Shown piece after piece: positions 1-64,000 of a DNA stretch of 64,000 nucleotides (within the stretch, counting starts at the first letter, position 1; every line of letters begins with the position of its first letter). The position numbers were made by a program, and so were the translations under genes. Origin of the DNA: Gemmatimonadaceae bacterium (GTDB lineage: Bacteria; Gemmatimonadota; Gemmatimonadetes; Gemmatimonadales; Gemmatimonadaceae); the NCBI GenBank assembly GCA_040882285.1, contig JBBEBQ010000010.1:1-64000 (forward strand). Reading direction: 5' to 3'. The notes under the pieces were generated by a model. It ran no database searches and was not told the DNA's origin. It saw only the letters and a list, made by a program, of their open reading frames with translations.

Positions 1-64
1 ATTCATCGCATCAGCCCTGCTACCGTTTCACGGGTTACAGCCCACTAGTAGTAGTAGGCTTGGG

Positions 65-213
65 AACTGCCACTGAGAACTGCCAAGCTGCGCGCTGCCA
101 GCTGGAAGCTTCCAGCTACGGGCTCAAGACACTACCCGGTCCAAATCGCCTGCAGCTCGTAGCTGGCAGCTTCCAGCTGGCCGCTCGCAGCTTGGCAGTT
201 CTATGTGGCAGTT
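65..213. repeat. Long imperfect hairpin downstream of ispH
   Basis: The outer arms 65-92 and 186-213 are complementary over 28 nt with two mismatches. The inner arms 97-119 and 159-181 are complementary over 23 nt with one mismatch, and the loop is about 39 nt. The arms are built from short related units of the type AGCTGGCAG/CTTCCAGC. The element lies just beyond the 3' end of ispH. It resembles in design the other tandem-unit hairpins of this window, but has its own unit sequence. No reading frame is supported in the first 228 bases. Confidence 0.75.
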
Positions 214-228
214 AAAACGCTTGGCAGT

Positions 229-1443
229 CTACGTGGCAGTTAAAACCGGCTCGACCCCTCTCGTCGCAAAAATGCGAGCGACGGTCTCCCCGATCTTGTT
301 GTTCGGCGTGCTCGCCCCCGCCGTGAGCCCCACCCGCACCGGCCCCTCCGCCGCGAGCCACCCTGCGCTCGTCGTCTCGCCCTCGGGGCTCCGGTGCCGG
401 ATCGTCCCCGCCGCGGGATCGATGCAGTCCGCGTCCTCGATATGGTACGTCGGCACCTTGAGGGCGCAGATCGCCGCGAGCGAGATCGTGTTGCTGGAGT
501 TGTACCCGCCCACCACCACCATCGCGTCGAGCGGCTCCGTGAGCAGCTCGTCCACCGCGTCCTGCCTGTCCTGCGTCGCGCTGCAGATCGTGTCGAACGT
601 CCGGAAATTCTCGGCCAGGTACTCCGGGCCGTGCCGGTGCGCCAGCGCCTCGCCGATCCGCCCCCCGATCGCCAGCGACTCCCGCGCGAGCATCGTGGTC
701 TGGTTCGCCACACCGATCCTCTTGAGGTCGCGCTCGGGATCGAACTCCTCGTCGAACGCGTTCGGCAGCCGCTCCCGCAGCTCCCCCGCCCGGATCTTCC
801 CCTCGATGAAGTCGCAGACCACTTCGGCCTCCTCCATGCTGCGCACCACGATGGACTTGGCTCCCGGGTACTTGAGCGTCTGCGACGCCGTCGCCCGCGT
901 CTCCTCGTGGTAGTACTTGCCGTGGATCAGCGACGTCAACCCGTCCCGGGCGTAGCTCTCCACCCGCTTCCACACGTTCAGCACCGAGCCGCAGGTGGTG
1001 TCAACGACGATGCATCCCAGCGAGCGGAGTGACTCGAAATCGCCGATGGTGACGCCGAAAGCCGGCAGGATGACGACGTCTTCCGGCCGGATGACGCTAA
1101 AGTCGAATCCCTGCGGGCTCGGCAACAGAAACGTCACGCCCATCGCCCGCAGCTTGGCGTTCACGTGCGGGTTGTGGATGATCTCCCCCACCAGGTAGAT
1201 CCGGCGGTCCGGAAACTTCCGCCTGGACTGGTAGGCGTAGTCCACCGCGCGCTCGACCCCGTAACAGAAGCCGAACTCGCGGGCCAGCCGGACGGTCGTG
1301 TCCCCGGCGGTCAGGGTGTACTCATTCGTACGCAACAGGTCCACGAGCTGCCCCGTATAATCAGCGGCCAGCTCTTCCTCGACCTCCGCCTTGAGCCCGA
1401 GCCCTTTCCGAAAGTAGGTTACCTGCCCTCCCTCACTGCTCAT
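229..1443 (-). CDS. ispH: 4-hydroxy-3-methylbut-2-enyl diphosphate reductase (IspH/LytB), long form
   Basis: Last enzyme of the MEP isoprenoid pathway; it reduces HMBPP to IPP and DMAPP with a cytosolic [4Fe-4S] cluster. The three cluster cysteines are visible in FGFCYGVERAV (Cys60), VVDTTCGSV and FDTICSATQ. The substrate-binding HNPHVN and the HGKYYHEETRATAS stretch are also present. At 404 residues it is much longer than the roughly 310-residue E. coli type, and it resembles the plant/cyanobacterial-type long form with an N-terminal extension of about 50 residues. The frame is open further upstream, but ATG at 1443 is chosen because the sequence beyond it overlaps the divergent S66 peptidase gene. 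It faces that gene across about 70 bp. Confidence 0.93.
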   Translation of the reverse strand: MSSEGGQVTYFRKGLGLKAEVEEELAADYTGQLVDLLRTNEYTLTAGDTTVRLAREFGFCYGVERAVDYAYQSRRKFPDRRIYLVGEIIHNPHVNAKLRAMGVTFLLPSPQGFDFSVIRPEDVVILPAFGVTIGDFESLRSLGCIVVDTTCGSVLNVWKRVESYARDGLTSLIHGKYYHEETRATASQTLKYPGAKSIVVRSMEEAEVVCDFIEGKIRAGELRERLPNAFDEEFDPERDLKRIGVANQTTMLARESLAIGGRIGEALAHRHGPEYLAENFRTFDTICSATQDRQDAVDELLTEPLDAMVVVGGYNSSNTISLAAICALKVPTYHIEDADCIDPAAGTIRHRSPEGETTSAGWLAAEGPVRVGLTAGASTPNNKIGETVARIFATRGVEPVLTAT

Positions 1444-1512
1444 ACGATCCAATCTAGTCAGCCCCCTCCCGGGTCGCCCTCGGAAGAGCCCCTCTCTTCC
1501 GATCCGGCCGAC

Positions 1513-2454
1513 GTGGACCTGCTGCCACTGCAGAAACCTCCCGCGATCAGGAAGGGCGACACCATCGGCGTGGTCGCTCCCTCGTACGCGCCGCGCCCCG
1601 GCTGGCTGCTGCGCGGGGTGAAGGCGCTCGAGCACGTCGGCTTCAACGTGGTGCTCGACACCGAGATCGAGCAGATGCGCCGGTTCGAGCGCCGCGAGGA
1701 CGAGCGCCGCGCCGAGAACTTCATGGGGATGTGGATCGACCCGCGGGTGAAGGCCGTGATCGGCGGGACCGGCGGGTACGGCGCGACGCGGATGATCCCG
1801 TATCTCGAGTCCGAGGTGTTTCGCCGGAATCCCAAGCCGTTCGTCGGCTACTCCGACATCACCGCGCTGCACATCTGGCTGATGCGGCGCTCGGGGATCC
1901 GCGTGTTCCACGGCCCGACGGTGGACGATCTCATTCCCAGCATGCGCGACCCGACGATGATCTCGCTGCTGAGCGCGCTGATGACGCCGCGACCGGCGAT
2001 AAAGCTTGGCAAGGGCATCGCGCGCACGAGCCGGCCCGGTCGCGCCGTCGGCCGGCTCACCGGCGGGAATCTCTCGCTCGTGCAGCAGACGATCGGCACG
2101 CCGTACGAGATCGACACGCGCGGCGCGATTCTCTTTCTCGAGGAGACCACGGAGCCGATGTCGGTCGCCGACGAGCGGCTGGTGCATCTCCGCGCGGCGG
2201 GGCTGCTCAAGCACATCCGCGGGATCGTGTTCGGGCAGCTCTCGCTGGACCGATCAGAGGAAGACGAGTTCGAGGATTTCCTGCTCGATCTCGTGGCTGA
2301 TCTCGGCGTCCCGGTGGTGATGGATTTCCCCGCGGGGCACGAAGTGCCGAACCTCACGCTGCCATTGGGCACAATGGTGGAGCTGGTGGCGGAGGAGCAG
2401 ACGGGGTGGATCAGTTATGCTGAAGATGCGCTGACTGAATCTCCGGGGGAGTAG
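1513..2454 (+). CDS. LD-carboxypeptidase, peptidase family S66
   Basis: Cytoplasmic serine peptidase that in this family removes the terminal D-alanine from muropeptide tetrapeptides during cell-wall recycling. An N-terminal KGDTIGVVAPS strand is followed by GGTGGYGATRMIPYL and the nucleophile motif VGYSDITALH (Ser about 114). Downstream are the conserved Glu region (FLEETTEPM) and the catalytic His in PAGHEVPNLTLPLG. The GTG at 1513 gives 313 residues, close to family size. The frame stays open upstream, but that part overlaps ispH and lacks family sequence. Some members instead cleave microcin C7 (MccF type), which cannot be excluded from sequence alone. Confidence 0.85.
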   Translation: MDLLPLQKPPAIRKGDTIGVVAPSYAPRPGWLLRGVKALEHVGFNVVLDTEIEQMRRFERREDERRAENFMGMWIDPRVKAVIGGTGGYGATRMIPYLESEVFRRNPKPFVGYSDITALHIWLMRRSGIRVFHGPTVDDLIPSMRDPTMISLLSALMTPRPAIKLGKGIARTSRPGRAVGRLTGGNLSLVQQTIGTPYEIDTRGAILFLEETTEPMSVADERLVHLRAAGLLKHIRGIVFGQLSLDRSEEDEFEDFLLDLVADLGVPVVMDFPAGHEVPNLTLPLGTMVELVAEEQTGWISYAEDALTESPGE

Positions 2455-2515
2455 CTACCGGGATTCCCCGTCATTACGCACGGGGGTTGCGGGTGCTCAG
2501 CTTTCCCGACAAGCA

Positions 2516-3118
2516 TCAACTGGTTTCCCCACGCAGCTTGGAGCTGGCGCTCCGAATGATCGACCACGCGGACTGAAGAAACAGCCCCGCGATCGCCGCC
2601 GCGACGATCAGGTCCGGCCACCGCGTCCCGGTCAGCGCGACAAATCCCGCCGCGATCACCACGGCCAGATTCCCCAGCGAGTCGTTCCGGGAGAACAACC
2701 AGATCGCGCGCACGTTCACGTCGCCCGCGCGATGCGGCAGCAGGACCGCGGCGGCGGCGAGGTTCACGACCAGCGCGATCACGCCGAACACGCCCATCAG
2801 CTCCGCGTCGGGCTGGCGCAGTACGAAAACTCTGTAGGCAGTAGTCGCGAGCACTCCCACGCCCATTGCCGCCAGAAACACACCTTGTGTGAGAGCGGCG
2901 CGGGCGCGCCACTCGCGCGGCCATGACAGAGCGACGATCCCGAAGAGCGTGATCAGCCCGTCGCCGAGAAAGTCGAGCGCGTCCGCCTTGAGCGCTTGTG
3001 AATCCGCGAGAAACCCGCCGGCCATCTCCACCACGCCGTAGCCGGCATTGAGCAGCACGACGATCCACAGCGCGTGCCGATAACCGGGCGCGGTCGCGAC
3101 GTCGCCGGCTCGCTCCAC
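2516..3118 (-). CDS. Small CDF-like cation transporter
   Basis: Membrane protein of 200 residues with about six hydrophobic segments, matching the transmembrane half of cation diffusion facilitators (Zn/Co/Cd efflux). Candidate metal ligands are the acidic pairs in KADALDFLGD (second segment) and SRNDSLGN (fifth segment). The usual C-terminal cytoplasmic metal-binding domain is absent, so this is a minimal form. It starts with GTG directly after the gmhA stop (TGAGTG), so the two are probably co-translated. The substrate metal is unknown. Confidence 0.75.
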   Translation of the reverse strand: MERAGDVATAPGYRHALWIVVLLNAGYGVVEMAGGFLADSQALKADALDFLGDGLITLFGIVALSWPREWRARAALTQGVFLAAMGVGVLATTAYRVFVLRQPDAELMGVFGVIALVVNLAAAAVLLPHRAGDVNVRAIWLFSRNDSLGNLAVVIAAGFVALTGTRWPDLIVAAAIAGLFLQSAWSIIRSASSKLRGETS

Positions 3119-3703
3119 TCAGCCTGCCTTCACCGCCTCGTCGATCGCGACGCACCACAGATGCAGCAACATGAGATGCATCTCCTGGATGTGCGCGGTG
3201 ATATTGCTCGGCACAGCCAGCACGTGATCAGCCGTTGCACCGTCGGTTAAGCCCGCCGCTCCAGTGAGCGCAATCGTAACCGCCCCGCCTTTTTTCCCGG
3301 CGGCGAGCCCGCGCAGGACGTTCTCCGATTTCCCGCTGGTGGTGAGCCCGATCGCGACGTCGCCGGGCTGGGTGAACGCTTCCACCTGTCGCTCGAACAG
3401 AGTCTCGTAGCCGAAGTCGTTGGCGATGCACGTCACCGCCGCGGGATCGCACGCGAGCGCGACCGCCGGCAGGGGACGGCGGTTGTCCTTGAACCGACCG
3501 ACCAGCTCACCCACCAGATGACTCGCCTGCGTTGCGCTCCCGCCGTTGCCGAACGCGATCACTTTGTGCCCGGCGACGAGCGCGCCGGCCATCGCGTCGG
3601 CGGAAGCGGCGATCCGGGCCGCGAGCGCGGTGAGCGTGTCGCCCGCGACTTTCTGGTGAGCGCGGAAATATTCGGCGAGTGCGGATTGCGAGGTCTTCGG
3701 CAT
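3119..3703 (-). CDS. gmhA: Phosphoheptose isomerase (SIS domain)
   Basis: Converts sedoheptulose 7-phosphate to D-glycero-D-manno-heptose 7-phosphate, the first step of ADP-heptose synthesis for lipopolysaccharide cores. The 194-residue protein has the single-SIS layout: FGNGGSATQASHLVGELVGRF phosphate-binding region, ANDFGYETLFERQVEAF, the LTTSGKSENVLRGL loop and the C-terminal HIQEMHLMLLHLWC helix with metal/active-site His and Glu. The ATG at 3703 is chosen because the open frame before it is low-complexity sequence antisense to the helicase tail. Its presence suggests a diderm envelope with heptose-containing glycans. Confidence 0.88.
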   Translation of the reverse strand: MPKTSQSALAEYFRAHQKVAGDTLTALAARIAASADAMAGALVAGHKVIAFGNGGSATQASHLVGELVGRFKDNRRPLPAVALACDPAAVTCIANDFGYETLFERQVEAFTQPGDVAIGLTTSGKSENVLRGLAAGKKGGAVTIALTGAAGLTDGATADHVLAVPSNITAHIQEMHLMLLHLWCVAIDEAVKAG

Positions 3704-3731
3704 TTGTCCCGGGATCGGTCGGTGCGGAATT

Positions 3732-6509
3732 CTAACGCCGGCCGCGCGGGCTGCGACCCCGCCCGCCGCCGCGCGCCTTCGGTGCCCCACGCTTGTCGCC
3801 ACGCTTGCTCCCCTGCCGCGGGCCGCCGCGCTTTCCGCCCCCGCCGTGACGATCACCTCCGCCGCCACCACCGCCGCCACCGCCACCACGACCACCACGA
3901 CCGCCACGACCACCGCGTCCACGCGACCCGCCGCGCCCGTCGCCCCGCACCTGCTCACGCTCTCCCCGAGCGGGTCGCTCGACTTCCTCCGGCATCCACG
4001 GCAGGTCGAGCGCGTCCTGCAATTCCTCCAGCGTGTTCCCGCGCACCGCCCCCCGCTGCCCACGCAGCACCATGAAGCGCAGCGGCCGGTCGAGCCGCGG
4101 CAGCTCGGGCTCGCTCAGCGTCCGCGCGACCTTCTCCGGCAGGCGCAGCCGGGCGACGCCGCGACGCTCGCCGTCCTCCTCCTCCACCTCGTACGCGATC
4201 TCGACTTCCTTGTCGCGGATCGGAACGGTGTCCGGCAGCGCCGCGTACCGCTCGCGCGCGCCCGGCTCGATCAGCGCCTCGAGATCCAGGCGCAGAGGCG
4301 CGGCCTTGAAGTCGTTCAGCGAGCGGACCTCCGCGAGCGCGATCTCGTACATCGCCGTCAGCTCCTGCAAGCCGAGCTTCGGCGTCGCCCCGCCCGAGCG
4401 CCGGTAGATCTCGCGGATCTCCTCGACCGCGACGCGATTGCGGTTCACCGCCGCGTGCCGCGCCTCGCCCTTCGCCAGCGCCTCCGCCAGCGCGTGCCGC
4501 GCCGCGCGCTCCAGCTCCGGCGGAAATTCCTCGAGCGACTCCAGCTCCCGCTCCAGCTCGAAGCCGAAGTACGTCAGCGTTCGCCGCAGGGTGAACGGAT
4601 TGTGCTTGCGCCGCGCGTCGTACACGATCTCCGGCGGACCGCGGCGGGCGTGCTTGCGGATTTTCTCCAGCGGGATCTGCGTCCCTTCGATCCCCGCCCG
4701 CGGGATCCCGCTGCGGTCCGCGAAGTATCGCAGCGTCCCGGCGATCGGACCCCAGCTCCCGCACACGCTCGTCTTCGACACGCGCGCGTTGTCGCCGCTC
4801 GCGGTCTCCTCGTCTATCACGAGATCGAACGGCATCACCTCCGCCAGCAGCTCCACGAACTTGCCGTACGCGTGATCGCGCGCGAGCACCATCTTCGACG
4901 GCAGCTCGAGGTTGAGCCCACGATACACGCTCGCCATCCCCAGCGCGGCGTCCTCGATCGCCTTGACGAGCACTCCGCGCTCCTCGGCCCACTGCTCCAC
5001 GCTGTCGTCGAACAGGTGCCGCGGCAGCCCGTACACCTCGCCGATGTAGCCGCAGCGCGTGAATCCCTCGGCGTAGAGATTGTACGCCGTGAGGTGATCG
5101 CTCCCCGGGACGACGAGCCCTTCGAGGTTACGGTCGTCGCGCGTCATGCGGTGCAGCGACTCGACCGAGCTCATCACCGCGACGTACGGCACGAGATCGT
5201 CGTCCGCGTGCACCAGCAGCTCGGCCCACGGCCGGTCCACCGGCATCGCCTCCACCAGCTTGCCGTAGTGCGTGAGCCGGCCGTTCTCCACGATGCCGCG
5301 GTCCTCGAGCAGCGCGAGCGCGCGGCGGTACGACTGCTTGTCGAGCGGCACCGGCAGCTCGAGCTCGTCGGCGCGCACGCCGAGGTCGGCGCAGGTGATC
5401 GCGACGCGCTCGGAATCGCCCGCGAGCTGGAAGTCGGGCGCCGTCGGCCGCAGCTCGGAGAAGACGATGTCGCGGTCGGACAGAATAAACACGCGCCCGT
5501 TCTCCACGCGGCCGTGCACGCGTCCCGCCATCTGCAGGATCTCGTTCGCGCCGAGGTGGACGCGAGTGAGCACGTTGCGCCCGCGCTCGATCACGTTGGC
5601 GAAGCGCGTGTCGTCGATCACCACCGTATCGAGCCCGCGCACGTTCAGCGCGCTCTGCCCCGCCGCCGTCATCGTGAGCAGGAACGGCTTCAGGTCGTCC
5701 CCCTCGAGGAACGGCCGGATGATCCGGATCGGCTCGCCGCCGTGATAGAACGCGGTGTTGATGCGCGGGAATCGCTCCTCGACCTGCGCGGCCGCCTGCT
5801 CCACCGCGTTGCGCGTCGGCAGAAAGACGCCGACTCCCCGCCTCTCCTTGAGCACGCGCTGGAGGAACCGGTCGTCCAGAAAGTCGAGCGGTTCCTTGTC
5901 GATGACGGTGACCTTCGCGGCGCGGGCAGGATCGAAGGCGAAGCTCTGCACGACCCCGGAAGATTCCAGGTAGCGCGAGTAGAACGTCGGATCGACCGTC
6001 GCCGACAGCCAGATGAACCTGCACCCGACACGCTTGCCGAGCGCGAGGCACAGCTCCAGCTCGGCGGAGGTCTGATGGATCTCGTCCACGACCAGCGTGT
6101 CGCTCGCGAGGATGTCGCCGTCCTGGAACCAGCGGCGCGCGATGCCGGTGGTGACGATGATCACGTTCCACGTCGGCGTGTCGGGCGTGGCCTCGCGCTC
6201 GCGGTTGACTACTCCGACTTTGAGCGGCGCCTTGAGAATGATCTCGGAGATCGGCCGGACCGCGAGCGTCTTGCCCGTACCCGTACCCGCGACGATCCCG
6301 AATCCGTTCCCGGACGCGGCCAGCTCGCGGACTTCAGTGCCGTGCTCGCGCTCGAGAAACGTGTCGATGTGGAGCCCCAGCGCGAGCTCGATGGTCTCAC
6401 ACGCCGCGCGCGTGGGGGCGATGACGATGACGCGCCCTGTGGGCGGCTCCGCCGCGACGAAGGCTTCGTGGTCGGGCGGGAGGTATTGGTCGCGGGCGCT
6501 GCGGAGCAT
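3732..6509 (-). CDS. DEIH-box (HrpA-like) helicase with Gly/Arg-rich tail
   Basis: Superfamily 2 RNA-helicase-like protein of 925 residues. Visible motifs: AGTGTGKT (Walker A, about 75-81), VVDEIH (Walker B, 142-145), LSAT (motif III), FLPTRNAVEQ (motif IV region) and QMAGRVHGR (motif VI). An unusual segment of about 70 residues precedes Walker A and contains IVIAPTRAACETIE. The last 65 residues are almost only Gly, Arg, Lys, Asp and Pro, with repeated RGG, like an RNA-binding RGG box. HrpA-type enzymes act on RNA, but this domain order is not standard HrpA, so the substrate is open. gmhA follows 28 bp downstream on the same strand. Confidence 0.8.
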   Translation of the reverse strand: MLRSARDQYLPPDHEAFVAAEPPTGRVIVIAPTRAACETIELALGLHIDTFLEREHGTEVRELAASGNGFGIVAGTGTGKTLAVRPISEIILKAPLKVGVVNREREATPDTPTWNVIIVTTGIARRWFQDGDILASDTLVVDEIHQTSAELELCLALGKRVGCRFIWLSATVDPTFYSRYLESSGVVQSFAFDPARAAKVTVIDKEPLDFLDDRFLQRVLKERRGVGVFLPTRNAVEQAAAQVEERFPRINTAFYHGGEPIRIIRPFLEGDDLKPFLLTMTAAGQSALNVRGLDTVVIDDTRFANVIERGRNVLTRVHLGANEILQMAGRVHGRVENGRVFILSDRDIVFSELRPTAPDFQLAGDSERVAITCADLGVRADELELPVPLDKQSYRRALALLEDRGIVENGRLTHYGKLVEAMPVDRPWAELLVHADDDLVPYVAVMSSVESLHRMTRDDRNLEGLVVPGSDHLTAYNLYAEGFTRCGYIGEVYGLPRHLFDDSVEQWAEERGVLVKAIEDAALGMASVYRGLNLELPSKMVLARDHAYGKFVELLAEVMPFDLVIDEETASGDNARVSKTSVCGSWGPIAGTLRYFADRSGIPRAGIEGTQIPLEKIRKHARRGPPEIVYDARRKHNPFTLRRTLTYFGFELERELESLEEFPPELERAARHALAEALAKGEARHAAVNRNRVAVEEIREIYRRSGGATPKLGLQELTAMYEIALAEVRSLNDFKAAPLRLDLEALIEPGARERYAALPDTVPIRDKEVEIAYEVEEEDGERRGVARLRLPEKVARTLSEPELPRLDRPLRFMVLRGQRGAVRGNTLEELQDALDLPWMPEEVERPARGEREQVRGDGRGGSRGRGGRGGRGGRGGGGGGGGGGGDRHGGGGKRGGPRQGSKRGDKRGAPKARGGGRGRSPRGRR

Positions 6510-6570
6510 TTAGGGAAGATGCCACCGCGCGGGCGCGAAACAAACCGCGGGTTGGTTGATGCCGGAAGGC

Positions 6571-6658
6571 GAAGTTGATTGAGGGAAGGTCCGCAGACCC
6601 GTCTTAGCGAGCGCAGTCTGCTCGCGTAGGGCCAGCGGACCTTCCCTCAATCAACTTC
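6571..6658. repeat. Perfect 24-bp inverted repeat with 40-nt conserved-core loop (copy 1)
   Basis: Arms 6571-6594 and 6635-6658 are perfect reverse complements over 24 bp. The 40-nt centre (6595-6634) holds the 17-mer CGTCTTAGCGAGCGCAG followed a few bases later by GCGTAGG. The same 17-mer sits in an equally long 40-nt centre between unrelated arms at 46500-46589. The element lies between the starts and ends of two leftward genes, so it is transcribed but not part of either protein. It could act as a terminator, an RNA-processing site or a small mobile repeat. Confidence 0.85.
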
Positions 6659-6675
6659 GACCGCGCGACAAGAGC

Positions 6676-7413
6676 CTACCCCGCGCGGCCCTTCCCGCGG
6701 CGCCCGCGCTCGGCGTCCCGCCGCGCGCGCTCGATCGCCTTGGCGCGATTTTTCTGCGCTTTGCGCACGGCCTTTTCCCGGTCCCGCCGCGCCTTCTCCA
6801 CCGCCTTCCGGCGGTCGTGCTCGGCGCGCGACATCCGCCGATCGAAACCGTCGTCGTCCCGGTCCCGATCACCGTTGACGCGCCCGTTGGCTGCGATCCG
6901 CGTGAGAGTCCGCCCGTCGCGGCTCCGCGCGCGCTCCACGATCGTGCGACCGCTGCGGTCGCGCACGCGGCGCTCGTAGATCACGTTGCCGTTCCGGTCG
7001 CGGCCCACCGGATACCACACGCCGAGGTCCCGGGTGCGGCTCGCGCTCACGCGGCAATCACGATCCATGTCGCGCCGCGAGGTGCGCAGGCCGAAGAAGA
7101 TGTCGCCGAGGTTCGAGCCGCGACGCTCGAAGTCGCAGTTGTTGTCCCGGAAGCGGCCGACCGCGCGCCCCGGGAACGGAGCGTCGCTGCCGTAGATGAT
7201 GCGCGAGTTCAGCGGAGCCGTCGCGCGCGCGGTGATGCAGTCGGTCACGGTCGGCTGCCGTCCAGCGGGCACTCCTTCGATCCAGACGCGACACATTCCC
7301 GCTGGTGGACGCTGGCCCGGCGGAACGCTGCTCGCCCGCACCATAACCTGCGCGCTCGCTTCCGCCGCGAGCGCCGCGCCCGCGACGATTAACGTAAGAG
7401 CGATCTTTCTCAT
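6676..7413 (-). CDS. Secreted basic protein with RPPAGMCR motif and charged coiled C-terminus
   Basis: The 245-residue protein starts with an export signal (MRKIALTLIVAGAALAAEASA). A short conserved module around PPAGMCRVWIEGVPAGRQP follows, with two cysteines (MCR and TDC). The C-terminal 60 residues are a run of Arg, Lys, Glu and Asp, likely a helical or disordered basic tail. The first module is clearly related to the next gene upstream, 25 bp away, so the pair looks like a duplicated two-gene operon. I do not recognise a function; the middle holds YERRVRDRSGRTIVERARS-like repeats. The ATG at 7413 is used because it begins the signal peptide. Confidence 0.75.
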   Translation of the reverse strand: MRKIALTLIVAGAALAAEASAQVMVRASSVPPGQRPPAGMCRVWIEGVPAGRQPTVTDCITARATAPLNSRIIYGSDAPFPGRAVGRFRDNNCDFERRGSNLGDIFFGLRTSRRDMDRDCRVSASRTRDLGVWYPVGRDRNGNVIYERRVRDRSGRTIVERARSRDGRTLTRIAANGRVNGDRDRDDDGFDRRMSRAEHDRRKAVEKARRDREKAVRKAQKNRAKAIERARRDAERGRRGKGRAG

Positions 7414-7438
7414 CGGTCCCTCCTCATGAGCTGATCCA

Positions 7439-7774
7439 TCACTCGAAGGAGCTGAGCCCGAACGGGTTGCCACGGCCGCCCTTCTTCCTGGATGCCGGCA
7501 GCGGATCTCCGAAGATCACGCGGCCGTTCGCCGGCTTGTTGCGCAGCGCCCTGATGCAATCGGTCGGCGCCGGCTGTCGGCTGGCGGGCACACCCTCGAG
7601 CCAGATCCGGCACATCCCCGCGGGGGGACGGTATCGGCTCGGGATCCGTGGCTGCTCATCTCTGTCGCGCTGCGGCGCCGGCTGCGGCACGCGGGGCTTG
7701 CCCTGTGCGGCGGCCTCCCCCGGTATCGCGGCGGCGATCACTGCGAACGTTATTGCGAGATAGAGCTTGTTCAT
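7439..7774 (-). CDS. Small secreted protein with RPPAGMCR motif
   Basis: The 111-residue exported protein has a signal peptide (MNKLYLAITFAVIAAAIPGEAAA). It is followed by a Pro/Arg/Gln-rich linker and the module RPPAGMCRIWLEGVPASRQP ... TDCIRAL ... RVIFGDP. This module is shared with the larger downstream neighbour and includes the two cysteines. Function is unknown; the conserved Cys pair suggests a disulfide-stabilised envelope protein. The ATG at 7774 begins the signal peptide. A 156-bp region without another gene lies upstream and probably carries the operon promoter. Confidence 0.72.
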   Translation of the reverse strand: MNKLYLAITFAVIAAAIPGEAAAQGKPRVPQPAPQRDRDEQPRIPSRYRPPAGMCRIWLEGVPASRQPAPTDCIRALRNKPANGRVIFGDPLPASRKKGGRGNPFGLSSFE

Positions 7775-7930
7775 TGACAACTCCAACGATGCGCCGGCCC
7801 CATGCCGGCACGCTAGGTAATGGCAGATATGGGGCCGAGTGCTCAAATCAGCGTAAGTCGTTATAGGGAAGTAGTTTACGGATTTGTCAAAGCGGGGCCA
7901 ACCGCGAAAATCGTCCTCCCCAGAGGACAT

Positions 7931-9010
7931 TCAGTCCCCGAACGAGACTCCCGTGGCCCGGGCCGTCATGACGATGTCGTGGTTGGGGTCCACCCGCTTC
8001 GGCTCCCGCAACGCGTCCTCCAAGGGAATCGTGACGATGTGCGGCGATTGCAGCGCCAGCATCGTTCCCCACCGCTCGTCCTCTATCGCTTTGATCGCGG
8101 CACCGCCGAAGCGAGTCGCCAGCAGGCGGTCGTATCCCGTGGGCTGGCCGCCGCGCTGCAGGTGACCGAGCGTGAGCGACCGGCTCTCCTTCCCCGTTTT
8201 TTTCTGGATGATCTGCGCGAGCTCCTCGCACACTCCGCCGAGTCGCTTCGCTTCGCCGGGCAGCGACTCTCCGAGGATGGATTCGCGCCTGCCCTTCGGG
8301 TAAGCGCCCTCGGCGATCACGACGATGGAGAATTTCTTCCCCACGCGGTCGCGCGCCAGGATCTTCTCGCACACGACGTCCACGTCGTACGGGATCTCCG
8401 GGATCAGGATGACGTCGGCGGTGCCGGCGACCCCGGCGTGCAGCGCGATGAAGCCCGCGCGGCGCCCCATGACTTCCATGACCATCACGCGGTCGTGCGA
8501 CTCCGCGGTGGTGTGCAGCTTGTCGATCGCTTCGAGCGCCGTGTTGACGGCGGTGTCGAAGCCGAAGGTGGTGATCGTACCGCTGATGTCGTTGTCGATC
8601 GTCTTGGGAACGCACACGATCTTCAGCCCCTTGTCGCACAGCTTCTTCGCTATTGCCAGCGACCCGTCTCCGCCGATCGAGATCAGCGCGTCGATGCCGA
8701 GCGCGCGCGCGTTCTCCAGCAGCTCGTCCGAGCGATCGATCTCCTCGACTGTTCCGTCGTCGCGCATGCGCGGATACGAGAACGGGTTGCCGCGATTGGT
8801 CGTGCGGAGAATTGTGCCGCCGAGGTGGGCGATACCGCGCACCGTGTTCTCGTCCATCGGGATCACTTCGTCCTCGCCGAGCAATCCCGCGAAGCCGCGC
8901 CTGATGCCGCACATCTCCCAGCCGCGACTCAGGGCGGAGAGCACGGCGGCGCGGATGACCGCGTTGAGCCCCGGCGCGTCGCCGCCGCCGGTGGAGAGGG
9001 CGATTTTCAT
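7931..9010 (-). CDS. pfkA: 6-phosphofructokinase (PfkA family)
   Basis: Phosphorylates fructose 6-phosphate in glycolysis. The 359-residue protein has STGGGDAPGLN at the N-terminus, SIGGDGS (113-117), VPKTIDND (135-141, catalytic Asp139) and MEVMGRRAGF. At the two positions that separate ATP from pyrophosphate enzymes it has Gly116 (ATP-like; E. coli Gly104) but Lys136 (PPi-like; E. coli Gly124). This mixed pair is known in some family members, so the phosphoryl donor cannot be assigned with certainty. A repeat hairpin and the SelW-like gene lie immediately upstream on the same strand. Confidence 0.9.
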   Translation of the reverse strand: MKIALSTGGGDAPGLNAVIRAAVLSALSRGWEMCGIRRGFAGLLGEDEVIPMDENTVRGIAHLGGTILRTTNRGNPFSYPRMRDDGTVEEIDRSDELLENARALGIDALISIGGDGSLAIAKKLCDKGLKIVCVPKTIDNDISGTITTFGFDTAVNTALEAIDKLHTTAESHDRVMVMEVMGRRAGFIALHAGVAGTADVILIPEIPYDVDVVCEKILARDRVGKKFSIVVIAEGAYPKGRRESILGESLPGEAKRLGGVCEELAQIIQKKTGKESRSLTLGHLQRGGQPTGYDRLLATRFGGAAIKAIEDERWGTMLALQSPHIVTIPLEDALREPKRVDPNHDIVMTARATGVSFGD

Positions 9011-9018
9011 GGAGGGAA

Positions 9019-9113
9019 AGCTATTGGCTGTTGGCTATTGGCTGTTCGCTAACAACCCCAGTTCCCGGCTCTTCCGTTCTGAGCGAATAGCTAATAGCCA
9101 AGAGCCAATAGCT
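9019..9113. repeat. Imperfect hairpin of CTATTGGCTGTTGG-type units
   Basis: Arms 9019-9050 and 9082-9113 are complementary over 32 nt with three mismatches, with a 31-nt loop. Each arm is a chain of degenerate 7-8 nt units (TATTGGCTG, TTGGCTATTGG). It sits between the 5' end of pfkA and the 3' end of the SelW-like gene. The latter's stop codon (9091-9093) lies inside the right arm. Confidence 0.8.
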
Positions 9114-9321
9114 CCTTCAGTATCTCCCCCTTCTCAGCATGCCGCTTCAGCTTCGCCTTCGAGAAAATCAGCTTCCCGTCCACCGTCACCTCGAACCTCC
9201 CTCCTCCGGACGGAATCAGCTCCAGCTCCGCCTTCGGATGCGCCTTCCTGATCTCGGCGGCCAGACCGGCCGCCCGGGGCTCGTAGCTTCAAACGGTGCA
9301 GTACTCGATCGTGATATGCAT
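9091..9321 (-). CDS. SelW/Rdx-family protein with in-frame UGA (probable selenoprotein)
   Basis: Read through one TGA, this frame gives a 76-residue protein with the complete thioredoxin-like Rdx fold pattern: MHITIEYCTVU at the N-terminus, then AAGLAAEIRKAHP, LELIPSGGGRFEVTVDGKL and IFSKAKLKRHAEKGEILKELLALGY. The TGA (9289-9291) is codon 11, exactly the second position of the redox motif CxxU/CxxC of SelW-like proteins. This family is probably a small thiol/selenol oxidoreductase. A 7-bp GC stem with loop GGUCU follows the UGA by 14 nt, as expected of a bacterial SECIS. The ATG at 9321 has no strong ribosome-binding site. The alternative is a Cys-form gene inactivated by a TGC-to-TGA change. 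Confidence 0.7.
9247..9291 (-). promoter_or_regulatory. Candidate bacterial SECIS element
   Basis: On the minus strand the UGA (9291-9289) is followed by a 7-bp perfect stem GGCGGCC/GGCCGCC (9274-9268 and 9262-9256) closing the five-base loop GGUCU. The loop begins 21 nt after the UGA, inside the spacing known for bacterial SECIS elements. The E. coli fdhF SECIS also presents a GGUCU apical loop. No bulged U is evident in the upper stem, which is a weakness. Confidence 0.55.
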
Positions 9322-9480
9322 GGGTGCAAGATAATGGATACGGTGGTGAGAGTTGGCTGGCATTGGATCGCGATGGTCGCACTAACGTCACGGTGACCAG
9401 AAGATCAACTGAGAACGGATGAGCTGCCCGCTACCCGCTGCACGCTGTCAGCCACGGAGCTACGGCAAAGCGGTTGACTT

Positions 9481-10095
9481 ATGAAGAGGTACTTAATGAC
9501 ACCTGCACGTTGCCCATATGCACCGACAAAGGGTCAGCGAAGTTTGCAGCTGTCTAGCGGACAGCTTCCAGCGGGTAGCGGGCAGCTGTTCAATTCTCTG
9601 TTGCAGTTCAGGCAGCTTCAAGCGGACAGCGGGCAGCTATTCAGTTCTCTGTCGCCGTTCAATCGCAGAAGGCCGCGCCGAGGCACGACGATACTCGAGC
9701 TCGCGCTTTCCCTGTCCGTGATCAGCATCCTCTCCGCCATAGCGTATCCCCGCATCGGCGGGCTGCTCGACGGCATCCACGTCCGCGGCAGCGCCACCGA
9801 GATCCACTCGCTCTTCACCGCCGCCCGGCATCACGCCATCACTCGCGCCGAGCGCATAACGGTTCAGATCGACACCGCGCGCGCGGCCATCTCGCTCGTG
9901 GCCGGCTCCGACACCCTGCACACGCGCGGCTTCAGCGAGACTCACGGCGTCGCGCTCGCGGCCAACCGCGCGTCCTTCACCTACTCCCCGATAGGCATCG
10001 GCTACGGCGCGGGGAACATGACGCTGGTGATCCGCCGCAACGCCCGGGTCGACAGCCTGTTCATTTCGCGCCTCGGCCGCGTGCGCAGGGACTAG
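9481..10095 (+). CDS. Type IV pilin-like / GspH pseudopilin
   Basis: The recognisable part begins at about 9661 with RRRPRRG followed by TTILELALSLSVISILSAI. This is a prepilin peptidase site (cleavage after Gly, Glu at mature position 5) followed by the hydrophobic N-terminal helix. A GspH/FimT-like globular domain of about 115 residues follows. Such proteins form minor subunits of type II secretion or type IV pilus fibres in the inner membrane and periplasm. The start is uncertain: the upstream codons (9481-9655) lie in tandem repeats, so the true start may be a later TTG (9601) or CTG (9649). No other pilus genes are nearby. It overlaps the convergent hydrolase gene by 4 bp. Confidence 0.65.
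   Translation: MKRYLMTPARCPYAPTKGQRSLQLSSGQLPAGSGQLFNSLLQFRQLQADSGQLFSSLSPFNRRRPRRGTTILELALSLSVISILSAIAYPRIGGLLDGIHVRGSATEIHSLFTAARHHAITRAERITVQIDTARAAISLVAGSDTLHTRGFSETHGVALAANRASFTYSPIGIGYGAGNMTLVIRRNARVDSLFISRLGRVRRD
9540..9655. repeat. Degenerate direct repeats (about 50-bp period)
   Basis: The segment from about 9556 to 9600 (AGCGGACAGCTTCC ... TTCAATTCTCTG) recurs at 9612-9651 (CAGCTTCAAGCGGACAG ... TTCAGTTCTCTG). Within them are short GCAGCT/AGCGG units like those in other intergenic repeats of this window. The repeats are open in the frame of the pseudopilin and would encode repeated SGQL peptides, but this is probably not translated. Confidence 0.65.
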
Positions 10096-10943
10096 AGCTT
10101 CCGCAGGAAGCTTCGCGTCGCTTCCAGCACCACGTCGGGCGTCTCCTCGCAGATCACGTGGCCCGCGCCGGGAATCTCGTGCACTTCCGCGTCCCGCATC
10201 GCGGCCGCGTCCTTCGCCGTCGCGCCCTCGTCCAGCAGCAGGTCCTTCGTGCCGAACAGCAGCAGCGAGCGGTGGACGATGCTCGACAGCGGCACCGGAA
10301 CGCGCTCGCCGAAATCGAGCTCGTGCAGCAGGTCGCGAACGGCCAGCGGGAACTCCGGGAACTGCGTGGGAGCCCGGTACTCGTCCACGTCGCGCGCCGT
10401 GGGCCTGCCGATTCCGCCGTACGTGAGCCGGAGAATCGCCGCGATGACCCAGCGCCAGGTGAGATGCGGCAGCAGCGGCCGGACGAACGCCGGAGTGCAC
10501 GCGCGATAGAATCGCAGGTGCGGAACTCCGCGATATCCCACCGGCGAGTACAGCAGCAGCGCGCGCACGGCGTCGCGGCGCTCGGCGGCCACCATGAACG
10601 ACAGCACGGCACCGAGCGAGTGGCCGCCGATGACGGGATTCGCAAGCGCGAGCGCGTCGAAGATCTCCACCCCGTGCCGCACGAGCGCGGGGCGGGTGTA
10701 CTCGCCCGGGCCGAACGGCTTGTCGGAAAGGCCGTGCCCCTTCAGGTCCACAGATATGGCGCGGTAGCCCATCTCCGCGAGCGCGGGGAGAATCAGCCGG
10801 AAGATGTACACCGAGCACGCCCAGCCCGGATACAGCAGAATCGGCGGCGCGCTCTCGTCGCCGCACTCGACGGCGCGTACCGAGATGCCGGACTTCAGCC
10901 GCACCATCCGCGAGCGGAAACGCGCATCATCCGCGGGGAACAT
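10092..10943 (-). CDS. Alpha/beta hydrolase
   Basis: The 283-residue soluble protein has the alpha/beta-hydrolase fold: LLYPGW oxyanion region (in place of HG), VDLKGHGLSDKP, nucleophile elbow GGHSLGAV (Ser), acid in LLFGTKDLLLDE and catalytic His in GAGHVICEETP. The family covers esterases, lipases and C-C hydrolases, and no specific substrate can be assigned. An internal ATG (MVRLKSG, 12 codons in) is an alternative start. It converges on the pseudopilin gene with a 4-bp overlap. Confidence 0.82.
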   Translation of the reverse strand: MFPADDARFRSRMVRLKSGISVRAVECGDESAPPILLYPGWACSVYIFRLILPALAEMGYRAISVDLKGHGLSDKPFGPGEYTRPALVRHGVEIFDALALANPVIGGHSLGAVLSFMVAAERRDAVRALLLYSPVGYRGVPHLRFYRACTPAFVRPLLPHLTWRWVIAAILRLTYGGIGRPTARDVDEYRAPTQFPEFPLAVRDLLHELDFGERVPVPLSSIVHRSLLLFGTKDLLLDEGATAKDAAAMRDAEVHEIPGAGHVICEETPDVVLEATRSFLRKL

Positions 10944-10980
10944 CGCTTCCGGGGGAAGTCGTCCCCCGAGCCGCCGCGCG

Positions 10981-12027
10981 CTAGACGACCTTGATCTCCC
11001 GACCGGCGAGCCGCGCGATGAGACCGACGCGGAAGGTGACGTCGGCCCAGCGGCCCTCGCCCGCCAGCGACTCTTCCAGCGGGAACGTCGCCCACGCGTA
11101 CGGGCTCTTCGTCTTCGGCGTCTCCGTTCCCTTGTGCGGATGCCACACGCCGTCCCGGTTGGTGTCCTCGAGGAACCTGTCGAACATCTTCAGCCATCCC
11201 TCGTTGCGGCGCAGGAAGCCGAGCCGAGCCATCAGCTCGAGCCACATCAGCGCGAACGGGATGTCAGCCTCGACCGCGTTCCGGTGCGGCAGCTTGTCGC
11301 CGAGAACGAGATGCGGCTGCTGCATCTGGTGGCGCCCGACCAGCTGCACGGGGTCCTGCCTCGGCTGCGGCTGCGACAGATGCTCGTACAATCTCTCCAG
11401 CGCCGAGTGGTGCTCGTACCGGAGAAGCGGCATGTGCGCGAGGATCCGCAGGACGAAGATCGAAGGCGGCGCGGCTTCGGCCGCGAGCACGTGCGTGTTG
11501 CCCACGCGCGTCCACGGCTTCTCGCCCAGCGGCGAGGCGAGGAACGCTTCCATCCGCTCGACGATCCGGCGCACCGCGCCGCGCAGCCGCGGATCGTTCT
11601 CGAACCCCGCGCGGGCCAGCGTCGCGGCGGCCGCCTCGCGCAGGATGGCCCTTCCGCGGCGGATCTGGTCTTCCGTCTGCGTCTTGGTCGCGAGCTCGTA
11701 CAGAAAGCTGGGATCGTCGTCCTCGGCCAGCAGGCGGAACAGGATCCGGCGCGAGAGCGCGATCGGGGGCGAGTCGGGCGACCAGCCGTACTCCAGCAGC
11801 CGCTGGAGAGCGGGGATCGTGCCCACTCCATCGAACTCGCCGCCGCGGCTCGCCGGGACCGCCATCATCCGGTCGTTCCAGACGCCGTCGATCCCCTGCG
11901 TCACCGCCAGCCGGATCGCCGACCTGGACGCGTACGGCATCCAGTCGAGCTGCCCCTGCGGGATCGGCAACCGTGCGACTTCCACCGCCGCCCTGTATTG
12001 TAAGGCGGGCGAGCCGTGCTCCATCAT
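10981..12027 (-). CDS. Conserved hypothetical protein, alpha-helical
   Basis: The protein is about 348 residues, rich in helix-forming repeats, with aromatic Trp-containing segments (VWNDRMM, LLEYGWSPD, KPWTRVGN, DRDGVWHPH-like). The pattern weakly recalls alpha/alpha-barrel proteins such as prenyltransferase or squalene-cyclase relatives, but no diagnostic motif is present. The chosen start is the first of two adjacent ATGs (12027), where the conserved-looking SWMMEHGSPALQYR begins. The frame is open upstream to a TTG at 12177 through a Pro/Ala-rich stretch, which could be an N-terminal extension. No function is assigned. The next 270 bases to the divergent hydrolase hold no other gene that I can support. 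Confidence 0.6.
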   Translation of the reverse strand: MMEHGSPALQYRAAVEVARLPIPQGQLDWMPYASRSAIRLAVTQGIDGVWNDRMMAVPASRGGEFDGVGTIPALQRLLEYGWSPDSPPIALSRRILFRLLAEDDDPSFLYELATKTQTEDQIRRGRAILREAAAATLARAGFENDPRLRGAVRRIVERMEAFLASPLGEKPWTRVGNTHVLAAEAAPPSIFVLRILAHMPLLRYEHHSALERLYEHLSQPQPRQDPVQLVGRHQMQQPHLVLGDKLPHRNAVEADIPFALMWLELMARLGFLRRNEGWLKMFDRFLEDTNRDGVWHPHKGTETPKTKSPYAWATFPLEESLAGEGRWADVTFRVGLIARLAGREIKVV

Positions 12028-12297
12028 CCAGGAGAGCGGGAACGTAACCGCTTCCGCCTCTTCTGCCGGAGCTGCGGGCGGAGGAGCGCTGGAAAGCCCT
12101 TCGAGCGCGGTCGAAAACCCTGCTGGGCTTGGGCTTAGGTGTGTAGCGCGCGCGTCGGGCGGAGTATTAACGGTCAAATTGTCCGTTTGAGCGGGGCGGG
12201 CCAGCCATGGAAGTGCGTGCCGGTTCAGCGGTTGGGCGAGGTCGGCGCGTAAGAATAGCACGTTTCCCGGTGGACGCCAGCCACTTATCGGGGTCAA

Positions 12298-13137
12298 ATG
12301 CGCGGTGAATTCGTGGATGTCGGGGGCGTGCGGCTGTACTACTACGCCGCGGGCACGCGCGGTGGGGGCGACCCGATCGTGCTCCTGCACGGTTTCGCGA
12401 CGTCGAGCGTGCTCTGGCGCGGTCTCATCCCGCTGCTGCCGCCCGGCCGCCGTATCGTCGCCGCGGATCTGCTCGGCTACGGTCGCAGCGACCGCCCGTA
12501 CAATTCCGCGCTGACGGCCGATGCGCACGCCGACCGGCTGCGCAGTCTGCTCGCCGAGCTGCGGATCGCTCGCGCCTGCTTCATCGGCCACGATCTCGGC
12601 GCCACGGTTGCGCTCCGCTTCTCGCACGCCTGGCCCGCGCTGGTGTCGCGGCTCTGTCTCGTGGATCCGCCTGTCGGCCGCCACTGGGCCGCGTCGGCTT
12701 CGCTCTCGCCGGGAGCCGCGGCGATGCTGGGTGGACCGTTGTCCGCCTTCGCCCGGGGGAGAATCAGAGCGCGCATGATCTCCGGCTACATGAACCGCGA
12801 AGCGGGCGCCCGGTCGTGCGCGCGGTATCTCAAACCCTTCTCCGACGCCGCGGGTGGAATCGTGCTCGCGCGGCACGCGCGCGCGCTGCGCGGCGAGGCC
12901 TTCCCGGAAGACGGCGCGACCGCGGGCTCAGCCAGCGTATCCGGCGTATCCGGCGCCATCCCGACGGCGATCGTCAGCGGATCGCTCGACACTCTCGCGC
13001 CGCCGCGCCGCGCGCGAGTGCTCGCCGATTCGATTCCCGGCGCGACGTTTCAGCAAATAGATGGGATGGGACACTTCTCGCCGGAAGAAGCGCCGACGCG
13101 CCTCAGCGAGGTGATCGGGGCGCTACTGTCCGGGTGA
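12298..13137 (+). CDS. Alpha/beta hydrolase, epoxide hydrolase/dehalogenase type
   Basis: The 279-residue protein has VLLHGFATSSVLWR oxyanion region, ADLLGYGRSDRP, nucleophile elbow IGHDLGATVAL, acid in VSGSLDTL and catalytic His in GMGHFSPEEAP. The nucleophile is Asp (GHDLG) instead of Ser. This is the hallmark of haloalkane dehalogenases and epoxide hydrolases, and also of some dienelactone-like enzymes. The substrate is unknown. The start ATG at 12298 opens directly with the first beta strand. The 3' end overlaps the convergent gene by 15 bp. Confidence 0.82.
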   Translation: MRGEFVDVGGVRLYYYAAGTRGGGDPIVLLHGFATSSVLWRGLIPLLPPGRRIVAADLLGYGRSDRPYNSALTADAHADRLRSLLAELRIARACFIGHDLGATVALRFSHAWPALVSRLCLVDPPVGRHWAASASLSPGAAAMLGGPLSAFARGRIRARMISGYMNREAGARSCARYLKPFSDAAGGIVLARHARALRGEAFPEDGATAGSASVSGVSGAIPTAIVSGSLDTLAPPRRARVLADSIPGATFQQIDGMGHFSPEEAPTRLSEVIGALLSG

Positions 13138-14412
13138 CGCCCGCGCCGAGTCCGCGCGGCGCGCGGAGTCGGCTCTTCTCGCGGTAGCGGCTCGCCGGAT
13201 CGAATCGGCGGTGAGACTGCGCAGCCCTTCCTCGAGCGCCGACTTCGGCCGCAACGCCGCGACCGTGTAGCGCGATCCCGGATTCCACAGAACCCAATCA
13301 TAGTAGCCGTTGTCGTAGCCCGCCTGGATCTGCGCGCGCACTTCCGCGATTCCGTACCGCGGCGCACCCAGCGTGAAATCCTGGTACCACGGGATGATAC
13401 GGCCCGCGCCCTTTATTGGAGCGGTGCGCCGGGTCACGTCCTTCATCGCGTTGTCGATGGTCGCGTACGGCCGCGCGTTCGGGTTGGCGAGCTTGTACGT
13501 GCCGGGCGCGAAGTGCGACGGATAGTTCATCGGCAGCACCGCGTCGGCCATGTCCACGAACAGCTCCCACTTCTGCCCGATCCCCATGTCGGTGCTGTCC
13601 GTGGCCGTGAGGCCGAACACGTCGATCGTCATCGGGATGCCGTTGGCCCGCAGCAGCCCGCGCGTGAAGCCGAGCTGGTCGCGGATCACCCGCGCGCGGA
13701 TTCGTCCCTGCGCGAGCGGGAAGACAACCTCGCGATGCATCCGGTTCTCGTCCGGGAAGCGGACGTAGTCGAGCTGCACTTCGCTGAAGCCGAGGTCCCA
13801 CGCTTCCCTGCCGAGGTCGGCCGCGTACTGCCAGACCGCGCGCTGGTGCGGGTCGAGCCACGGCTTCCCGTTCTTGTCGAGCCACGGCTGCATGTCGGAC
13901 CGCCGCTTGATGGCGAGCTCGCGCTTCTTGTCGGCGAGCAGCGGGTCCTTCACCACGACGATTCTCGCGATCGCGTAGATGTTGTGCGCGCGCATCGAGT
14001 CGAGCATCGCGCGCACGCGCGCCGCGCTCATCGGCGAGTTCGTGTCGGCGCCGATCTCGCGCGCGAGCGGCACGCGCGAGCGGTACAGGACGAAGCCGCG
14101 GTCGTCCTTGACGTCGATCACGAGGGCGTTGATCTCGGTCGTCTTCGCGAGATCGATCATCTGATTCATCTTGGCGCCGACCGCGGCCCAACGATTGACG
14201 TACAGCCCGCGGACGATCCGCGGCATGGGCATGTGCGTTACGCGGCGGACCGTGTCCTTCGCGGCGGCGTCGTTCTCGGCGGGGCCGACACGCTCCGGGA
14301 CGGGCGGGCCGGCGACGCGCGAGTCGGCGGCGGCGGCGCGCTGATCACAGGCGGACGACGCCATCGCCACGACGAGGGGAAAAGCAGCAAAAAGGGGAGC
14401 GCGGAACATCAT
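13123..14412 (-). CDS. Lipoprotein with DUF4015-type putative glycoside hydrolase domain
   Basis: The 429-residue protein begins with a lipoprotein signal (LVVAMASSAC). A TIM-barrel-like domain of the DUF4015/putative glycoside hydrolase family follows: VRGLYVNRWAA, INALVIDVKDDRG, IYAIARIVVVKDP, EVQLDYVRFPDE, VFGLTATD, ADAVLPMNYPSHF and YYDWVLWNPGSRY. The acidic residues in LDYVRFPDE and DVFG are plausible catalytic carboxylates. It likely acts at the outer face of a membrane on an unknown glycan. The C-terminus is a low-complexity Ala/Arg/Asp/Ser tail. Two ATGs in tandem (14412 and 14409) mark the start. Confidence 0.8.
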   Translation of the reverse strand: MMFRAPLFAAFPLVVAMASSACDQRAAAADSRVAGPPVPERVGPAENDAAAKDTVRRVTHMPMPRIVRGLYVNRWAAVGAKMNQMIDLAKTTEINALVIDVKDDRGFVLYRSRVPLAREIGADTNSPMSAARVRAMLDSMRAHNIYAIARIVVVKDPLLADKKRELAIKRRSDMQPWLDKNGKPWLDPHQRAVWQYAADLGREAWDLGFSEVQLDYVRFPDENRMHREVVFPLAQGRIRARVIRDQLGFTRGLLRANGIPMTIDVFGLTATDSTDMGIGQKWELFVDMADAVLPMNYPSHFAPGTYKLANPNARPYATIDNAMKDVTRRTAPIKGAGRIIPWYQDFTLGAPRYGIAEVRAQIQAGYDNGYYDWVLWNPGSRYTVAALRPKSALEEGLRSLTADSIRRAATARRADSARRADSARASPGQ

Positions 14413-14470
14413 TGAATTTACCCGGGAGGCAAAGCTTGTTCCGCGAGGGCCGGCTCCAGGGATCAGGAGA

Positions 14471-14570
14471 GGGAATCCAAGTTCGGAGTGTGGCAGTCTT
14501 GGAGTGGGACAGTCAGGAGTTGCTCCGAACTGCCACACTCCGAACTACCACACTCCAAACTTGGATTCCC
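14471..14570. repeat. Long imperfect hairpin of GGAGTGTGGCAGTTC units
   Basis: The left arm 14471-14519 and right arm 14523-14570 are complementary at about 80 percent with almost no loop. The first 13 bases of the outer stem (GGGAATCCAAGTT) pair perfectly. Each arm is two to three copies of a 15-nt unit. The element lies between two leftward genes. Confidence 0.75.
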
Positions 14571-14593
14571 CTGCGGCTCGATCGGCACAAGTT

Positions 14594-15471
14594 CTATCGA
14601 ATTGACTTCACCTCATCGGCCGCTTCCAATGCACGCCGGATGTCCGACGACAGCGCCCTCGCCTGCTGCGTCGCGCCCACCACGTCCTCCGCCGCCGACG
14701 CAACCCCCGACGATCTCAGCTTGAGCACGTCCAGCCGCAGGTTCTCCAGCAACAGCGTCGCCCGCTCGAACCGCGTCTTCAGGTCCGCTTGCCGCTGCTG
14801 CAGCTCCTTGATCGACGTGCGCTGCCGCTCGAGCAGCTCGCGCTTCCGCTCCCACTCGCCCGTGCGGTTCGTCTCGCGCTCGAGCGCCGCGAGCCGCGAG
14901 CTCACCTCGTCGGTCGAGGTCGAGCCGACGTTCTCCTCCAGGCGGCGGAGCGCGTCGCCGAGCACCAGCACCTGCTCCAGCAGCGCGTCGATCGTGGGAC
15001 GCACGTCGGGAATCAGCTCGCGGTCCACGGGCGAGAGCTGTTGAATGGTCTGCACGATTCCCTCGTAATGCTCGCGCGCGCGTGCCATCGCCCGCTCGGT
15101 GGGGCCGGCGTAAGCCGACACCGACACCGCCTCGATCGCGCGCTGCCGGCCGCCCTCGCGCGCCGACCGGTACGAGCGCCCGGGGAGCGCGCGCGAGGAA
15201 TCGCCCCTGAGCGCTCTCCCCTCGAGCGACACGGGCCCGCGCGAGATCAGCTCCCGCAGGCTCACGCCGTCGGCCCAGAGCCCCGCCGCCTGCCGGATCA
15301 GGCCGATCGAGAACACGATCGCCGCGATCAGCACCCACGGCACCTGCGGGGTGAACAGCACGTTCAGCCCGATCAGAAACGCGAGCGTGCCGGCGGCCTG
15401 CCAGAACGAGCGCCGGAAATCCCGGACCCGCCTCTCGAGGGTCGGCTCTTCGATCACCCTCTTCTCCGGCA

Positions 15472-15472
<1 letters not shown>
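14594..15472 (-). CDS. Two-TM coiled-coil protein sharing a domain with the upstream kinase
   Basis: The 292-residue protein has two hydrophobic segments near residues 25-65 (AAGTLAFLIGLNVLF and WVLIAAIVFSIGLI), then a soluble region. From LSPVDRELIPDVRPT to the end it is a coiled-coil-like helical domain. This C-terminal domain is homologous to that of the adjoining kinase (shared pattern: LIPDV ... ERE/LE ... LKxR ... ENLRLDVLKLR ... QAxxLxxDI). The ATG overlaps the kinase stop by one base (TGATG), so translation is coupled. It is probably a membrane partner or regulator of the kinase. The function is otherwise unknown. Confidence 0.75.
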
Positions 15473-17424
<1,952 letters not shown>

Positions 17425-17495
17425 TATGTCTCGCCGGGAACGTTAGGGTGGGACTAACAGGCCTAACGTAGCACGGAGGACACTGACGGAACAGG

Positions 17496-17531
17496 ATGGC
17501 GCCGTTCCGGCAGCCATGGCGCCATTCCGGC
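17496..17531. repeat. Pair of 16-bp direct repeats in kinase-lon promoter region
   Basis: ATGGCGCCGTTCCGGC (17496-17511) and ATGGCGCCATTCCGGC (17516-17531) match at 15 of 16 positions with a 20-bp period, about two helical turns. Each contains the palindrome GGCGCC. Location between divergent genes suggests a regulator binding site, but no known operator is recognised. Confidence 0.6.
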
Positions 17532-17650
17532 CTTTGTTTGCTTGCCCAGGCCGCCTGATTGGCGTATGTCATCTAGTGCGATTCATGCAAAAGGAAGTAC
17601 GTAAGAAATCAGTTTTTGGTTCATGTAGTTCCCGGTGGCTGGAAGAAAGC

Positions 17651-17685
17651 AGTTACTAGTCACTAGTCACTAATCACTAATCACT
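17651..17685. repeat. Heptamer array (ACTAGTC/ACTAATC), single arm
   Basis: Five consecutive 7-nt units follow AGTT: first ACTAGTC copies, then ACTAATC copies, ending ACT. It lies just before the GTG start of lon, leaving no recognisable ribosome-binding site in the usual place. The left flank GAAAGCAG is also found beside the array at 41413. Confidence 0.85.
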
Positions 17686-17691
17686 GCCTCT

Positions 17692-20229
17692 GTGACTGAA
17701 CGCCAGACAATGCCCGTCCTGCCCCTGCGCGGGACCGTGATATTTCCCGGACTCACCGCGCCGATAGCAGCGGGGCGCCCGGGGACTTTGCGGGCCATCG
17801 AGTCCGCCCTCAAGAAGGACCGCCTCGTCTTCGCCGTCGCCCAGCGCGACAACAGCGACGAGCCCACCGCCGACATCCTGTACTCGATGGGCGTCATCGC
17901 CAAGATCGGGCAGATCCAGCGCGGGCTCGGCGGCGTGCAGCTGCTGCTTCAGGGCGAGCAGCGCGCGACGGCGCTCCAGTACACCACCACCGAAGGCTTC
18001 CTCGCGGCGGTGGTGATGCCCGCCGAGGAGATGGTGCCGATCGATGAGAACGACCCCGCGTTCGTCGCGCTCGAGAAGGAGACGCGCGAGCGCGCCGCCG
18101 ACCTCGGCGAGCGCCGCGGGCTGCCGGAAGAAGTCGTGCATCAGGTGCTGGAGTCGGTCACTGATCCGGGCCGCTTCGCGGATCTCGTGGCCGGCTACAT
18201 CGATCTGCCCGTACCCGAGAAGCAGGGATTGCTTGAGACGCTGAGCGTCGAGGAGCGGCTCCGCCGCGTGCTCGTGCACATCCAGCGGCACGTCGGCCTG
18301 CTCGAGGCGCAGGAAGAGATCAAGTCGCAGGTGCAGGAAGAGCTGGGCGAGCGGCAGCGCGAGATGTACCTGCGCGAGCAGCTCAAGGCGATTCAAAAGG
18401 AGCTGGGCGACGACGACCAGGCCAAGGAGATCGTCGAGCTGCGCGAGAAGCTCACCAAGCTCGATCTTCCCAAGGAGGCGCGCGCGGAAGTCGAGCGCGA
18501 GCTCGGCCGGCTGGAGCGCGCGGGGCGCGAATCCATGGAAGCGCAGGTGATCCGCACGTACCTCGAGTGGATCGCCGAGCTGCCGTGGAACGAGCGCTCG
18601 GACGACCACCTCGACCTCAAGAACGCGGGCGAGGTGCTCGAGGAAGACCACTACGGCTTGAAGGACGTGAAGGATCGCGTGCTGGAGTTCCTCGCGGTGC
18701 GGCAGCTCCGCGCGGAGCAGCTCGCGCACGAAGTCGAGGAGGTCGGCGAGCTGCCGGCGTCCAAGCTCCAGCCCGTGAGGGACGAAGCCACGCCCGCGCT
18801 CAAGATCGGCGAGCTGGAGGACCGGTCCATCACCGACTCCAAGGAAGTGAAGTCGCGCGCGATGGCGAAGGGGCCGATCCTCCTGTTCGTCGGACCGCCC
18901 GGCGTCGGCAAGACATCAATTGCGAAGTCAGTGGCGCGCGCGCTCGGCCGCGAGTACGTCCGCGTCGCGCTCGGCGGCGCGCGCGACGAAGCCGACATCC
19001 GCGGGCACCGGCGCACCTACGTCGGCGCGATGCCCGGCCGCATCATCCAGGGGATGAAGCAGGCCGGCACCAAGAATCCGGTCTTCCTGCTCGACGAAGT
19101 CGACAAGCTCGGCGTGTCGTTCCAGGGCGATCCCGCGAGCGCGCTGCTCGAGGTGCTCGACCCCGCGCAGAACGACACGTTCACCGATCACTACCTCGGC
19201 GTGCCGTTCGACTTGAGCGAGGTGATCTTCATCGCGACCGCAAACCTGCAGCAGACGATCCCCGGTCCGCTGCTCGACCGCATGGAAGTCGTGGAGTTCG
19301 CGGGCTACACCGAGCGCGAGAAGCTCCAGATCGCGAAGAAGTACCTGCTCCCGCGGCAGCTCGAGGAGTCGGGACTCGCCGACAAGAAGATCGAGATCAG
19401 CGACGAAGCGATTGCGTCAATCATCTCGGGCCACACGCGTGAGAGCGGCGTGCGCCAGCTCGAGCGCCAGATTGGCGCGGTCGCGCGGAAAGTCGCGCGC
19501 AAGATCGCCGGCGGCGAGACCGTGCCCGAGAAGATCGAGGCCGACGAGGTGCGCGAGCTGCTCGGCAGGCCGAAGGTGCACCCCGAGCACGCCAAGGAAC
19601 AGAACGAGATCGGCATCGCTACGGGCATGTACTACACGCCGATGGGCGGCGACATCATGTTCGTCGAAGCGTCGATCAGACGGTTCTATGGAAACCGCGC
19701 GAACGACAGCGAGCAGGTCGGTCCGAGCGGCGCGGTGTCGCTGATTCTCACCGGTCAGCTCGGCGACGTAATGAAGGAGTCGGCGCGGGCGGCGTTCACT
19801 TATGCCACGAACAACGCGTCGGATCTCGGCATCCCGCGCGACCGGCTGGGCGCGATCGAAGCCCACATCCACGTGCCGGCGGGCGCGATCCCGAAGGACG
19901 GCCCGTCAGCGGGCATCGCGATCGCCACGGCGCTCGTGTCGGAGATGTCGGCGCGCCCCGTGCGGCGCGACGTCGCGATGACCGGCGAGATCACGCTGCG
20001 CGGACGCGTGCTGCCGATCGGCGGGCTCAAGGAGAAGGTGCTCGGCGCGCACCGCGCCGGGATCACGACCGTGATCATCCCGAAGGCGAACGAGGCCGAC
20101 GTCGAGGACGTGCCCGAGGAAGTGCGCGAGCTGCTGACCTTCCACCCGGTGGAGACGCTGAGCCAGGTGCTGGACATCGCGCTGGTGCAGCCGGAGGAGC
20201 CGGCGCAGCCGTTGGAAGCCGTGGCCTGA
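17692..20229 (+). CDS. lon: ATP-dependent protease Lon
   Basis: Cytosolic AAA+ serine protease that degrades misfolded and regulatory proteins. The 845-residue protein has the full order: N-terminal substrate domain starting [14 protein letters not shown], a coiled helical region ([26 protein letters not shown]), Walker [10 protein letters not shown] (near 402-410), Walker [11 protein letters not shown], and the protease domain. The latter has catalytic Ser in [10 protein letters not shown] (near 740) and Lys in [14 protein letters not shown] (near 780). GTG at 17692 is used, with ATG at 17710 as a fair alternative; neither has a clear Shine-Dalgarno because a heptamer array lies upstream. 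A strong terminator follows. Confidence 0.95.
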
Positions 20230-20262
20230 TCCAGATCCGCTCGGCAGATAGCGCTAACGTAA

Positions 20263-20292
20263 AACGGGCCCCGCGACTTCGCGGGGCCCGTT
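20263..20292. terminator. Bidirectional hairpin terminator between lon and BIG2/PPC lipoprotein gene
   Basis: A 13-bp perfect stem AACGGGCCCCGCG/CGCGGGGCCCGTT with loop ACTT lies between two convergent genes. It is preceded by an A-rich stretch and followed by T-rich sequence, so it could terminate transcription from both sides. Confidence 0.85.
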
Positions 20293-20310
20293 GAGTTTCA
20301 ACCTTCCAGC

Positions 20311-20952
20311 TTACGGCGTAATCGTAGCGACGAGGCTAACACCCGTGAACGCGACGTACGGGTCGATCATGATGAAGTACGTCCCAACCTGCGGAGGCGT
20401 GAACGTACACGTTTCGTTGTTTCCACCGGCCCACGGACGGCAGTCGAACTGAGTTAGCGTGGGGAGCGCTCCAAAGCGGACGTGGATGTCAGCATCACCG
20501 GTACCGCCCGACATGGCAATGGTGAGGTTCGTCGCGCCTGCAGGAACGATGACCTTGAAGTACGGCGGGTTGCCCGGCGTGCCGGAGATGCCCGTCCTTG
20601 CAACGCCGCTCGTGAGGGTCGGAACCGCGGTCACGGTGACATTGGACGAGATGATCGTACCGTCGGATGTGGAGGTCGCGCTGATCGCAGTGGTTCCGGC
20701 ACCGACGCCCGATACGAGGCCGGCAGCGTTGACGGTCGCGATCGTAGCGTCCGAGCTGGACCACGTAACGTCTGATGCGGCGATTCCCGTCACACCGATC
20801 TGTGTGGTTGCGCCCTGGAGAATGCCTACGGAGCGGGGAGTGGTCTCCCAGGGAAGGATGTCAATCCCGGTCGGCTCGTCGTCGCTACAACCGGCGATGA
20901 CGAAGGCCGCAAGCATCAAGCTGGCACAACGAGTGACGATACGATTCGACAT
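20311..20952 (-). CDS. Lipoprotein with Ig-like BIG2 and PPC domains
   Basis: The 213-residue protein has a lipobox (AAFVIAGC). A bacterial Ig-like BIG2 domain (VTWSSSDATIATVNAAGLVSG region, about 50-100) follows, then a pre-peptidase C-terminal PPC domain (FKVIVPAGATNLTIAMSGG ... GDADIHVRFG ... CRPWAGGNNETCTF ... GTYFIMIDPY). It has no enzyme domain, so it is likely a surface-anchored binding or structural protein. A good ribosome-binding site (AGGAG about 10 bases before ATG 20952) supports the start over the longer frame. Confidence 0.82.
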   Translation of the reverse strand: MSNRIVTRCASLMLAAFVIAGCSDDEPTGIDILPWETTPRSVGILQGATTQIGVTGIAASDVTWSSSDATIATVNAAGLVSGVGAGTTAISATSTSDGTIISSNVTVTAVPTLTSGVARTGISGTPGNPPYFKVIVPAGATNLTIAMSGGTGDADIHVRFGALPTLTQFDCRPWAGGNNETCTFTPPQVGTYFIMIDPYVAFTGVSLVATITP

Positions 20953-21062
20953 ACGGTTCGACTCCTGGGGGGGTTGCCTCGAGGCCCACGCTCGACCCAT
21001 ACGAGCGCGCGCTACAAAACTGGTTCGTCAATGTAGAACGGAATTCGGCAAGCGGCAAGCAG

Positions 21063-23102
21063 TTATTGCAGGGGGCCCCGTTCCAGGACCCTCCAGGGGT
21101 CCAGCCGGAGGACCTCGGGCTCGGTGCCCTCCACGAAATACTCAGTGTAGCGGCGATCCGCGGGGGTCAACTCGCCGGCGAGCAGCCCTGTCCCCCGCTC
21201 GGCCGTGGCCGAGATGACGCCCGGCGGGGGCGTCCAGCTCTGTCCGGGGCCCCTGGACCGGTACATGGTGGCCACAATTCGCCCCCAAGCAGGGGCGGCC
21301 AGGGTGCCACCCGCCGCGGCCCCGCTGATCGGCGTAGGCCGGTCGAACCCGAACCAGACACCGGCCACAATGTCCGGTGTCAAACCGATGAACCAGGTGT
21401 CCGTATTGTCGTTGGTCGTGCCGGTCTTGCCGGCTACCGGGACCGTCGCCGGAACGAACCGGCGGACGCTGGTGGCCGTTCCCCGGTCCACCACGTCCCG
21501 CATCATCTCCCGGACCACGAAAGCCACCCGGGCGTCCATGGCCGGGGCGAGGGCCTGAACGGGGGCGGAATGCACCGTCCGGCCCCGGCTGTCCTCGATC
21601 CGGTGGATGAAGCGCGGCTCGACCGGCGTGCCCAGGTTCGCGAAAGCCGTGAAAGCCGCGACGATGTCGAGCGGTTGGACGACCGAGGCCCCGATAGCGC
21701 TGGCCGGCCCGGGCGTGATCGGGGAGCTGATCCCCATCCTCCGCGCCATCGCGATGACGGAGTCCATCCCCATCTCGACGGCGAGCTGTACCGCCACGAC
21801 GTTGCGCGACCGCGCCAACGCGTCGCGCAGGGTCATCGCTCCCATAAACCGGCGGTCGGAGTTCTGCGGCCGGTAGTAAGTGCCGTTCGTCAGCCGGAAC
21901 GAGACGGCAGTGTCCTGCACGATCGTGAGCGGGGTGAGCGCCTGATTGATCGCCGCGGCGTACACGATGGGCTTGAACGCCGAGCCGGGCTGCCGCTCCC
22001 CGTCCACGGCCCGATCGAACTGCGAATCCTCGTAGTCGCGCCCTCCCACGAGCGCGCGCACGTCGCCGTTGGACGGATCGATCGCGACGGCGACGCCCTG
22101 CAGGTAATTCGGCGTGCCGCTCCTGTGGCTCGCCCGGGTCGGGTGCCTGTAGCCGGGCCACGCCTCGAACGCCGACGCTTCCGCTTCGATCGCGGCCACT
22201 GCCGCGTTCTGGAGATCCGGATCCAGCGCCGTGTAAATGCGATACCCGCCGTTCATCACAGGGATTCCCGCGCGCGTCGCCTGCACCCGCACGACGTTCA
22301 CGAAGTTCTGCGCGGGCGCCGACATACCCCGGTTCGGCGCGAGCGCGAGCAGTGTGCTCTGCGCGGCGCGCGCCGCCGCGGCCGAGATGTACCGCTGCTC
22401 GGCCATGAGCCGGAGCACCACGTTGCGCCGGGTCCGCACGCGGTCCGGGTTCCGCAGCGGATCGAATACCGCCGGCCCCTTGGGTACCGCCGCGAGCGTG
22501 GCGGCCTCGGCCAGAGTGAGCTGCGCTGCGGGCTTGCCGAAGTAGTGCCGGGACGCGACCTCGATCCCGAACCAGCCGTGTCCGAAGGCGATCTGGTTCA
22601 GGTACGCCTCGAGGATCTGCTGCTTGTTGTAATGCCGCTCCATCTCCCGCGCCGCTTGCTGCTCGCGCACCTTGCGGCCGATCCCGGGGTCGGACCGGTC
22701 AATGATGTCGGGGTGCATGTTGCCCACGAGCTGCTGGGTGATCGTGCTTGCGCCGCGGCGCTCGCCCAGCAGGTTGTCCTTGAGCGCGCCCGCGATGCCG
22801 ACGACGTCCACGCCGTCGTGCTGATAGAAGCGCTGGTCTTCCACGGCGACGAACGCCTGCCCCACGTACGGCGGGAGCGAGGACAGAGCTATGGACACGC
22901 GCCGCTCGCGGCCGATCTCTCCGATCATCGAGCCGTCGCGCGCCAGCACCAGCGAGGCCTGCGGCGGCGTGATGATTTGCCATGGCTCGCGCTGCTGCGC
23001 GCCCGCGGCGTGCGGGAGCGCGAGGATTCCGGCGGCGATAGCCGCCACGAGTCCCGCGGTCCTGCGATTTGTCCGCACAGGTGCGAAGGGTGGAAGCGTC
23101 AT
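21063..23102 (-). CDS. Class A penicillin-binding protein (PBP1-type)
   Basis: Bifunctional peptidoglycan synthase anchored by one N-terminal hydrophobic segment (AGLVAAIAAGILALPHAAG). The glycosyltransferase domain has AFVAVEDQRFYQHDGVD, RGASTITQQLVGN and ILEAYLNQIAFGHGWFGIE. The transpeptidase domain has the nucleophile motif GSAFKPI (SxxK), SRN (SxN) and GKTGTT (KTG). About 679 residues from ATG 23102; another in-frame ATG lies at 23126. The latter would overlap the divergent nadE start, and even 23102 leaves only 14 bp between the two start codons. Promoters of both genes must therefore lie inside each other's coding sequence. Confidence 0.93.
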   Translation of the reverse strand: MTLPPFAPVRTNRRTAGLVAAIAAGILALPHAAGAQQREPWQIITPPQASLVLARDGSMIGEIGRERRVSIALSSLPPYVGQAFVAVEDQRFYQHDGVDVVGIAGALKDNLLGERRGASTITQQLVGNMHPDIIDRSDPGIGRKVREQQAAREMERHYNKQQILEAYLNQIAFGHGWFGIEVASRHYFGKPAAQLTLAEAATLAAVPKGPAVFDPLRNPDRVRTRRNVVLRLMAEQRYISAAAARAAQSTLLALAPNRGMSAPAQNFVNVVRVQATRAGIPVMNGGYRIYTALDPDLQNAAVAAIEAEASAFEAWPGYRHPTRASHRSGTPNYLQGVAVAIDPSNGDVRALVGGRDYEDSQFDRAVDGERQPGSAFKPIVYAAAINQALTPLTIVQDTAVSFRLTNGTYYRPQNSDRRFMGAMTLRDALARSRNVVAVQLAVEMGMDSVIAMARRMGISSPITPGPASAIGASVVQPLDIVAAFTAFANLGTPVEPRFIHRIEDSRGRTVHSAPVQALAPAMDARVAFVVREMMRDVVDRGTATSVRRFVPATVPVAGKTGTTNDNTDTWFIGLTPDIVAGVWFGFDRPTPISGAAAGGTLAAPAWGRIVATMYRSRGPGQSWTPPPGVISATAERGTGLLAGELTPADRRYTEYFVEGTEPEVLRLDPWRVLERGPLQ

Positions 23103-23116
23103 GTAATGTTCGGCCA

Positions 23117-24988
23117 ATGCATTCACTAGTACACCTGGCGGCGGTACAGTTCAAACCGCGCAAGGGTGATTACGCCGGCAGCCTCGAGCGGCTGGGGCCC
23201 GTCTTTGCCCAGCTCGACGAGCTGGACCCCCGGCCCGAGCTCGTGCACTTCGCGGAGACCGCGCTCACCGGCTACTTCGTGGAAGGCGGCGTCCGCGAGG
23301 TCGCCGTCACCGCGGGGACGCTCGCGGCCGACCTCCACAAAGTGTACACCGACGTCACGGGCGGCGCGCGTACGCTTGACGTCGCGCTGGGCTTCTACGA
23401 GCTGTTCCGGAACTCGCTGTACAACAGCGCGCTGTACGCCACGCTCGGCGGCGACGCGCCGGTCGTCCGGCACGTGCACCGAAAGCTCTTCCTCCCGACG
23501 TACGGGCTGTTCGACGAGGAGCGCTTCGTGGACCGCGGGCTCGAGCTGCGCGCGTTCGACACGTCCGTCGGCCGCGTGGCGATGGTCGTGTGCGAGGATG
23601 CGTGGCACAGCTTCATGGGGACGGTTGCGGCTCTCGACGGGGCTCGACTCCTGTTGATTCACTCGGCGTCTCCGGGACGCGGCCCCTGGCAGCGCGAGCC
23701 GGAGGAAGCGCCCGCGCCGGGACCGGCCACGCTCGACCGCTGGGACCGGCTCGCGCGCGACATCGCGGAGGAGCACGGCATGTACGTCTCCGTCGCGCAG
23801 CTCGTCGGCAGCGAGGGCGGCAAGCTGTTGACGGGCGGCTCCGTGCTCGTCGGGCCCAAGGGAGACATCCGCGCGCGCGGCCCCGTCTGGGACGAGGGGA
23901 TCGTGAGCGTGACAGTGGACATGACCGACGTAACCAAGGCGCGCTCGGACATGCCGCTCCTGAGCGACTTCGAGACGCTGCTGCCGCACATGCTGGAGAA
24001 CGTGCAGCGCATCAAGCGCGGTGACCCGGTCGAGCTCGAGTACGACAAGGCGAAAAAGAAGCCCACCGCGAAGAAAGCGGTGAAGCCGGCGAAAGCCGAC
24101 AAGGGTGCGGTAGCCGGAAACGGGAAGAAGAAGGGCGGCCTCAAGGTCACCCGCGTGATCGAGCGCCCGCTCGCTCCGCCGCCGATCGACATCGACCCGA
24201 AGCTGACGACGGAGTGGCTCGTGGCCTTCATCCGGGACGAGATGGAGCGCCGGCGCTTCAGCAAGATCGTCGTCGCGCTGTCCGGCGGGGTCGATTCAGC
24301 CTGCTCCACCTACCTCGCCGCCCGCGCGCTCGGCCCGGAGAACGTCATCGCCGTGCGCCTTCCTTATAGAACGTCGAGCCCGGAGAGCCTGGCGCACGCA
24401 CAGCTCGTGATCGACGATCTCGGGATCGCGTCCGAGACCATCGAGATTACGGGGGCCGTGGACGGCTACTTCGCGCACGAGCCCGAAGCCGATCCGACGC
24501 GCCGCGGCAACGTCATGGCGCGCGTGCGCATGATCGCGCTGTTCGACATGTCGGTGAAGTACTGCGCGTTGCCCATCGGCACGAGCAACAAGACGGAGCG
24601 GCTGCTCGGATATTTTACCTGGCACGCGGACGACAGCCCGCCGATAAATCCGCTGGGCGACCTGCTCAAGACGCAGGTGCTGACGCTCGCGCGCTACCTC
24701 GGCGTGCCCGAGGAGATCGTCGCGAAACCTCCCACGGCCGATCTGGTACAAGGACAGACCGACGAAGGCGACATGGGGATCACCTACGCCAAGGCGGACG
24801 AGATCCTCAACTGGCTCGTCAGCGGCTACCGGCCGGAGGAAGTCGTTTCGCGCGGGTACGACGCAGCCGAGGTGGAGGTGGTGAACCGGCGGCTCTCGTC
24901 CACGCACTGGAAGCGCCGGCTTCCGACGGTCGCGATGCTCAGCACCGCCGCGATCGGCGAGTCGTATCTGCGACCCGTCGATTACTGA
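23117..24988 (+). CDS. nadE: Glutamine-dependent NAD+ synthetase
   Basis: Makes NAD+ from nicotinic acid adenine dinucleotide using ammonia from glutamine. The N-terminal nitrilase-type glutaminase has the triad Glu (HFAETALTGY), Lys (HRKLFLPTYG) and Cys (MVVCEDAWHS). The C-terminal synthetase has the ATP-pyrophosphatase loop ALSGGVDSA and IGTSNKTERLLGYFT. The two are joined by a Lys/Ala-rich linker of about 35 residues, longer and more basic than usual. 623 residues from ATG 23117, where family sequence (VHLAAVQFKPRKGDY) begins. It is divergent from the PBP gene. Confidence 0.94.
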   Translation: MHSLVHLAAVQFKPRKGDYAGSLERLGPVFAQLDELDPRPELVHFAETALTGYFVEGGVREVAVTAGTLAADLHKVYTDVTGGARTLDVALGFYELFRNSLYNSALYATLGGDAPVVRHVHRKLFLPTYGLFDEERFVDRGLELRAFDTSVGRVAMVVCEDAWHSFMGTVAALDGARLLLIHSASPGRGPWQREPEEAPAPGPATLDRWDRLARDIAEEHGMYVSVAQLVGSEGGKLLTGGSVLVGPKGDIRARGPVWDEGIVSVTVDMTDVTKARSDMPLLSDFETLLPHMLENVQRIKRGDPVELEYDKAKKKPTAKKAVKPAKADKGAVAGNGKKKGGLKVTRVIERPLAPPPIDIDPKLTTEWLVAFIRDEMERRRFSKIVVALSGGVDSACSTYLAARALGPENVIAVRLPYRTSSPESLAHAQLVIDDLGIASETIEITGAVDGYFAHEPEADPTRRGNVMARVRMIALFDMSVKYCALPIGTSNKTERLLGYFTWHADDSPPINPLGDLLKTQVLTLARYLGVPEEIVAKPPTADLVQGQTDEGDMGITYAKADEILNWLVSGYRPEEVVSRGYDAAEVEVVNRRLSSTHWKRRLPTVAMLSTAAIGESYLRPVDY

Positions 24989-25024
24989 TTGAGTTCGAAT
25001 TTCCCCCAGGAGTTATCTGAAGTG

Positions 25025-26485
25025 ATGGCGATCCGGTACCGGCTTGGCTTTCTGCTTGCGCTCGTTTTTCTCGCCGGGTCGTGTGACGACCCCGCGGAGC
25101 CGCTTCCCTCGGGCGTGCTGTCGGTCTCCATAGATAGCTCGGCCGGCCCGATCATCCGGGTGGCAACGATAACGCTGGAGCGGCCGGCGCCGGTCGACGT
25201 CGTGTACGGTGCGCCCGACACTCCCACTCTCCGGATCACAGCCGATTCACAGGCCAGCGTGTATCGCATCGTACTGCCGCGGCTGCGAGCGGACAGCAAG
25301 TACCGCCTGCAGGTGGGGATTCCCGAGGAAGGCGGGGTCCACGAAACGACCTTCGGAACTGCGCCGCTGCCGGCCGACCTCGCGCGGATCGAGCTGACGA
25401 TTACAGGCGAGCCGACTTATCCGGTCTCGCTGATCGAGATCGCCGGCGCCCCGCCGGGGGAGTTCACCGGCCTGCTGATGGTCGAGCAGGGCGAGATCGT
25501 GGGCTACATGCACGTGCCGGGGTCGCTGTTCGGAATGACGAGACGCGCGAACGGCGACATCGGTCTCATGCACCCGCTCGTGGGACTCGTGGTACAGCGC
25601 CTGGACGGCACCGTCGTTCATCAGCTGCCCTCGTCGAGCTCGAGCACCGCCTACGGCCGCATTCACCACGACCTCACAGCGACGCCATCTAATACGATCC
25701 TTTTCATCGCGGCGGACGTCCAGACAGTGGATGGTGTTGCGGTCACGGGCGAAGCGCTGTGGGAGTGGAGCCCGGAAGCGGGGACGGTCGTGAAGCGCTG
25801 GAGCGCATTCGATCATCTCGACTGGCGAACCGAGCGCGGTCGCGAGAGCACGCGGTCCAACGCCGGCAACTGGCTGCATGGAAATGGAATCCAGTACGGT
25901 CCGCGCGGCAACGTGATAATGTCGCTGCGCAACATCAATCAGGTGATCTCCATCGCGCCGGATTTCCAGTCGGTGGAGTGGAAGCTCGGCGGGGACAACC
26001 CCACTCTGGCCGTTCCCGACGGCGACAGGTTCTTCGGACAGCACTACGTCTCGGAGCCGAAGCTCAACCACTTGCTGGTGTACGACAACGGCTTCGAGCG
26101 GCCGGGGTGCGTGGATCCGCCGAGCGCGCCGTGCTACACCCGGGCCATCGAGTATGTGATCGATCGCACGGCGAATACCGCGACCAAGGTGTGGGAATAC
26201 CGGCACTTCCCGGATATTTTCGCCGCGCTGGTCGGCTCGGTGCGCCGGCTGCCGAACGGAAATTCAGTGGTGCTGTTTGGAATGAGCGTGCAGAACCAGT
26301 CGACGGGACCAATTACCGCCGTCGAAGTGAACGACGCCGGCCAAGTTCAGTGGCGGCTGACCGTGCCGGATACCGATGTAGCGTTCCCGCAGAACACGCC
26401 GGGTCGGCCGGGGCCGCCGAGCCGCCTCTACCGCCTCACGCCAATCGCGTCACTCCTCGGCGAGGTTCGTGCTTCGTTTCGCTGA
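25025..26485 (+). CDS. Arylsulfotransferase-like lipoprotein
   Basis: The protein is about 486 residues and starts with a lipoprotein signal (LLALVFLAGSC). An N-terminal beta domain of about 120 residues is followed by an ASST-type beta-propeller: LWEWSPEAG, WLHGNGIQYG, GNVIMSLRNINQVISI, VEWKLGGDN, FFGQHYVS and LPNGNSVVLFG. ASST enzymes move sulfate between phenols in the periplasm using a histidine; the His of WLHGNG is a candidate. Many relatives of unknown role share the fold. An AGGAG lies 12 bases before the ATG; GTG at 25022 is an equally good start. Confidence 0.75.
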   Translation: MAIRYRLGFLLALVFLAGSCDDPAEPLPSGVLSVSIDSSAGPIIRVATITLERPAPVDVVYGAPDTPTLRITADSQASVYRIVLPRLRADSKYRLQVGIPEEGGVHETTFGTAPLPADLARIELTITGEPTYPVSLIEIAGAPPGEFTGLLMVEQGEIVGYMHVPGSLFGMTRRANGDIGLMHPLVGLVVQRLDGTVVHQLPSSSSSTAYGRIHHDLTATPSNTILFIAADVQTVDGVAVTGEALWEWSPEAGTVVKRWSAFDHLDWRTERGRESTRSNAGNWLHGNGIQYGPRGNVIMSLRNINQVISIAPDFQSVEWKLGGDNPTLAVPDGDRFFGQHYVSEPKLNHLLVYDNGFERPGCVDPPSAPCYTRAIEYVIDRTANTATKVWEYRHFPDIFAALVGSVRRLPNGNSVVLFGMSVQNQSTGPITAVEVNDAGQVQWRLTVPDTDVAFPQNTPGRPGPPSRLYRLTPIASLLGEVRASFR

Positions 26486-26545
26486 TTCGATTGTCCAGCG
26501 TCCCTGGAGTCCGTCGTCGATATCACCGATCCTGACGCTTCGGAG

Positions 26546-26983
26546 CTACTGCTCGACCATCCGGCACTCGCCGCCCGAGAGCGCGAGCGGCGCCGGCATG
26601 CGGAATTCGCACGTGGACGCGAGCTGATACTTGCGGTTGTAGGCGTTCTCGGCCACGACGATTTCGTCGAGCTTTCTGAACAGCGCTACCGAGTCCGTGC
26701 CCGTGGAGCAATACGCCAGGTAATACCGCGGGCCGCCGCACGCGCGATTCCCCACCGGAGCGGTCCGGCACTGCGACACAGTAGCGCAACCGGAGACTTT
26801 CGCGATCGCCTTCGCCTGGTCCTCGAGCCGGAGGATCGCCGCCCAGTCCGCCTCCTGTGTGCCCGGCTGCGCGCCCGCCGGCGGCGGCGTGGAATCACCG
26901 GGTCCCGCGCCGTTGGGTGGCGGTTGTACGCAGGCGGACAGGATGAGCGCCGCAACGAAGTAGAGGCTGGTTGATTTCGTCAT
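26546..26983 (-). CDS. Small Cys-containing lipoprotein, function unknown
   Basis: The 145-residue protein has a lipobox (VAALILSAC). A Pro/Gly-rich linker is followed by a soluble domain with six cysteines in three likely pairs ([32 protein letters not shown] ... GGEC). This suggests a disulfide-stabilised periplasmic domain, perhaps anchored in the outer membrane. No family is recognised. It converges on the arylsulfotransferase-like gene and is divergent from the E1 gene. Confidence 0.72.
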
Positions 26984-27135
26984 ATGGTCATCGAAGTTGG
27001 CGGCTGAATAGCCGGAAGCGTTCAGCGGGCAGCTCGCAGCTTGTCAGTCGGCGGTTGCCTTTGGCGGTATCGGCGCATATTCCCGGCCACTCCGTCGTAG
27101 CCCGCGCCCTCGCTCATTCACTATTTTTCAAGACA

Positions 27136-29262
27136 ATGGCCACCCGAGCAATCCCGGAGCGCAAATCCGCGCCCAGGTCCGAGGCGCCGCCCGCGCTGAG
27201 CCGCGAGCAGCTCGTCGCCGCCTACCGCAACATGCTCCTGTCGCGCAAGATCGACGACAAGGAAGTCCAGCTGAAGCGGCAGAACAAGATCTTCTTCCAG
27301 ATCTCCGGCGCCGGGCATGAAGCGGTACTGACCGCCGCGGGCATGCTGCTCAAGCCGGCGTACGACTGGTTCTACACCTACTACCGCGATCGCGCGCTCT
27401 GCCTCCACCTGGGAGTCACCCCCGCGGAGATGCTGTACGAGGCAGTGGGCGCGGCGATAGATCCCGCCTCGGGCGGGCGGCAGATGCCCAGCCACTGGGG
27501 CCACAAGGACTACAACATCGTGTCCTCGTCGTCGCCCACCGGCACGCAGTTCCTGCAGGCGGTCGGCTGCGCCGAGGCGACGCTGCGCGCGCGGCTCATC
27601 GGAATCACCGAGGGCTTCCAGAAGGACGAGGTCGTGTACGTCTCGACCGGCGAAGGCACGACCAGCGAAGGCGAGTTCTGGGAATCGCTCAACACGGCGT
27701 GCAACCTCAAGCTGCCGGTGCTCTACCTGGTGGAGGACAACGGCTACGCCATCTCGGTGCCGGTCGAGGTGCAGACCGCCGGCGGCAGCGTCTCCCAGCT
27801 GGTCCGCTCCTTCCCCGGCCTGCTCGTCGACGAATGCGACGGCTGCGACTTCCTCGCGAGCTACGCCACGCTGTCCAGGGCGGTCGACCACGTCCGCAAC
27901 CGGAAGGGGCCCGCGCTGGTGCACGCGAAGGTCATCCGCCCGTACTCGCACTCGCTGTCCGACGACGAGAGCATGTACCGTCCGGCCGCCGAGCGCGAGT
28001 CCGACGCCGCGCGCGATCCCGTCACGCACTTTCCGAAGTGGCTGGTGGAGCAGGACCATGCGACGGACGAGGCCATCGCGAAGATCCAGGAAGAGGTGGA
28101 CGCGCTGATCCTCGAAGCCACCGATGACGCGCTGGCGCAGCCGCAGCCCACCGAAGACACCGTACACTTCGGCGTGTACTCGCCGTCGGTCGATCCCACC
28201 AGCGAGCAGTTCGACACCGAGGACGATCCGCAGTTCAGCGGCGACCCGACCACGATGGTGGACCTGCTGAACGCGTGCATGAAGGACGAGATGCGGCGCG
28301 ACGAGAAGATCCTGCTGTTCGGCCAGGACGTCGCCGACGTGTCGCGCGAGGAGTACGCCGGCAAGGTCAAGGGCAAGGGCGGCGTCTTCAAGGTGACCTG
28401 GGGGCTGCAGAAGGAGTTCGGCGGCCACCGCGTGTACAACTCGCCGCTCGCCGAGGCAAACATCGTCGGCCGCGCGATCGGCCTCGCCACGCGCGGCTTC
28501 AAGCCCGTCGTCGAGATCCAGTTCTTCGATTACATCTGGCCCGCGTACATGCAGCTCCGGAACGAGCTGGCCACGATGCGCTGGCGCTCCAACAACAATT
28601 TCTCGGCGCCCGTGGTTGTGCGGGTGACGTACGGCGGCTACATCCGCGGCGCCATCTACCACTCGCAGACCGGCGCGTCGCTGTTCACGCACTGCCCCGG
28701 GTTGCGGGTGATGTGCCCGGCTACCGCGCTGGACGCGAACGGGCTGCTGCGCACCGCGATCCGCTGCGACGATCCGGTGATCTTTCTCGAGCACAAGCAC
28801 CTGTACCGGCAGACGTACAACAAGAGCGCGTATCCCGGGCCGAACTTCATGATTCCGTTCGGCAAGGCGCGGATCGTCCGCGAGGGAACGGACGTCACCG
28901 TCGTGACCTACGGCGCGACCGTGCAGCGTGCGCTCACCGCGGCGAACGCGGTGGCCGACCAGGGGATCTCCGTCGAGCTGATCGACCTGCGCTCGCTCAG
29001 CCCGTGGGACCGCGAGACGGTGTTCGCCTCGGCGAAGAAGACCTCGCGGGTGATCGTAGCGTACGAGGATTCGCTCTCCTGGGGATACGGCGCCGAGATC
29101 TCCGCCGCGATCGCGGACGAGTGCTTCGCCTGGCTGGACGCGCCGGTGAAGCGGGTCGCATCCACCGACACGTTCGTCGGTTACGCGCCCCAGCTCGAGG
29201 ACGCGATCCTCCCGCAAGTCGCCGATTTCAAGCGCGCGTACGAGGAAATCGCCGGCTACTAG
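27136..29262 (+). CDS. 2-oxoacid dehydrogenase E1, alpha and beta subunits fused
   Basis: Thiamine-diphosphate enzyme that decarboxylates a 2-oxoacid (pyruvate or a branched-chain oxoacid) and passes the acyl group to lipoyl-E2. The N-terminal half is E1-alpha, with the ThDP/Mg motif starting GEG (172-174) and ending in EDNGYAIS and the YYRDRAL region. From about 375 the E1-beta half follows ([57 protein letters not shown]). 708 residues from ATG 27136; the longer open frame lacks family sequence. No E2 or E3 gene is adjacent. The [20 protein letters not shown] section favours the branched-chain type, but this is not decisive. Confidence 0.9.
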
Positions 29263-29359
29263 CCGCCGCGCACGCCACTACACACGCGTTTTCTCTTGAC
29301 CTGAGCTTCCGCCAGGGCGATATGTGTTGCCCCAAGTACCCAACCTCTGGAGGGACTCG

Positions 29360-29785
29360 GTGGGCAACATCAATTGGAGCAGGGTTCTGATCGGCGGGCT
29401 TGTCGCGGGGATTCTGTTCCTCGGCTTCGACGTGCTCGGCTTCATGCTCATGAACATGGACATGGACGCCTGGCTCGCTCAGCACGCGCTGACCGAGCCG
29501 CCGATGTGGGTCATTTACCTGACCGACATCCTGTTCGGCTTCCTGGCGGTGTGGTTGTACGCCGCGATCCGGCCGAGGTTCGGGCCGGGCTGGAAGACCG
29601 CCGCGATCGCGGCCGCCTTCATGTGGATCTGCTTCGCGCTGGCCTACTTCAGCTTCCACATGATGGGGCTGTTCACGCAGGGCGACTACATGATGATCGC
29701 CGGATGGTGGCTCGTCGCGGTCTTCGTCGGGACGCTTGCCGGTGCGTGGCTGTACCGCGAAGGAGGAGTAACGGCGCGGATGTAG
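29360..29785 (+). CDS. Four-TM membrane protein, function unknown
   Basis: The 141-residue integral membrane protein has about four hydrophobic segments (VLIGGLVAGILFLGFDVLGF, VIYLTDILFGFLAVWLY, AAIAAAFMWICFALAYFSF, MMIAGWWLVAVFVGTLAGAW). The second half is rich in Met and aromatic residues. GTG at 29360 is preferred over the upstream ATG because GGAGGGA lies 7-10 bases before it. It lies about 100 bp downstream of the E1 gene and is followed by a terminator. No family is recognised. Confidence 0.72.
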   Translation: MGNINWSRVLIGGLVAGILFLGFDVLGFMLMNMDMDAWLAQHALTEPPMWVIYLTDILFGFLAVWLYAAIRPRFGPGWKTAAIAAAFMWICFALAYFSFHMMGLFTQGDYMMIAGWWLVAVFVGTLAGAWLYREGGVTARM

Positions 29786-29804
29786 CCGCCAGGACACGCG
29801 AGAG

Positions 29805-29840
29805 AAACGCCGCGGAGCCGAATGCTCCGCGGCGTTTTTT
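29805..29840. terminator. Intrinsic terminator after the 4-TM protein gene
   Basis: A 14-bp perfect stem AAACGCCGCGGAGC/GCTCCGCGGCGTTT with a five-base loop runs into a T6 tract on the plus strand. It sits between convergent genes and its A-rich foot could serve the opposite strand as well. Confidence 0.9.
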
Positions 29841-29856
29841 GTGGCTGCCGGGGCCG

Positions 29857-31536
29857 CTACCTGCCGCGCTCGAACACCACGCGCCCGCCGACGACAGTCA
29901 GCATCACCCTCGCGTCCCGAATGCTCTCGGGAGCGATGCGCGTGATGTCGCGATCGATCATTACTATGTCGGCGAGCCTGCCCGGCGAGAGCTCGCCCTT
30001 TTTTCCCTCGGCGAACTCCGCGTACGCCGAGCCGGTCGTGTAGGCGCGCAGCGCGTCTTCCACGGTGATTTTCTGCTCCGGCACCCAGCCGCCGGGATTG
30101 CGGCCGTCGAGAGTGCGGCGTGTCACAGCCGCGTAGATGCCTTCCAGCGGAGTGGGCGGAGCCACGAACCAGTCGCTGCCGAACGCGAGCGCCGCGCCGG
30201 CCTCGAGCAGCGACCGGAAAGCGTACGTGGTCCGCGAGCGCTCGACGCCGATGACCTTGTCCGCCCAGCGCCCGTCGTCGATCGCGTGATACGGCTGCAT
30301 GCTCGGTAGCACGCCGAGCTGCGCGAACCGCGGGAAGTCCCGCGGCGCGATGTGCTGTGCGTGCTCGATGCGGAAGCGGCGGTCGCGCGCGCCGTTCTCG
30401 CGGGCCACCCGCTCGAAGACGTCGAGCTGCAGCGCGATCGCGCGGTCGCCGATGGCATGCACCAGCACATGCAGTCCCGCGCTATCGGCATTCTTCGTCC
30501 ACGTGTAAAGATTCTCCGGCGTGTTCACCAGCAGCCCGCGATCGTTCGGTGCGTCGGTGAACGGCTCGAAGAACGCCGCCGTGTGCGAGCCGAGTGATCC
30601 GTCCACGAATCCCTTGAGCGCCCCGATGCGCAGCCAATCATCGCCCGTTCCGGCCGCCGCGATCGTGTCCCGCAGGCGGGCCCAGGAGGAGAGCGGCACC
30701 GCCGCGTAAATCCTGGTGCGCAGCCCGCCGCGCGCGTGCGCGCGCCTGAACACGGCCAGGTCGCCCCAGCTGCCCACGTGATGCACCGAGGTCACGCCCT
30801 GCTCGGCGACGTGCGCCATGGCAGCGTCGAGCGCGCGATCGTTCATGACGTCCGACGACGGCGGCTGCGCGCGCCCCACCAGCGACGTCGCGTTGTCCTT
30901 GAACAGGCCGGTCAGCTCGCCGGCAGCGTCGCGCACGATCGTCCCGCCCGCGACGTCGCGCACCTCGCGCGTGACGTTGGCGGCGCGCAGCGCCGCGGTG
31001 TTCGCCAGCGACATGTGCCCGTCGAGCCGGTTGATCCAGACCGGATTGTTCGGCGTCACCGAATCGATCCAGTCGCGGCGCGGGAGCTCGCCGCCCCACT
31101 GTTCGTGGTCCCAGTTCCCCTCAATGATCCACGTACCCGCGGGTACCGTCGCCGCGAAGGCTTTGATGCGCGCGATGAACTCGGCCGGCGTCGCCGCGTC
31201 GCGGAGCTGGACCGACGCGAGACCCCGGCCGCCGTCGAGGAAGTGGATGTGCGAGTCGATGAAGCCGGGAGCCACGAGCCCGCCGCGCGCGTCGATCACT
31301 CTCGTATCGGGACCAACCAGCGCGTTGATGTCGGCGTCGGAGCCCACGGCGACGATCCTGTCGCCGCTGACAGCGAGAGCGGTCGCCCACGGGTGCGCGT
31401 TGTCGCCGGTCCACACGCGTCCGTTGGTGATCGCGAAAGTCGCCGGTTCGCGCGGCGTCACCGCGACGGCGCAACCGGCGAGGGCGATTCCGAAAACGAG
31501 TCCGGCGACGAGGTGCGCGGCACGCAGGGCGTTCAC
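29857..31536 (-). CDS. Amidohydrolase lipoprotein (YtcJ-like)
   Basis: The 559-residue protein has a lipobox (GLVFGIALAGC). The metal-dependent amidohydrolase fold of the YtcJ/Amidohydro_3 group follows: FAITNGRVWTGD, GFIDSHIHFLDGG (metal His pair), IEGNWDHEQWGG, LHVLVHAIGDRAI, RIEHAQHI and the C-terminal FGSDWFVAPPTPLEGIYAA. It hydrolyses an unknown amide or imide outside the cytoplasm. GTG at 31536 is marked as start, but AAGGAG overlaps it, so initiation a few codons later is possible. The GTG also overlaps (GTGA) the stop of a degenerate frame upstream. Confidence 0.85.
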   Translation of the reverse strand: MNALRAAHLVAGLVFGIALAGCAVAVTPREPATFAITNGRVWTGDNAHPWATALAVSGDRIVAVGSDADINALVGPDTRVIDARGGLVAPGFIDSHIHFLDGGRGLASVQLRDAATPAEFIARIKAFAATVPAGTWIIEGNWDHEQWGGELPRRDWIDSVTPNNPVWINRLDGHMSLANTAALRAANVTREVRDVAGGTIVRDAAGELTGLFKDNATSLVGRAQPPSSDVMNDRALDAAMAHVAEQGVTSVHHVGSWGDLAVFRRAHARGGLRTRIYAAVPLSSWARLRDTIAAAGTGDDWLRIGALKGFVDGSLGSHTAAFFEPFTDAPNDRGLLVNTPENLYTWTKNADSAGLHVLVHAIGDRAIALQLDVFERVARENGARDRRFRIEHAQHIAPRDFPRFAQLGVLPSMQPYHAIDDGRWADKVIGVERSRTTYAFRSLLEAGAALAFGSDWFVAPPTPLEGIYAAVTRRTLDGRNPGGWVPEQKITVEDALRAYTTGSAYAEFAEGKKGELSPGRLADIVMIDRDITRIAPESIRDARVMLTVVGGRVVFERGR

Positions 31537-31761
31537 TCCTTGTTCTTGATGAGTGCCTGGCTCTCAGGCAAATCTACAGTGCCTCGACGCCTGTCGATCC
31601 ACACCTGGATTTCATTGGGAACGAACATGTTGTCGGCGATGGCGGCAATCTCTTCCGTATCGCGCGGAGAACGCCCGCTCGCACTCCTCGATCGCTTCCC
31701 ACCGCTCGCACCCCCGGCAGACAACCCACAGCCGCCCCTTCGCCGCGTCGTGATATTCCTG
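31537..31761 (-). pseudogene. Degenerate, frameshifted small gene remnant
   Basis: On the minus strand the codons directly after the stop of the upstream gene read YHDAAKGRLWVVCRGCERW then EAIEECERAFSA, a zinc-knuckle-like (CxxC) protein-like sequence with no start codon. The frame then loses sense. A second frame takes over (DTEEIAAIADNMFVPNEIQ ... ESQALIKNKE) and ends with a TGA overlapping the amidohydrolase GTG. This looks like a small gene that lost its start and suffered a frameshift. I recall similar WVVCxxCxRW small proteins in Gemmatimonadota, but cannot verify it here. Confidence 0.4.
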
Positions 31762-32625
31762 CTAGTTCACGTCGGGCCCGCCCACCATCGGCATCTCCAT
31801 CTCCGTGTACCCTTCGGGAATCGCGAACATGGCGAGCGGGACGCTCTCCCGCTTGATGTTGGAGAGCCGAGTCGTCGTCGTTTGCACCGGCTCGCCGCCC
31901 TCGGTCACTCCGGTCACGCGATCGACCTGCCGGAGCGCGAGTCCGCGTGGCGCGGCACGAATGAGCTTCTCCATCTCAGCCGTGGAGGCCGAATCGGCCC
32001 AGGGCATCCCGGACATCGCCGACCTGAACCCGCGCGTGTCCCGGAGCGGGTCCGAGTAATCGCTCAGCTCCTCCGCGAAATCGCCCTCGGACTCCACGTG
32101 CATCGACTCACTTACGTGTTCGCCCATCATCGTGATCGACATCGCGATGTCGGCGCTGACCTTGTAGCGCTTCGTCGCAAAGCCGGAGATCGTCTCTCCG
32201 GCGCCGAGGGTATCCACGACGATGTTGGTCACGGAGAAAGTCATCGCCGGCTTCTCCGGCATCGCCTCCATCATCTCCTTGAGCTGCTCCATCATCCTGC
32301 TGGGATACATGAACTCCTTCGTGTCGTGCATCACCAACGCGACCGTGGGAGCGTCGCTGGAATCGTGGACGATTATCGAGACGTTGTCGCCGTCCATCCC
32401 CGGCATCGGCGTGCCCGGCATCCCGCCCCGCAAATCGAGTCGCGTGCGCTTCCCCGCTATCCAGCCGCGCCCGGTCTGATGGCTGCCCGCCGTTGAATCG
32501 CCGGTATTCACGGTTACGTCGAAGGTGAGTCCCGCCGTCTCCTGGGCTTCGGACGGCCCGGCCACCAGCGCCCCGGCAAGAGAAGCCGCCGCGGCCAAGC
32601 GCCGCCATTCAAGAAATCTTCGCAC
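31762..32625 (-). CDS. Secreted protein, DUF4412-like
   Basis: The 287-residue exported protein has a signal peptide (AAAASLAGALVAGPSEAQ). The rest is predicted beta-rich, with Met-rich stretches (GGMPGTPMPGMDGD, MYPSRMMEQLKEMMEAM, TMMGEHVSESMHVE) and ISGFATKRYKV, a phrase typical of DUF4412 and LolA-like periplasmic proteins. It is probably a periplasmic or surface protein; metal binding by the Met/His/Asp-rich parts is possible but unproven. It lies upstream of the degenerate frame and amidohydrolase on the same strand. Confidence 0.7.
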   Translation of the reverse strand: MRRFLEWRRLAAAASLAGALVAGPSEAQETAGLTFDVTVNTGDSTAGSHQTGRGWIAGKRTRLDLRGGMPGTPMPGMDGDNVSIIVHDSSDAPTVALVMHDTKEFMYPSRMMEQLKEMMEAMPEKPAMTFSVTNIVVDTLGAGETISGFATKRYKVSADIAMSITMMGEHVSESMHVESEGDFAEELSDYSDPLRDTRGFRSAMSGMPWADSASTAEMEKLIRAAPRGLALRQVDRVTGVTEGGEPVQTTTTRLSNIKRESVPLAMFAIPEGYTEMEMPMVGGPDVN

Positions 32626-32755
32626 AACTGCCTCGTGTGTTATTGATCGATTCGCCGACAGGGCGCCGAACGAATATCGGGGTCTGACGGATAACCGCCA
32701 GAGTCATTTGAGCGTCACACGCCCGTGATCGAGGCGCCGGACAGAGCCGAAGGCT

Positions 32756-33760
32756 CTACTCGTCCTTGCGGGACTCGGCTGGCTCGTCGTGACGGTGCTG
32801 TCCGAGCTTCGCCAACGGGGGGATGGAGGGCAGGTCGTGCCGCGGCCAGCGCAGCGACGCGACCACCGAGACGGCCAGCACCAGGGCGACGACCCCGAGC
32901 GACACGCCGATGGGAATGTGCACGAACTGCTCGCCCAGCATCTTCAGGCCGATGAACACCAGGACGACGGACAAGCCGATCTTGAGATAGTGGAACTTGT
33001 CCACGATCCCCGCGAGCACGAAATACAGCGCCCGCAGGCCGAGCACCGCGCACACGTTGGACGTGTACACGATGAACGGGTCCCGGGTGATGGCGAAGAT
33101 CGCCGGAATCGAATCGGTCGCGAATATCACGTCCGTGGTCTCGACCAGCACGAGCACGATGAACAGCGGCGTGGCCGTGAGCCGCGGCGCACCGGTCTCG
33201 TCCGGCGCGCGGATGAAGAACTTCTGGCCGTGGTACTCGGGCGTTACCGGAACCACCTTCCGCACGAGCCGGAGTATCGGGTTCTCCTCCGGATCGTACT
33301 GGTCCCCGGCCTTCTGCAGCGCCATCCGCACGCCGGTGAACACCAGGAACGCGCCGAAGATGTAGAGAATCCACTCGAACCGTGAGACCAGCACGGCGCC
33401 CGCTCCGATCATCGCTCCGCGCAGGAGCAGCGCGCCCATGATCCCCCACAGCAGCACCCGGTGCTGATACTGCATGGGGATCCTGAAGTACCCGAAGATC
33501 AGGACGAACACGAAGATGTTGTCGACCGAGAGCGCGTACTCGATCAGGTATCCGGCCAGGAACTCCAGTCCCGACGTCGTTCCCATGAAGCGGAACACGA
33601 ACAACGAGAAGGTGAGCGACAGCCCAACCCAGAGCGCGCTCCACGCGCCGGCCTCCTTGAGCGAAACGTGCCGCGGCCGGCGGTGGAAGACGAGCAGGTC
33701 CACCGCGATGAGCGTCAGCACGACGGCATTGAAGCCGACCCAGCCCCACACGTTGGTCAA
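32756..33760 (-). CDS. TerC/Alx family integral membrane protein
   Basis: The 334-residue membrane protein has eight or nine hydrophobic segments and the TerC family signatures LIEYALSVDNIFVFVLIF and VETTDVIFATDSIPAIFAIT. The conserved Asp residues in these segments are thought to bind metal. Relatives (E. coli Alx, B. subtilis MeeF/MeeY) export manganese or help metallate secreted proteins; older annotations say tellurium resistance. It starts with TTG at 33760, supported by GGGGAG seven bases upstream. No riboswitch is visible before it. The C-terminal tail is charged and His-containing. Confidence 0.88.
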   Translation of the reverse strand: MTNVWGWVGFNAVVLTLIAVDLLVFHRRPRHVSLKEAGAWSALWVGLSLTFSLFVFRFMGTTSGLEFLAGYLIEYALSVDNIFVFVLIFGYFRIPMQYQHRVLLWGIMGALLLRGAMIGAGAVLVSRFEWILYIFGAFLVFTGVRMALQKAGDQYDPEENPILRLVRKVVPVTPEYHGQKFFIRAPDETGAPRLTATPLFIVLVLVETTDVIFATDSIPAIFAITRDPFIVYTSNVCAVLGLRALYFVLAGIVDKFHYLKIGLSVVLVFIGLKMLGEQFVHIPIGVSLGVVALVLAVSVVASLRWPRHDLPSIPPLAKLGQHRHDEPAESRKDE

Positions 33761-33790
33761 CCGCGGACTCCCCGGCCGGGCGAGGTCAGG

Positions 33791-34132
33791 CTAGCGTCTC
33801 GTCTCGAGCGCGTCGCGCACGTCGAGCAGGATCTCGAAATACAGCTGCTCGCGGCGGTAGGCGAAATCCAGCGTGGCCATCTGCGAGTCGTCACCGGACG
33901 CGCGCGCTCTCTCGAACGCCTCGCGGTACATCTCTTCCAGATTCGTCAGGATCTTGTCTCGGCTTCGCGGCATACGGGTCTTCTCTATCGCGTTGGGTGT
34001 GAGGCGTGGAACTTCGTCGCCATGCGGGCCCGAGACCGCGTCCTCGAGGAAGCGCTCGGGGTCCTTGTTATCGAAGATGTATTTACGGGCCGCGCTGAGT
34101 ACGAGGCGGCGTGGATTGGGCGGCTGCGGCAA
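33791..34132 (-). CDS. Hypothetical protein, small helical
   Basis: The 113-residue soluble protein has no signal or membrane segment. It is predicted helical, with charged repeats (KILTNLEEMYREAFERA and FAYRREQLYFEILLDVRDAL). It follows the ferredoxin-like gene by 12 bp on the same strand, so the two form an operon. I do not recognise a family. Confidence 0.62.
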   Translation of the reverse strand: MPQPPNPRRLVLSAARKYIFDNKDPERFLEDAVSGPHGDEVPRLTPNAIEKTRMPRSRDKILTNLEEMYREAFERARASGDDSQMATLDFAYRREQLYFEILLDVRDALETRR

Positions 34133-34144
34133 GTTGGGCTCCGG

Positions 34145-34480
34145 TCAGGAGTCGAAAGCTAGCCGATGGAAGACCGCTTCCTCCACGATGCGCCCGTGCT
34201 TGAGGTGGTCGACGACGATCCGCTCGAGCAGCTCGTCGGTGACTCCGGCGTACCACACGCCCTCCGGGTACACGACCACGATCGGCCCGCCGGCGCAGAC
34301 GCCGAGGCACGGCGTCTCGCCGCGCTTCACCCGCGCGGGACCGAACAGCAGCCCTTCGCGCTGCAGCAGCAGGGCCAGCCTGGCGTACAGCGCCCGCCCG
34401 CGCCGATCGGGAGAGCAGAATTCGCCCGTGCAAATGAGCACGTGACGGGAATAGGGCTCCATGGCGGGCGTCGGCGGCAT
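34145..34480 (-). CDS. Thioredoxin-like [2Fe-2S] ferredoxin domain protein
   Basis: The protein is 105-111 residues with the pattern of thioredoxin-fold [2Fe-2S] ferredoxins: HVLICTGEFC near the start, then TPCLGVCAGGPIVVVYPEG. These supply the four cysteines CxxxxC and CxxxC, followed by the WYAGVT strand. This is an electron carrier or small redox protein. Two in-frame ATGs (34480 and six codons later) are both plausible starts. It is the first gene of a two-gene operon and is divergent from osmC across a repeat hairpin. Confidence 0.82.
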   Translation of the reverse strand: MPPTPAMEPYSRHVLICTGEFCSPDRRGRALYARLALLLQREGLLFGPARVKRGETPCLGVCAGGPIVVVYPEGVWYAGVTDELLERIVVDHLKHGRIVEEAVFHRLAFDS

Positions 34481-34491
34481 CGGGAAAAAGA

Positions 34492-34617
34492 TAGCTGGCA
34501 GCTGGCACCGGCAGCTGGCAGCTAGCAGCGAACGACTCCCCGACAGCCATTCGCGCAGCGCTTAGGTTTCATAGTCTGCAGCTAGCAGTTGGCTGCTCGC
34601 TGCTAGCTGCCAGCTTT
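34492..34617. repeat. Hairpin of AGCTGGCAGCTAGCAGC units
   Basis: AGCTGGCAGCTAGCAGCGA (34513-34531) and its perfect reverse complement (34597-34615) form a 19-bp stem. Both arms are flanked by further degenerate copies of GCTGGCAG/GCTAGCAG. The element fills the gap between two divergent genes, so it is not a simple terminator. The unit is related to that of the hairpin at 65-213. Confidence 0.8.
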
Positions 34618-34633
34618 CTCTCGAGTTCTCCCC

Positions 34634-35107
34634 ATGCCTACGACTCCGCAGGGCGACGGCAACTCGGCGCCGCCCGCCGCCACGAACACAGCTCAGCCGC
34701 CCGCGACTGTCACGGTCACCTGGGACGGCGACCAGCGTTTCGATGCCGGCCGGCCGGACAGCGAGACGATCCACCTCGACGGGCGGGGCAAGACCGGCCC
34801 CAGTCCAGTGGACGCTCTGCTCGGGTCCATCGCGGCTTGCGCGGGAATCGATGTCGTGGAGATCCTGGCCAAGCGCCGCACGCCCGCGAGCTCCATGAGA
34901 ATTGAAGTGACCGGCGAGCGCGTCACGACGATCCCGAAGCGGCTCAAACACGTGACGCTGCACTTTCAGATCGAAGGCGCGGGCATCGACCGCGAAAACG
35001 CGGAGCGCACGATCGATCTCTCGATCAACAAGTACTGCTCCGTGCGCAGCTCGCTCCGGCCGGACGTGCCGGTAGAGTGGACACTTGAACTGGTGACTAG
35101 TGACTAG
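34634..35107 (+). CDS. OsmC/Ohr family protein
   Basis: The 157-residue cytosolic protein is probably a thiol-dependent peroxidase of the OsmC family. The two redox cysteines are visible in SIAACAGIDVVEIL and INKYCSVRSSL, with the GPSPVDALLG helix before the first. The N-terminal 25 residues are Pro/Ala/Thr-rich and not part of the fold. The last residues (LVTSD) and the TAG stop are encoded by a heptamer repeat array. The ATG at 34634 is the first in the frame. Confidence 0.88.
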   Translation: MPTTPQGDGNSAPPAATNTAQPPATVTVTWDGDQRFDAGRPDSETIHLDGRGKTGPSPVDALLGSIAACAGIDVVEILAKRRTPASSMRIEVTGERVTTIPKRLKHVTLHFQIEGAGIDRENAERTIDLSINKYCSVRSSLRPDVPVEWTLELVTSD

Positions 35108-35172
35108 TGACTGGTGACTAGTAACGACTGGTAGCGCGTAGTGTCGTTTCTAGTCACCAGTCACTAGTCACC
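35091..35172. repeat. Heptamer-array hairpin between osmC and rsgA
   Basis: Arms 35099-35128 and 35143-35172 are complementary at 28 of 30 positions with a 14-nt loop. They consist of GTGACTA-type 7-nt units (some GGTGACT). The left arm provides the stop codon of the osmC-like gene (35105-35107). The right arm provides the stop of rsgA (35168-35170). It could also act as a bidirectional terminator. Confidence 0.9.
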
Positions 35173-36088
35173 ATTTCTTAGGGCTTTCCTCCAGCTCCGC
35201 GCGCAGCCGCGCATAGCTGTCGTACCGGGCCGCGCTGACCTTGCCCGCCTCCACCGCGTCGCGCACCGCGCAGCCGGGCTCCACCAGGTGCGAGCAGTCC
35301 CCGAACCTGCACTCGCCCAGGTACGGTCGGAATTCGGGGAAGCACCGGTCCAGGTCGTCGGACGCGAGCTGCCACATGCCCACCTCGCGCAATCCCGGGG
35401 AGTCGACCACGTAGCCGCCGTCCGGCAGCGGGTGCATCACCGCGCCGACCGTCGTGTGCCGCCCCTTGTTCACCGACTCGCTGATCTCGCCGATGCGCAG
35501 ATTCAATCCCGGGAACATCGCGTTCAGCAGGGACGACTTGCCGACTCCGGACGGACCGCTGAAGATCGACGACAGGCCGGCGAGGGAATCGTGCAGCGTG
35601 TCGAGCCCCGCCCGTGTCTTGGTACTGGTGTAGTGCACCGCGTAGCCCGCGCGCTCGTAATCGGCGAAGGTGCGCGCGGCTTCGGCTTCGGGCACGAGGT
35701 CCACCTTGTTCACGACGACCCGGGAGATCAGCTCGTTCGCCTCCGCGATCACGAGAAACCTGTCGAGCATCCGCGTGTGCGGCTCCGGCTTGGCCGCCGC
35801 GAACACGACGACGACCTGGTCCACGTTGGCGGCGACCACGCGCTCGCCGTAGCCAGAGCCCGGCTCACGGCGCGCCAGCCGCGACCTGCGCGGGTGGATC
35901 GCCGAGATCGCCCACGCGCCGCCCGGATCCTGCTCGACTTCCACCTCGTCCCCAACCGCGATCTTCGTCACGGTGGTTTTCTTCAGCCGTCCGCGCAGCG
36001 ACGCCTCGCGCACTTCGCCGTCGCTCGTCCTCACGTGCCAGATCCCGCCGGTCCCGCCGAGCACGTCTCCTACGAGCGTACCGCTCAC
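35168..36088 (-). CDS. rsgA: Ribosome small subunit-dependent GTPase A
   Basis: Circularly permuted GTPase that helps 30S subunit maturation. The 306-residue protein has an N-terminal OB fold (VGDEVEVEQD), then the permuted motifs: VVNKVDLV (G4), SGPSGVGKSSLLNAM (G1), KGRHTT (G2) and VDSPGLREVG (G3). The C-terminal zinc finger is CRFGDCSHLVEPGC. Its stop codon lies in the repeat hairpin. Its ATG overlaps the stop of the upstream hypothetical gene (ATGA), showing co-translation. Confidence 0.95.
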   Translation of the reverse strand: MSGTLVGDVLGGTGGIWHVRTSDGEVREASLRGRLKKTTVTKIAVGDEVEVEQDPGGAWAISAIHPRRSRLARREPGSGYGERVVAANVDQVVVVFAAAKPEPHTRMLDRFLVIAEANELISRVVVNKVDLVPEAEAARTFADYERAGYAVHYTSTKTRAGLDTLHDSLAGLSSIFSGPSGVGKSSLLNAMFPGLNLRIGEISESVNKGRHTTVGAVMHPLPDGGYVVDSPGLREVGMWQLASDDLDRCFPEFRPYLGECRFGDCSHLVEPGCAVRDAVEAGKVSAARYDSYARLRAELEESPKKW

Positions 36089-36471
36089 GCTTCGTCGCTC
36101 TCGTCACGCATCGCTTCCCACCACGGACGTCCCGCGGACCGCTGCTCGAGCCGGGCATCCAGCAGGCGGCGCACGTCCTGTAGCGTGAGCCCGCCTATCT
36201 CACGCAGCACGTCGGCCTCGGAGCCGGTCGCCAGATACCCGGTCTCGACATGCCCCGACGCGACGGGATCTCCCGCCCGCCAGCGGACGAACAGCAGGTA
36301 ACCGGCTACGGCTCCTTCCCCCGACTCCGGAGCGGGATCGGTCACGATCTCCGCGCTGTACGACGCTCCATCGGCGCCCTCGAACGCCGCCGGCCGCGCG
36401 TGCACCGCCATGTAGCCGCCGAGAGTGTTGGGATCACCCTTCGAGAAGTCGCCGGGAAGAAACTGTCCCAC
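36085..36471 (-). CDS. Hypothetical protein upstream of rsgA
   Basis: The 128-residue soluble protein has a beta-rich first part (GGYMAVHARPAAFEGADG ... GYLLFVRWRAGDP). The second part is helical and ends LTLQDVRRLLDARLEQR and WWEAMRDESDEA. It has no signal peptide. It overlaps rsgA by 4 bp and follows proline dehydrogenase by 3 bp, within a leftward gene run. No family is recognised. Confidence 0.65.
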   Translation of the reverse strand: MGQFLPGDFSKGDPNTLGGYMAVHARPAAFEGADGASYSAEIVTDPAPESGEGAVAGYLLFVRWRAGDPVASGHVETGYLATGSEADVLREIGGLTLQDVRRLLDARLEQRSAGRPWWEAMRDESDEA

Positions 36472-36474
36472 CAG

Positions 36475-37434
36475 TCAGCGCCGCGGCTTGCGGCGGCGGC
36501 GCGAGACCCCGCCCACCATCTCGCGCAGCATGCTGCCGGTGAGAAACGCCACGTTCGCGGGACGCTCGGCGAGTCGCCGCATGAGATACGGATACCATTG
36601 CGTGCCGAAGGGGACGTACACGCGCAGCCGGTATCCTTCCTCGATCAGCTGATCCTGCAGGTCGCGCCGGACGCCGTACAGCATCTGAAACTCGAACCGG
36701 TCGACCGCGATCCCCTGCTCCATGGCAAACCGCTTCGTCTCGTCGATTATCGCCTCGTCGTGCGTCGCGATGCCGGGGTAGTTTCCGCGCGTGAGCAACA
36801 GCCGCATCGCGCGAACGTAGCTGTCGTCCACGTCCTTCTTGTCCGGAAACGCGACGGTATCCGGCTCCTTGTAGGCGCCCTTGCACAGGCGGACGCGCGC
36901 GCGCAGGCGGATCGCGTCCTCGACGTCGGCCATGGTGCGGTAGAGATAGCTCTGCAGGACGATTCCGACGTGCTCGCGAAAGCACGGATACAGCCGGTCC
37001 TCGAACATGTCGAGAGTGCGCTGCGTGTACGCGCTGCTCTCCATGTCGACCCGCACGAACGTAGCGTGATCCCGCGCGCGCGAGAGTACCTCGTGCATGA
37101 GCAGCAGGCACAGCTCCCCGGACACGTCCAGCCCCATCCCCGTGAGCTTGAGCGACACGTTCGAGTCCACGCCCACGCTCGCGATGCGGTCGAGCAGCTC
37201 GGCGTACTGCCGGGCCGTCTGCTTCGCCTCGGCTTCGTTGTGCACGCTCTCGCCGAGGAGGTCGAGCGACGCCGTGATTCCGCGGGCGTTGAGCGAGCGC
37301 ACGGCGCTCATCGCCGTGTCGAGCGTCTCGCCCGCGACGAACCGGTTCGCGAACGCACGCGCGAGCCGGTTGCGACGGACGAAGCTGAAGATCTGCTGTT
37401 GTTCGGAGAGGTAGAGCAGCGCGCCGCGAAGCAT
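36475..37434 (-). CDS. Proline dehydrogenase (monofunctional)
   Basis: Flavoenzyme that oxidises proline to pyrroline-5-carboxylate and feeds electrons to quinone. The 319-residue single-domain form has FVAGETLDTAM, ITASLDLLGESV, VSLKLTGMGLD, FVRVDMESSAYTQRTLDMF, RVRLCKGAYKEPD, FEFQMLYGVRRDLQD and the C-terminal RLRVYVPFGTQWYPYLMRRLAERPAN. These are the FAD and substrate-binding segments of the family. Start ATG 37434 fits the family N-terminus (MLRGALLYLS). It lies 16 bp after the M14 peptidase gene, so peptide cleavage and proline oxidation may be co-expressed. Confidence 0.92.
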   Translation of the reverse strand: MLRGALLYLSEQQQIFSFVRRNRLARAFANRFVAGETLDTAMSAVRSLNARGITASLDLLGESVHNEAEAKQTARQYAELLDRIASVGVDSNVSLKLTGMGLDVSGELCLLLMHEVLSRARDHATFVRVDMESSAYTQRTLDMFEDRLYPCFREHVGIVLQSYLYRTMADVEDAIRLRARVRLCKGAYKEPDTVAFPDKKDVDDSYVRAMRLLLTRGNYPGIATHDEAIIDETKRFAMEQGIAVDRFEFQMLYGVRRDLQDQLIEEGYRLRVYVPFGTQWYPYLMRRLAERPANVAFLTGSMLREMVGGVSRRRRKPRR

Positions 37435-37450
37435 CAGGCGGATGGTTGCG

Positions 37451-39178
37451 TCATCGTGTCGTTGGCGTTCCCGGCCCGGACGCGATCCGCGCGACCGGAA
37501 ACACAGATCCGGCGGCGAGACCCGGAAAATGATTCCAGGTGACGAGACCGTCGTCGCTCTCGGGCTCGAGCAGATATACCGCCAGCCGGCCGAGCGGCTG
37601 ATCCGTCGCGACAAAGTAGGAGCCGGCCGGGATGGACTCGGTGCTCGTGGACCAGCGGCCGGTCACGCGCTCCTCCCGGTGTCCCTCGAACGGCCGCGGC
37701 GCGCGGATCACTGAATCGATGGTGAACAGCTCCAGCGGCGCGACTCGCGGGCTGGCGAGTCGCTCGACCGCGATGCCGTGGGCCGCGAGCAGCTTCAGCA
37801 CCGCGGGAGGATCGCCCACGATGACGTACCCGCTGCGGACGTTGACGCTCAGCGTCGGATCGAACCGGTCGAACACGGGCATCTTCACCGCACGGAAATT
37901 CCCCGTGCGCCTTCTTCCCCGCGGCACACCCGGCTCCGTCCGGCTGGAGTCGCCGGTGCCCACGATGTCCTCGACGATCACGTCGGCCACGACCGGCGAC
38001 CGAGTGAGCCGGGACCGGATCGGCACCACCTGGCCCGCACCCTGCGCGGCGGCCATCGCGCGCAGCCGCTCGATCTCGGCCGCGCGCTCGGCGGTGAGCG
38101 AGAGGATCTCGCGCACGAATGCGTCCGTGGACGCCACTCTGCGCGCGAACGGATCATGCGAGTACGCCTCGCTCAGGATTCCGATCCCGTTCCGCATTCC
38201 ATAGTAGTTCGTGGAGTAGCGCGGCCTGTGATCGTACGTCGCCCAGCCTTCGGCCGCCTGCGTCGGGGCGGCGAGCGCGCGCTCGTCGGTGAGAAAGTTG
38301 CCGTAGTCGAACGTCTCGAAGCCGCGGCGCGCGCGCATCCGCTCCCGCAGCAGCGGGAGCCACACGCCCTGCGCGTAGCTCGCCAGCGGCGCGGCGGGCG
38401 TGAGGGGAGGTGAGTACGTGAGCGCGTAGCCGTGGTAGCTGCCGTTGGTCGTGTGCAGATCGACGAACACGTCGGGGTCCCACTCCCGGAACATCGCGAG
38501 CGACCCGCGCGTCTCCGGCGCCTCCGCCTTCACGTAATCGCGATTGAGGTTCAGCTCCAGCGCGCTGGCGCGTCCGCCCACGAGCTGCGGGCCGTTCTGC
38601 GAGGGGCGATTCCTCTCCCGCGGTCCCACCGCCTCGTTCCCGTCGGCGTTGTAGATCGGCACGGCGATGAGCACGATCGAGTCGAGCACGTTGCGCCGCT
38701 GCTCGAACACGAGATCGCGCACCAGCGCCTGTAGCACTTCCTTTCCCTCGACTTCGCCCGCGTGGATGTTGCCCTGCACGTACGCGATGGGCCTGCCCAG
38801 TCTTCGCGCTTCCTCCGCCGTCCGCACGAGCGGACGCGAAGCGATGACGTACGGTATCTCACGTCCCTGCGTGGTCCTCCCGATGCTGCCGACGGCTATC
38901 GGCGCGCCGAGCTTCTGCAGTGAATCGATGAACGCGACGACGTCCGCGTAGCGCGAGGTCTCGGTGTAGCCGCTCCGCTCCGCGCGCGTCTGCGGCAGCA
39001 GCGCGCGGTCGACGGCGGCCGGAAGCGGCGCCGAGCCGCTTGCGGTGACGAGTGTCTGCGGCGCGCAGCCCCACGCTGCGCCTGCCGCGATCGCAAACAC
39101 GGCTCCTCGAGCCCGAGAGAATGTCAAACCGCGGGTGCGCGCCCCCCTGGGCAGCACCCGCGCGCGCACCAAACTCAC
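37451..39178 (-). CDS. Secreted M14 zinc carboxypeptidase-like protein
   Basis: The 575-residue protein has an N-terminal export/lipoprotein-like signal (VFAIAAGAAWGC). The M14 domain has the zinc ligands in GNIHAGEVEGKE (HxxE) and VFVDLHTTNGSYHG (His), with substrate residues in LNLNRDY and the catalytic Glu region GILSEAYSHDPF. A C-terminal beta domain of about 200 residues follows. It probably trims peptides in the periplasm or outside. It overlaps the upstream S9 peptidase gene by 4 bp (ATGA), so the two peptidases are translationally coupled. Confidence 0.85.
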   Translation of the reverse strand: MSLVRARVLPRGARTRGLTFSRARGAVFAIAAGAAWGCAPQTLVTASGSAPLPAAVDRALLPQTRAERSGYTETSRYADVVAFIDSLQKLGAPIAVGSIGRTTQGREIPYVIASRPLVRTAEEARRLGRPIAYVQGNIHAGEVEGKEVLQALVRDLVFEQRRNVLDSIVLIAVPIYNADGNEAVGPRERNRPSQNGPQLVGGRASALELNLNRDYVKAEAPETRGSLAMFREWDPDVFVDLHTTNGSYHGYALTYSPPLTPAAPLASYAQGVWLPLLRERMRARRGFETFDYGNFLTDERALAAPTQAAEGWATYDHRPRYSTNYYGMRNGIGILSEAYSHDPFARRVASTDAFVREILSLTAERAAEIERLRAMAAAQGAGQVVPIRSRLTRSPVVADVIVEDIVGTGDSSRTEPGVPRGRRRTGNFRAVKMPVFDRFDPTLSVNVRSGYVIVGDPPAVLKLLAAHGIAVERLASPRVAPLELFTIDSVIRAPRPFEGHREERVTGRWSTSTESIPAGSYFVATDQPLGRLAVYLLEPESDDGLVTWNHFPGLAAGSVFPVARIASGPGTPTTR

Positions 39179-41349
39179 AAATTCTCGAGAATGAACCGCG
39201 TGAAAGTGTCGTAGAGGTGGAGCGTAGCGCCAGCGCCCGAGATCGAGTGGGTCTTGTTCGGATACAGCATCATGTAGAACGGCTTGCGCGCGAACTGCAG
39301 CTTCTGCGCGAATTGCAGGGTGTTCTGCGAATGCACGTTGTCGTCACCCGTCCCGTGCACGAGCAGCAGCCGCGCGGTGAGGCCGTCCACGTGATTCAGC
39401 GCCGCGGTCGCGCGGTACCCCTCCGGGTTTCCCTCCGGAGTCCACATGTATCGCTCGGTGTAGATCGTGTCGTACAGGCTCCAGTCCGTCACCGGCGCGA
39501 CCGACAGCCCCGTCTTGAAGACGTTGCCTCCGCGCGTCGTGGAGAGGAGCGTCATGGTGCCGCCGCCGCTCCACCCCCAGATGCCGATGCGGCTCGCGTC
39601 GCCCCAGCTCTGCCGTCCTATCCACCGCGCGGCCGCGATCTGGTCGTCCGACTCGAGCGTGCCGACGCGGTATTGCGTCATCTTCCGGAAGTTGCGTCCC
39701 CGCATCGCCGCGCCGCGGTTGTCCACGCTGACCACCACGTACCCCTTCTGCGCCAGCATCTGGTGCCAGAGGAACCGGGAGCTGCCCCACGCGTCGCCGA
39801 CCGTCGGCGACGCCGGCCCGCCGTACACGTACATCAGCACCGGGTGCTTCCTGGTGCTGTCGAACTGCGGCGGGACTATCCGGTACGCATCGAGCATCGT
39901 CGCGCCGTCCGCCGACGGAATGCGAAGGAAGGTCACCCGACTCAGTCCCAGGCGCGCGACCCTGGTCCGCAACGTGTCGTTCGTCACCAGCGTCCGCACC
40001 GTCCGCAGCGACGGGACCTCGACGAGCCGCGCCACGGCCGGTGTGTTGATGTCGGAGTGCGTCATCACCGCGTAGCGGCTGTTCGGTGCGAGATTCATCG
40101 AGTGCCAGCCGCGCGCGGACGTGATCTGCTGGCCGCGGCCGGCGCGGAGCGCATAGCGGAAAATGTGGCGCTGCGTCGGAGTCGGGGCCGCCTGCTGCAC
40201 GTACAGCTCGCCGCGGGTCTCGTCCAGTCCCACTATGTTGGTGACGTCGCTGCCGTCGCTCGTCACCTGTCGAATCAGCCGGCCCGACCGGTCGTACAGG
40301 AATACCTGCCGCCAGCCGGTGCGATCGCTGATCCAGAGGAACTGCCGGTCGTCGTTGAGCCACACGGGCTCCTGCACGTCCACGTACGCGGAATCCGAAT
40401 CGGTGAGGATCAGCCGCGACCCGTCCCTTGTCACGCTCGCGGCGACGAGATCGACCCGGTTCTGCTTGCGCGGCAGACGCTGAAAGACGACGGAGTCGTT
40501 GCCCAGCCATTCCATCCGTGGAACGTACGAGTCCGGCTCGCCGCCGGTGCTTATCCAGCGCGTGCTGCCGGTCGCGACGTCGATCACTCCGATCCTGATG
40601 TCGGCGTTCCGCTCGCCCGCCTTGGGGTACTTGAAGGTGGTGAACGACGGATACAGCTGCGTCTCGTCTATCAGAGAGAACGGCTTGACCGCCGTCTGGT
40701 CGAAGCGCCAGAACGCGATCCGCCTGCCGTCGGGGCTCCAGCGGAACGCGTCGCGCAGCCCGAACTCCTCCTCGTACACCCAGTCCGTGGTCCCGTTGAT
40801 GATCTCCGGGCTGCCGTCGCGCGTCAGCGCGCGCTCCTGTCCCGTAGCGAGATCCGTCACGTAGATGTTGTTGTTCCGGACGAACGCGGCGTGTTGGCCG
40901 TCGGGCGACAGCTTGCCGAACATGATCAGCGTGTCGACGCGCGTCACCGGAATCAGCTTGCGCGAAGCGACGTCGAAGACGTGAAACCGGCCGCGTGAAT
41001 TCGCTCGCCACACCCGCTCCGAGCTGTGGAAGATCAGCGCGCGCGTCTGGTCCCCCGACCAGATGACGTCCTCGATGTCCAACCGCTTTCCATCCTCTCC
41101 CACGAAAGCCGCCGCGTCGACGAGCAACGTGCTCCGCCCGCTTCCTATGTCCACCATGTGGAAGCTTCCTTCCCGCACGTCCACGTAGTTCGCCTCGTTG
41201 CCGAGCCAGTGCAGCGTCGGCGACGGCTGCGCGCGGAACTCCGCGGAGTTGAAGATCCTGTCGACGGTGAGCTCGGTGGGGCTTTGCGCCCCCGCAACCG
41301 GCGCGGCGAGCACGAGGGAAAGAATCGACAGCTTCAGAACGCGACGCAT
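39175..41349 (-). CDS. S9 family prolyl (dipeptidyl) peptidase, DPP4-like
   Basis: The 724-residue exported serine peptidase has a signal peptide (LSILSLVLAAPVAGAQ). An eight-bladed propeller carries the DPP4-type glutamates in DWVYEEEFGLRDAF, which bind the substrate amino terminus. The alpha/beta-hydrolase domain has nucleophile IWGWSGGGTM (Ser), acid in VHGTGDDNVH and His in PNKTHSISG. It is expected to release X-Pro or X-Ala dipeptides. First gene of a three-gene run with the M14 peptidase and proline dehydrogenase, a coherent proline-peptide utilisation operon. A heptamer array lies upstream. Confidence 0.92.
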   Translation of the reverse strand: MRRVLKLSILSLVLAAPVAGAQSPTELTVDRIFNSAEFRAQPSPTLHWLGNEANYVDVREGSFHMVDIGSGRSTLLVDAAAFVGEDGKRLDIEDVIWSGDQTRALIFHSSERVWRANSRGRFHVFDVASRKLIPVTRVDTLIMFGKLSPDGQHAAFVRNNNIYVTDLATGQERALTRDGSPEIINGTTDWVYEEEFGLRDAFRWSPDGRRIAFWRFDQTAVKPFSLIDETQLYPSFTTFKYPKAGERNADIRIGVIDVATGSTRWISTGGEPDSYVPRMEWLGNDSVVFQRLPRKQNRVDLVAASVTRDGSRLILTDSDSAYVDVQEPVWLNDDRQFLWISDRTGWRQVFLYDRSGRLIRQVTSDGSDVTNIVGLDETRGELYVQQAAPTPTQRHIFRYALRAGRGQQITSARGWHSMNLAPNSRYAVMTHSDINTPAVARLVEVPSLRTVRTLVTNDTLRTRVARLGLSRVTFLRIPSADGATMLDAYRIVPPQFDSTRKHPVLMYVYGGPASPTVGDAWGSSRFLWHQMLAQKGYVVVSVDNRGAAMRGRNFRKMTQYRVGTLESDDQIAAARWIGRQSWGDASRIGIWGWSGGGTMTLLSTTRGGNVFKTGLSVAPVTDWSLYDTIYTERYMWTPEGNPEGYRATAALNHVDGLTARLLLVHGTGDDNVHSQNTLQFAQKLQFARKPFYMMLYPNKTHSISGAGATLHLYDTFTRFILENL

Positions 41350-41412
41350 GTAGTACCTGCTGTTGAAGTGTTGGTATGAATAGTAGGAGGCGGAGCCCTC
41401 AGAAAGCAGCGC

Positions 41413-41461
41413 AGTTACTAGTCACTAGTCACTAGTCACTAATCACTAATCACTAATCACC
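41413..41461. repeat. Heptamer array (ACTAGTC then ACTAATC)
   Basis: After AGTT there are three ACTAGTC-type units followed by three ACTAATC-type units and a final ACC. It lies between the 5' end of the S9 peptidase gene and the 3' end of fadJ. The AATC block is nearest the fadJ end, as in the array at 59358. No opposing arm is present, so it cannot form the long hairpin seen elsewhere. Confidence 0.9.
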
Positions 41462-41476
41462 AGGCACCCTTTTCAA

Positions 41477-43627
41477 CTACCGCCGCGCCGCCTGCAGCAG
41501 CCGCTCCGCCGGCTCGAACCGGCCGGGGAACCGCGAGTTCAGCTCCTCGAGCTGGCCCACCAGCGTCGCCGCCCCGATGGAGTCGATGTACCGGAACGGA
41601 CCGCCGCGGAACGGCGGAAAGCCGATGCCGAAGACCGCGCCCACGTCGCCGTCCCGCTCCGAGCGAATGATTCCGTCCTCCAGGCAGCGCGCGGCTTCGT
41701 TCAGCATGGCGAACACGCACCGCTGCTGGATCTCGGCGACCGGAATCTCGGTACGCTCCGCCGCCGCGCCCGCCACCGCGTACACCTCCGGATCCGCGGC
41801 GCCCTTCTTCCCGGCTTCGTCGTACAGGTAAAATCCTTTCTTCGCTTTCCGCCCGTACCGTCCGGCGGCGACGAGCCGGTCGATCGCTCCCGCCGGAGCG
41901 AACCGGTCGCCGAACGCCTCGTGCATGACCGCCGCGGCCTTGGCGCCGACGTCCATGCCGACTTCGTCGAGCAGCGTCATCGGTCCGACGGGGAAGCCGA
42001 AAGCGACCATCGCGGCGTCGATGGCGTCCACGGACGCGCCCTGCTCGAGCAGCCGCCCCGCTTCATTGATGTATGGGAAGAGGATCCGGTTGACGTAGAA
42101 CCCCGGCCCGTCGTTGACCACGATCACGGTCTTGCCCAGCCGCTTGCCGTAGGCGACCGCGGTGGCGACCGCTTCCGGGCTCGTTCCCGGCGTGGTGATC
42201 ACTTCGATCAGCGGCATCTTGTGCACGGGGCTGAAGAAGTGCATCCCGAGTACACGCTCCGGTCGCGCCGCCGCCTCCGCGATCCGCGCGATCGGAATGG
42301 TGCTCGTGTTCGTCGCGAAGATCGCCTCGGGCTTCAGCACCGGCTCGACCTCGCGCAGCACCTCGTGCTTGGTCGCGAGATCCTCGAAGACCGCCTCGAT
42401 CACCAGGTCCACGCTGGCGAAGCCGCTGTAGTCCACCGTCCCGCCCAGCAACGACATCGTATCGTCCATCTGCTGGCGGGTGATCTGCCGCTTGCCGAGC
42501 CGTTCCTTGAGCACCGATCGCACCGCGGCGAAGCCTTTGCCGACCCGAGCATAATCCGCGTCCTTCATGCGCACGACGGTTCCCTGCTGCACCGCGACAG
42601 ACGCTATCCCGGAGCCCATGAAACCGGCGCCGAGTATGCCGAGCTTCTTCACTTCGCGCGGCTCGGCCGGACCGTCCACACCGTTGTCCTTCTTCAGGGC
42701 CGTCGTCGCGAAGAAGAGATAGATGAGCTGGCGCGACACGTCGGTGGCCGCCATCTCGCCGAACAGGCGCGATTCCTCGCGGTAGCCGTGCGCGCGCCGG
42801 CCGCTCAGTCCCGCGGAGACGGCGTCGAGCGCCGCGAGCGGCGCGGGATAGTGCCCCTTCGTCTTCTTGAGCGTCTCCTCCCGCGCCTTCCGCAGCACCA
42901 CGCTTCTGCCGACCGGGTTTCCGTCGAGCAGAGTGTCCACGAAGCTGCGCTCCTTGCGCGTCTGCGGCCGCTTGCCGTTGCCCAACTCCTTCGCGCGCTG
43001 CACCGCTATCTGTCGCAGCATGGCCGGATGCACCAGCTCTTCGACCAGTCCCATCTGATACGCTTTCTTCGCGCGGACGTTCTTTCCCGTGAGAATCATG
43101 TCGAGCGCGGCGCGCAAACCGATCTTGCGCGGCAGCCGCTGCGTGCCGCCGGCGCCCGGTATGATTCCGAGCTGAACCTCGGGCAGCGCGAGCACGGTCT
43201 TGGGATGATCCGTCGCGACCCGGTACGTGCACGCGAGCGCGAGCTCCAGCCCGCCTCCTAGGCACGCCCCATGGATCGCGGCCACCAGCGGGATCCGCAT
43301 CCTCGCCACCGAATCGATGAGCATCTGCCCGTCCCTGCTCAATCGCTCGGCTTGCGCCGCGGTTTCCAGCGTGAGGAATTCCTCGATGTCGGCGCCCGCG
43401 ATGAACACGTCGGGCTTGCCGCTGATCAGGACCGCTCCTCTGATGTCCTTATCGCGCTCCAGCCGGTCCGCCAGCTGGAGGAACTCGTCCTTGACCGCGC
43501 GGCCGATCTTGTTGACCGACTCACCCGGCAAATCGAACGTGACGATGGCGATCCCGTCCTGCACATCGACGGTCAGCGCGTACGGTCCGCGGCTCTCCTT
43601 CGGCTCGACCACGCGCATCGTCTCCAT
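41477..43627 (-). CDS. fadJ: Fatty-acid oxidation multifunctional enzyme (enoyl-CoA hydratase/3-hydroxyacyl-CoA dehydrogenase)
   Basis: Catalyses two steps of beta-oxidation. The 716-residue protein has an N-terminal crotonase domain (SGKPDVFIAGADIEEF, AIHGACLGGGLELALAC, LPEVQLGIIPGAGGTQRLPR with both catalytic Glu). The NAD-binding dehydrogenase has LGAGFMGSGIA, FATNTSTIPI, GMHFFSPVHKMPLIEVI (catalytic His) and NDGPGFYVNR. It ends with the C-terminal dimerisation domains. The ATG at 43627 overlaps the thiolase stop by one base (TGATG), indicating the usual beta-oxidation operon. FadB and FadJ are hard to separate by sequence; FadJ is used because the pair order is fadI-fadJ. Confidence 0.92.
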   Translation of the reverse strand: METMRVVEPKESRGPYALTVDVQDGIAIVTFDLPGESVNKIGRAVKDEFLQLADRLERDKDIRGAVLISGKPDVFIAGADIEEFLTLETAAQAERLSRDGQMLIDSVARMRIPLVAAIHGACLGGGLELALACTYRVATDHPKTVLALPEVQLGIIPGAGGTQRLPRKIGLRAALDMILTGKNVRAKKAYQMGLVEELVHPAMLRQIAVQRAKELGNGKRPQTRKERSFVDTLLDGNPVGRSVVLRKAREETLKKTKGHYPAPLAALDAVSAGLSGRRAHGYREESRLFGEMAATDVSRQLIYLFFATTALKKDNGVDGPAEPREVKKLGILGAGFMGSGIASVAVQQGTVVRMKDADYARVGKGFAAVRSVLKERLGKRQITRQQMDDTMSLLGGTVDYSGFASVDLVIEAVFEDLATKHEVLREVEPVLKPEAIFATNTSTIPIARIAEAAARPERVLGMHFFSPVHKMPLIEVITTPGTSPEAVATAVAYGKRLGKTVIVVNDGPGFYVNRILFPYINEAGRLLEQGASVDAIDAAMVAFGFPVGPMTLLDEVGMDVGAKAAAVMHEAFGDRFAPAGAIDRLVAAGRYGRKAKKGFYLYDEAGKKGAADPEVYAVAGAAAERTEIPVAEIQQRCVFAMLNEAARCLEDGIIRSERDGDVGAVFGIGFPPFRGGPFRYIDSIGAATLVGQLEELNSRFPGRFEPAERLLQAARR

Positions 43628-44928
43628 CACGCGCGCTCCACGACCATGGCGAAGCCCATCCCGCCCGCGGCGCACACCGTCATCAAGCCGAACTGTCCGC
43701 CGCGCCTGCCCAGCTCGTTCAATAGCGTCACCGTGATGCGTGAGCCTGTAGCGCCGAACGGATGGCCGATGGCGATCGAGCCGCCCATGACGTTGAGCCT
43801 GGCGCGATCCACTTCGCCGACCGGCTCGGAGAACCCGGCGCGCTTCGCCCACTCGCGCGATTCCAGCCCGCGAAGATTCGACAGCACCTGCGCGGCGAAC
43901 GCCTCGTGCATCTCTACGAGATCCATGTCGCGCAGCGTGAGTCCCGCGCGCTGGAGCGCCACCGGCGCGGCCAGCACCGGTCCCTGCAGCAGCTGCTCGC
44001 CCGGATCCAGCGCGGCGTACGCGTAGGATCTGATGAAGCCGAGCGCCGGATAGCCGAGAGAGCGGGCCTTTTCTTCGCTCATCAGCAGCACACAGGCGCC
44101 GCCGTCGGTGAGCGGGGACGCGTTGCCGGCGGTGACCGTTCCGTACTTGCGGTCGAACACGGGCTTGAGCGCGGCGAGCTGCTCCATGCTCGTGTCGCTG
44201 CGGACCCCGTTGTCCGAGGTCGCGAACGTCTCGTACTTCGGCGGGACGTACACCGGCATGATCTCGGCGGTGAGCCGCCCGTCCGCCGTGCCGGCCGCCG
44301 CCATTCTATGCGACCGCAAAGCGTATTGGTCCTGCTCCTCCCGGGTGATGCCGTTCAGCTTCGCCATCTTCTCCGCCGACTGACCCATCGTCTCGCCGGT
44401 GGACGGCTCGGCGATGGCGGGGGCGATGGGTACCAGGTCGCGCGGCCGTATCTTCGCCACGGCGCCCGCGCGTCCGGCGATCGTCTTCGACCTCGAGGCC
44501 TTGATCAGCGCGTCGGTGAACGTCTGCTGGTGGAGCATGGGCACGTTCGACAGCGTCTCCGCGCCCCCCGCGATCGCGACGTCAACGTGTCCGAGCACGA
44601 TCTGGTCGGCCGCGTCGGTGATCGCCTGGTTCGCGGACGCGCACGCGCGGCTGACGCTGAACGCCTGCACTCCCTTCGGCAGCATCGGCATCAGCGCGAT
44701 CTCGCGCGCGATGTTGGGCGCGACGACCGAAGGAATGACCGTGCCGAACACGATCGCCTGCACCTCGCGCGTGTCCAGCCCCGTGCGCTGCAGCAGCTCG
44801 GCGACGCACAGCTTGCCCAGCTCGATCGCGCTGAACGACTTGAGCGACGTGCCCGCTTTGGTGAACGGCGTTCGCACCCCGGCGACTATCGCCACACGTC
44901 TGCCGGTCCCGCTGCCGAAGGTCGCCAT
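43627..44928 (-). CDS. fadI: Acetyl-CoA C-acyltransferase (3-ketoacyl-CoA thiolase)
   Basis: Cleaves 3-ketoacyl-CoA with CoA in the last step of beta-oxidation. The 433-residue protein has the nucleophile Cys in SVSRACASANQAI, the His in VEMHEAFAAQ, NVMGGSIAIGHPFGATG (second active-site His) and the acid/base Cys in MTVCAAGGMG. It is first in a two-gene operon with fadJ and divergent from glpD across 38 bp. Confidence 0.94.
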   Translation of the reverse strand: MATFGSGTGRRVAIVAGVRTPFTKAGTSLKSFSAIELGKLCVAELLQRTGLDTREVQAIVFGTVIPSVVAPNIAREIALMPMLPKGVQAFSVSRACASANQAITDAADQIVLGHVDVAIAGGAETLSNVPMLHQQTFTDALIKASRSKTIAGRAGAVAKIRPRDLVPIAPAIAEPSTGETMGQSAEKMAKLNGITREEQDQYALRSHRMAAAGTADGRLTAEIMPVYVPPKYETFATSDNGVRSDTSMEQLAALKPVFDRKYGTVTAGNASPLTDGGACVLLMSEEKARSLGYPALGFIRSYAYAALDPGEQLLQGPVLAAPVALQRAGLTLRDMDLVEMHEAFAAQVLSNLRGLESREWAKRAGFSEPVGEVDRARLNVMGGSIAIGHPFGATGSRITVTLLNELGRRGGQFGLMTVCAAGGMGFAMVVERA

Positions 44929-44966
44929 TACGGGAAAGTTAGACGCGGGGCGTATATGTTTCTAGG

Positions 44967-46484
44967 ATGACGGCGCCGCTTCCGACGTCCGTTCCCGTTT
45001 CGGCTCACGCGCACCGCGCGCGGCTGGGGCGGGAGTCGTTCGATGTCGTGGTCATCGGGGGCGGCATAAACGGCTGCGGCATAGCTCGCGATGCCGTTAT
45101 GCGCGGGCTGAGCGTCGCGCTGATCGAGCAGGACGACTTCGGCTGCGGCACGTCCAGCCGGACGTCGCGCCTCGTGCACGGCGGGCTGCGGTACCTGGAG
45201 CACGGGCGCGTCGGGCTGGTGCGCGAGTCCCGGCGGGAGCGCGCCACGCTGCTGCGCATCGCGCCGCATCTCGTCCGGCCGCTCCGCTTCACCTGGCCGG
45301 TCTACAGCGGCGCGCGGGTCTCGACACGAAAGCTCGGCGCCGGGCTGACGCTGTACGACCTGCTCTCCCTCTCGCGTCCCGGCAGGTGGCACGAGCGATT
45401 GTCGCCGGCCGAAGTACTCGCGCGCGAGCCGGCGCTCAAGCACGCGGGACTCTCCGGCGGCGGCGCCTACTTCGATTCGTCCACGGACGACTCGCGCTTG
45501 ACTCTCGCGAACGCGCTGAGCGCCGCATACTGGAGCGCGGTCACCGTGAATCACATGAGCGCGGAGCTGCTGCCCGGCGGCGCGCCGCACACCGTCGCAC
45601 TCACCGACAACCTGACCGGCGAGCGGCTCTCAATCTTCGCGCGCGTCGTGGTTCGCGCGATCGGTCCGTGGTCTTCGGCCGTCGAGCGCAGCAAGGGGTC
45701 GCACATCATGGTCGACCGCTCGCTCGTCGGGAACCGCGACGCCATCGCGCTGCTCTCCCCGGTCGACGGCCGCGTGATGTTCATCCTCCCCTCCGGTCCG
45801 CACACGATCATCGGCACCACCGAGGTTCTCACGCGCGCGTCGCCCGACGAGGTTCGCGCCTCCGAATCGGAGATATCGTATCTGATCGAATCGGCGAACG
45901 CCTATCTGGCGGACGCGCGCCTGCGCCGGCGGGACGTGATAACCGCATGGGCCGGTCTCCGTCCCCTCGCGCCCGCGCCGATGTCGGCGGACCTCGCTTC
46001 CGCTTCCCGGGAGCATCTCATCACGCGCGACGCCTCCGGCACGATCACGCTCACCGGCGGCAAGCTCACCACGTACCGGGCGGTGGCGGAGGAAGTGGTC
46101 GATCTCGTGCAGATCACGCTCGGCATGCGCACTACGCGATCACGCACCTCCCGGGAAGCTCTTCCCGGCGCCGACCGCGAGACCGCGATCGCGGAGATGA
46201 CCCGCGCGGAGCCCGCGCTGGGGCGACCACTCGCGAGCGACTCCGAGGTGCGCCCCGCGGACCTGCTCTATTCAGTCCGCCACGAGCACGCCCTGACCCT
46301 CAGCGACCTTCTCATCCGCCGCACCCAATCCGCCTTTCGCGCGCGCGACCACGCCATGTCGCTCGCCGCGCCGGCCGCGGACGTCGTCGCCCCGCTCCTC
46401 GGATGGAGTGCCGAACTGAAGGAAGCCGCGATCGCGGATTACGCGCGCGACGTCACCCGGCTGTTCACGATCGATCCCGACTAG
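44967..46484 (+). CDS. glpD: Glycerol-3-phosphate dehydrogenase, FAD-dependent (aerobic type)
   Basis: Peripheral membrane flavoenzyme that oxidises glycerol 3-phosphate to dihydroxyacetone phosphate, linking lipid breakdown to the quinone pool. The 505-residue protein has the FAD motif VVVIGGGINGCGIARDA, GTSSRTSRLVHGGLRYLE, GAYFDSSTDDSRLTL, and TTEV and WAGLRPLA in the substrate domain. FAD-closing ITLTGGKLTTYR and a C-terminal helical domain follow. Location beside beta-oxidation genes fits degradation of fatty acids and glycerol. A hairpin element follows before the convergent greA. Confidence 0.94.
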   Translation: MTAPLPTSVPVSAHAHRARLGRESFDVVVIGGGINGCGIARDAVMRGLSVALIEQDDFGCGTSSRTSRLVHGGLRYLEHGRVGLVRESRRERATLLRIAPHLVRPLRFTWPVYSGARVSTRKLGAGLTLYDLLSLSRPGRWHERLSPAEVLAREPALKHAGLSGGGAYFDSSTDDSRLTLANALSAAYWSAVTVNHMSAELLPGGAPHTVALTDNLTGERLSIFARVVVRAIGPWSSAVERSKGSHIMVDRSLVGNRDAIALLSPVDGRVMFILPSGPHTIIGTTEVLTRASPDEVRASESEISYLIESANAYLADARLRRRDVITAWAGLRPLAPAPMSADLASASREHLITRDASGTITLTGGKLTTYRAVAEEVVDLVQITLGMRTTRSRTSREALPGADRETAIAEMTRAEPALGRPLASDSEVRPADLLYSVRHEHALTLSDLLIRRTQSAFRARDHAMSLAAPAADVVAPLLGWSAELKEAAIADYARDVTRLFTIDPD

Positions 46485-46499
46485 GCAGGTGCCGTTGTT

Positions 46500-46589
46500 G
46501 GTTCGGGAGCCGAGGCTGGCCTCCGGAGCACCGTCTTAGCGAGCGCAGCGAGCGTAGGTGCGAAGGAGGCCAGCCTCGGCCTCCGAACC
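46500..46589. repeat. 25-bp inverted repeat with 40-nt conserved-core loop (copy 2)
   Basis: Arms 46500-46524 and 46565-46589 are complementary at 23 of 25 positions. The centre (46525-46564) is exactly 40 nt and contains the 17-mer CGTCTTAGCGAGCGCAG followed by CGAGCGTAGG. The same 17-mer lies in the 40-nt centre of the element at 6571-6658, while the arms of the two copies are unrelated. Here it separates the convergent ends of glpD and greA. Confidence 0.88.
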
Positions 46590-46605
46590 CCGCAGGCCGC
46601 GCCTG

Positions 46606-47082
46606 CTAGACGGAAGTCGAATCGTGAATCGTCTTGAGGTCGACGACCTTCAGCCGCCGCACGCCCGCCGGCAACTTGAGCACCGCAACCTCGCCCAGAG
46701 CCTTTCCGACGACCGCGAGACCGATCAGCGACGACATCGTGACGTGACCGTCCTGGAACTCCATGGCGTCGCCGAACACTAGGCTGTACGTCTCCCGCTT
46801 GCCGGTCTTCTCGTCCTCGACCGTGACCTCCGAGCCGAGCCCGACTCGATCGGTCGGAATCTGCGCGACGTCGATCTGCGACAGCTTGCTCAGGCGCTGG
46901 CGGAGCTGGCCCAGCCGCGCCTGCACGAACTGCTGCCGCTCGAGCGCGGCCTTGTACTCGCTGTTCTCGCGCAGGTCGCCGTGCTCCACCGCGCGCTTGA
47001 TCTCCTGCGGGAGCGTGATGCTGAGCTCGCGCTGGAGACGCTCCACTTCTTCGCCGAGTTTGGCCTTGAGCTCTTCGATCAT
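46606..47082 (-). CDS. greA: Transcription elongation factor GreA
   Basis: Binds RNA polymerase and stimulates cleavage of backtracked RNA. The 158-residue protein has the N-terminal coiled coil with the conserved acidic tip and basic patch (EIKRAVEHGDLRENSEYKAA, the Asp/Glu pair in GDLRENSEY). The C-terminal FKBP-like domain contains VGLGSEVTVEDEKTGKRETY and SSLIGLAVVGKALGE. Length is normal. It starts at ATG 47082, a few bases from a heptamer hairpin that fills the gap to the next gene upstream. Confidence 0.93.
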   Translation of the reverse strand: MIEELKAKLGEEVERLQRELSITLPQEIKRAVEHGDLRENSEYKAALERQQFVQARLGQLRQRLSKLSQIDVAQIPTDRVGLGSEVTVEDEKTGKRETYSLVFGDAMEFQDGHVTMSSLIGLAVVGKALGEVAVLKLPAGVRRLKVVDLKTIHDSTSV

Positions 47083-47088
47083 GACTGC

Positions 47089-47185
47089 GGTGACTAGTGA
47101 TTAGTGACTAGTGACTAGTAACTAGTAACAGATAAACTACCAACAACCCCTTTTACTAATCACCAATCACTAATCACTAATCACC
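47089..47185. repeat. Heptamer-array hairpin between greA and LOG gene
   Basis: Arms 47089-47120 (GTGACTA/GTGATTA units) and 47154-47185 (ACTAATC units) are complementary at 28 of 32 positions around a 33-nt loop. The mismatches are all transitions between the two unit types. The stop codon of the LOG gene (47181-47183) is part of the right arm. Confidence 0.9.
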
Positions 47186-48149
47186 TTTTTGCGTTAAATG
47201 CAGTAATCACCGCCTGCGCCGCTTCTTCCGGGTCGTCCGTGAGAAAGAGCAGGTCCAGATCGCCCGGAGAGATCTTCTGCTCCAGCAGGACGCGCGCCTG
47301 CAGCCAGCGCAGCAGGCCGGCCCAGTACCGGCGCCCCATGAGGATCACGGGGAACTGGTAGATCTTGCCCGTCTGAATGAGCGTGACCGCCTCAAACAGC
47401 TCGTCCAGCGTGCCGAAGCCGCCGGGGAAGATTATGAACGCCGAGGAGTACTTGATGAACATCGTCTTCCGCACGAAGAAGTAGCGGAAGTTCACCAGGG
47501 TGTCGACGTACGGGTTCGCGCCCTGCTCGAAGGGCAGCTCGATGTTGCAGCCGATGGACGGGCCGTCGCCGAGGCGCGCGCCCTTGTTGGCCGCTTCCAT
47601 GATGCCCGGGCCCGCGCCCGTGATGATCGAGAACCCGGCCTCGGCCAGCAGCCGCGAGACCTCGACCGCCTTGTCGTACTGCGGGTCATCGGGACCGATG
47701 CGCGCCGAGCCGAACACGGCGACGCCCTTCTCGGTCTGCGCGAGCACGTCGAAGCCTTCGATGAACTCGCTCATGATTCGCAGGACGCGCCACGGGTCGC
47801 TCTTGACAAAATCGGCTTCCGCGCGGGGATGCTGCAGGAACTTCTCGTCTTCCGTCTCGACGATGTGATCGCGGATGGCTTCGTCGATCACGCGCGTCGC
47901 TCCGGCCTGCCGCGTGTCCTCGACGCGCGACGGCGGCATGCGTCCGGCCTTCATGTGGCCGACTTCGGTGCGCTCCTTGAGCCCCGCCAGCGCCGACTCT
48001 TCCGCCGAAGCCAGCACGGCCGGGCTCATCGGCTTCCCGGTTGCCGTGCGCGCGCCTTTCTTGCGGCGTGTCGGCTGCTTCTTGCCGGCGGACGGCGACT
48101 TCCCGGGGCGCGTCGCGGGCTTTACGGTATCTTTTCGCTTCTTCTTCAT
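47181..48149 (-). CDS. LOG family protein (TIGR00730-type nucleotide phosphoribohydrolase)
   Basis: The 322-residue protein has a Lys/Arg/Ala-rich N-terminal extension of about 40 residues. The LOG Rossmann fold then shows VAVFGSARIGPDD, ITGAGPGIMEAANKGA and the hallmark PGGFGTLDELFE near residue 245. Family members release bases from nucleoside monophosphates (cytokinin-activating type), and bacterial ones often act on AMP or other purine nucleotides. The basic N-terminus is unusual and may bind nucleic acid. It is divergent from the phosphodiesterase gene with nearly touching starts. Confidence 0.85.
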   Translation of the reverse strand: MKKKRKDTVKPATRPGKSPSAGKKQPTRRKKGARTATGKPMSPAVLASAEESALAGLKERTEVGHMKAGRMPPSRVEDTRQAGATRVIDEAIRDHIVETEDEKFLQHPRAEADFVKSDPWRVLRIMSEFIEGFDVLAQTEKGVAVFGSARIGPDDPQYDKAVEVSRLLAEAGFSIITGAGPGIMEAANKGARLGDGPSIGCNIELPFEQGANPYVDTLVNFRYFFVRKTMFIKYSSAFIIFPGGFGTLDELFEAVTLIQTGKIYQFPVILMGRRYWAGLLRWLQARVLLEQKISPGDLDLLFLTDDPEEAAQAVITAFNAKR

Positions 48150-48153
48150 CTAA

Positions 48154-49587
48154 TTGCACGCTGAAGTACGTGGCCGGAATCTATTGCCGATTATAATCCT
48201 CGTCGCCGACGGCGCACGCACCGATACCCTTCGAGCCGCGATCGACTCGGGCGCGCTCCCCGCCATGGCACGAATGCAGGCGGAGGGTGGTCTGCACGAG
48301 ATCACCTCCGTCTTCCCTTCGGTGACCGGTCCGGCGTACACGCCGTTCCTGCTGGGGAAGCACCCAGGGTCCGTGGGGATGCCCGGACTCCGCTGGTACG
48401 ACCGCTCGCGCAAGGACTGCGCCGGGCCCGGGCACTCGCGCAGCTACGTCGGCAGCGAGATGCGGATGGTGGACCGCGATCTGGAGCGGGGATCTCCGAC
48501 GATGTTCGAGCTGGCGCCCAACTCGCTGGCCGCGATGAGCATGGTCACTCGCGGGCTTCGCCCCTCCCGGAACCTCACCCGCGGTCCCGCTTTCGCCGCG
48601 CGCACCGCGTTCACGCACTTCCGCGGCGACGTCCAGGGCTGGCTGGACATCGACCGCGCTGTCTCGCGCCGGCTCGTCTCGACGATGCGGAAGCAGAAAC
48701 CGTATTTCGTTTTCGCCGCGTTCACGGGCGTCGACAAGGTATCGCACGCGTGCGGGCAGGCTTCCGACGACGTGACCGCCGCGCTCCGCATCGTGGACGA
48801 CACGGTCGCCCACATCCGGGGCGATCTCGAGCACAGGGGGCTCTGGGACATGACGCACCTCTGGGTCGTCAGCGATCACGGGCATACGGCCATACGCGGG
48901 CACGACGACCTCGCTGGCGTGCTCACGCAGCTCGGACTCCGCCCGATCTGGCACCCGTGGGGACTGTTAACGCGTGACCCGCGCACGGCGGTGATGGTGA
49001 GCGGCAACGCGATGGCGCATCTATACCTCGACCTGAAATCGGGAAAGCGGCGTTGGTGGCCTTCGCTCGCGAGCGAGTGGAGCGGACTCGCCGCAAGTCT
49101 GCTGGCGCGCGACTCGACCGATCTCATGCTGCTGCCGCACGGCGACGCCCGCTGCGAGATCCGCTCGCGCGCCGCAGGGACGGCCATGCTCGAGTGGACC
49201 GGTGACGGCTATTCGTACCGGCCCGCTAGCGGCGACCCTCTCGGGATCGGCGAACACGCCGGCCTGAGCGGAGACGAATCGCGCGCCCTGACGGTGGGAA
49301 GCGAGTACCCGGATGCGCTGGTTCAGATCGCGCGTCTCGCGCGCTCGCCGCGGTCGGGAGACATCATACTGTCCGCGGCGCGCGAGTGGGACCTGCGCGC
49401 GCGCTTCGAGCCGATACCGCACATCTCGTCGCACGGCGCGCTGCACCGCGATCACATGCTGGTGCCGCTGCTGGTCAGCAGGCCGCTCGCGCGGGCTCCG
49501 CTGCGAACCGTGGATCTGATGCCGAGCGCTCTGGACGGACTCGGTCTCCCGCATCCACCGGGCCTCGAGGGCAGATCCTTCCTCTGA
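48154..49587 (+). CDS. Alkaline-phosphatase-like phosphodiesterase/nucleotide pyrophosphatase
   Basis: The protein is about 467-477 residues, from the type I phosphodiesterase (nucleotide pyrophosphatase) superfamily. Motifs: ILVADGARTDTLR (metal Asp), SVFPSVTGPAYTPFLLGKH (Thr nucleophile region), FAAFTGVDKVSHACG (metal Asp/His) and WVVSDHGHTAIRGHDD (metal Asp-His-His). It hydrolyses phosphodiester or phosphate esters of unknown identity. No signal peptide is evident. The start is uncertain: TTG 48154 lies only 4 bp from the divergent start codon, and TTG 48184 just before PIIILVADGA fits the fold better. Confidence 0.82.
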   Translation: MHAEVRGRNLLPIIILVADGARTDTLRAAIDSGALPAMARMQAEGGLHEITSVFPSVTGPAYTPFLLGKHPGSVGMPGLRWYDRSRKDCAGPGHSRSYVGSEMRMVDRDLERGSPTMFELAPNSLAAMSMVTRGLRPSRNLTRGPAFAARTAFTHFRGDVQGWLDIDRAVSRRLVSTMRKQKPYFVFAAFTGVDKVSHACGQASDDVTAALRIVDDTVAHIRGDLEHRGLWDMTHLWVVSDHGHTAIRGHDDLAGVLTQLGLRPIWHPWGLLTRDPRTAVMVSGNAMAHLYLDLKSGKRRWWPSLASEWSGLAASLLARDSTDLMLLPHGDARCEIRSRAAGTAMLEWTGDGYSYRPASGDPLGIGEHAGLSGDESRALTVGSEYPDALVQIARLARSPRSGDIILSAAREWDLRARFEPIPHISSHGALHRDHMLVPLLVSRPLARAPLRTVDLMPSALDGLGLPHPPGLEGRSFL

Positions 49588-49590
49588 TCG

Positions 49591-50073
49591 TCACTCGCTC
49601 GCGCTCAGCGTGATGAACTCGACGTCAGCGATTCCGTCGGATATCCGCAGTCGCGCGACGCTGGGCTCGAGATCGAACCTGCGCTGACCGGCGGCTCCGG
49701 GGTTCACGACGACCCGTCCTTCCCACTTCAGCAGGAAAGGCTTGTGCGTGTGGCCGTACACGAGAACGTCCTGCGGATAGCGCGCCAGCAGGCGCTCCGG
49801 CGTCGGACGCCCGAGCTCGTGCCCGTGACTCACGTGCACGCTCAGCCCGCCGATCTCCTGGATTATCTCGCTCTCGAGATGCGGCGCCGGCGCGTCCGTG
49901 TTGCCGCGAACCGCGAGCGTCGGCGCGATCGTGCGCAGCTCGTGCAGGATGTCCTCGCCGCCCACGTCTCCCGCGTGCAGGATCAGCTCGACGCCGGCCA
50001 GCTCGTCGTGCACGTCGGGCCGCAGCAGGCCGTGCGTGTCCGAGATGAGGCCGATCAGGTGTCGGGAAGCCAT
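49591..50073 (-). CDS. YfcE/MJ0936-type metallophosphoesterase
   Basis: The 160-residue calcineurin-like phosphoesterase has LIGLISDTHGLLRP (metal Asp, His), LILHAGDVGGEDI (Asp), AVRGNTDAP (Asn, His-equivalent), VHVSHGHELG and YGHTHKP (metal His). Such single-domain enzymes hydrolyse small phosphodiesters. It converges on the phosphodiesterase gene with a 3-bp gap and is divergent from the next gene. Confidence 0.9.
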   Translation of the reverse strand: MASRHLIGLISDTHGLLRPDVHDELAGVELILHAGDVGGEDILHELRTIAPTLAVRGNTDAPAPHLESEIIQEIGGLSVHVSHGHELGRPTPERLLARYPQDVLVYGHTHKPFLLKWEGRVVVNPGAAGQRRFDLEPSVARLRISDGIADVEFITLSASE

Positions 50074-50090
50074 ATCACTTAAGTTGAATC

Positions 50091-50339
50091 ATGCAGTGGT
50101 TGCGTCTGACCGGAGCACTGGCCGCGCGCTCGGTTCGCCGGCCGCGACTGGCCGTCGCCCTGACACGGGTGGCGTGGCGCTTCCGCCGCCGCGAATGGTA
50201 TAAGCGATTCCCGTTCCTGCCGCTCCCGGATCGCACCTACCTGCGGTGGAGAATGCACACGGCGTATGGCGATTACGACGCCACGCCCCCCGCGCGCGAC
50301 GTGGAACGGTACGCGCTCTGGTCGGTATCCAACTCATGA
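50091..50339 (+). CDS. Small basic hypothetical protein upstream of queG
   Basis: The 82-residue protein is rich in Arg and aromatic residues (VAWRFRRREWYKRFPFLPLP, TYLRWRMHTAYGDYD). It has a possible amphipathic N-terminus and a conserved-looking DYDATPPARDVERYALW end. Its stop overlaps the queG start (ATGA), so it is co-translated with queG. I do not recognise a family. Confidence 0.65.
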   Translation: MQWLRLTGALAARSVRRPRLAVALTRVAWRFRRREWYKRFPFLPLPDRTYLRWRMHTAYGDYDATPPARDVERYALWSVSNS

Positions 50340-51271
50340 GGATCGAGGATTCGCTCAAGTCCCGCGCCCGCGCGCTTGGCTTCGATCTCGTCGGGATCGC
50401 CAGGCTCGGGCCCGCGGAGACCGCGCCGATGTTCGACGAGTGGGTCGCGCGCGGCTTCGCCGGCGACATGGCGTATCTGGAGCGCGGCGCCGGGAAACGC
50501 GCCGATCCGCGCCGCGTGTTCGAGAACGTCAAGTCGGCGGTGGTTGTCGGAATGAACTACGGCGGCACCGCTCCCATCGGGCCCGTCGCCAGATACGCGC
50601 GCGGCGATGATTATCACGACGTGATGACGGAACGGCTGCGCGCGTTACATGCCTGGCTCAACACCGAGCTCGGGCGCGAGGTCGCCGGCAAGGCATACGT
50701 TGACACCGGACCGATTCTCGAGCGTGACCTCGCGCGCAAAGCCGGGCTCGGCTGGTTCGGCAAGAACACGATGTTGCTCAACCCGGAGATCGGCTCGTTC
50801 TTCTTCATCGGCGCGCTGCTGCTCGATCTCGACCTCCAGGAGGACGCGCCGTTCGAGGCCGACCGATGCGGCACGTGCGCTCGCTGCCTCGATGCGTGTC
50901 CCACCGATGCTTTCATCGCGCCGCGCGTGCTCGACGCCACGCGGTGCGTGTCATACCTCACCATCGAGCTCAAGGGCGACATTCCTGAGGAGTTTCACTC
51001 CGCCATCGGTGAGAATGTGTACGGCTGCGACATCTGTCAGGACGTGTGCCCCTGGAACGTGAGCTTCTCGCGCAACCTGCCTGATGACTCACCCTTCAGC
51101 GCGCGGGAGATGCTCGCCGGCAAGAACGCGCGGCAGCTCGCGCTCGACCTGCTGGCCATGTCGCAGGAGGAGTTCACGGTGCCGTTCCGCAAGTCGCCGA
51201 TGAAGAGAGCGAAACTGCGAGGCTTGCAGCGGAACGCGGCGGTGGTGCTGGGAAATGGGACCTCCCAATGA
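50336..51271 (+). CDS. queG: Epoxyqueuosine reductase
   Basis: Last step of queuosine synthesis for tRNA anticodons: reduces epoxyqueuosine with cobalamin and two [4Fe-4S] clusters. The 311-residue protein has the N-terminal domain (ALGFDLVGIARLGP), VDTGPILERDLARKAGLGWFG, the first cluster ligands CGTCARCLDACPTDAF and the second set RCVSYLTIE and YGCDICQDVCPWN. It is shorter than the E. coli enzyme because the C-terminal HEAT-like region is reduced to about 60 residues. The start is fixed by the ATGA overlap with the preceding gene. Confidence 0.93.
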   Translation: MRIEDSLKSRARALGFDLVGIARLGPAETAPMFDEWVARGFAGDMAYLERGAGKRADPRRVFENVKSAVVVGMNYGGTAPIGPVARYARGDDYHDVMTERLRALHAWLNTELGREVAGKAYVDTGPILERDLARKAGLGWFGKNTMLLNPEIGSFFFIGALLLDLDLQEDAPFEADRCGTCARCLDACPTDAFIAPRVLDATRCVSYLTIELKGDIPEEFHSAIGENVYGCDICQDVCPWNVSFSRNLPDDSPFSAREMLAGKNARQLALDLLAMSQEEFTVPFRKSPMKRAKLRGLQRNAAVVLGNGTSQ

Positions 51272-51301
51272 ATCAGCGCTCCATTCGCCGTAGACGGGAG
51301 C

Positions 51302-51520
51302 TCAGGGCTCCCTCGCGGCCGAGTCCATGCGCGCGTTTCGTGCGGCCACCGAATCCGCGGCATTCATCGCTCTGGTGATGCCTCGCGCGCCCGGTAGGCC
51401 GGAGGCGCCGATCGCGCTGTCCGCCTGACGTTTCGTCAGGTCGGTGCGGGGCTCCGGCGTCTCGCCAGACTGGCACGCCGCCAGCGCGAGCATTCCCGCC
51501 AGGAGCATCAGCTTTTGCAT
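51302..51520 (-). CDS. Small lipoprotein
   Basis: The 72-residue protein has a clear lipobox (LAGMLALAAC) and a short polar Ala/Asp/Arg-rich mature part (QADSAIGASGLPGARGI). A longer frame to 51574 exists, but ATG 51520 begins the signal peptide. It is probably an outer-membrane or periplasmic small lipoprotein of unknown role. It lies between queG (convergent) and the MFS gene. Confidence 0.7.
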   Translation of the reverse strand: MQKLMLLAGMLALAACQSGETPEPRTDLTKRQADSAIGASGLPGARGITRAMNAADSVAARNARMDSAAREP

Positions 51521-51578
51521 CGTACCAATCCTCCGATGGTTGTTGGAAGCATGCTGCTGTGCTGAGACTAACACGGCA

Positions 51579-52838
51579 TCATCGGCGGAGCGTCTCCGGC
51601 ATGCGCCAGACGACAGCCAGGCCGGACGCGAGAGTGAGCAGCGCGACGACGCCGATCGCCCACGCCATCCCGAACAGGTCCGCCACCACGCCCGCGAGCA
51701 GCGCCCCCACGGCGTAGCCGCTGTCGCGCCACAACCGGTAGATGCCCACGGCCGAGCCGCGCCAGCGCGGATGCGCGACGTCGCCTATCGCGGCGAGCAG
51801 CGTCGGATAGACCATCGCGGTCCCCACGCCGAGTAGCGCGGCGGCACCCATCCACGGCCAGAAGCCGCGCACGAGGGCGATCGCGCCCAACGCCACTCCC
51901 TGCAGCAGCATGCCGCCCGCGATCAGGCGCCTGCGCCCCAGACGATCCGACGCGGCGCCGGTCCAGAGCTGCAACACGCCCCAGACCGCGGGATACGTAA
52001 AGCTCAAGACTCCGATCTGCGCGACATCCAGCCCCGCCGCCGCGAAGAAAAGCGGAAACAGCCCCCACGCGAGACCGTCGTTCAGGTTGTTGACCATTCC
52101 AGCCTGGCTCGCGCTCGCCAGCGCCGGATCCCGCCAGCTCACGCGGGCGAAGAGCTCCCGCGCGGACACGTCGCCGCCGTAATCCCGCGCGGTCGAGCGC
52201 TGCTCGAAGGTCGTTGCCTCCAGCGCCGAGTGTTGCTGCGTCTCCCGCACGAAGAAGAGCGACAGCGCCAGACCGATCGCGGCGAAGGCGATGCCGAGGT
52301 AGAACGGCGCCGGACGGTAGCCGTACGCCGCGGCGATGTAGCCGGTGCCCAGCGCGGCGAACGCAACGGCGAGATAGCCGGCGAACTCGTTGAGACCCAT
52401 CGCCAGTCCGCGCCGCTTCGGGCCGACGAGATCGATCTTCATGATGATCGTGATGGACCATGTCAGCCCCTGGTTTATCCCAAGGAGCACGTTGGCGAAG
52501 ACGATCCACGACCAGGTGGGCGCCCATATCACGAGCAGCGGCACCGGCAGCGCGAACACCCAGCCCGCGAGCAGGACGCGCCTGCGGCCGTAGCGATCGC
52601 CCAGGCGCCCGGCGAAGAAATTGGTGAGCGCCTTCACGACGCCGAACGTCGCTATGAACGACAGCGCGGCGCTCTTGCTGGCCACGCCGAACTCGGCTTC
52701 CGCGAGCAGCGGGAGCACGGTGCGCTCGAGCCCCACCATCGCTCCCACGAACGCGTTGACGAGCACCAGCAGCCAGAACTGCCGCCAGTTCTCCCGCAGC
52801 CCGAGCGCGAGCGCTCCCTTGGGAGCCGCCGGGCTCAA
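51579..52838 (-). CDS. Major facilitator superfamily transporter
   Basis: The 419-residue protein has 12 predicted membrane segments and the MFS loop motif GRLGDRYGRRRVLLAGW after segment 2, repeated as ASDRLGRRRLIAGG after segment 8. The long central loop (ETQQHSALEATTFEQ) separates the two halves. The substrate is unknown; it resembles drug/metabolite exporters. The TTG at 52838 is chosen because it overlaps the csaA-like stop as TTGA, mirroring the previous gene pair. Confidence 0.85.
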   Translation of the reverse strand: MSPAAPKGALALGLRENWRQFWLLVLVNAFVGAMVGLERTVLPLLAEAEFGVASKSAALSFIATFGVVKALTNFFAGRLGDRYGRRRVLLAGWVFALPVPLLVIWAPTWSWIVFANVLLGINQGLTWSITIIMKIDLVGPKRRGLAMGLNEFAGYLAVAFAALGTGYIAAAYGYRPAPFYLGIAFAAIGLALSLFFVRETQQHSALEATTFEQRSTARDYGGDVSARELFARVSWRDPALASASQAGMVNNLNDGLAWGLFPLFFAAAGLDVAQIGVLSFTYPAVWGVLQLWTGAASDRLGRRRLIAGGMLLQGVALGAIALVRGFWPWMGAAALLGVGTAMVYPTLLAAIGDVAHPRWRGSAVGIYRLWRDSGYAVGALLAGVVADLFGMAWAIGVVALLTLASGLAVVWRMPETLRR

Positions 52839-53170
52839 GCTATGCGCGTGCCGGGAGCGACATCCGCGTCGGGGCCGAGCAGCACCACGTCGCCGGGCGC
52901 CGGACACGCGCCGAGCACGAGCACCTCGGATACGAACGGTCCGATCTGCCGCGGCGGGAAGTTCACGACGCCCACCACCAGCTTTCCGACGAGAGCCTCC
53001 GGCTCGTAGTGCAGCGTGAGCTGCGCGCTCGACCGCTTGATCCCGATCTCCCCGAAATCGATCGTCAGCTTGATCGCGGGCTTCCTCGCCTCGGGAAAGT
53101 ACTCGGCGGAAATGATCCGGCCGACGCGGATGTCGACCTCGAAAAACTGCTCGGGCGTGACCGTCTTCAA
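52835..53170 (-). CDS. CsaA-like tRNA-binding domain protein
   Basis: The 111-residue stand-alone OB-fold tRNA-binding (EMAP/CsaA) domain has FFEVDIRVGRIISAEYFPEARKPA, IKLTIDFGEIGIKRSSAQLT, LVVGVVNFPPRQIGPFVSEVLVLG and GDVVLLGPDADVAPGTRI. CsaA binds tRNA and has been linked to protein export as a chaperone. It starts with TTG at 53170, overlapping the alcohol dehydrogenase stop as TTGA, and ends overlapping the MFS start in the same way. Confidence 0.88.
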   Translation of the reverse strand: MKTVTPEQFFEVDIRVGRIISAEYFPEARKPAIKLTIDFGEIGIKRSSAQLTLHYEPEALVGKLVVGVVNFPPRQIGPFVSEVLVLGACPAPGDVVLLGPDADVAPGTRIA

Positions 53171-54216
53171 CTGCTCTGAATCGTTGCAGTGTCGATCACG
53201 AACCGGTAGCGCACGTCGCTCCGGAGCATTCGCTCGTACGCCTCGTTGATCCGATCCATGGCGATTACCTCGACGTCGGCCTGCAAGCCGTGCTCGGCGC
53301 AGAAGTCCAGCATCTCCTGCGTCTCCCGGATCCCGCCGATCGACGAGCCCGCCAGCCTCCGCCGGCGGGAGACCAGCGGACCCGCCGAGACCAACGAAGG
53401 ATCCGGTATCCCGACCAGCACCATCGTCCCGTCGAGGCAAAGCATCCGGAGATAGGCGTTGTAATCGTGCGTCGCGGAGACTGTGTCGAGAATGAAATCG
53501 AACCGGTTCTTGTTCCTGGCGAACACGGTGGAGTCGTCGGTCGCGAGGAACTCGTCGGCGCCAAGCTGGAGCGCGTCCTCGCGCTTGCCGGGCGAGTGGC
53601 TGAGCACGGTGACGTGCGCGCCCATGGCTTTCGCGATCTTGACGCCCATGTGCCCCAGGCCGCCGAGCCCGACGATCGCGACCCGGTCTCCGGCCTTCAC
53701 GCCGAAGTGCCGCAGCGGGGAGTAAGTCGTGATGCCGGCGCACAGCAGCGGCGCCGCTCCCTCGAGCGGAATTCCCTCCGGAATCCGGACGACGTAATCC
53801 TCGTTCACGGTGATGCGCGTGGAGTAGCCGCCGAATGTCGGCGTTTTTCCGTCGCGCTCCCGCCCGTTGTAGGTCGGGGTCATCCCCTTCTCGCAGTATT
53901 GCTCCTCGCCGGCCTTGCACGCGGCGCACCGCCGGCACGAATCCACGAAGCACCCCACTCCCACGACGTCGCCGGGCTTCCAGCGGGCGACACGCTCGCC
54001 CGCGCGGGCGACGGTTCCGACGATCTCGTGGCCCGGCACCATCGGATAGATCGAGCCGCCCCACTCGTCACGCACCTGATGGATGTCCGAGTGGCACACG
54101 CCGCAGAAGCGGATGTCGATCAGGACGTCGTGCGGGCCGGGCTCGCGCCGGTCGATGGCGAGCGGACCGAGCTGCGCGGTCTTCGACGGCGCGGCGTAGG
54201 CTGCAGTCTTCAACAT
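53167..54216 (-). CDS. Zinc-dependent NAD(P) alcohol dehydrogenase (CAD/YahK type)
   Basis: The 349-residue medium-chain dehydrogenase has catalytic zinc ligands in GVCHSDIHQVRDEWG and VPGHEIVGTV, and a structural zinc lobe CRRCAACKAGEEQYC. The cofactor loop VAIVGLGGLGHMGVKIAK and SHSPGKREDA fit NADPH-preferring cinnamyl-alcohol/aldehyde reductases of the YahK group. It reduces aldehydes or oxidises primary alcohols. ATG 54216 is preferred over 54258 because of GAGGAG just upstream. First gene of a coupled trio with csaA and the MFS gene. Confidence 0.9.
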   Translation of the reverse strand: MLKTAAYAAPSKTAQLGPLAIDRREPGPHDVLIDIRFCGVCHSDIHQVRDEWGGSIYPMVPGHEIVGTVARAGERVARWKPGDVVGVGCFVDSCRRCAACKAGEEQYCEKGMTPTYNGRERDGKTPTFGGYSTRITVNEDYVVRIPEGIPLEGAAPLLCAGITTYSPLRHFGVKAGDRVAIVGLGGLGHMGVKIAKAMGAHVTVLSHSPGKREDALQLGADEFLATDDSTVFARNKNRFDFILDTVSATHDYNAYLRMLCLDGTMVLVGIPDPSLVSAGPLVSRRRRLAGSSIGGIRETQEMLDFCAEHGLQADVEVIAMDRINEAYERMLRSDVRYRFVIDTATIQSS

Positions 54217-54302
54217 TGTCTCCTCGGTGCTGTTTCCATTCCGCGAACTTCGTGGCATAGCCGCCTTTCGCAGAGCTTCTCAAAGCGACAACATTCCCCG
54301 CT

Positions 54303-54884
54303 GTGAAACAAGACCGAAAACGCCCCGCGATCCATGTGGAGTACCCGGACTGGGTCGACTCCGTCGTCGACTGGCGCCGGACCTATCGCACCGACAGCGA
54401 GCGCATGTCGCTCGCCATCGCGGTCTCGCGCGAGAACGTCGAGCGCGGCACCGGCGGGCCGTTCGGCGCGGCCATCTTTGACCAGGCGAGCGGCAAGCTC
54501 GTGTCCGTCGGCATGAACAGCGTGGTCCGTTACAACAACTGCGCGCTGCACGCCGAGATGGTCGCGTTCATGTTCGCGCAGAACCGCGTCGGCTCGTTCA
54601 GCCTGAGCTCGGCCGCGCTTCCGCCGCACGAGCTGTTCACCTCCTGCGAGCCGTGCGCCATGTGCCTGGGCGCGACGCTCTGGAGCGGCGTGCGGCGGGT
54701 GGTGTACGGCGCGGCACGGGAGGACGCATCCCGATTGAGCTTCGAGGAGGGCCCCGTATTCCCCGAGTCGTACAAGTACCTCGAGGATCGCGGAATAGTC
54801 ATCGAGCGGAACGTCCTGCGTAACGAGGCGCGGGAAGTGCTCGAGCTGTATCGCTCGCGCGGTGGCATGGTGTACAACGGATGA
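54303..54884 (+). CDS. guaD: Guanine deaminase-type nucleobase deaminase
   Basis: The 193-residue cytidine-deaminase-fold enzyme has the zinc/proton-shuttle motif LHAEMVAF and the zinc cysteines in CEPCAMCLGA. The C-terminal segment differs from tRNA adenosine deaminase and resembles small guanine deaminases. It would convert guanine to xanthine, the entry to the purine pathway encoded next to it. GTG at 54303 is the start. Its stop overlaps the next start (ATGA). Confidence 0.8.
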   Translation: MKQDRKRPAIHVEYPDWVDSVVDWRRTYRTDSERMSLAIAVSRENVERGTGGPFGAAIFDQASGKLVSVGMNSVVRYNNCALHAEMVAFMFAQNRVGSFSLSSAALPPHELFTSCEPCAMCLGATLWSGVRRVVYGAAREDASRLSFEEGPVFPESYKYLEDRGIVIERNVLRNEAREVLELYRSRGGMVYNG

Positions 54885-56224
54885 CGACTTCGCTCGACAA
54901 CGAGCTGCTCCTCGATGCCGCAGCGGCTTTGCGCGAGGCGAACATCGCGTTCGCCGATGCGCATCCCGGCGAAGGACCCGGCCGGCAGCCCGTGCACACG
55001 GTCTACGGCGGCGCGCAGCTGTTCGCCGCCGACACCGTGTCCAAGCTCGGCGCGGTGGCGCTACGCGCACTCGACACCTACGCGCCGGACGCGGCCGCGC
55101 TCGGCCGCGCGCTGAACATCGGCAACCACCCCGCGCTCGCGACGATCGACCGCCGGGTTCGCGACAAGCTCGCGCGCGAGCCGATCGAGGATTTCCGGAT
55201 CGACTTCGAGGACGGCTACGGCAACCGCCCGGACGCCGAGGAGGACGGGCACGCCGCCGCGGTCGCGAAGGAGCTGGCGAAGGGGATGCGCGACGACTCG
55301 TTGCCGCCGTTCATCGGCGTGCGGGTCAAGCCGCTCAACGAAGAGCTGCGCGCGCGCAGCGTTCGGACGCTCGATCTCGTCTACACGGCGCTCGCCGAGT
55401 CTGGCGGCGTGCCGGACCGATGGATCGTGACGATCCCCAAGATCACGATCATCGAGCAGGTGGAGTTCACCGTTTCGGTTCTCCAGCAGCTCGAGCGCAA
55501 GCTCGGCCTTCCCGCCGGCGTCTTGAGGTTCGAGGTGATGGTCGAGACGCCGCAGATCGTCCTCGACGCGAGCGGCCGGTCGCTGCTGCCGCGGCTGCTG
55601 GACGCTTCGGGCAGCCGTTTGCGCGGCGCGCACTTCGGCACCTACGACTACACCGCCGGCATCAACATCACCGCGGCCCAGCAGCGCATGCAGCACCCGT
55701 CGTGCGAGTTTGCCAAGCACTTCATGCAGGCCGCGTTCGCCGGAACCGAAGTCTGGCTGTCGGACGGCTCGACTACGGTGATGCCGGTCCCGGCGCACCG
55801 CGAAGCCAGGGGCGGCCCGGCGCTGACGAAATCGCAGCTCGCCGAGAACGCCGCGAGTGTGCACGCCGCCTGGCGGATGCACTTCGACGACGTGCGGCAC
55901 TCGCTCGCAGGCGGATTCTATCAGGGCTGGGATCTGCACCCGGCGCAGCTGGTGACCCGCTACTCCGCGCTGTACAGCTTTTTCCTGGACGGGATCGACG
56001 CGGCCGGCGTGCGGCTCAGGAACTTCGTCTCGAAGGCGGCGCAGGCCACTCTCGTCGGTGACGTTTTCGACGACGCGGCCACCGGCCAGGGACTGCTGAA
56101 CTTCTTCCTGCGCGGGATCAATTCCGGCGCGATCACCGAAGCGGAAGCGCTGAGCATGACGGGGCTGACGGAAGAGGATTTCCGCAGCCGCTCGTTCGTG
56201 AAGATCATGCGGACGAAGAGGTGA
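54881..56224 (+). CDS. HpcH/HpaI aldolase / malate-synthase-like protein (DUF6986-type)
   Basis: The 447-residue protein of the citrate-lyase/HpcH superfamily has IEDFRIDFEDGYGNR (metal-binding acidic pair), PFIGVRVKPLNEE, VTIPKITI, LRFEVMVETPQIVLD, RGAHFGTYDYTAGINI and GWDLHPAQLVTRYSALY. The fold binds acetyl-CoA or other acids and condenses or cleaves them with glyoxylate/pyruvate-like partners. It is sandwiched by overlap between guanine deaminase and urate hydroxylase. A role in handling glyoxylate from the pathway is therefore attractive but is an inference. Some databases mislabel this family as a kinase. Confidence 0.7.
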   Translation: MTTSLDNELLLDAAAALREANIAFADAHPGEGPGRQPVHTVYGGAQLFAADTVSKLGAVALRALDTYAPDAAALGRALNIGNHPALATIDRRVRDKLAREPIEDFRIDFEDGYGNRPDAEEDGHAAAVAKELAKGMRDDSLPPFIGVRVKPLNEELRARSVRTLDLVYTALAESGGVPDRWIVTIPKITIIEQVEFTVSVLQQLERKLGLPAGVLRFEVMVETPQIVLDASGRSLLPRLLDASGSRLRGAHFGTYDYTAGINITAAQQRMQHPSCEFAKHFMQAAFAGTEVWLSDGSTTVMPVPAHREARGGPALTKSQLAENAASVHAAWRMHFDDVRHSLAGGFYQGWDLHPAQLVTRYSALYSFFLDGIDAAGVRLRNFVSKAAQATLVGDVFDDAATGQGLLNFFLRGINSGAITEAEALSMTGLTEEDFRSRSFVKIMRTKR

Positions 56225-57411
56225 GTGGAGCGGACTGGGAGATCGTCGACCTCGTAGCGCGCTGGGTGCACGTCATCGCCGGCATCATGTGGGTCGGTAA
56301 CTCCCTGCTCTTCAGCTGGCTCGACCGGAATCTCCAACCGTCGGAGGACGCGGCACCCGGATCCCTCGGGCACATCTGGCTGCTGCACAGCGGCGCGTTC
56401 TACTACGTGGACAAGACACTCCTCGGCGGACGGTCGCTGCCGCGGCCGCTGCACTGGTTCGTCGTGCAGGCGATGACGACGTGGGGCAGCGGCGCAGTGC
56501 TGCTGATCGCGGTGTACTGGGCCGGCGGCCGCGCGGCCATGGCCGATCCCGGGCTCGCGCAACTCAGCCATGGCCAGGCGGTCGTCGTCGGCATCGCCGC
56601 AATCCTGCTCGGCTCGGCGCTGTACGATGCGATGCAGCGGACAGTGGCGGTACGTTCGCCTCGCCTCGCGAGCGCGGTTTGGCTGACCGGGCTGACAGCG
56701 ATATCGATCGCCCTCACGCAGCTGCTGAGCGGCCGCGCGGCGTTCCTCCACGTTGGGGCGATGCTCGGAACGATCATGGCGCTGAACGTCGCGCACACGA
56801 TCGTTCCGTCGCAGAGACGGCTGGTGGCTTCGGTCGGCGGGGGCGGCATCGCCGACCCGGCGGTGAGCGATCGCGCGAAGCGCGTCTCCATTCATAACAA
56901 CTACTTCGTGTTCCCCGTCATCGTGCTGATGGTGAGCAGCCATTTCCCGAACATCTACGCGAATCGCCTGAGCTGGTTGCTGCTGTTGATCCTCGTCGCC
57001 GGCGGGGTGGCCGTGCGGCACGTGCTCAATATCCGCTACACCATGCGGACGTGGCCGGCCGTGCTCACGGCCACGATGCTGGCCGGCGTCGTGGCACTGT
57101 ACGGCACGGTGCGGCTCGGCGCGGCCCCGCGGTTGCCCGCGGTCGCCGACCCTCCGGGGCCCCTGACTTTCGCGGAAATCCGCAGCGTCATCGACCGCCG
57201 CTGCACGGTGTGTCATTCAGCAAAGCCGAGCGACATGACGTTCGGGGTCGCGCCGGGCGGAGTGCGGTTCGACACCCCCGAGCAGATCGAGCTCCTCGCG
57301 GCCCGCATTTACGAACGCGCGGTCCTGACTCGAACGATGCCGCCGGCGAATAAGACCGCGATCACGGACGCGGAGCGCGCCCTGCTCCGCCGCTGGTCCG
57401 CTCAGCGCTGA
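56221..57411 (+). CDS. puuD: Membrane urate hydroxylase PuuD (DUF989 plus cytochrome c)
   Basis: Oxidises urate to 5-hydroxyisourate at the membrane. The 396-residue protein has about eight hydrophobic segments (starting WEIVDLVARWVHVIAGIMWVG), with conserved His in RWVHV and SIHNNYFVFPVIV. It ends in a cytochrome c domain with heme motif CTVCH (near residue 330) and a Met ligand candidate in RTMPPANKT. This architecture is the known alternative to soluble uricase, passing electrons to respiration. GTG 56221 overlaps the previous stop as GTGA. It converges on uraH. Confidence 0.92.
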   Translation: MSGADWEIVDLVARWVHVIAGIMWVGNSLLFSWLDRNLQPSEDAAPGSLGHIWLLHSGAFYYVDKTLLGGRSLPRPLHWFVVQAMTTWGSGAVLLIAVYWAGGRAAMADPGLAQLSHGQAVVVGIAAILLGSALYDAMQRTVAVRSPRLASAVWLTGLTAISIALTQLLSGRAAFLHVGAMLGTIMALNVAHTIVPSQRRLVASVGGGGIADPAVSDRAKRVSIHNNYFVFPVIVLMVSSHFPNIYANRLSWLLLLILVAGGVAVRHVLNIRYTMRTWPAVLTATMLAGVVALYGTVRLGAAPRLPAVADPPGPLTFAEIRSVIDRRCTVCHSAKPSDMTFGVAPGGVRFDTPEQIELLAARIYERAVLTRTMPPANKTAITDAERALLRRWSAQR

Positions 57412-57431
57412 GCGGACGCGAGCGAATTTCG

Positions 57432-57755
57432 TCAGCTCCCGCGGTATGTGGAGTAGCCGAACGGACTGACCAGCAGAGGCACGTGATAGTGTTCGCCCTC
57501 ACCGATCCGGAAATTCACCGTGATCTCGGTGTAGAACGAGTCGCGCCCGCTCGCGGCGAAGTACTCGGCGACCAGGAAGCGAAGGCGGTAAACTCCGGCG
57601 CTCATCGGACCACCGGCTTTGATCTCGGGCACGCGCCCGTCGGCATCGGTCACGCCGGTTCGAATGATGTCCGCGCCCTGCTCGAGCGTGACCTTGATTC
57701 CCTCCGCCGGCCGGCCGAGCGAGATGTCGAGAACGTGGGTGCTGAGCGTGCTCAC
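57432..57755 (-). CDS. uraH: 5-hydroxyisourate hydrolase
   Basis: Transthyretin-like enzyme that opens 5-hydroxyisourate to OHCU. The 107-residue protein begins STLSTHVLDISLGRPAEG (active-site His) and ends with the family signature YSTYRGS; EHYHVPLLVSPFGYS holds the second His. GTG 57755 overlaps the uraD stop as GTGA. It continues the reaction started by PuuD, whose gene converges on it. Confidence 0.95.
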   Translation of the reverse strand: MSTLSTHVLDISLGRPAEGIKVTLEQGADIIRTGVTDADGRVPEIKAGGPMSAGVYRLRFLVAEYFAASGRDSFYTEITVNFRIGEGEHYHVPLLVSPFGYSTYRGS

Positions 57756-58285
57756 GCTGAGTCTCCTTGTTGTCCGAGCAGCTTCTCCAATCTCAATCGC
57801 GTGATCTTGCGCTGCTCGTCGGCCGCGACGGCAAGCTCCGTAGCCGGATCGTTGCGCAACCGCTCCGTCACCATCGCGAGCAGCTCCTCGGCGGTCTTGC
57901 CGGTGGCGCATACTACATAGATGTAACCGAACCGCTTCTCGTACTCCCGGTTCGCGTCCGCGAGCGAGCTCCGGATGTCGTCGCGCGCGTCGCCCACGCC
58001 GGACTGCTCTCCGGCCGCCCATGCGGCGCCGCGCTCGCTCTGCGTTTTGACGCTCCGCCGCTCCCCGATTCGCGGATGGTGCGAGAACGCCTCGCGCCAG
58101 TCGTCGGGTCCCAGCGATCGCCACGTCTCGTCGGCCGCCGCCAGCAGCCGCTCCATCGACCCGAACGGCCGGCGCGCGACCATCGCCGATATCCAGCGCG
58201 TGGATCCACAGCAATCGCCCAGGAGCTGCGACGCGCGCTCCGGCGGCAGGACGTCCAGCTCGGCGACCGTCGAGTTCACACCCAC
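57752..58285 (-). CDS. uraD: OHCU decarboxylase
   Basis: Converts OHCU to S-allantoin. The 177-residue helical protein has the catalytic His in FSHHPRIGERR (His70) and a C-terminal EYEKRFGYIYVVCATGKTAEELL, matching the family. GTG 58285 is the annotated start, with another GTG two codons later. It is coupled to uraH by overlap and lies 7 bp after the allantoicase gene. Confidence 0.93.
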   Translation of the reverse strand: MGVNSTVAELDVLPPERASQLLGDCCGSTRWISAMVARRPFGSMERLLAAADETWRSLGPDDWREAFSHHPRIGERRSVKTQSERGAAWAAGEQSGVGDARDDIRSSLADANREYEKRFGYIYVVCATGKTAEELLAMVTERLRNDPATELAVAADEQRKITRLRLEKLLGQQGDSA

Positions 58286-58292
58286 GCTCCCG

Positions 58293-59306
58293 CTATGTTG
58301 TCGCGCGGCCGAACAGCCGCAGACGCGCGACTCCGCCGTCCGGGTAGATGTTCAGCCGGGCGTGCGTCGCGGGCTTCGCCGGCAGGTCGTCCCAGCGGTG
58401 GCGCGCGTCGGCGTCGAGCGGCGTGTTCGGCAGGAGCTCCTCCCAACACGCCGTGTCCGCGTCGAACGAGTCGCCCGCGTCACAGCATTCCAGCATCGCG
58501 CCGGCGGGCGCGTTGCCCTTGAAGTGATCGGTGTCCAGCTCGATCCGCTCGATCACTCCGCGCCGCGCGAGGCGGATGATGGCCCAGTCGTGGCCCGTTC
58601 CGCGGCGCCGTCTCGTCTCCCAGCCGTCGCCCATGTGCGTGGAACTGCCCGGGATGATCAGGTTCTGCCGATTGCCGTAGTGCATGTCGCTGCAGGACAC
58701 GACGAATCCGCCGTTGGCCATGGCGGAGAGATCCACCTCCGAGTCCTGCTCGAACAGCCGCTCGTCGGGCACGACTTCGCCGTGCACGCGAAGGCGCGCG
58801 ACCCCGCCGTCGGGAAAGATGTTGAGCCTCACGTGCGTGACTCGCGCGTTGCCGTCGATCGGGAACGAGTCCACCGCGTCGCCCTTCAACGCGGACTTCG
58901 CGAGCAGCGGCCGCCAGGGAATGTCGTCCCGCGCGATCCGCTCGCCGGGCACCGGATCGTCCACGGCGCACGCGTCAATGCCGGCGTGCTCCGGATAGTT
59001 CCCGGTGAAATAACTCGTGTCGATCACGACGCCGCGCACGATTCCGGGGATGCCGAGCTGCACGATCGCCCAGTCGTGGCCGGGCTCGCGCCTGCGGCGC
59101 GTCTCCCACCCGTCCATCCATTTGCCGCGGTCGGTGTACTCGCCCTCGCGCCACTCCGGCTTGCCGGGCTTGATCAACGACTCCTTGGGGGCGAAGAAAT
59201 CGTCGTTGGCGGCTACGACCTCGCCGCCAAGGCGCTCCGCCGCCAGATCGGGCAGATCGGTGAAGGAGGGCGCCGGAACGTGTCGCGCCGGTGAGTCTGC
59301 AGTCAT
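58293..59306 (-). CDS. alc: Allantoicase
   Basis: Hydrolyses allantoate to ureidoglycolate and urea. The 337-residue protein consists of two similar beta-jellyroll repeats. Each contains the pattern DGWETRRRR followed by GHDWAI (near 65-85 and 225-245), and each ends VRLNIFPDGGVARLRVHGE or ARLNIYPDGGVARLRLFGR. Length and duplication are those of the family. It lies within the leftward purine operon. A heptamer array separates it from allantoinase. Confidence 0.94.
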   Translation of the reverse strand: MTADSPARHVPAPSFTDLPDLAAERLGGEVVAANDDFFAPKESLIKPGKPEWREGEYTDRGKWMDGWETRRRREPGHDWAIVQLGIPGIVRGVVIDTSYFTGNYPEHAGIDACAVDDPVPGERIARDDIPWRPLLAKSALKGDAVDSFPIDGNARVTHVRLNIFPDGGVARLRVHGEVVPDERLFEQDSEVDLSAMANGGFVVSCSDMHYGNRQNLIIPGSSTHMGDGWETRRRRGTGHDWAIIRLARRGVIERIELDTDHFKGNAPAGAMLECCDAGDSFDADTACWEELLPNTPLDADARHRWDDLPAKPATHARLNIYPDGGVARLRLFGRATT

Positions 59307-59357
59307 CGGGCGTAATGTAACGGTACTTGTGGGCGGTGTTCGTCCCGAGGATCGATT

Positions 59358-59424
59358 GTGACTAGTGACTAGTGACTAGTGACTAGTGACTAGTGATTAG
59401 TGATTAGTGATTAGTGATTAGTGA
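59358..59424. repeat. Heptamer array (GTGACTA x5, GTGATTA x4)
   Basis: Nine perfect 7-nt units in two homogeneous blocks, five GTGACTA then four GTGATTA, ending GTGAC. The last codons and TAA stop of allB (59411-59413) lie within the GTGATTA block. It is one-armed, so it does not form a long hairpin. It separates alc and allB in the purine operon. Confidence 0.95.
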
Positions 59425-60730
59425 CGGCCATGCGATCGCCGAAGACCTGGCGGCCGCCGACGTAAGTGGCGTGCACCACGCCAAAAAGCTCGCGGCCCGC
59501 ATAAGGTGTCACGGCGTGGCGATGGAAGAGTTCCGCTGGATCCACGACGAAGCTCGTGTGCGGGTCCCAGAGCACGATGTCGGCGTCGTACCCTGCGGCG
59601 ATCGCTCCTTTTCTGTCGCCGAGCCCGGCGAGGCGCGCCGGTGCGGCGCTCATCCACTCCGCGATGCGCTCGGGAGGAACGTCACGAACTCTCGCTCCGG
59701 TCCAGACGGCGGGAAGCGACAGCTGCAGTGAGGCGATTCCGCCCCACGCCGAGAAGAAATCGCCGTGCGTGCGCTTCATGTTAGGCGGGCAGGGGGAATG
59801 ATCGGATGCAACGAGATCGATGTCGCCGGCAATCAGCGCCTCCCAAAGCCCGTCCCGCTCGGCGCGGGACCGGATCGGCGGTGCGCACTTGTACTCGGTA
59901 GCTCCGTCGGGGATCTCCTCGGCCGCGAAGGTCAGGTAGTGCGGACACGTCTCCACCGTGAGCGGGAGCCCGCGCAGCTTCGCGGCGCGGATGATCTCCA
60001 GCGAAGTGGCCGAGGAGAGATGCACTATGTGCACGTGCGCGCGCGAGCGGTTCATGAGGCCGACGAGCAGCTCGATGGCCGAATGCTCCGCCTCCACGGG
60101 CCGGGAGGCGAGATAGTCCGCGTACGAGGAGGAGCTTCCGGCCGGGACGAGCCGCGCGGGATCTTCCGCGTGAACCATCAACGGCAATCCCAGTCGCGCG
60201 AGCACGGGGAAGGCCTTGGCGAGATCTCGCTCGGTGACGTGCGGGAACTCGTCCACGCCCGACGGCGAGAGAAAGCACTTGAACGCGCGCACGCCGGCGT
60301 CGCGCAGGCCCTCTAGCTCGCCGGTGTTTCCCGGCACGACGCCGCCGATGAGTTCCACGTTGACCGACATCTTGCCTTCGGCCGCCGCGCGCTTCACGGC
60401 GAGCGCCTGCACGGACGTCGTCGCGGGGATGGAGTTCAGCGGCATGTCGAGGATCGTCGTCACGCCACCCGCCGCCGCCGCGCGCGTCGCGGACTCGAAG
60501 CCTTCCCAGTTCGTTCTGCCGGGCTCGTTGACGTGCACGTGGGTGTCGACGAGCCCCGGCATTACGAGCAGCTCTCCGGCGTCTACGCACTGCTCCCCGC
60601 CGCCCACTTCATCCCACGCGGCGACACGCGCAATGCGCCCCGACTCGATGTGCACTGAAGCAGCGCGCACACCCTCGGGGGTCAGAACCCGCCGTCCGCG
60701 GATGACCGCGGGTACAGTCGTGTCGATCAC
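59411..60730 (-). CDS. allB: Allantoinase
   Basis: Opens allantoin to allantoate using a binuclear metal centre. The 439-residue cyclic amidohydrolase has metal ligands HVHVNEPG (64-71), carbamylated Lys in FKCFLSPSG (Lys151), VHAED, HIVHLSSA and SDHSPCP. The neighbourhood supports allantoinase over dihydroorotase. The C-terminal VTNH and stop come from the heptamer array, so the natural end may have been altered. It stands upstream of alc in the leftward operon. Confidence 0.93.
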   Translation of the reverse strand: MIDTTVPAVIRGRRVLTPEGVRAASVHIESGRIARVAAWDEVGGGEQCVDAGELLVMPGLVDTHVHVNEPGRTNWEGFESATRAAAAGGVTTILDMPLNSIPATTSVQALAVKRAAAEGKMSVNVELIGGVVPGNTGELEGLRDAGVRAFKCFLSPSGVDEFPHVTERDLAKAFPVLARLGLPLMVHAEDPARLVPAGSSSSYADYLASRPVEAEHSAIELLVGLMNRSRAHVHIVHLSSATSLEIIRAAKLRGLPLTVETCPHYLTFAAEEIPDGATEYKCAPPIRSRAERDGLWEALIAGDIDLVASDHSPCPPNMKRTHGDFFSAWGGIASLQLSLPAVWTGARVRDVPPERIAEWMSAAPARLAGLGDRKGAIAAGYDADIVLWDPHTSFVVDPAELFHRHAVTPYAGRELFGVVHATYVGGRQVFGDRMAVTNH

Positions 60731-60902
60731 TGTCTGCGTAGCCTCATCCTCCGAGACGCGGAAGTTGCAAAATAGAGGAGAATCGCCCTGCGAGGAGCCG
60801 CTGGCCCGCTGAGGCTTCGGTCGCTAAACTGGCTTCTCGCGCGTTTGCGCGCGTCGCCGATTCGGCCCACGCCGGGTAGTGTCATCCACATCGTGATTCG
60901 AG

Positions 60903-61439
60903 ATGAGCCGTATTTTGTCTTTGCTTTCATGGTCGGCGGCCCTCGCCGGCTCGATTGTGTCGTGCGCCGACGGCCTCGTCGATCCCAAGCTTCCCCCCGG
61001 CGCGACGCAGTTTACGCCGCCGGCGGTGTACGCCACATGGTGGGAAATGACGAAGGCCTGTTCCGGCCGCTCGAGCTCGCTCGACGCCGTAACCTGGTAC
61101 GAGGTTCCGGCCAACGTTCCGCTCGAATCCGATGGGAAGCCGGTGTCCGCGTACTGGTCGGCTGCCAGCAATCAGATCGTGGTGTCGGCGGCCGTGGCCA
61201 GGAATGGCCAGGTCATTCGTCACGAGATGCTGCACGCGCTGCTGCGCACGAAGGGGCATTCCCGCGCGGATTTTCTGGAGCGTTGCGCCGGCCGCGTGAC
61301 CTGCAGCTCACGATGCATCGAGGACGCCGGACCTGCGCGCCGCGCCCGATTACTCCCTGTAGGTCAGATAGCCGCGGCTCGCTCCCGATTCTACGCGGTC
61401 TCCAGCCAGAATCGCCGCAGAAGGTTCTTCGCCACCTGA
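60903..61439 (+). CDS. Lipoprotein with HEMLH metalloprotease-like motif
   Basis: The protein is about 178 residues with a lipobox (AALAGSIVSC). A small domain has VIRHEMLHALL (HExxH zinc-binding signature) and downstream GHSRADFLERCAGRVTCSSRC, with His and Cys pairs. It is probably an extracytoplasmic metallopeptidase-like or metal-binding protein of the putative lipoprotein kind seen in related genomes. The last 40 residues overlap the convergent xdh gene and look non-conserved, so the functional end may be earlier. It interrupts the purine cluster on the opposite strand. Confidence 0.7.
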   Translation: MSRILSLLSWSAALAGSIVSCADGLVDPKLPPGATQFTPPAVYATWWEMTKACSGRSSSLDAVTWYEVPANVPLESDGKPVSAYWSAASNQIVVSAAVARNGQVIRHEMLHALLRTKGHSRADFLERCAGRVTCSSRCIEDAGPARRARLLPVGQIAAARSRFYAVSSQNRRRRFFAT

Positions 61440-62209
61440 AGCCTGTACTCCGCGCTCGACCTGATATCATCGATCGGTTTGATCTCGTCGGCGAGCACCT
61501 TCACCCCCTGATCGATTCCCGCGCCGGACGCTAGTGCTCTCTCCGTCAGAGGAACTCGCACCACCGTCGGCGCGACGCTGCCGAACGCGATGCGCGGGGC
61601 GGAAGACCGCACGCCGGCCATGACGATCTTCGAGATCGCCTGCGCCGCGCGCGTCCCGACTTTACGGAACCACTGCTTTCCTTCTACCGGCGGTATCTCG
61701 ATCGCGACGATCAGCTCGTCCGGACGCATCACCGTGGCGCGATAGCCCGTGTAATACTGCGCGAGCGGCACGCGCCGCTCGCCGTCGGCGCTCCGCAGCA
61801 CCACCACCGCGTCAGCGGCGGCGAGCACCGGCAGCGAATCGCCGGCGGGTGAGCCGTTGGCGATGTTGCCACCCACCGTCCCGCGGTTCTGTATCTGCAC
61901 GCCCCCGACCTGCCGCGCCGCTTCCACCAGCATCGGCAGCCGCTGCGTTACGAGCGGCGACCGGATCAACGAGGTATACGTCGCCAGCGCGCCGAGCACG
62001 AGCGTGTCGCCGCGCTCCGAGATCCCGCGCAGCTCGTCCACCGACCAGATATCGAGAAAGCGTGTCTGCTCCAGCGTCCCGAAATTCAGCGCCACGTACA
62101 GATCGGTCGCGCCGGCCACCGGAGTTCGCCGCTCGTCGCGCAGAATTCGCAGCGCGTCGTCGAGAGAAGCCGCGCTGCGCATGTCCAACCCCGAGACCGC
62201 CGCTCTCAC
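61391..62209 (-). CDS. Xanthine dehydrogenase FAD-binding subunit
   Basis: FAD subunit of the molybdenum hydroxylase that converts hypoxanthine/xanthine to urate. The 272-residue protein has the FAD motifs VAGATDLYVALN and GGVQIQNRGTVGGNIANGSPAGD, with the C-terminal domain KVGTRAAQAISKIV. GTG at 62209 overlaps the stop of the iron-sulfur subunit gene (GTGA). Confidence 0.92.
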   Translation of the reverse strand: MRAAVSGLDMRSAASLDDALRILRDERRTPVAGATDLYVALNFGTLEQTRFLDIWSVDELRGISERGDTLVLGALATYTSLIRSPLVTQRLPMLVEAARQVGGVQIQNRGTVGGNIANGSPAGDSLPVLAAADAVVVLRSADGERRVPLAQYYTGYRATVMRPDELIVAIEIPPVEGKQWFRKVGTRAAQAISKIVMAGVRSSAPRIAFGSVAPTVVRVPLTERALASGAGIDQGVKVLADEIKPIDDIRSSAEYRLQVAKNLLRRFWLETA

Positions 62210-62669
62210 GCCACCACCGCGTCGCCTGCGCCCTCATCGAGCGGCATCCCGCGCCACTTGAGCACGGCGCGATAGATGGCCGCGTAGCCGGTACAGCGGC
62301 AGAGATTCCCCGCGAGAGCGGTACGCACATCGTCGAGCGTCGGCGCCGGGCCGAGCGTGAGAGCCGCCATGATCATCCCCGGCGTGCAGATGCCGCACTG
62401 CGCGCCGACCTCGTCCATGAACAGCTTCTGCAACGGATGCTCGCCGTTCAGCCCCTCGATCGTGGTCACCTCGGCGCCCGCCACCTGCGAGACAGGAACG
62501 ATGCAGGAGCACACGGGCTCTCCATTTATGAGCACGGTGCACGCGCCGCACTCGCCCTCGCCGCATCCTTCCTTGGTGCCGGTGAGCCCGCACTCCTCAC
62601 GCAGCACGTCGATCAGACGCGTCGCGGGATTCACGCCGATTTCGCGTATCTCTCCGTTGAGCATGAGCT

Positions 62670-62673
<4 letters not shown>
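62206..62673 (-). CDS. Xanthine dehydrogenase [2Fe-2S] subunit
   Basis: Electron-transfer subunit with two [2Fe-2S] clusters. The 155-residue protein has the N-terminal plant-type ferredoxin ligands CGEGECGACTVLINGEPVC and the C-terminal ligands QCGICTPGM and NLCRCTGY. GTG 62673 overlaps the molybdenum-subunit stop (GTGA), and its own stop overlaps the FAD-subunit start. The three subunits are translated as a unit. Confidence 0.93.

Positions 62674-64000
<1,327 letters not shown>

Follow-up and report, generated by a model that had tools for sequence, protein, structure and literature searches.

Bacterial SelW-like selenoproteins and the Gemmatimonadota locus

Bacterial SelW-like selenoproteins were described in 2004-2006, and the available portions of those reports cover Deltaproteobacteria, Clostridia and marine metagenomes, where the proteins have a CxxU motif, a bacterial SECIS and few Cys forms among selenocysteine (Sec) users (PMC1088965, PMC1794560). 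SelW of Campylobacterota (NF041051, SelTWH_Campy; CJnc60/selW in C. jejuni) is likewise a small CxxU protein of the Rdx family with an in-frame UGA. For Epsilonproteobacteria, covariation in a short SECIS hairpin with an invariant G in its loop has been reported, as has the frequency with which annotation misses the gene (PMC4607533), and Ribo-seq and proteomics indicate that C. jejuni SelW is read past the UGA (PMC11955535). The CxxU motif, the in-frame UGA and the hairpin recur at the locus studied here, which lies in a 64-kb stretch of DNA (the window) from a Gemmatimonadota bacterium.

The preliminary description of this stretch had claimed a full-length Rdx/SelW-like frame on the minus strand, broken by one TGA at codon 11, and we recover it as a complete frame of 76 codons (9091..9321, minus strand) ending in TAG. 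The translation from 9321 to 9091 reads MHITIEYCTVUSYEPRAAGLAAEIRKAHPKAELELIPSGGGRFEVTVDGKLIFSKAKLKRHAEKGEILKELLALGY, with the putative Sec at residue 11 in a CxxU motif (C8-T-V-U11); the TGA at 9291-9289 is the only internal stop. With Cys put for U, the product matches Pfam Rdx (PF10262) at 71.4 bits (cut-off 22.6). It also exceeds the cut-offs of the NCBIfam equivalog NF041051, SelT/SelW/SelH (seleno)protein (101.4 bits versus 88), and of TIGR02174 (56.4 versus 34.2). The C8 and U11 columns are both invariant in the SelW alignment. An AlphaFold2 model (pLDDT 92) predicts the thioredoxin-like fold of the Rdx family, with the CxxU site placed after strand 2-8; compared with bacterial SelW-related structures, the model gives Z scores of 13.4-14.0 with all residues covered. 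In all likelihood the product is a small thiol/selenol oxidoreductase of the cytosol, with a thioredoxin-fold CxxU site. Standard annotation would shorten the gene or omit it.

The 3' end of selW coincides with a dispersed palindromic repeat built on the heptamers AGCCAAT/AGCCAAC (9019..9113, without assigned strand), which lies between selW and the downstream gene, pfk, and extends over the last selW codons. Here it forms a 38-nt imperfect inverted repeat with a strong predicted hairpin (z -5.9), and 77 matches to the family occur in the genome, on both strands. An arm of the repeat supplies the last codons and the stop of selW, which suggests that the element was inserted between the two genes; it probably stands outside the selenoprotein mechanism. 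A second repeat family of similar style (CAGCTTCCAGCGGGTAGCGGGCAGCT..., 49-nt copies, 65-nt inverted arms) is present at 9397-9661, with weaker matches near 86-171 and 27017-27041.

Conservation of the UGA codon

An orthologue of selW was found in 139 of 198 related genomes, and 137 of these carry the TGA (9289..9291, minus strand, in the present gene), which we infer to be decoded as selenocysteine. The codon is invariant across 98 tabulated loci from independent genomes, and the TGA form extends outside the order, to families f4, f5, f7, f8 and f9 of the same class. The codons 3' of the TGA are under purifying selection when compared with the nearest relative (dN 0.095, dS 0.71, NG86), changes at codon positions 1, 2 and 3 numbering 10, 2 and 21 in the same comparison. 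The preliminary description held that Cys in close relatives, with a TGA and other decay confined to this strain, would tell against the gene; we find instead that the relatives keep the TGA and that decay is absent.

Some atypical matches were also encountered. At one locus (L029, G181:C172) the SelW frame is open, without a stop, into phosphofructokinase sequence, which could reflect a fusion after deletion or an assembly error. A second, divergent SelW-like match with 41% identity and two TGA codons (L114, G158:C55) accompanies a normal TGA-SelW in the same genome. Two divergent Rdx-like matches contain no stop at all (L117 in G104, and G063:C342), in genomes that both carry selA; the site in L117 reads CPRC, nearer to ordinary Cys Rdx proteins.

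A putative SECIS hairpin downstream of the UGA

Beginning 14 nt 3' of the UGA there is a candidate bacterial SECIS hairpin (9256..9274, minus strand), with a 7-bp stem (GGCGGCC/GGCCGCC) closing the loop GGUCU, exactly where it had been placed; the UGA-to-loop spacing is 21 nt. Its loop sequence matches that of the SECIS of E. coli fdhF. The loop is supplied by codon +8 after the UGA, and this codon is GGU in 47 of 47 cases where it encodes Gly and AGU in 39 of 39 where it encodes Ser, while in the same genes GGT makes up about 14% of codons at other Gly positions and AGT about 4% at other Ser positions. A codon so fixed reflects selection on the RNA, not on the protein.

The stem tells a similar story. 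In a gap-free alignment of 96 sequences it is 94.8% paired, and compensatory double-change cells number 36, where shuffles gave 6.4 and slid controls 1-6, with 14 extra pair types in all; the outermost pair alone is GC in 63 sequences, AU in 16 and CG in 7. Inspection by eye of a distant sequence from family f5 (L163) suggests that its closing pair, which does not vary in the other sequences, has been reversed to G-C and that the loop is retained. The alignment shows that the predicted hairpin 3' of the selW UGA, with loop consensus RGUYU, is kept by selection at the RNA level.

A published model of bacterial SECIS elements calls for a loop of 3-9 nt, a stem of 4-16 bp, a G in the first two loop positions, a distance of 16-37 nt from the UGA and a minimum free energy of at most -7.5 (PMC13188914). 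The selW hairpin fits each of these constraints (5-nt loop, 7 bp, 21 nt, centroid -16.5 kcal/mol). The preliminary description had counted the lack of a bulged U as a weakness, correctly in that the alignment contains no bulged U of the E. coli fdhF type in the upper stem; in its stead, columns 31/41 form a non-pair in 24 of 96 sequences. The general bacterial model, however, does not require one (PMC13188914). Folding the single sequence yields an unremarkable energy (z = +1.2) and gives no support, folding energy alone being uninformative in so GC-rich a stretch. Among Rfam families none came near its gathering score for this hairpin. When the genome was scanned with a covariance model for this SECIS, selW alone was recovered; the next three matches (E 0.016-0.87) were inspected for a gene with an in-frame UGA and rejected as further selenoproteins.

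Selenocysteine machinery and its co-occurrence with selW

The absence of Sec machinery from the window, which had been listed as a weakness, is real, and all four factors lie elsewhere in the genome (2.89 Mb, 27 contigs, 97% complete). A search for selA, selB, selD and selC, as had been suggested, detected every one of them, so that neither selB nor selC, whose loss was held to tell against a selenoprotein, is missing. The tRNA-Sec gene (selC) scores 68.6 bits and is called tRNA-SeC by ARAGORN, SelB is encoded by a frame of 622 aa, and SelA and SelD score 565 and 374 bits respectively. The selD gene (L048, G000:C6, ~124.2-125.2 kb) lies 95 nt upstream of selC and has an in-frame TGA of its own (CAGU), making SelD a predicted selenoprotein too. 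No Sec formate dehydrogenase above the cut-off was found in the genome, and its molybdopterin oxidoreductase matches are without an inner stop.

Across the 198 genomes, selW and selA occur together in 128, SelW alone in 9, selA alone in 17 and neither in 44 (Fisher p ~3e-21, uncorrected for relatedness). SelB is above the cut-off in six of the nine TGA-SelW genomes without selA. Three genomes with TGA-SelW (G067, G088 and G096) have neither a full selA nor a full selB; these are drafts, 81-82% complete, one of them with a selB fragment.

By analogy with Sec insertion as known in bacteria, Sec-tRNASec would be made by SelA and SelD, and SelB would bind the hairpin loop and deliver Sec at the UGA, after which ribosomes would continue to the TAG. 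During its cycle SelW would most likely form a selenenyl-sulphide between C8 and U11, and thioredoxin or a low-molecular-weight thiol would probably serve as its reductant.

A natural switch from selenocysteine to cysteine

One member of the same family, represented by a single contig that is 100% complete (G109), has Cys at the Sec site of SelW (L113). The loop codon reads GCG here, which removes the SECIS loop motif, and this complete genome contains neither a selA match nor a SelB that passes the cut-off. A contig scan with a Cys-only pattern (U passed as C), which matched the Cys form alone, identified a near-identical Cys SelW (L134) in the metagenome-assembled genome of Gemmatimonas sp. 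PR.013, where again no SelB was found over the cut-off. Wherever a Cys orthologue matches the full-length pattern, no SelB passes the family cut-off in that genome. In G109 and PR.013 alike, the SECIS loop and SelB have been lost (SelA too in G109), and pfk is still downstream. The phylum offers a natural Sec-to-Cys switch accompanied by loss of the SECIS loop.

Alternative explanations for the in-frame UGA

A chance origin of the UGA-containing gene can be set aside on the combined evidence of TGA in 137 of 198 relatives, purifying selection and covariation in the stem. Seen in a single genome, a small frame intact but for one TGA could stem from a pseudogene or sequencing error, a Cys codon having mutated to TGA, or been wrongly read as TGA, in a gene that is decaying or poorly assembled. 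This explanation is hard to reconcile with a TGA that is invariant in 98 loci from independent genomes, with purifying selection that persists 3' of it, with the lack of other stops and with the retention of an RNA hairpin; we consider this extremely unlikely and refuted by the conservation of the TGA. Genome-wide reassignment of UGA to sense, as in codes 4 or 25 and with no involvement of Sec, would equally leave the frame open through the TGA. Yet pfk and one more gene in the window stop at TGA, many SelW orthologues themselves terminate with it, and a dedicated tRNA-Sec is present together with selA, selB and selD, which leaves this explanation a probability close to nil.

Hairpins can act as stimulators of read-through. 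It is therefore conceivable that the selW hairpin is a generic element of this kind, with ordinary suppression or insertion of Trp or Cys at the UGA, the more so as the case for Sec is drawn from sequence. Against this stand the strong co-occurrence with selA, the fit of the loop to the bacterial SECIS pattern, and the case of G109, which lacks selA and selB and shows Cys together with a lost loop, and we regard ordinary read-through as very improbable. With the UGA kept in relatives, the Sec genes present in the genome and a hairpin that covaries, the selenoprotein reading of the preliminary description is upheld: 9091-9321 is almost certainly, on this comparative evidence, a functional gene for a SelW-like (Rdx family) selenoprotein.

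Linkage of selW to phosphofructokinase

Downstream of selW, at a distance of 80 bases and on the same strand, lies a gene for 6-phosphofructokinase (pfk; 7931..9010, minus strand; NF002872 375 bits, cut-off 253; TIGR02483 426 bits, slightly below cut-off). In 77 of the 98 TGA loci selW has a pfk gene next to it in the 3' direction, on its own strand and mostly within ~100 bp; pfk also lies 3' of both Cys forms and of several members of family f4 outside the order. As the commonest family of upstream ORFs is seen at just 29 of the 98 loci, the selW-pfk link appears more conserved than the general neighbourhood, shared ancestry being uncorrected in this comparison. Conserved order, common strand and short spacing suggest that the two genes are probably co-transcribed.

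It is tempting to speculate that SelW is functionally coupled to 6-phosphofructokinase in Gemmatimonadota, where it might, for example, serve that enzyme as a dedicated redox partner or regulate glycolytic flux. Such coupling would explain why the pair survives where the Sec system has been lost and SelW carries Cys and, if true, would define a first partner for bacterial SelW, though we rate it as rather unlikely. A literature search returned no paper linking bacterial SelW with phosphofructokinase; the pair may be a new result, and it provides a testable lead on the role of bacterial SelW.

Comparison with known SelW proteins

A search at the level of titles and the beginnings of abstracts, among openly accessible papers, returned no paper on selenoproteins of Gemmatimonadota or Gemmatimonas. 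The SelW-like type of selenoprotein is already known and probably unreported for this phylum, so the novelty is taxonomic, plus the link to pfk; the gene also documents predicted use of Sec throughout an order whose members are for the most part uncultured.

Compared with the Campylobacterota SelW, to which it comes closest among known families, the present gene belongs to another phylum, is high in GC, and has a strongly fixed RGUYU loop and pfk directly downstream. Gemmatimonadota go unnamed in the available portions of the reports on the earlier SelW-like set (PMC1088965, PMC1794560), and relative to that set we are dealing with a phylum-specific lineage, again with a pfk neighbour. The Rdx/SelW-related proteins of known structure from bacteria (Atu0228, 2fa8, at Z 13.7; SAV_2001, 3dex; and that of V. 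cholerae, 2p0g) are alike in fold and in their CxxC/CxxU site, but have Cys in place of Sec and share ~25-36% identity. Mouse selenoprotein W (2npb) is a CxxU selenoprotein of the same fold (Z 9.6), but it is distant in sequence (E 1.4e-5) and relies on a eukaryotic SECIS in the 3' UTR, in contrast to the hairpin that, in the Gemmatimonadota gene, lies within the coding region just after the UGA.
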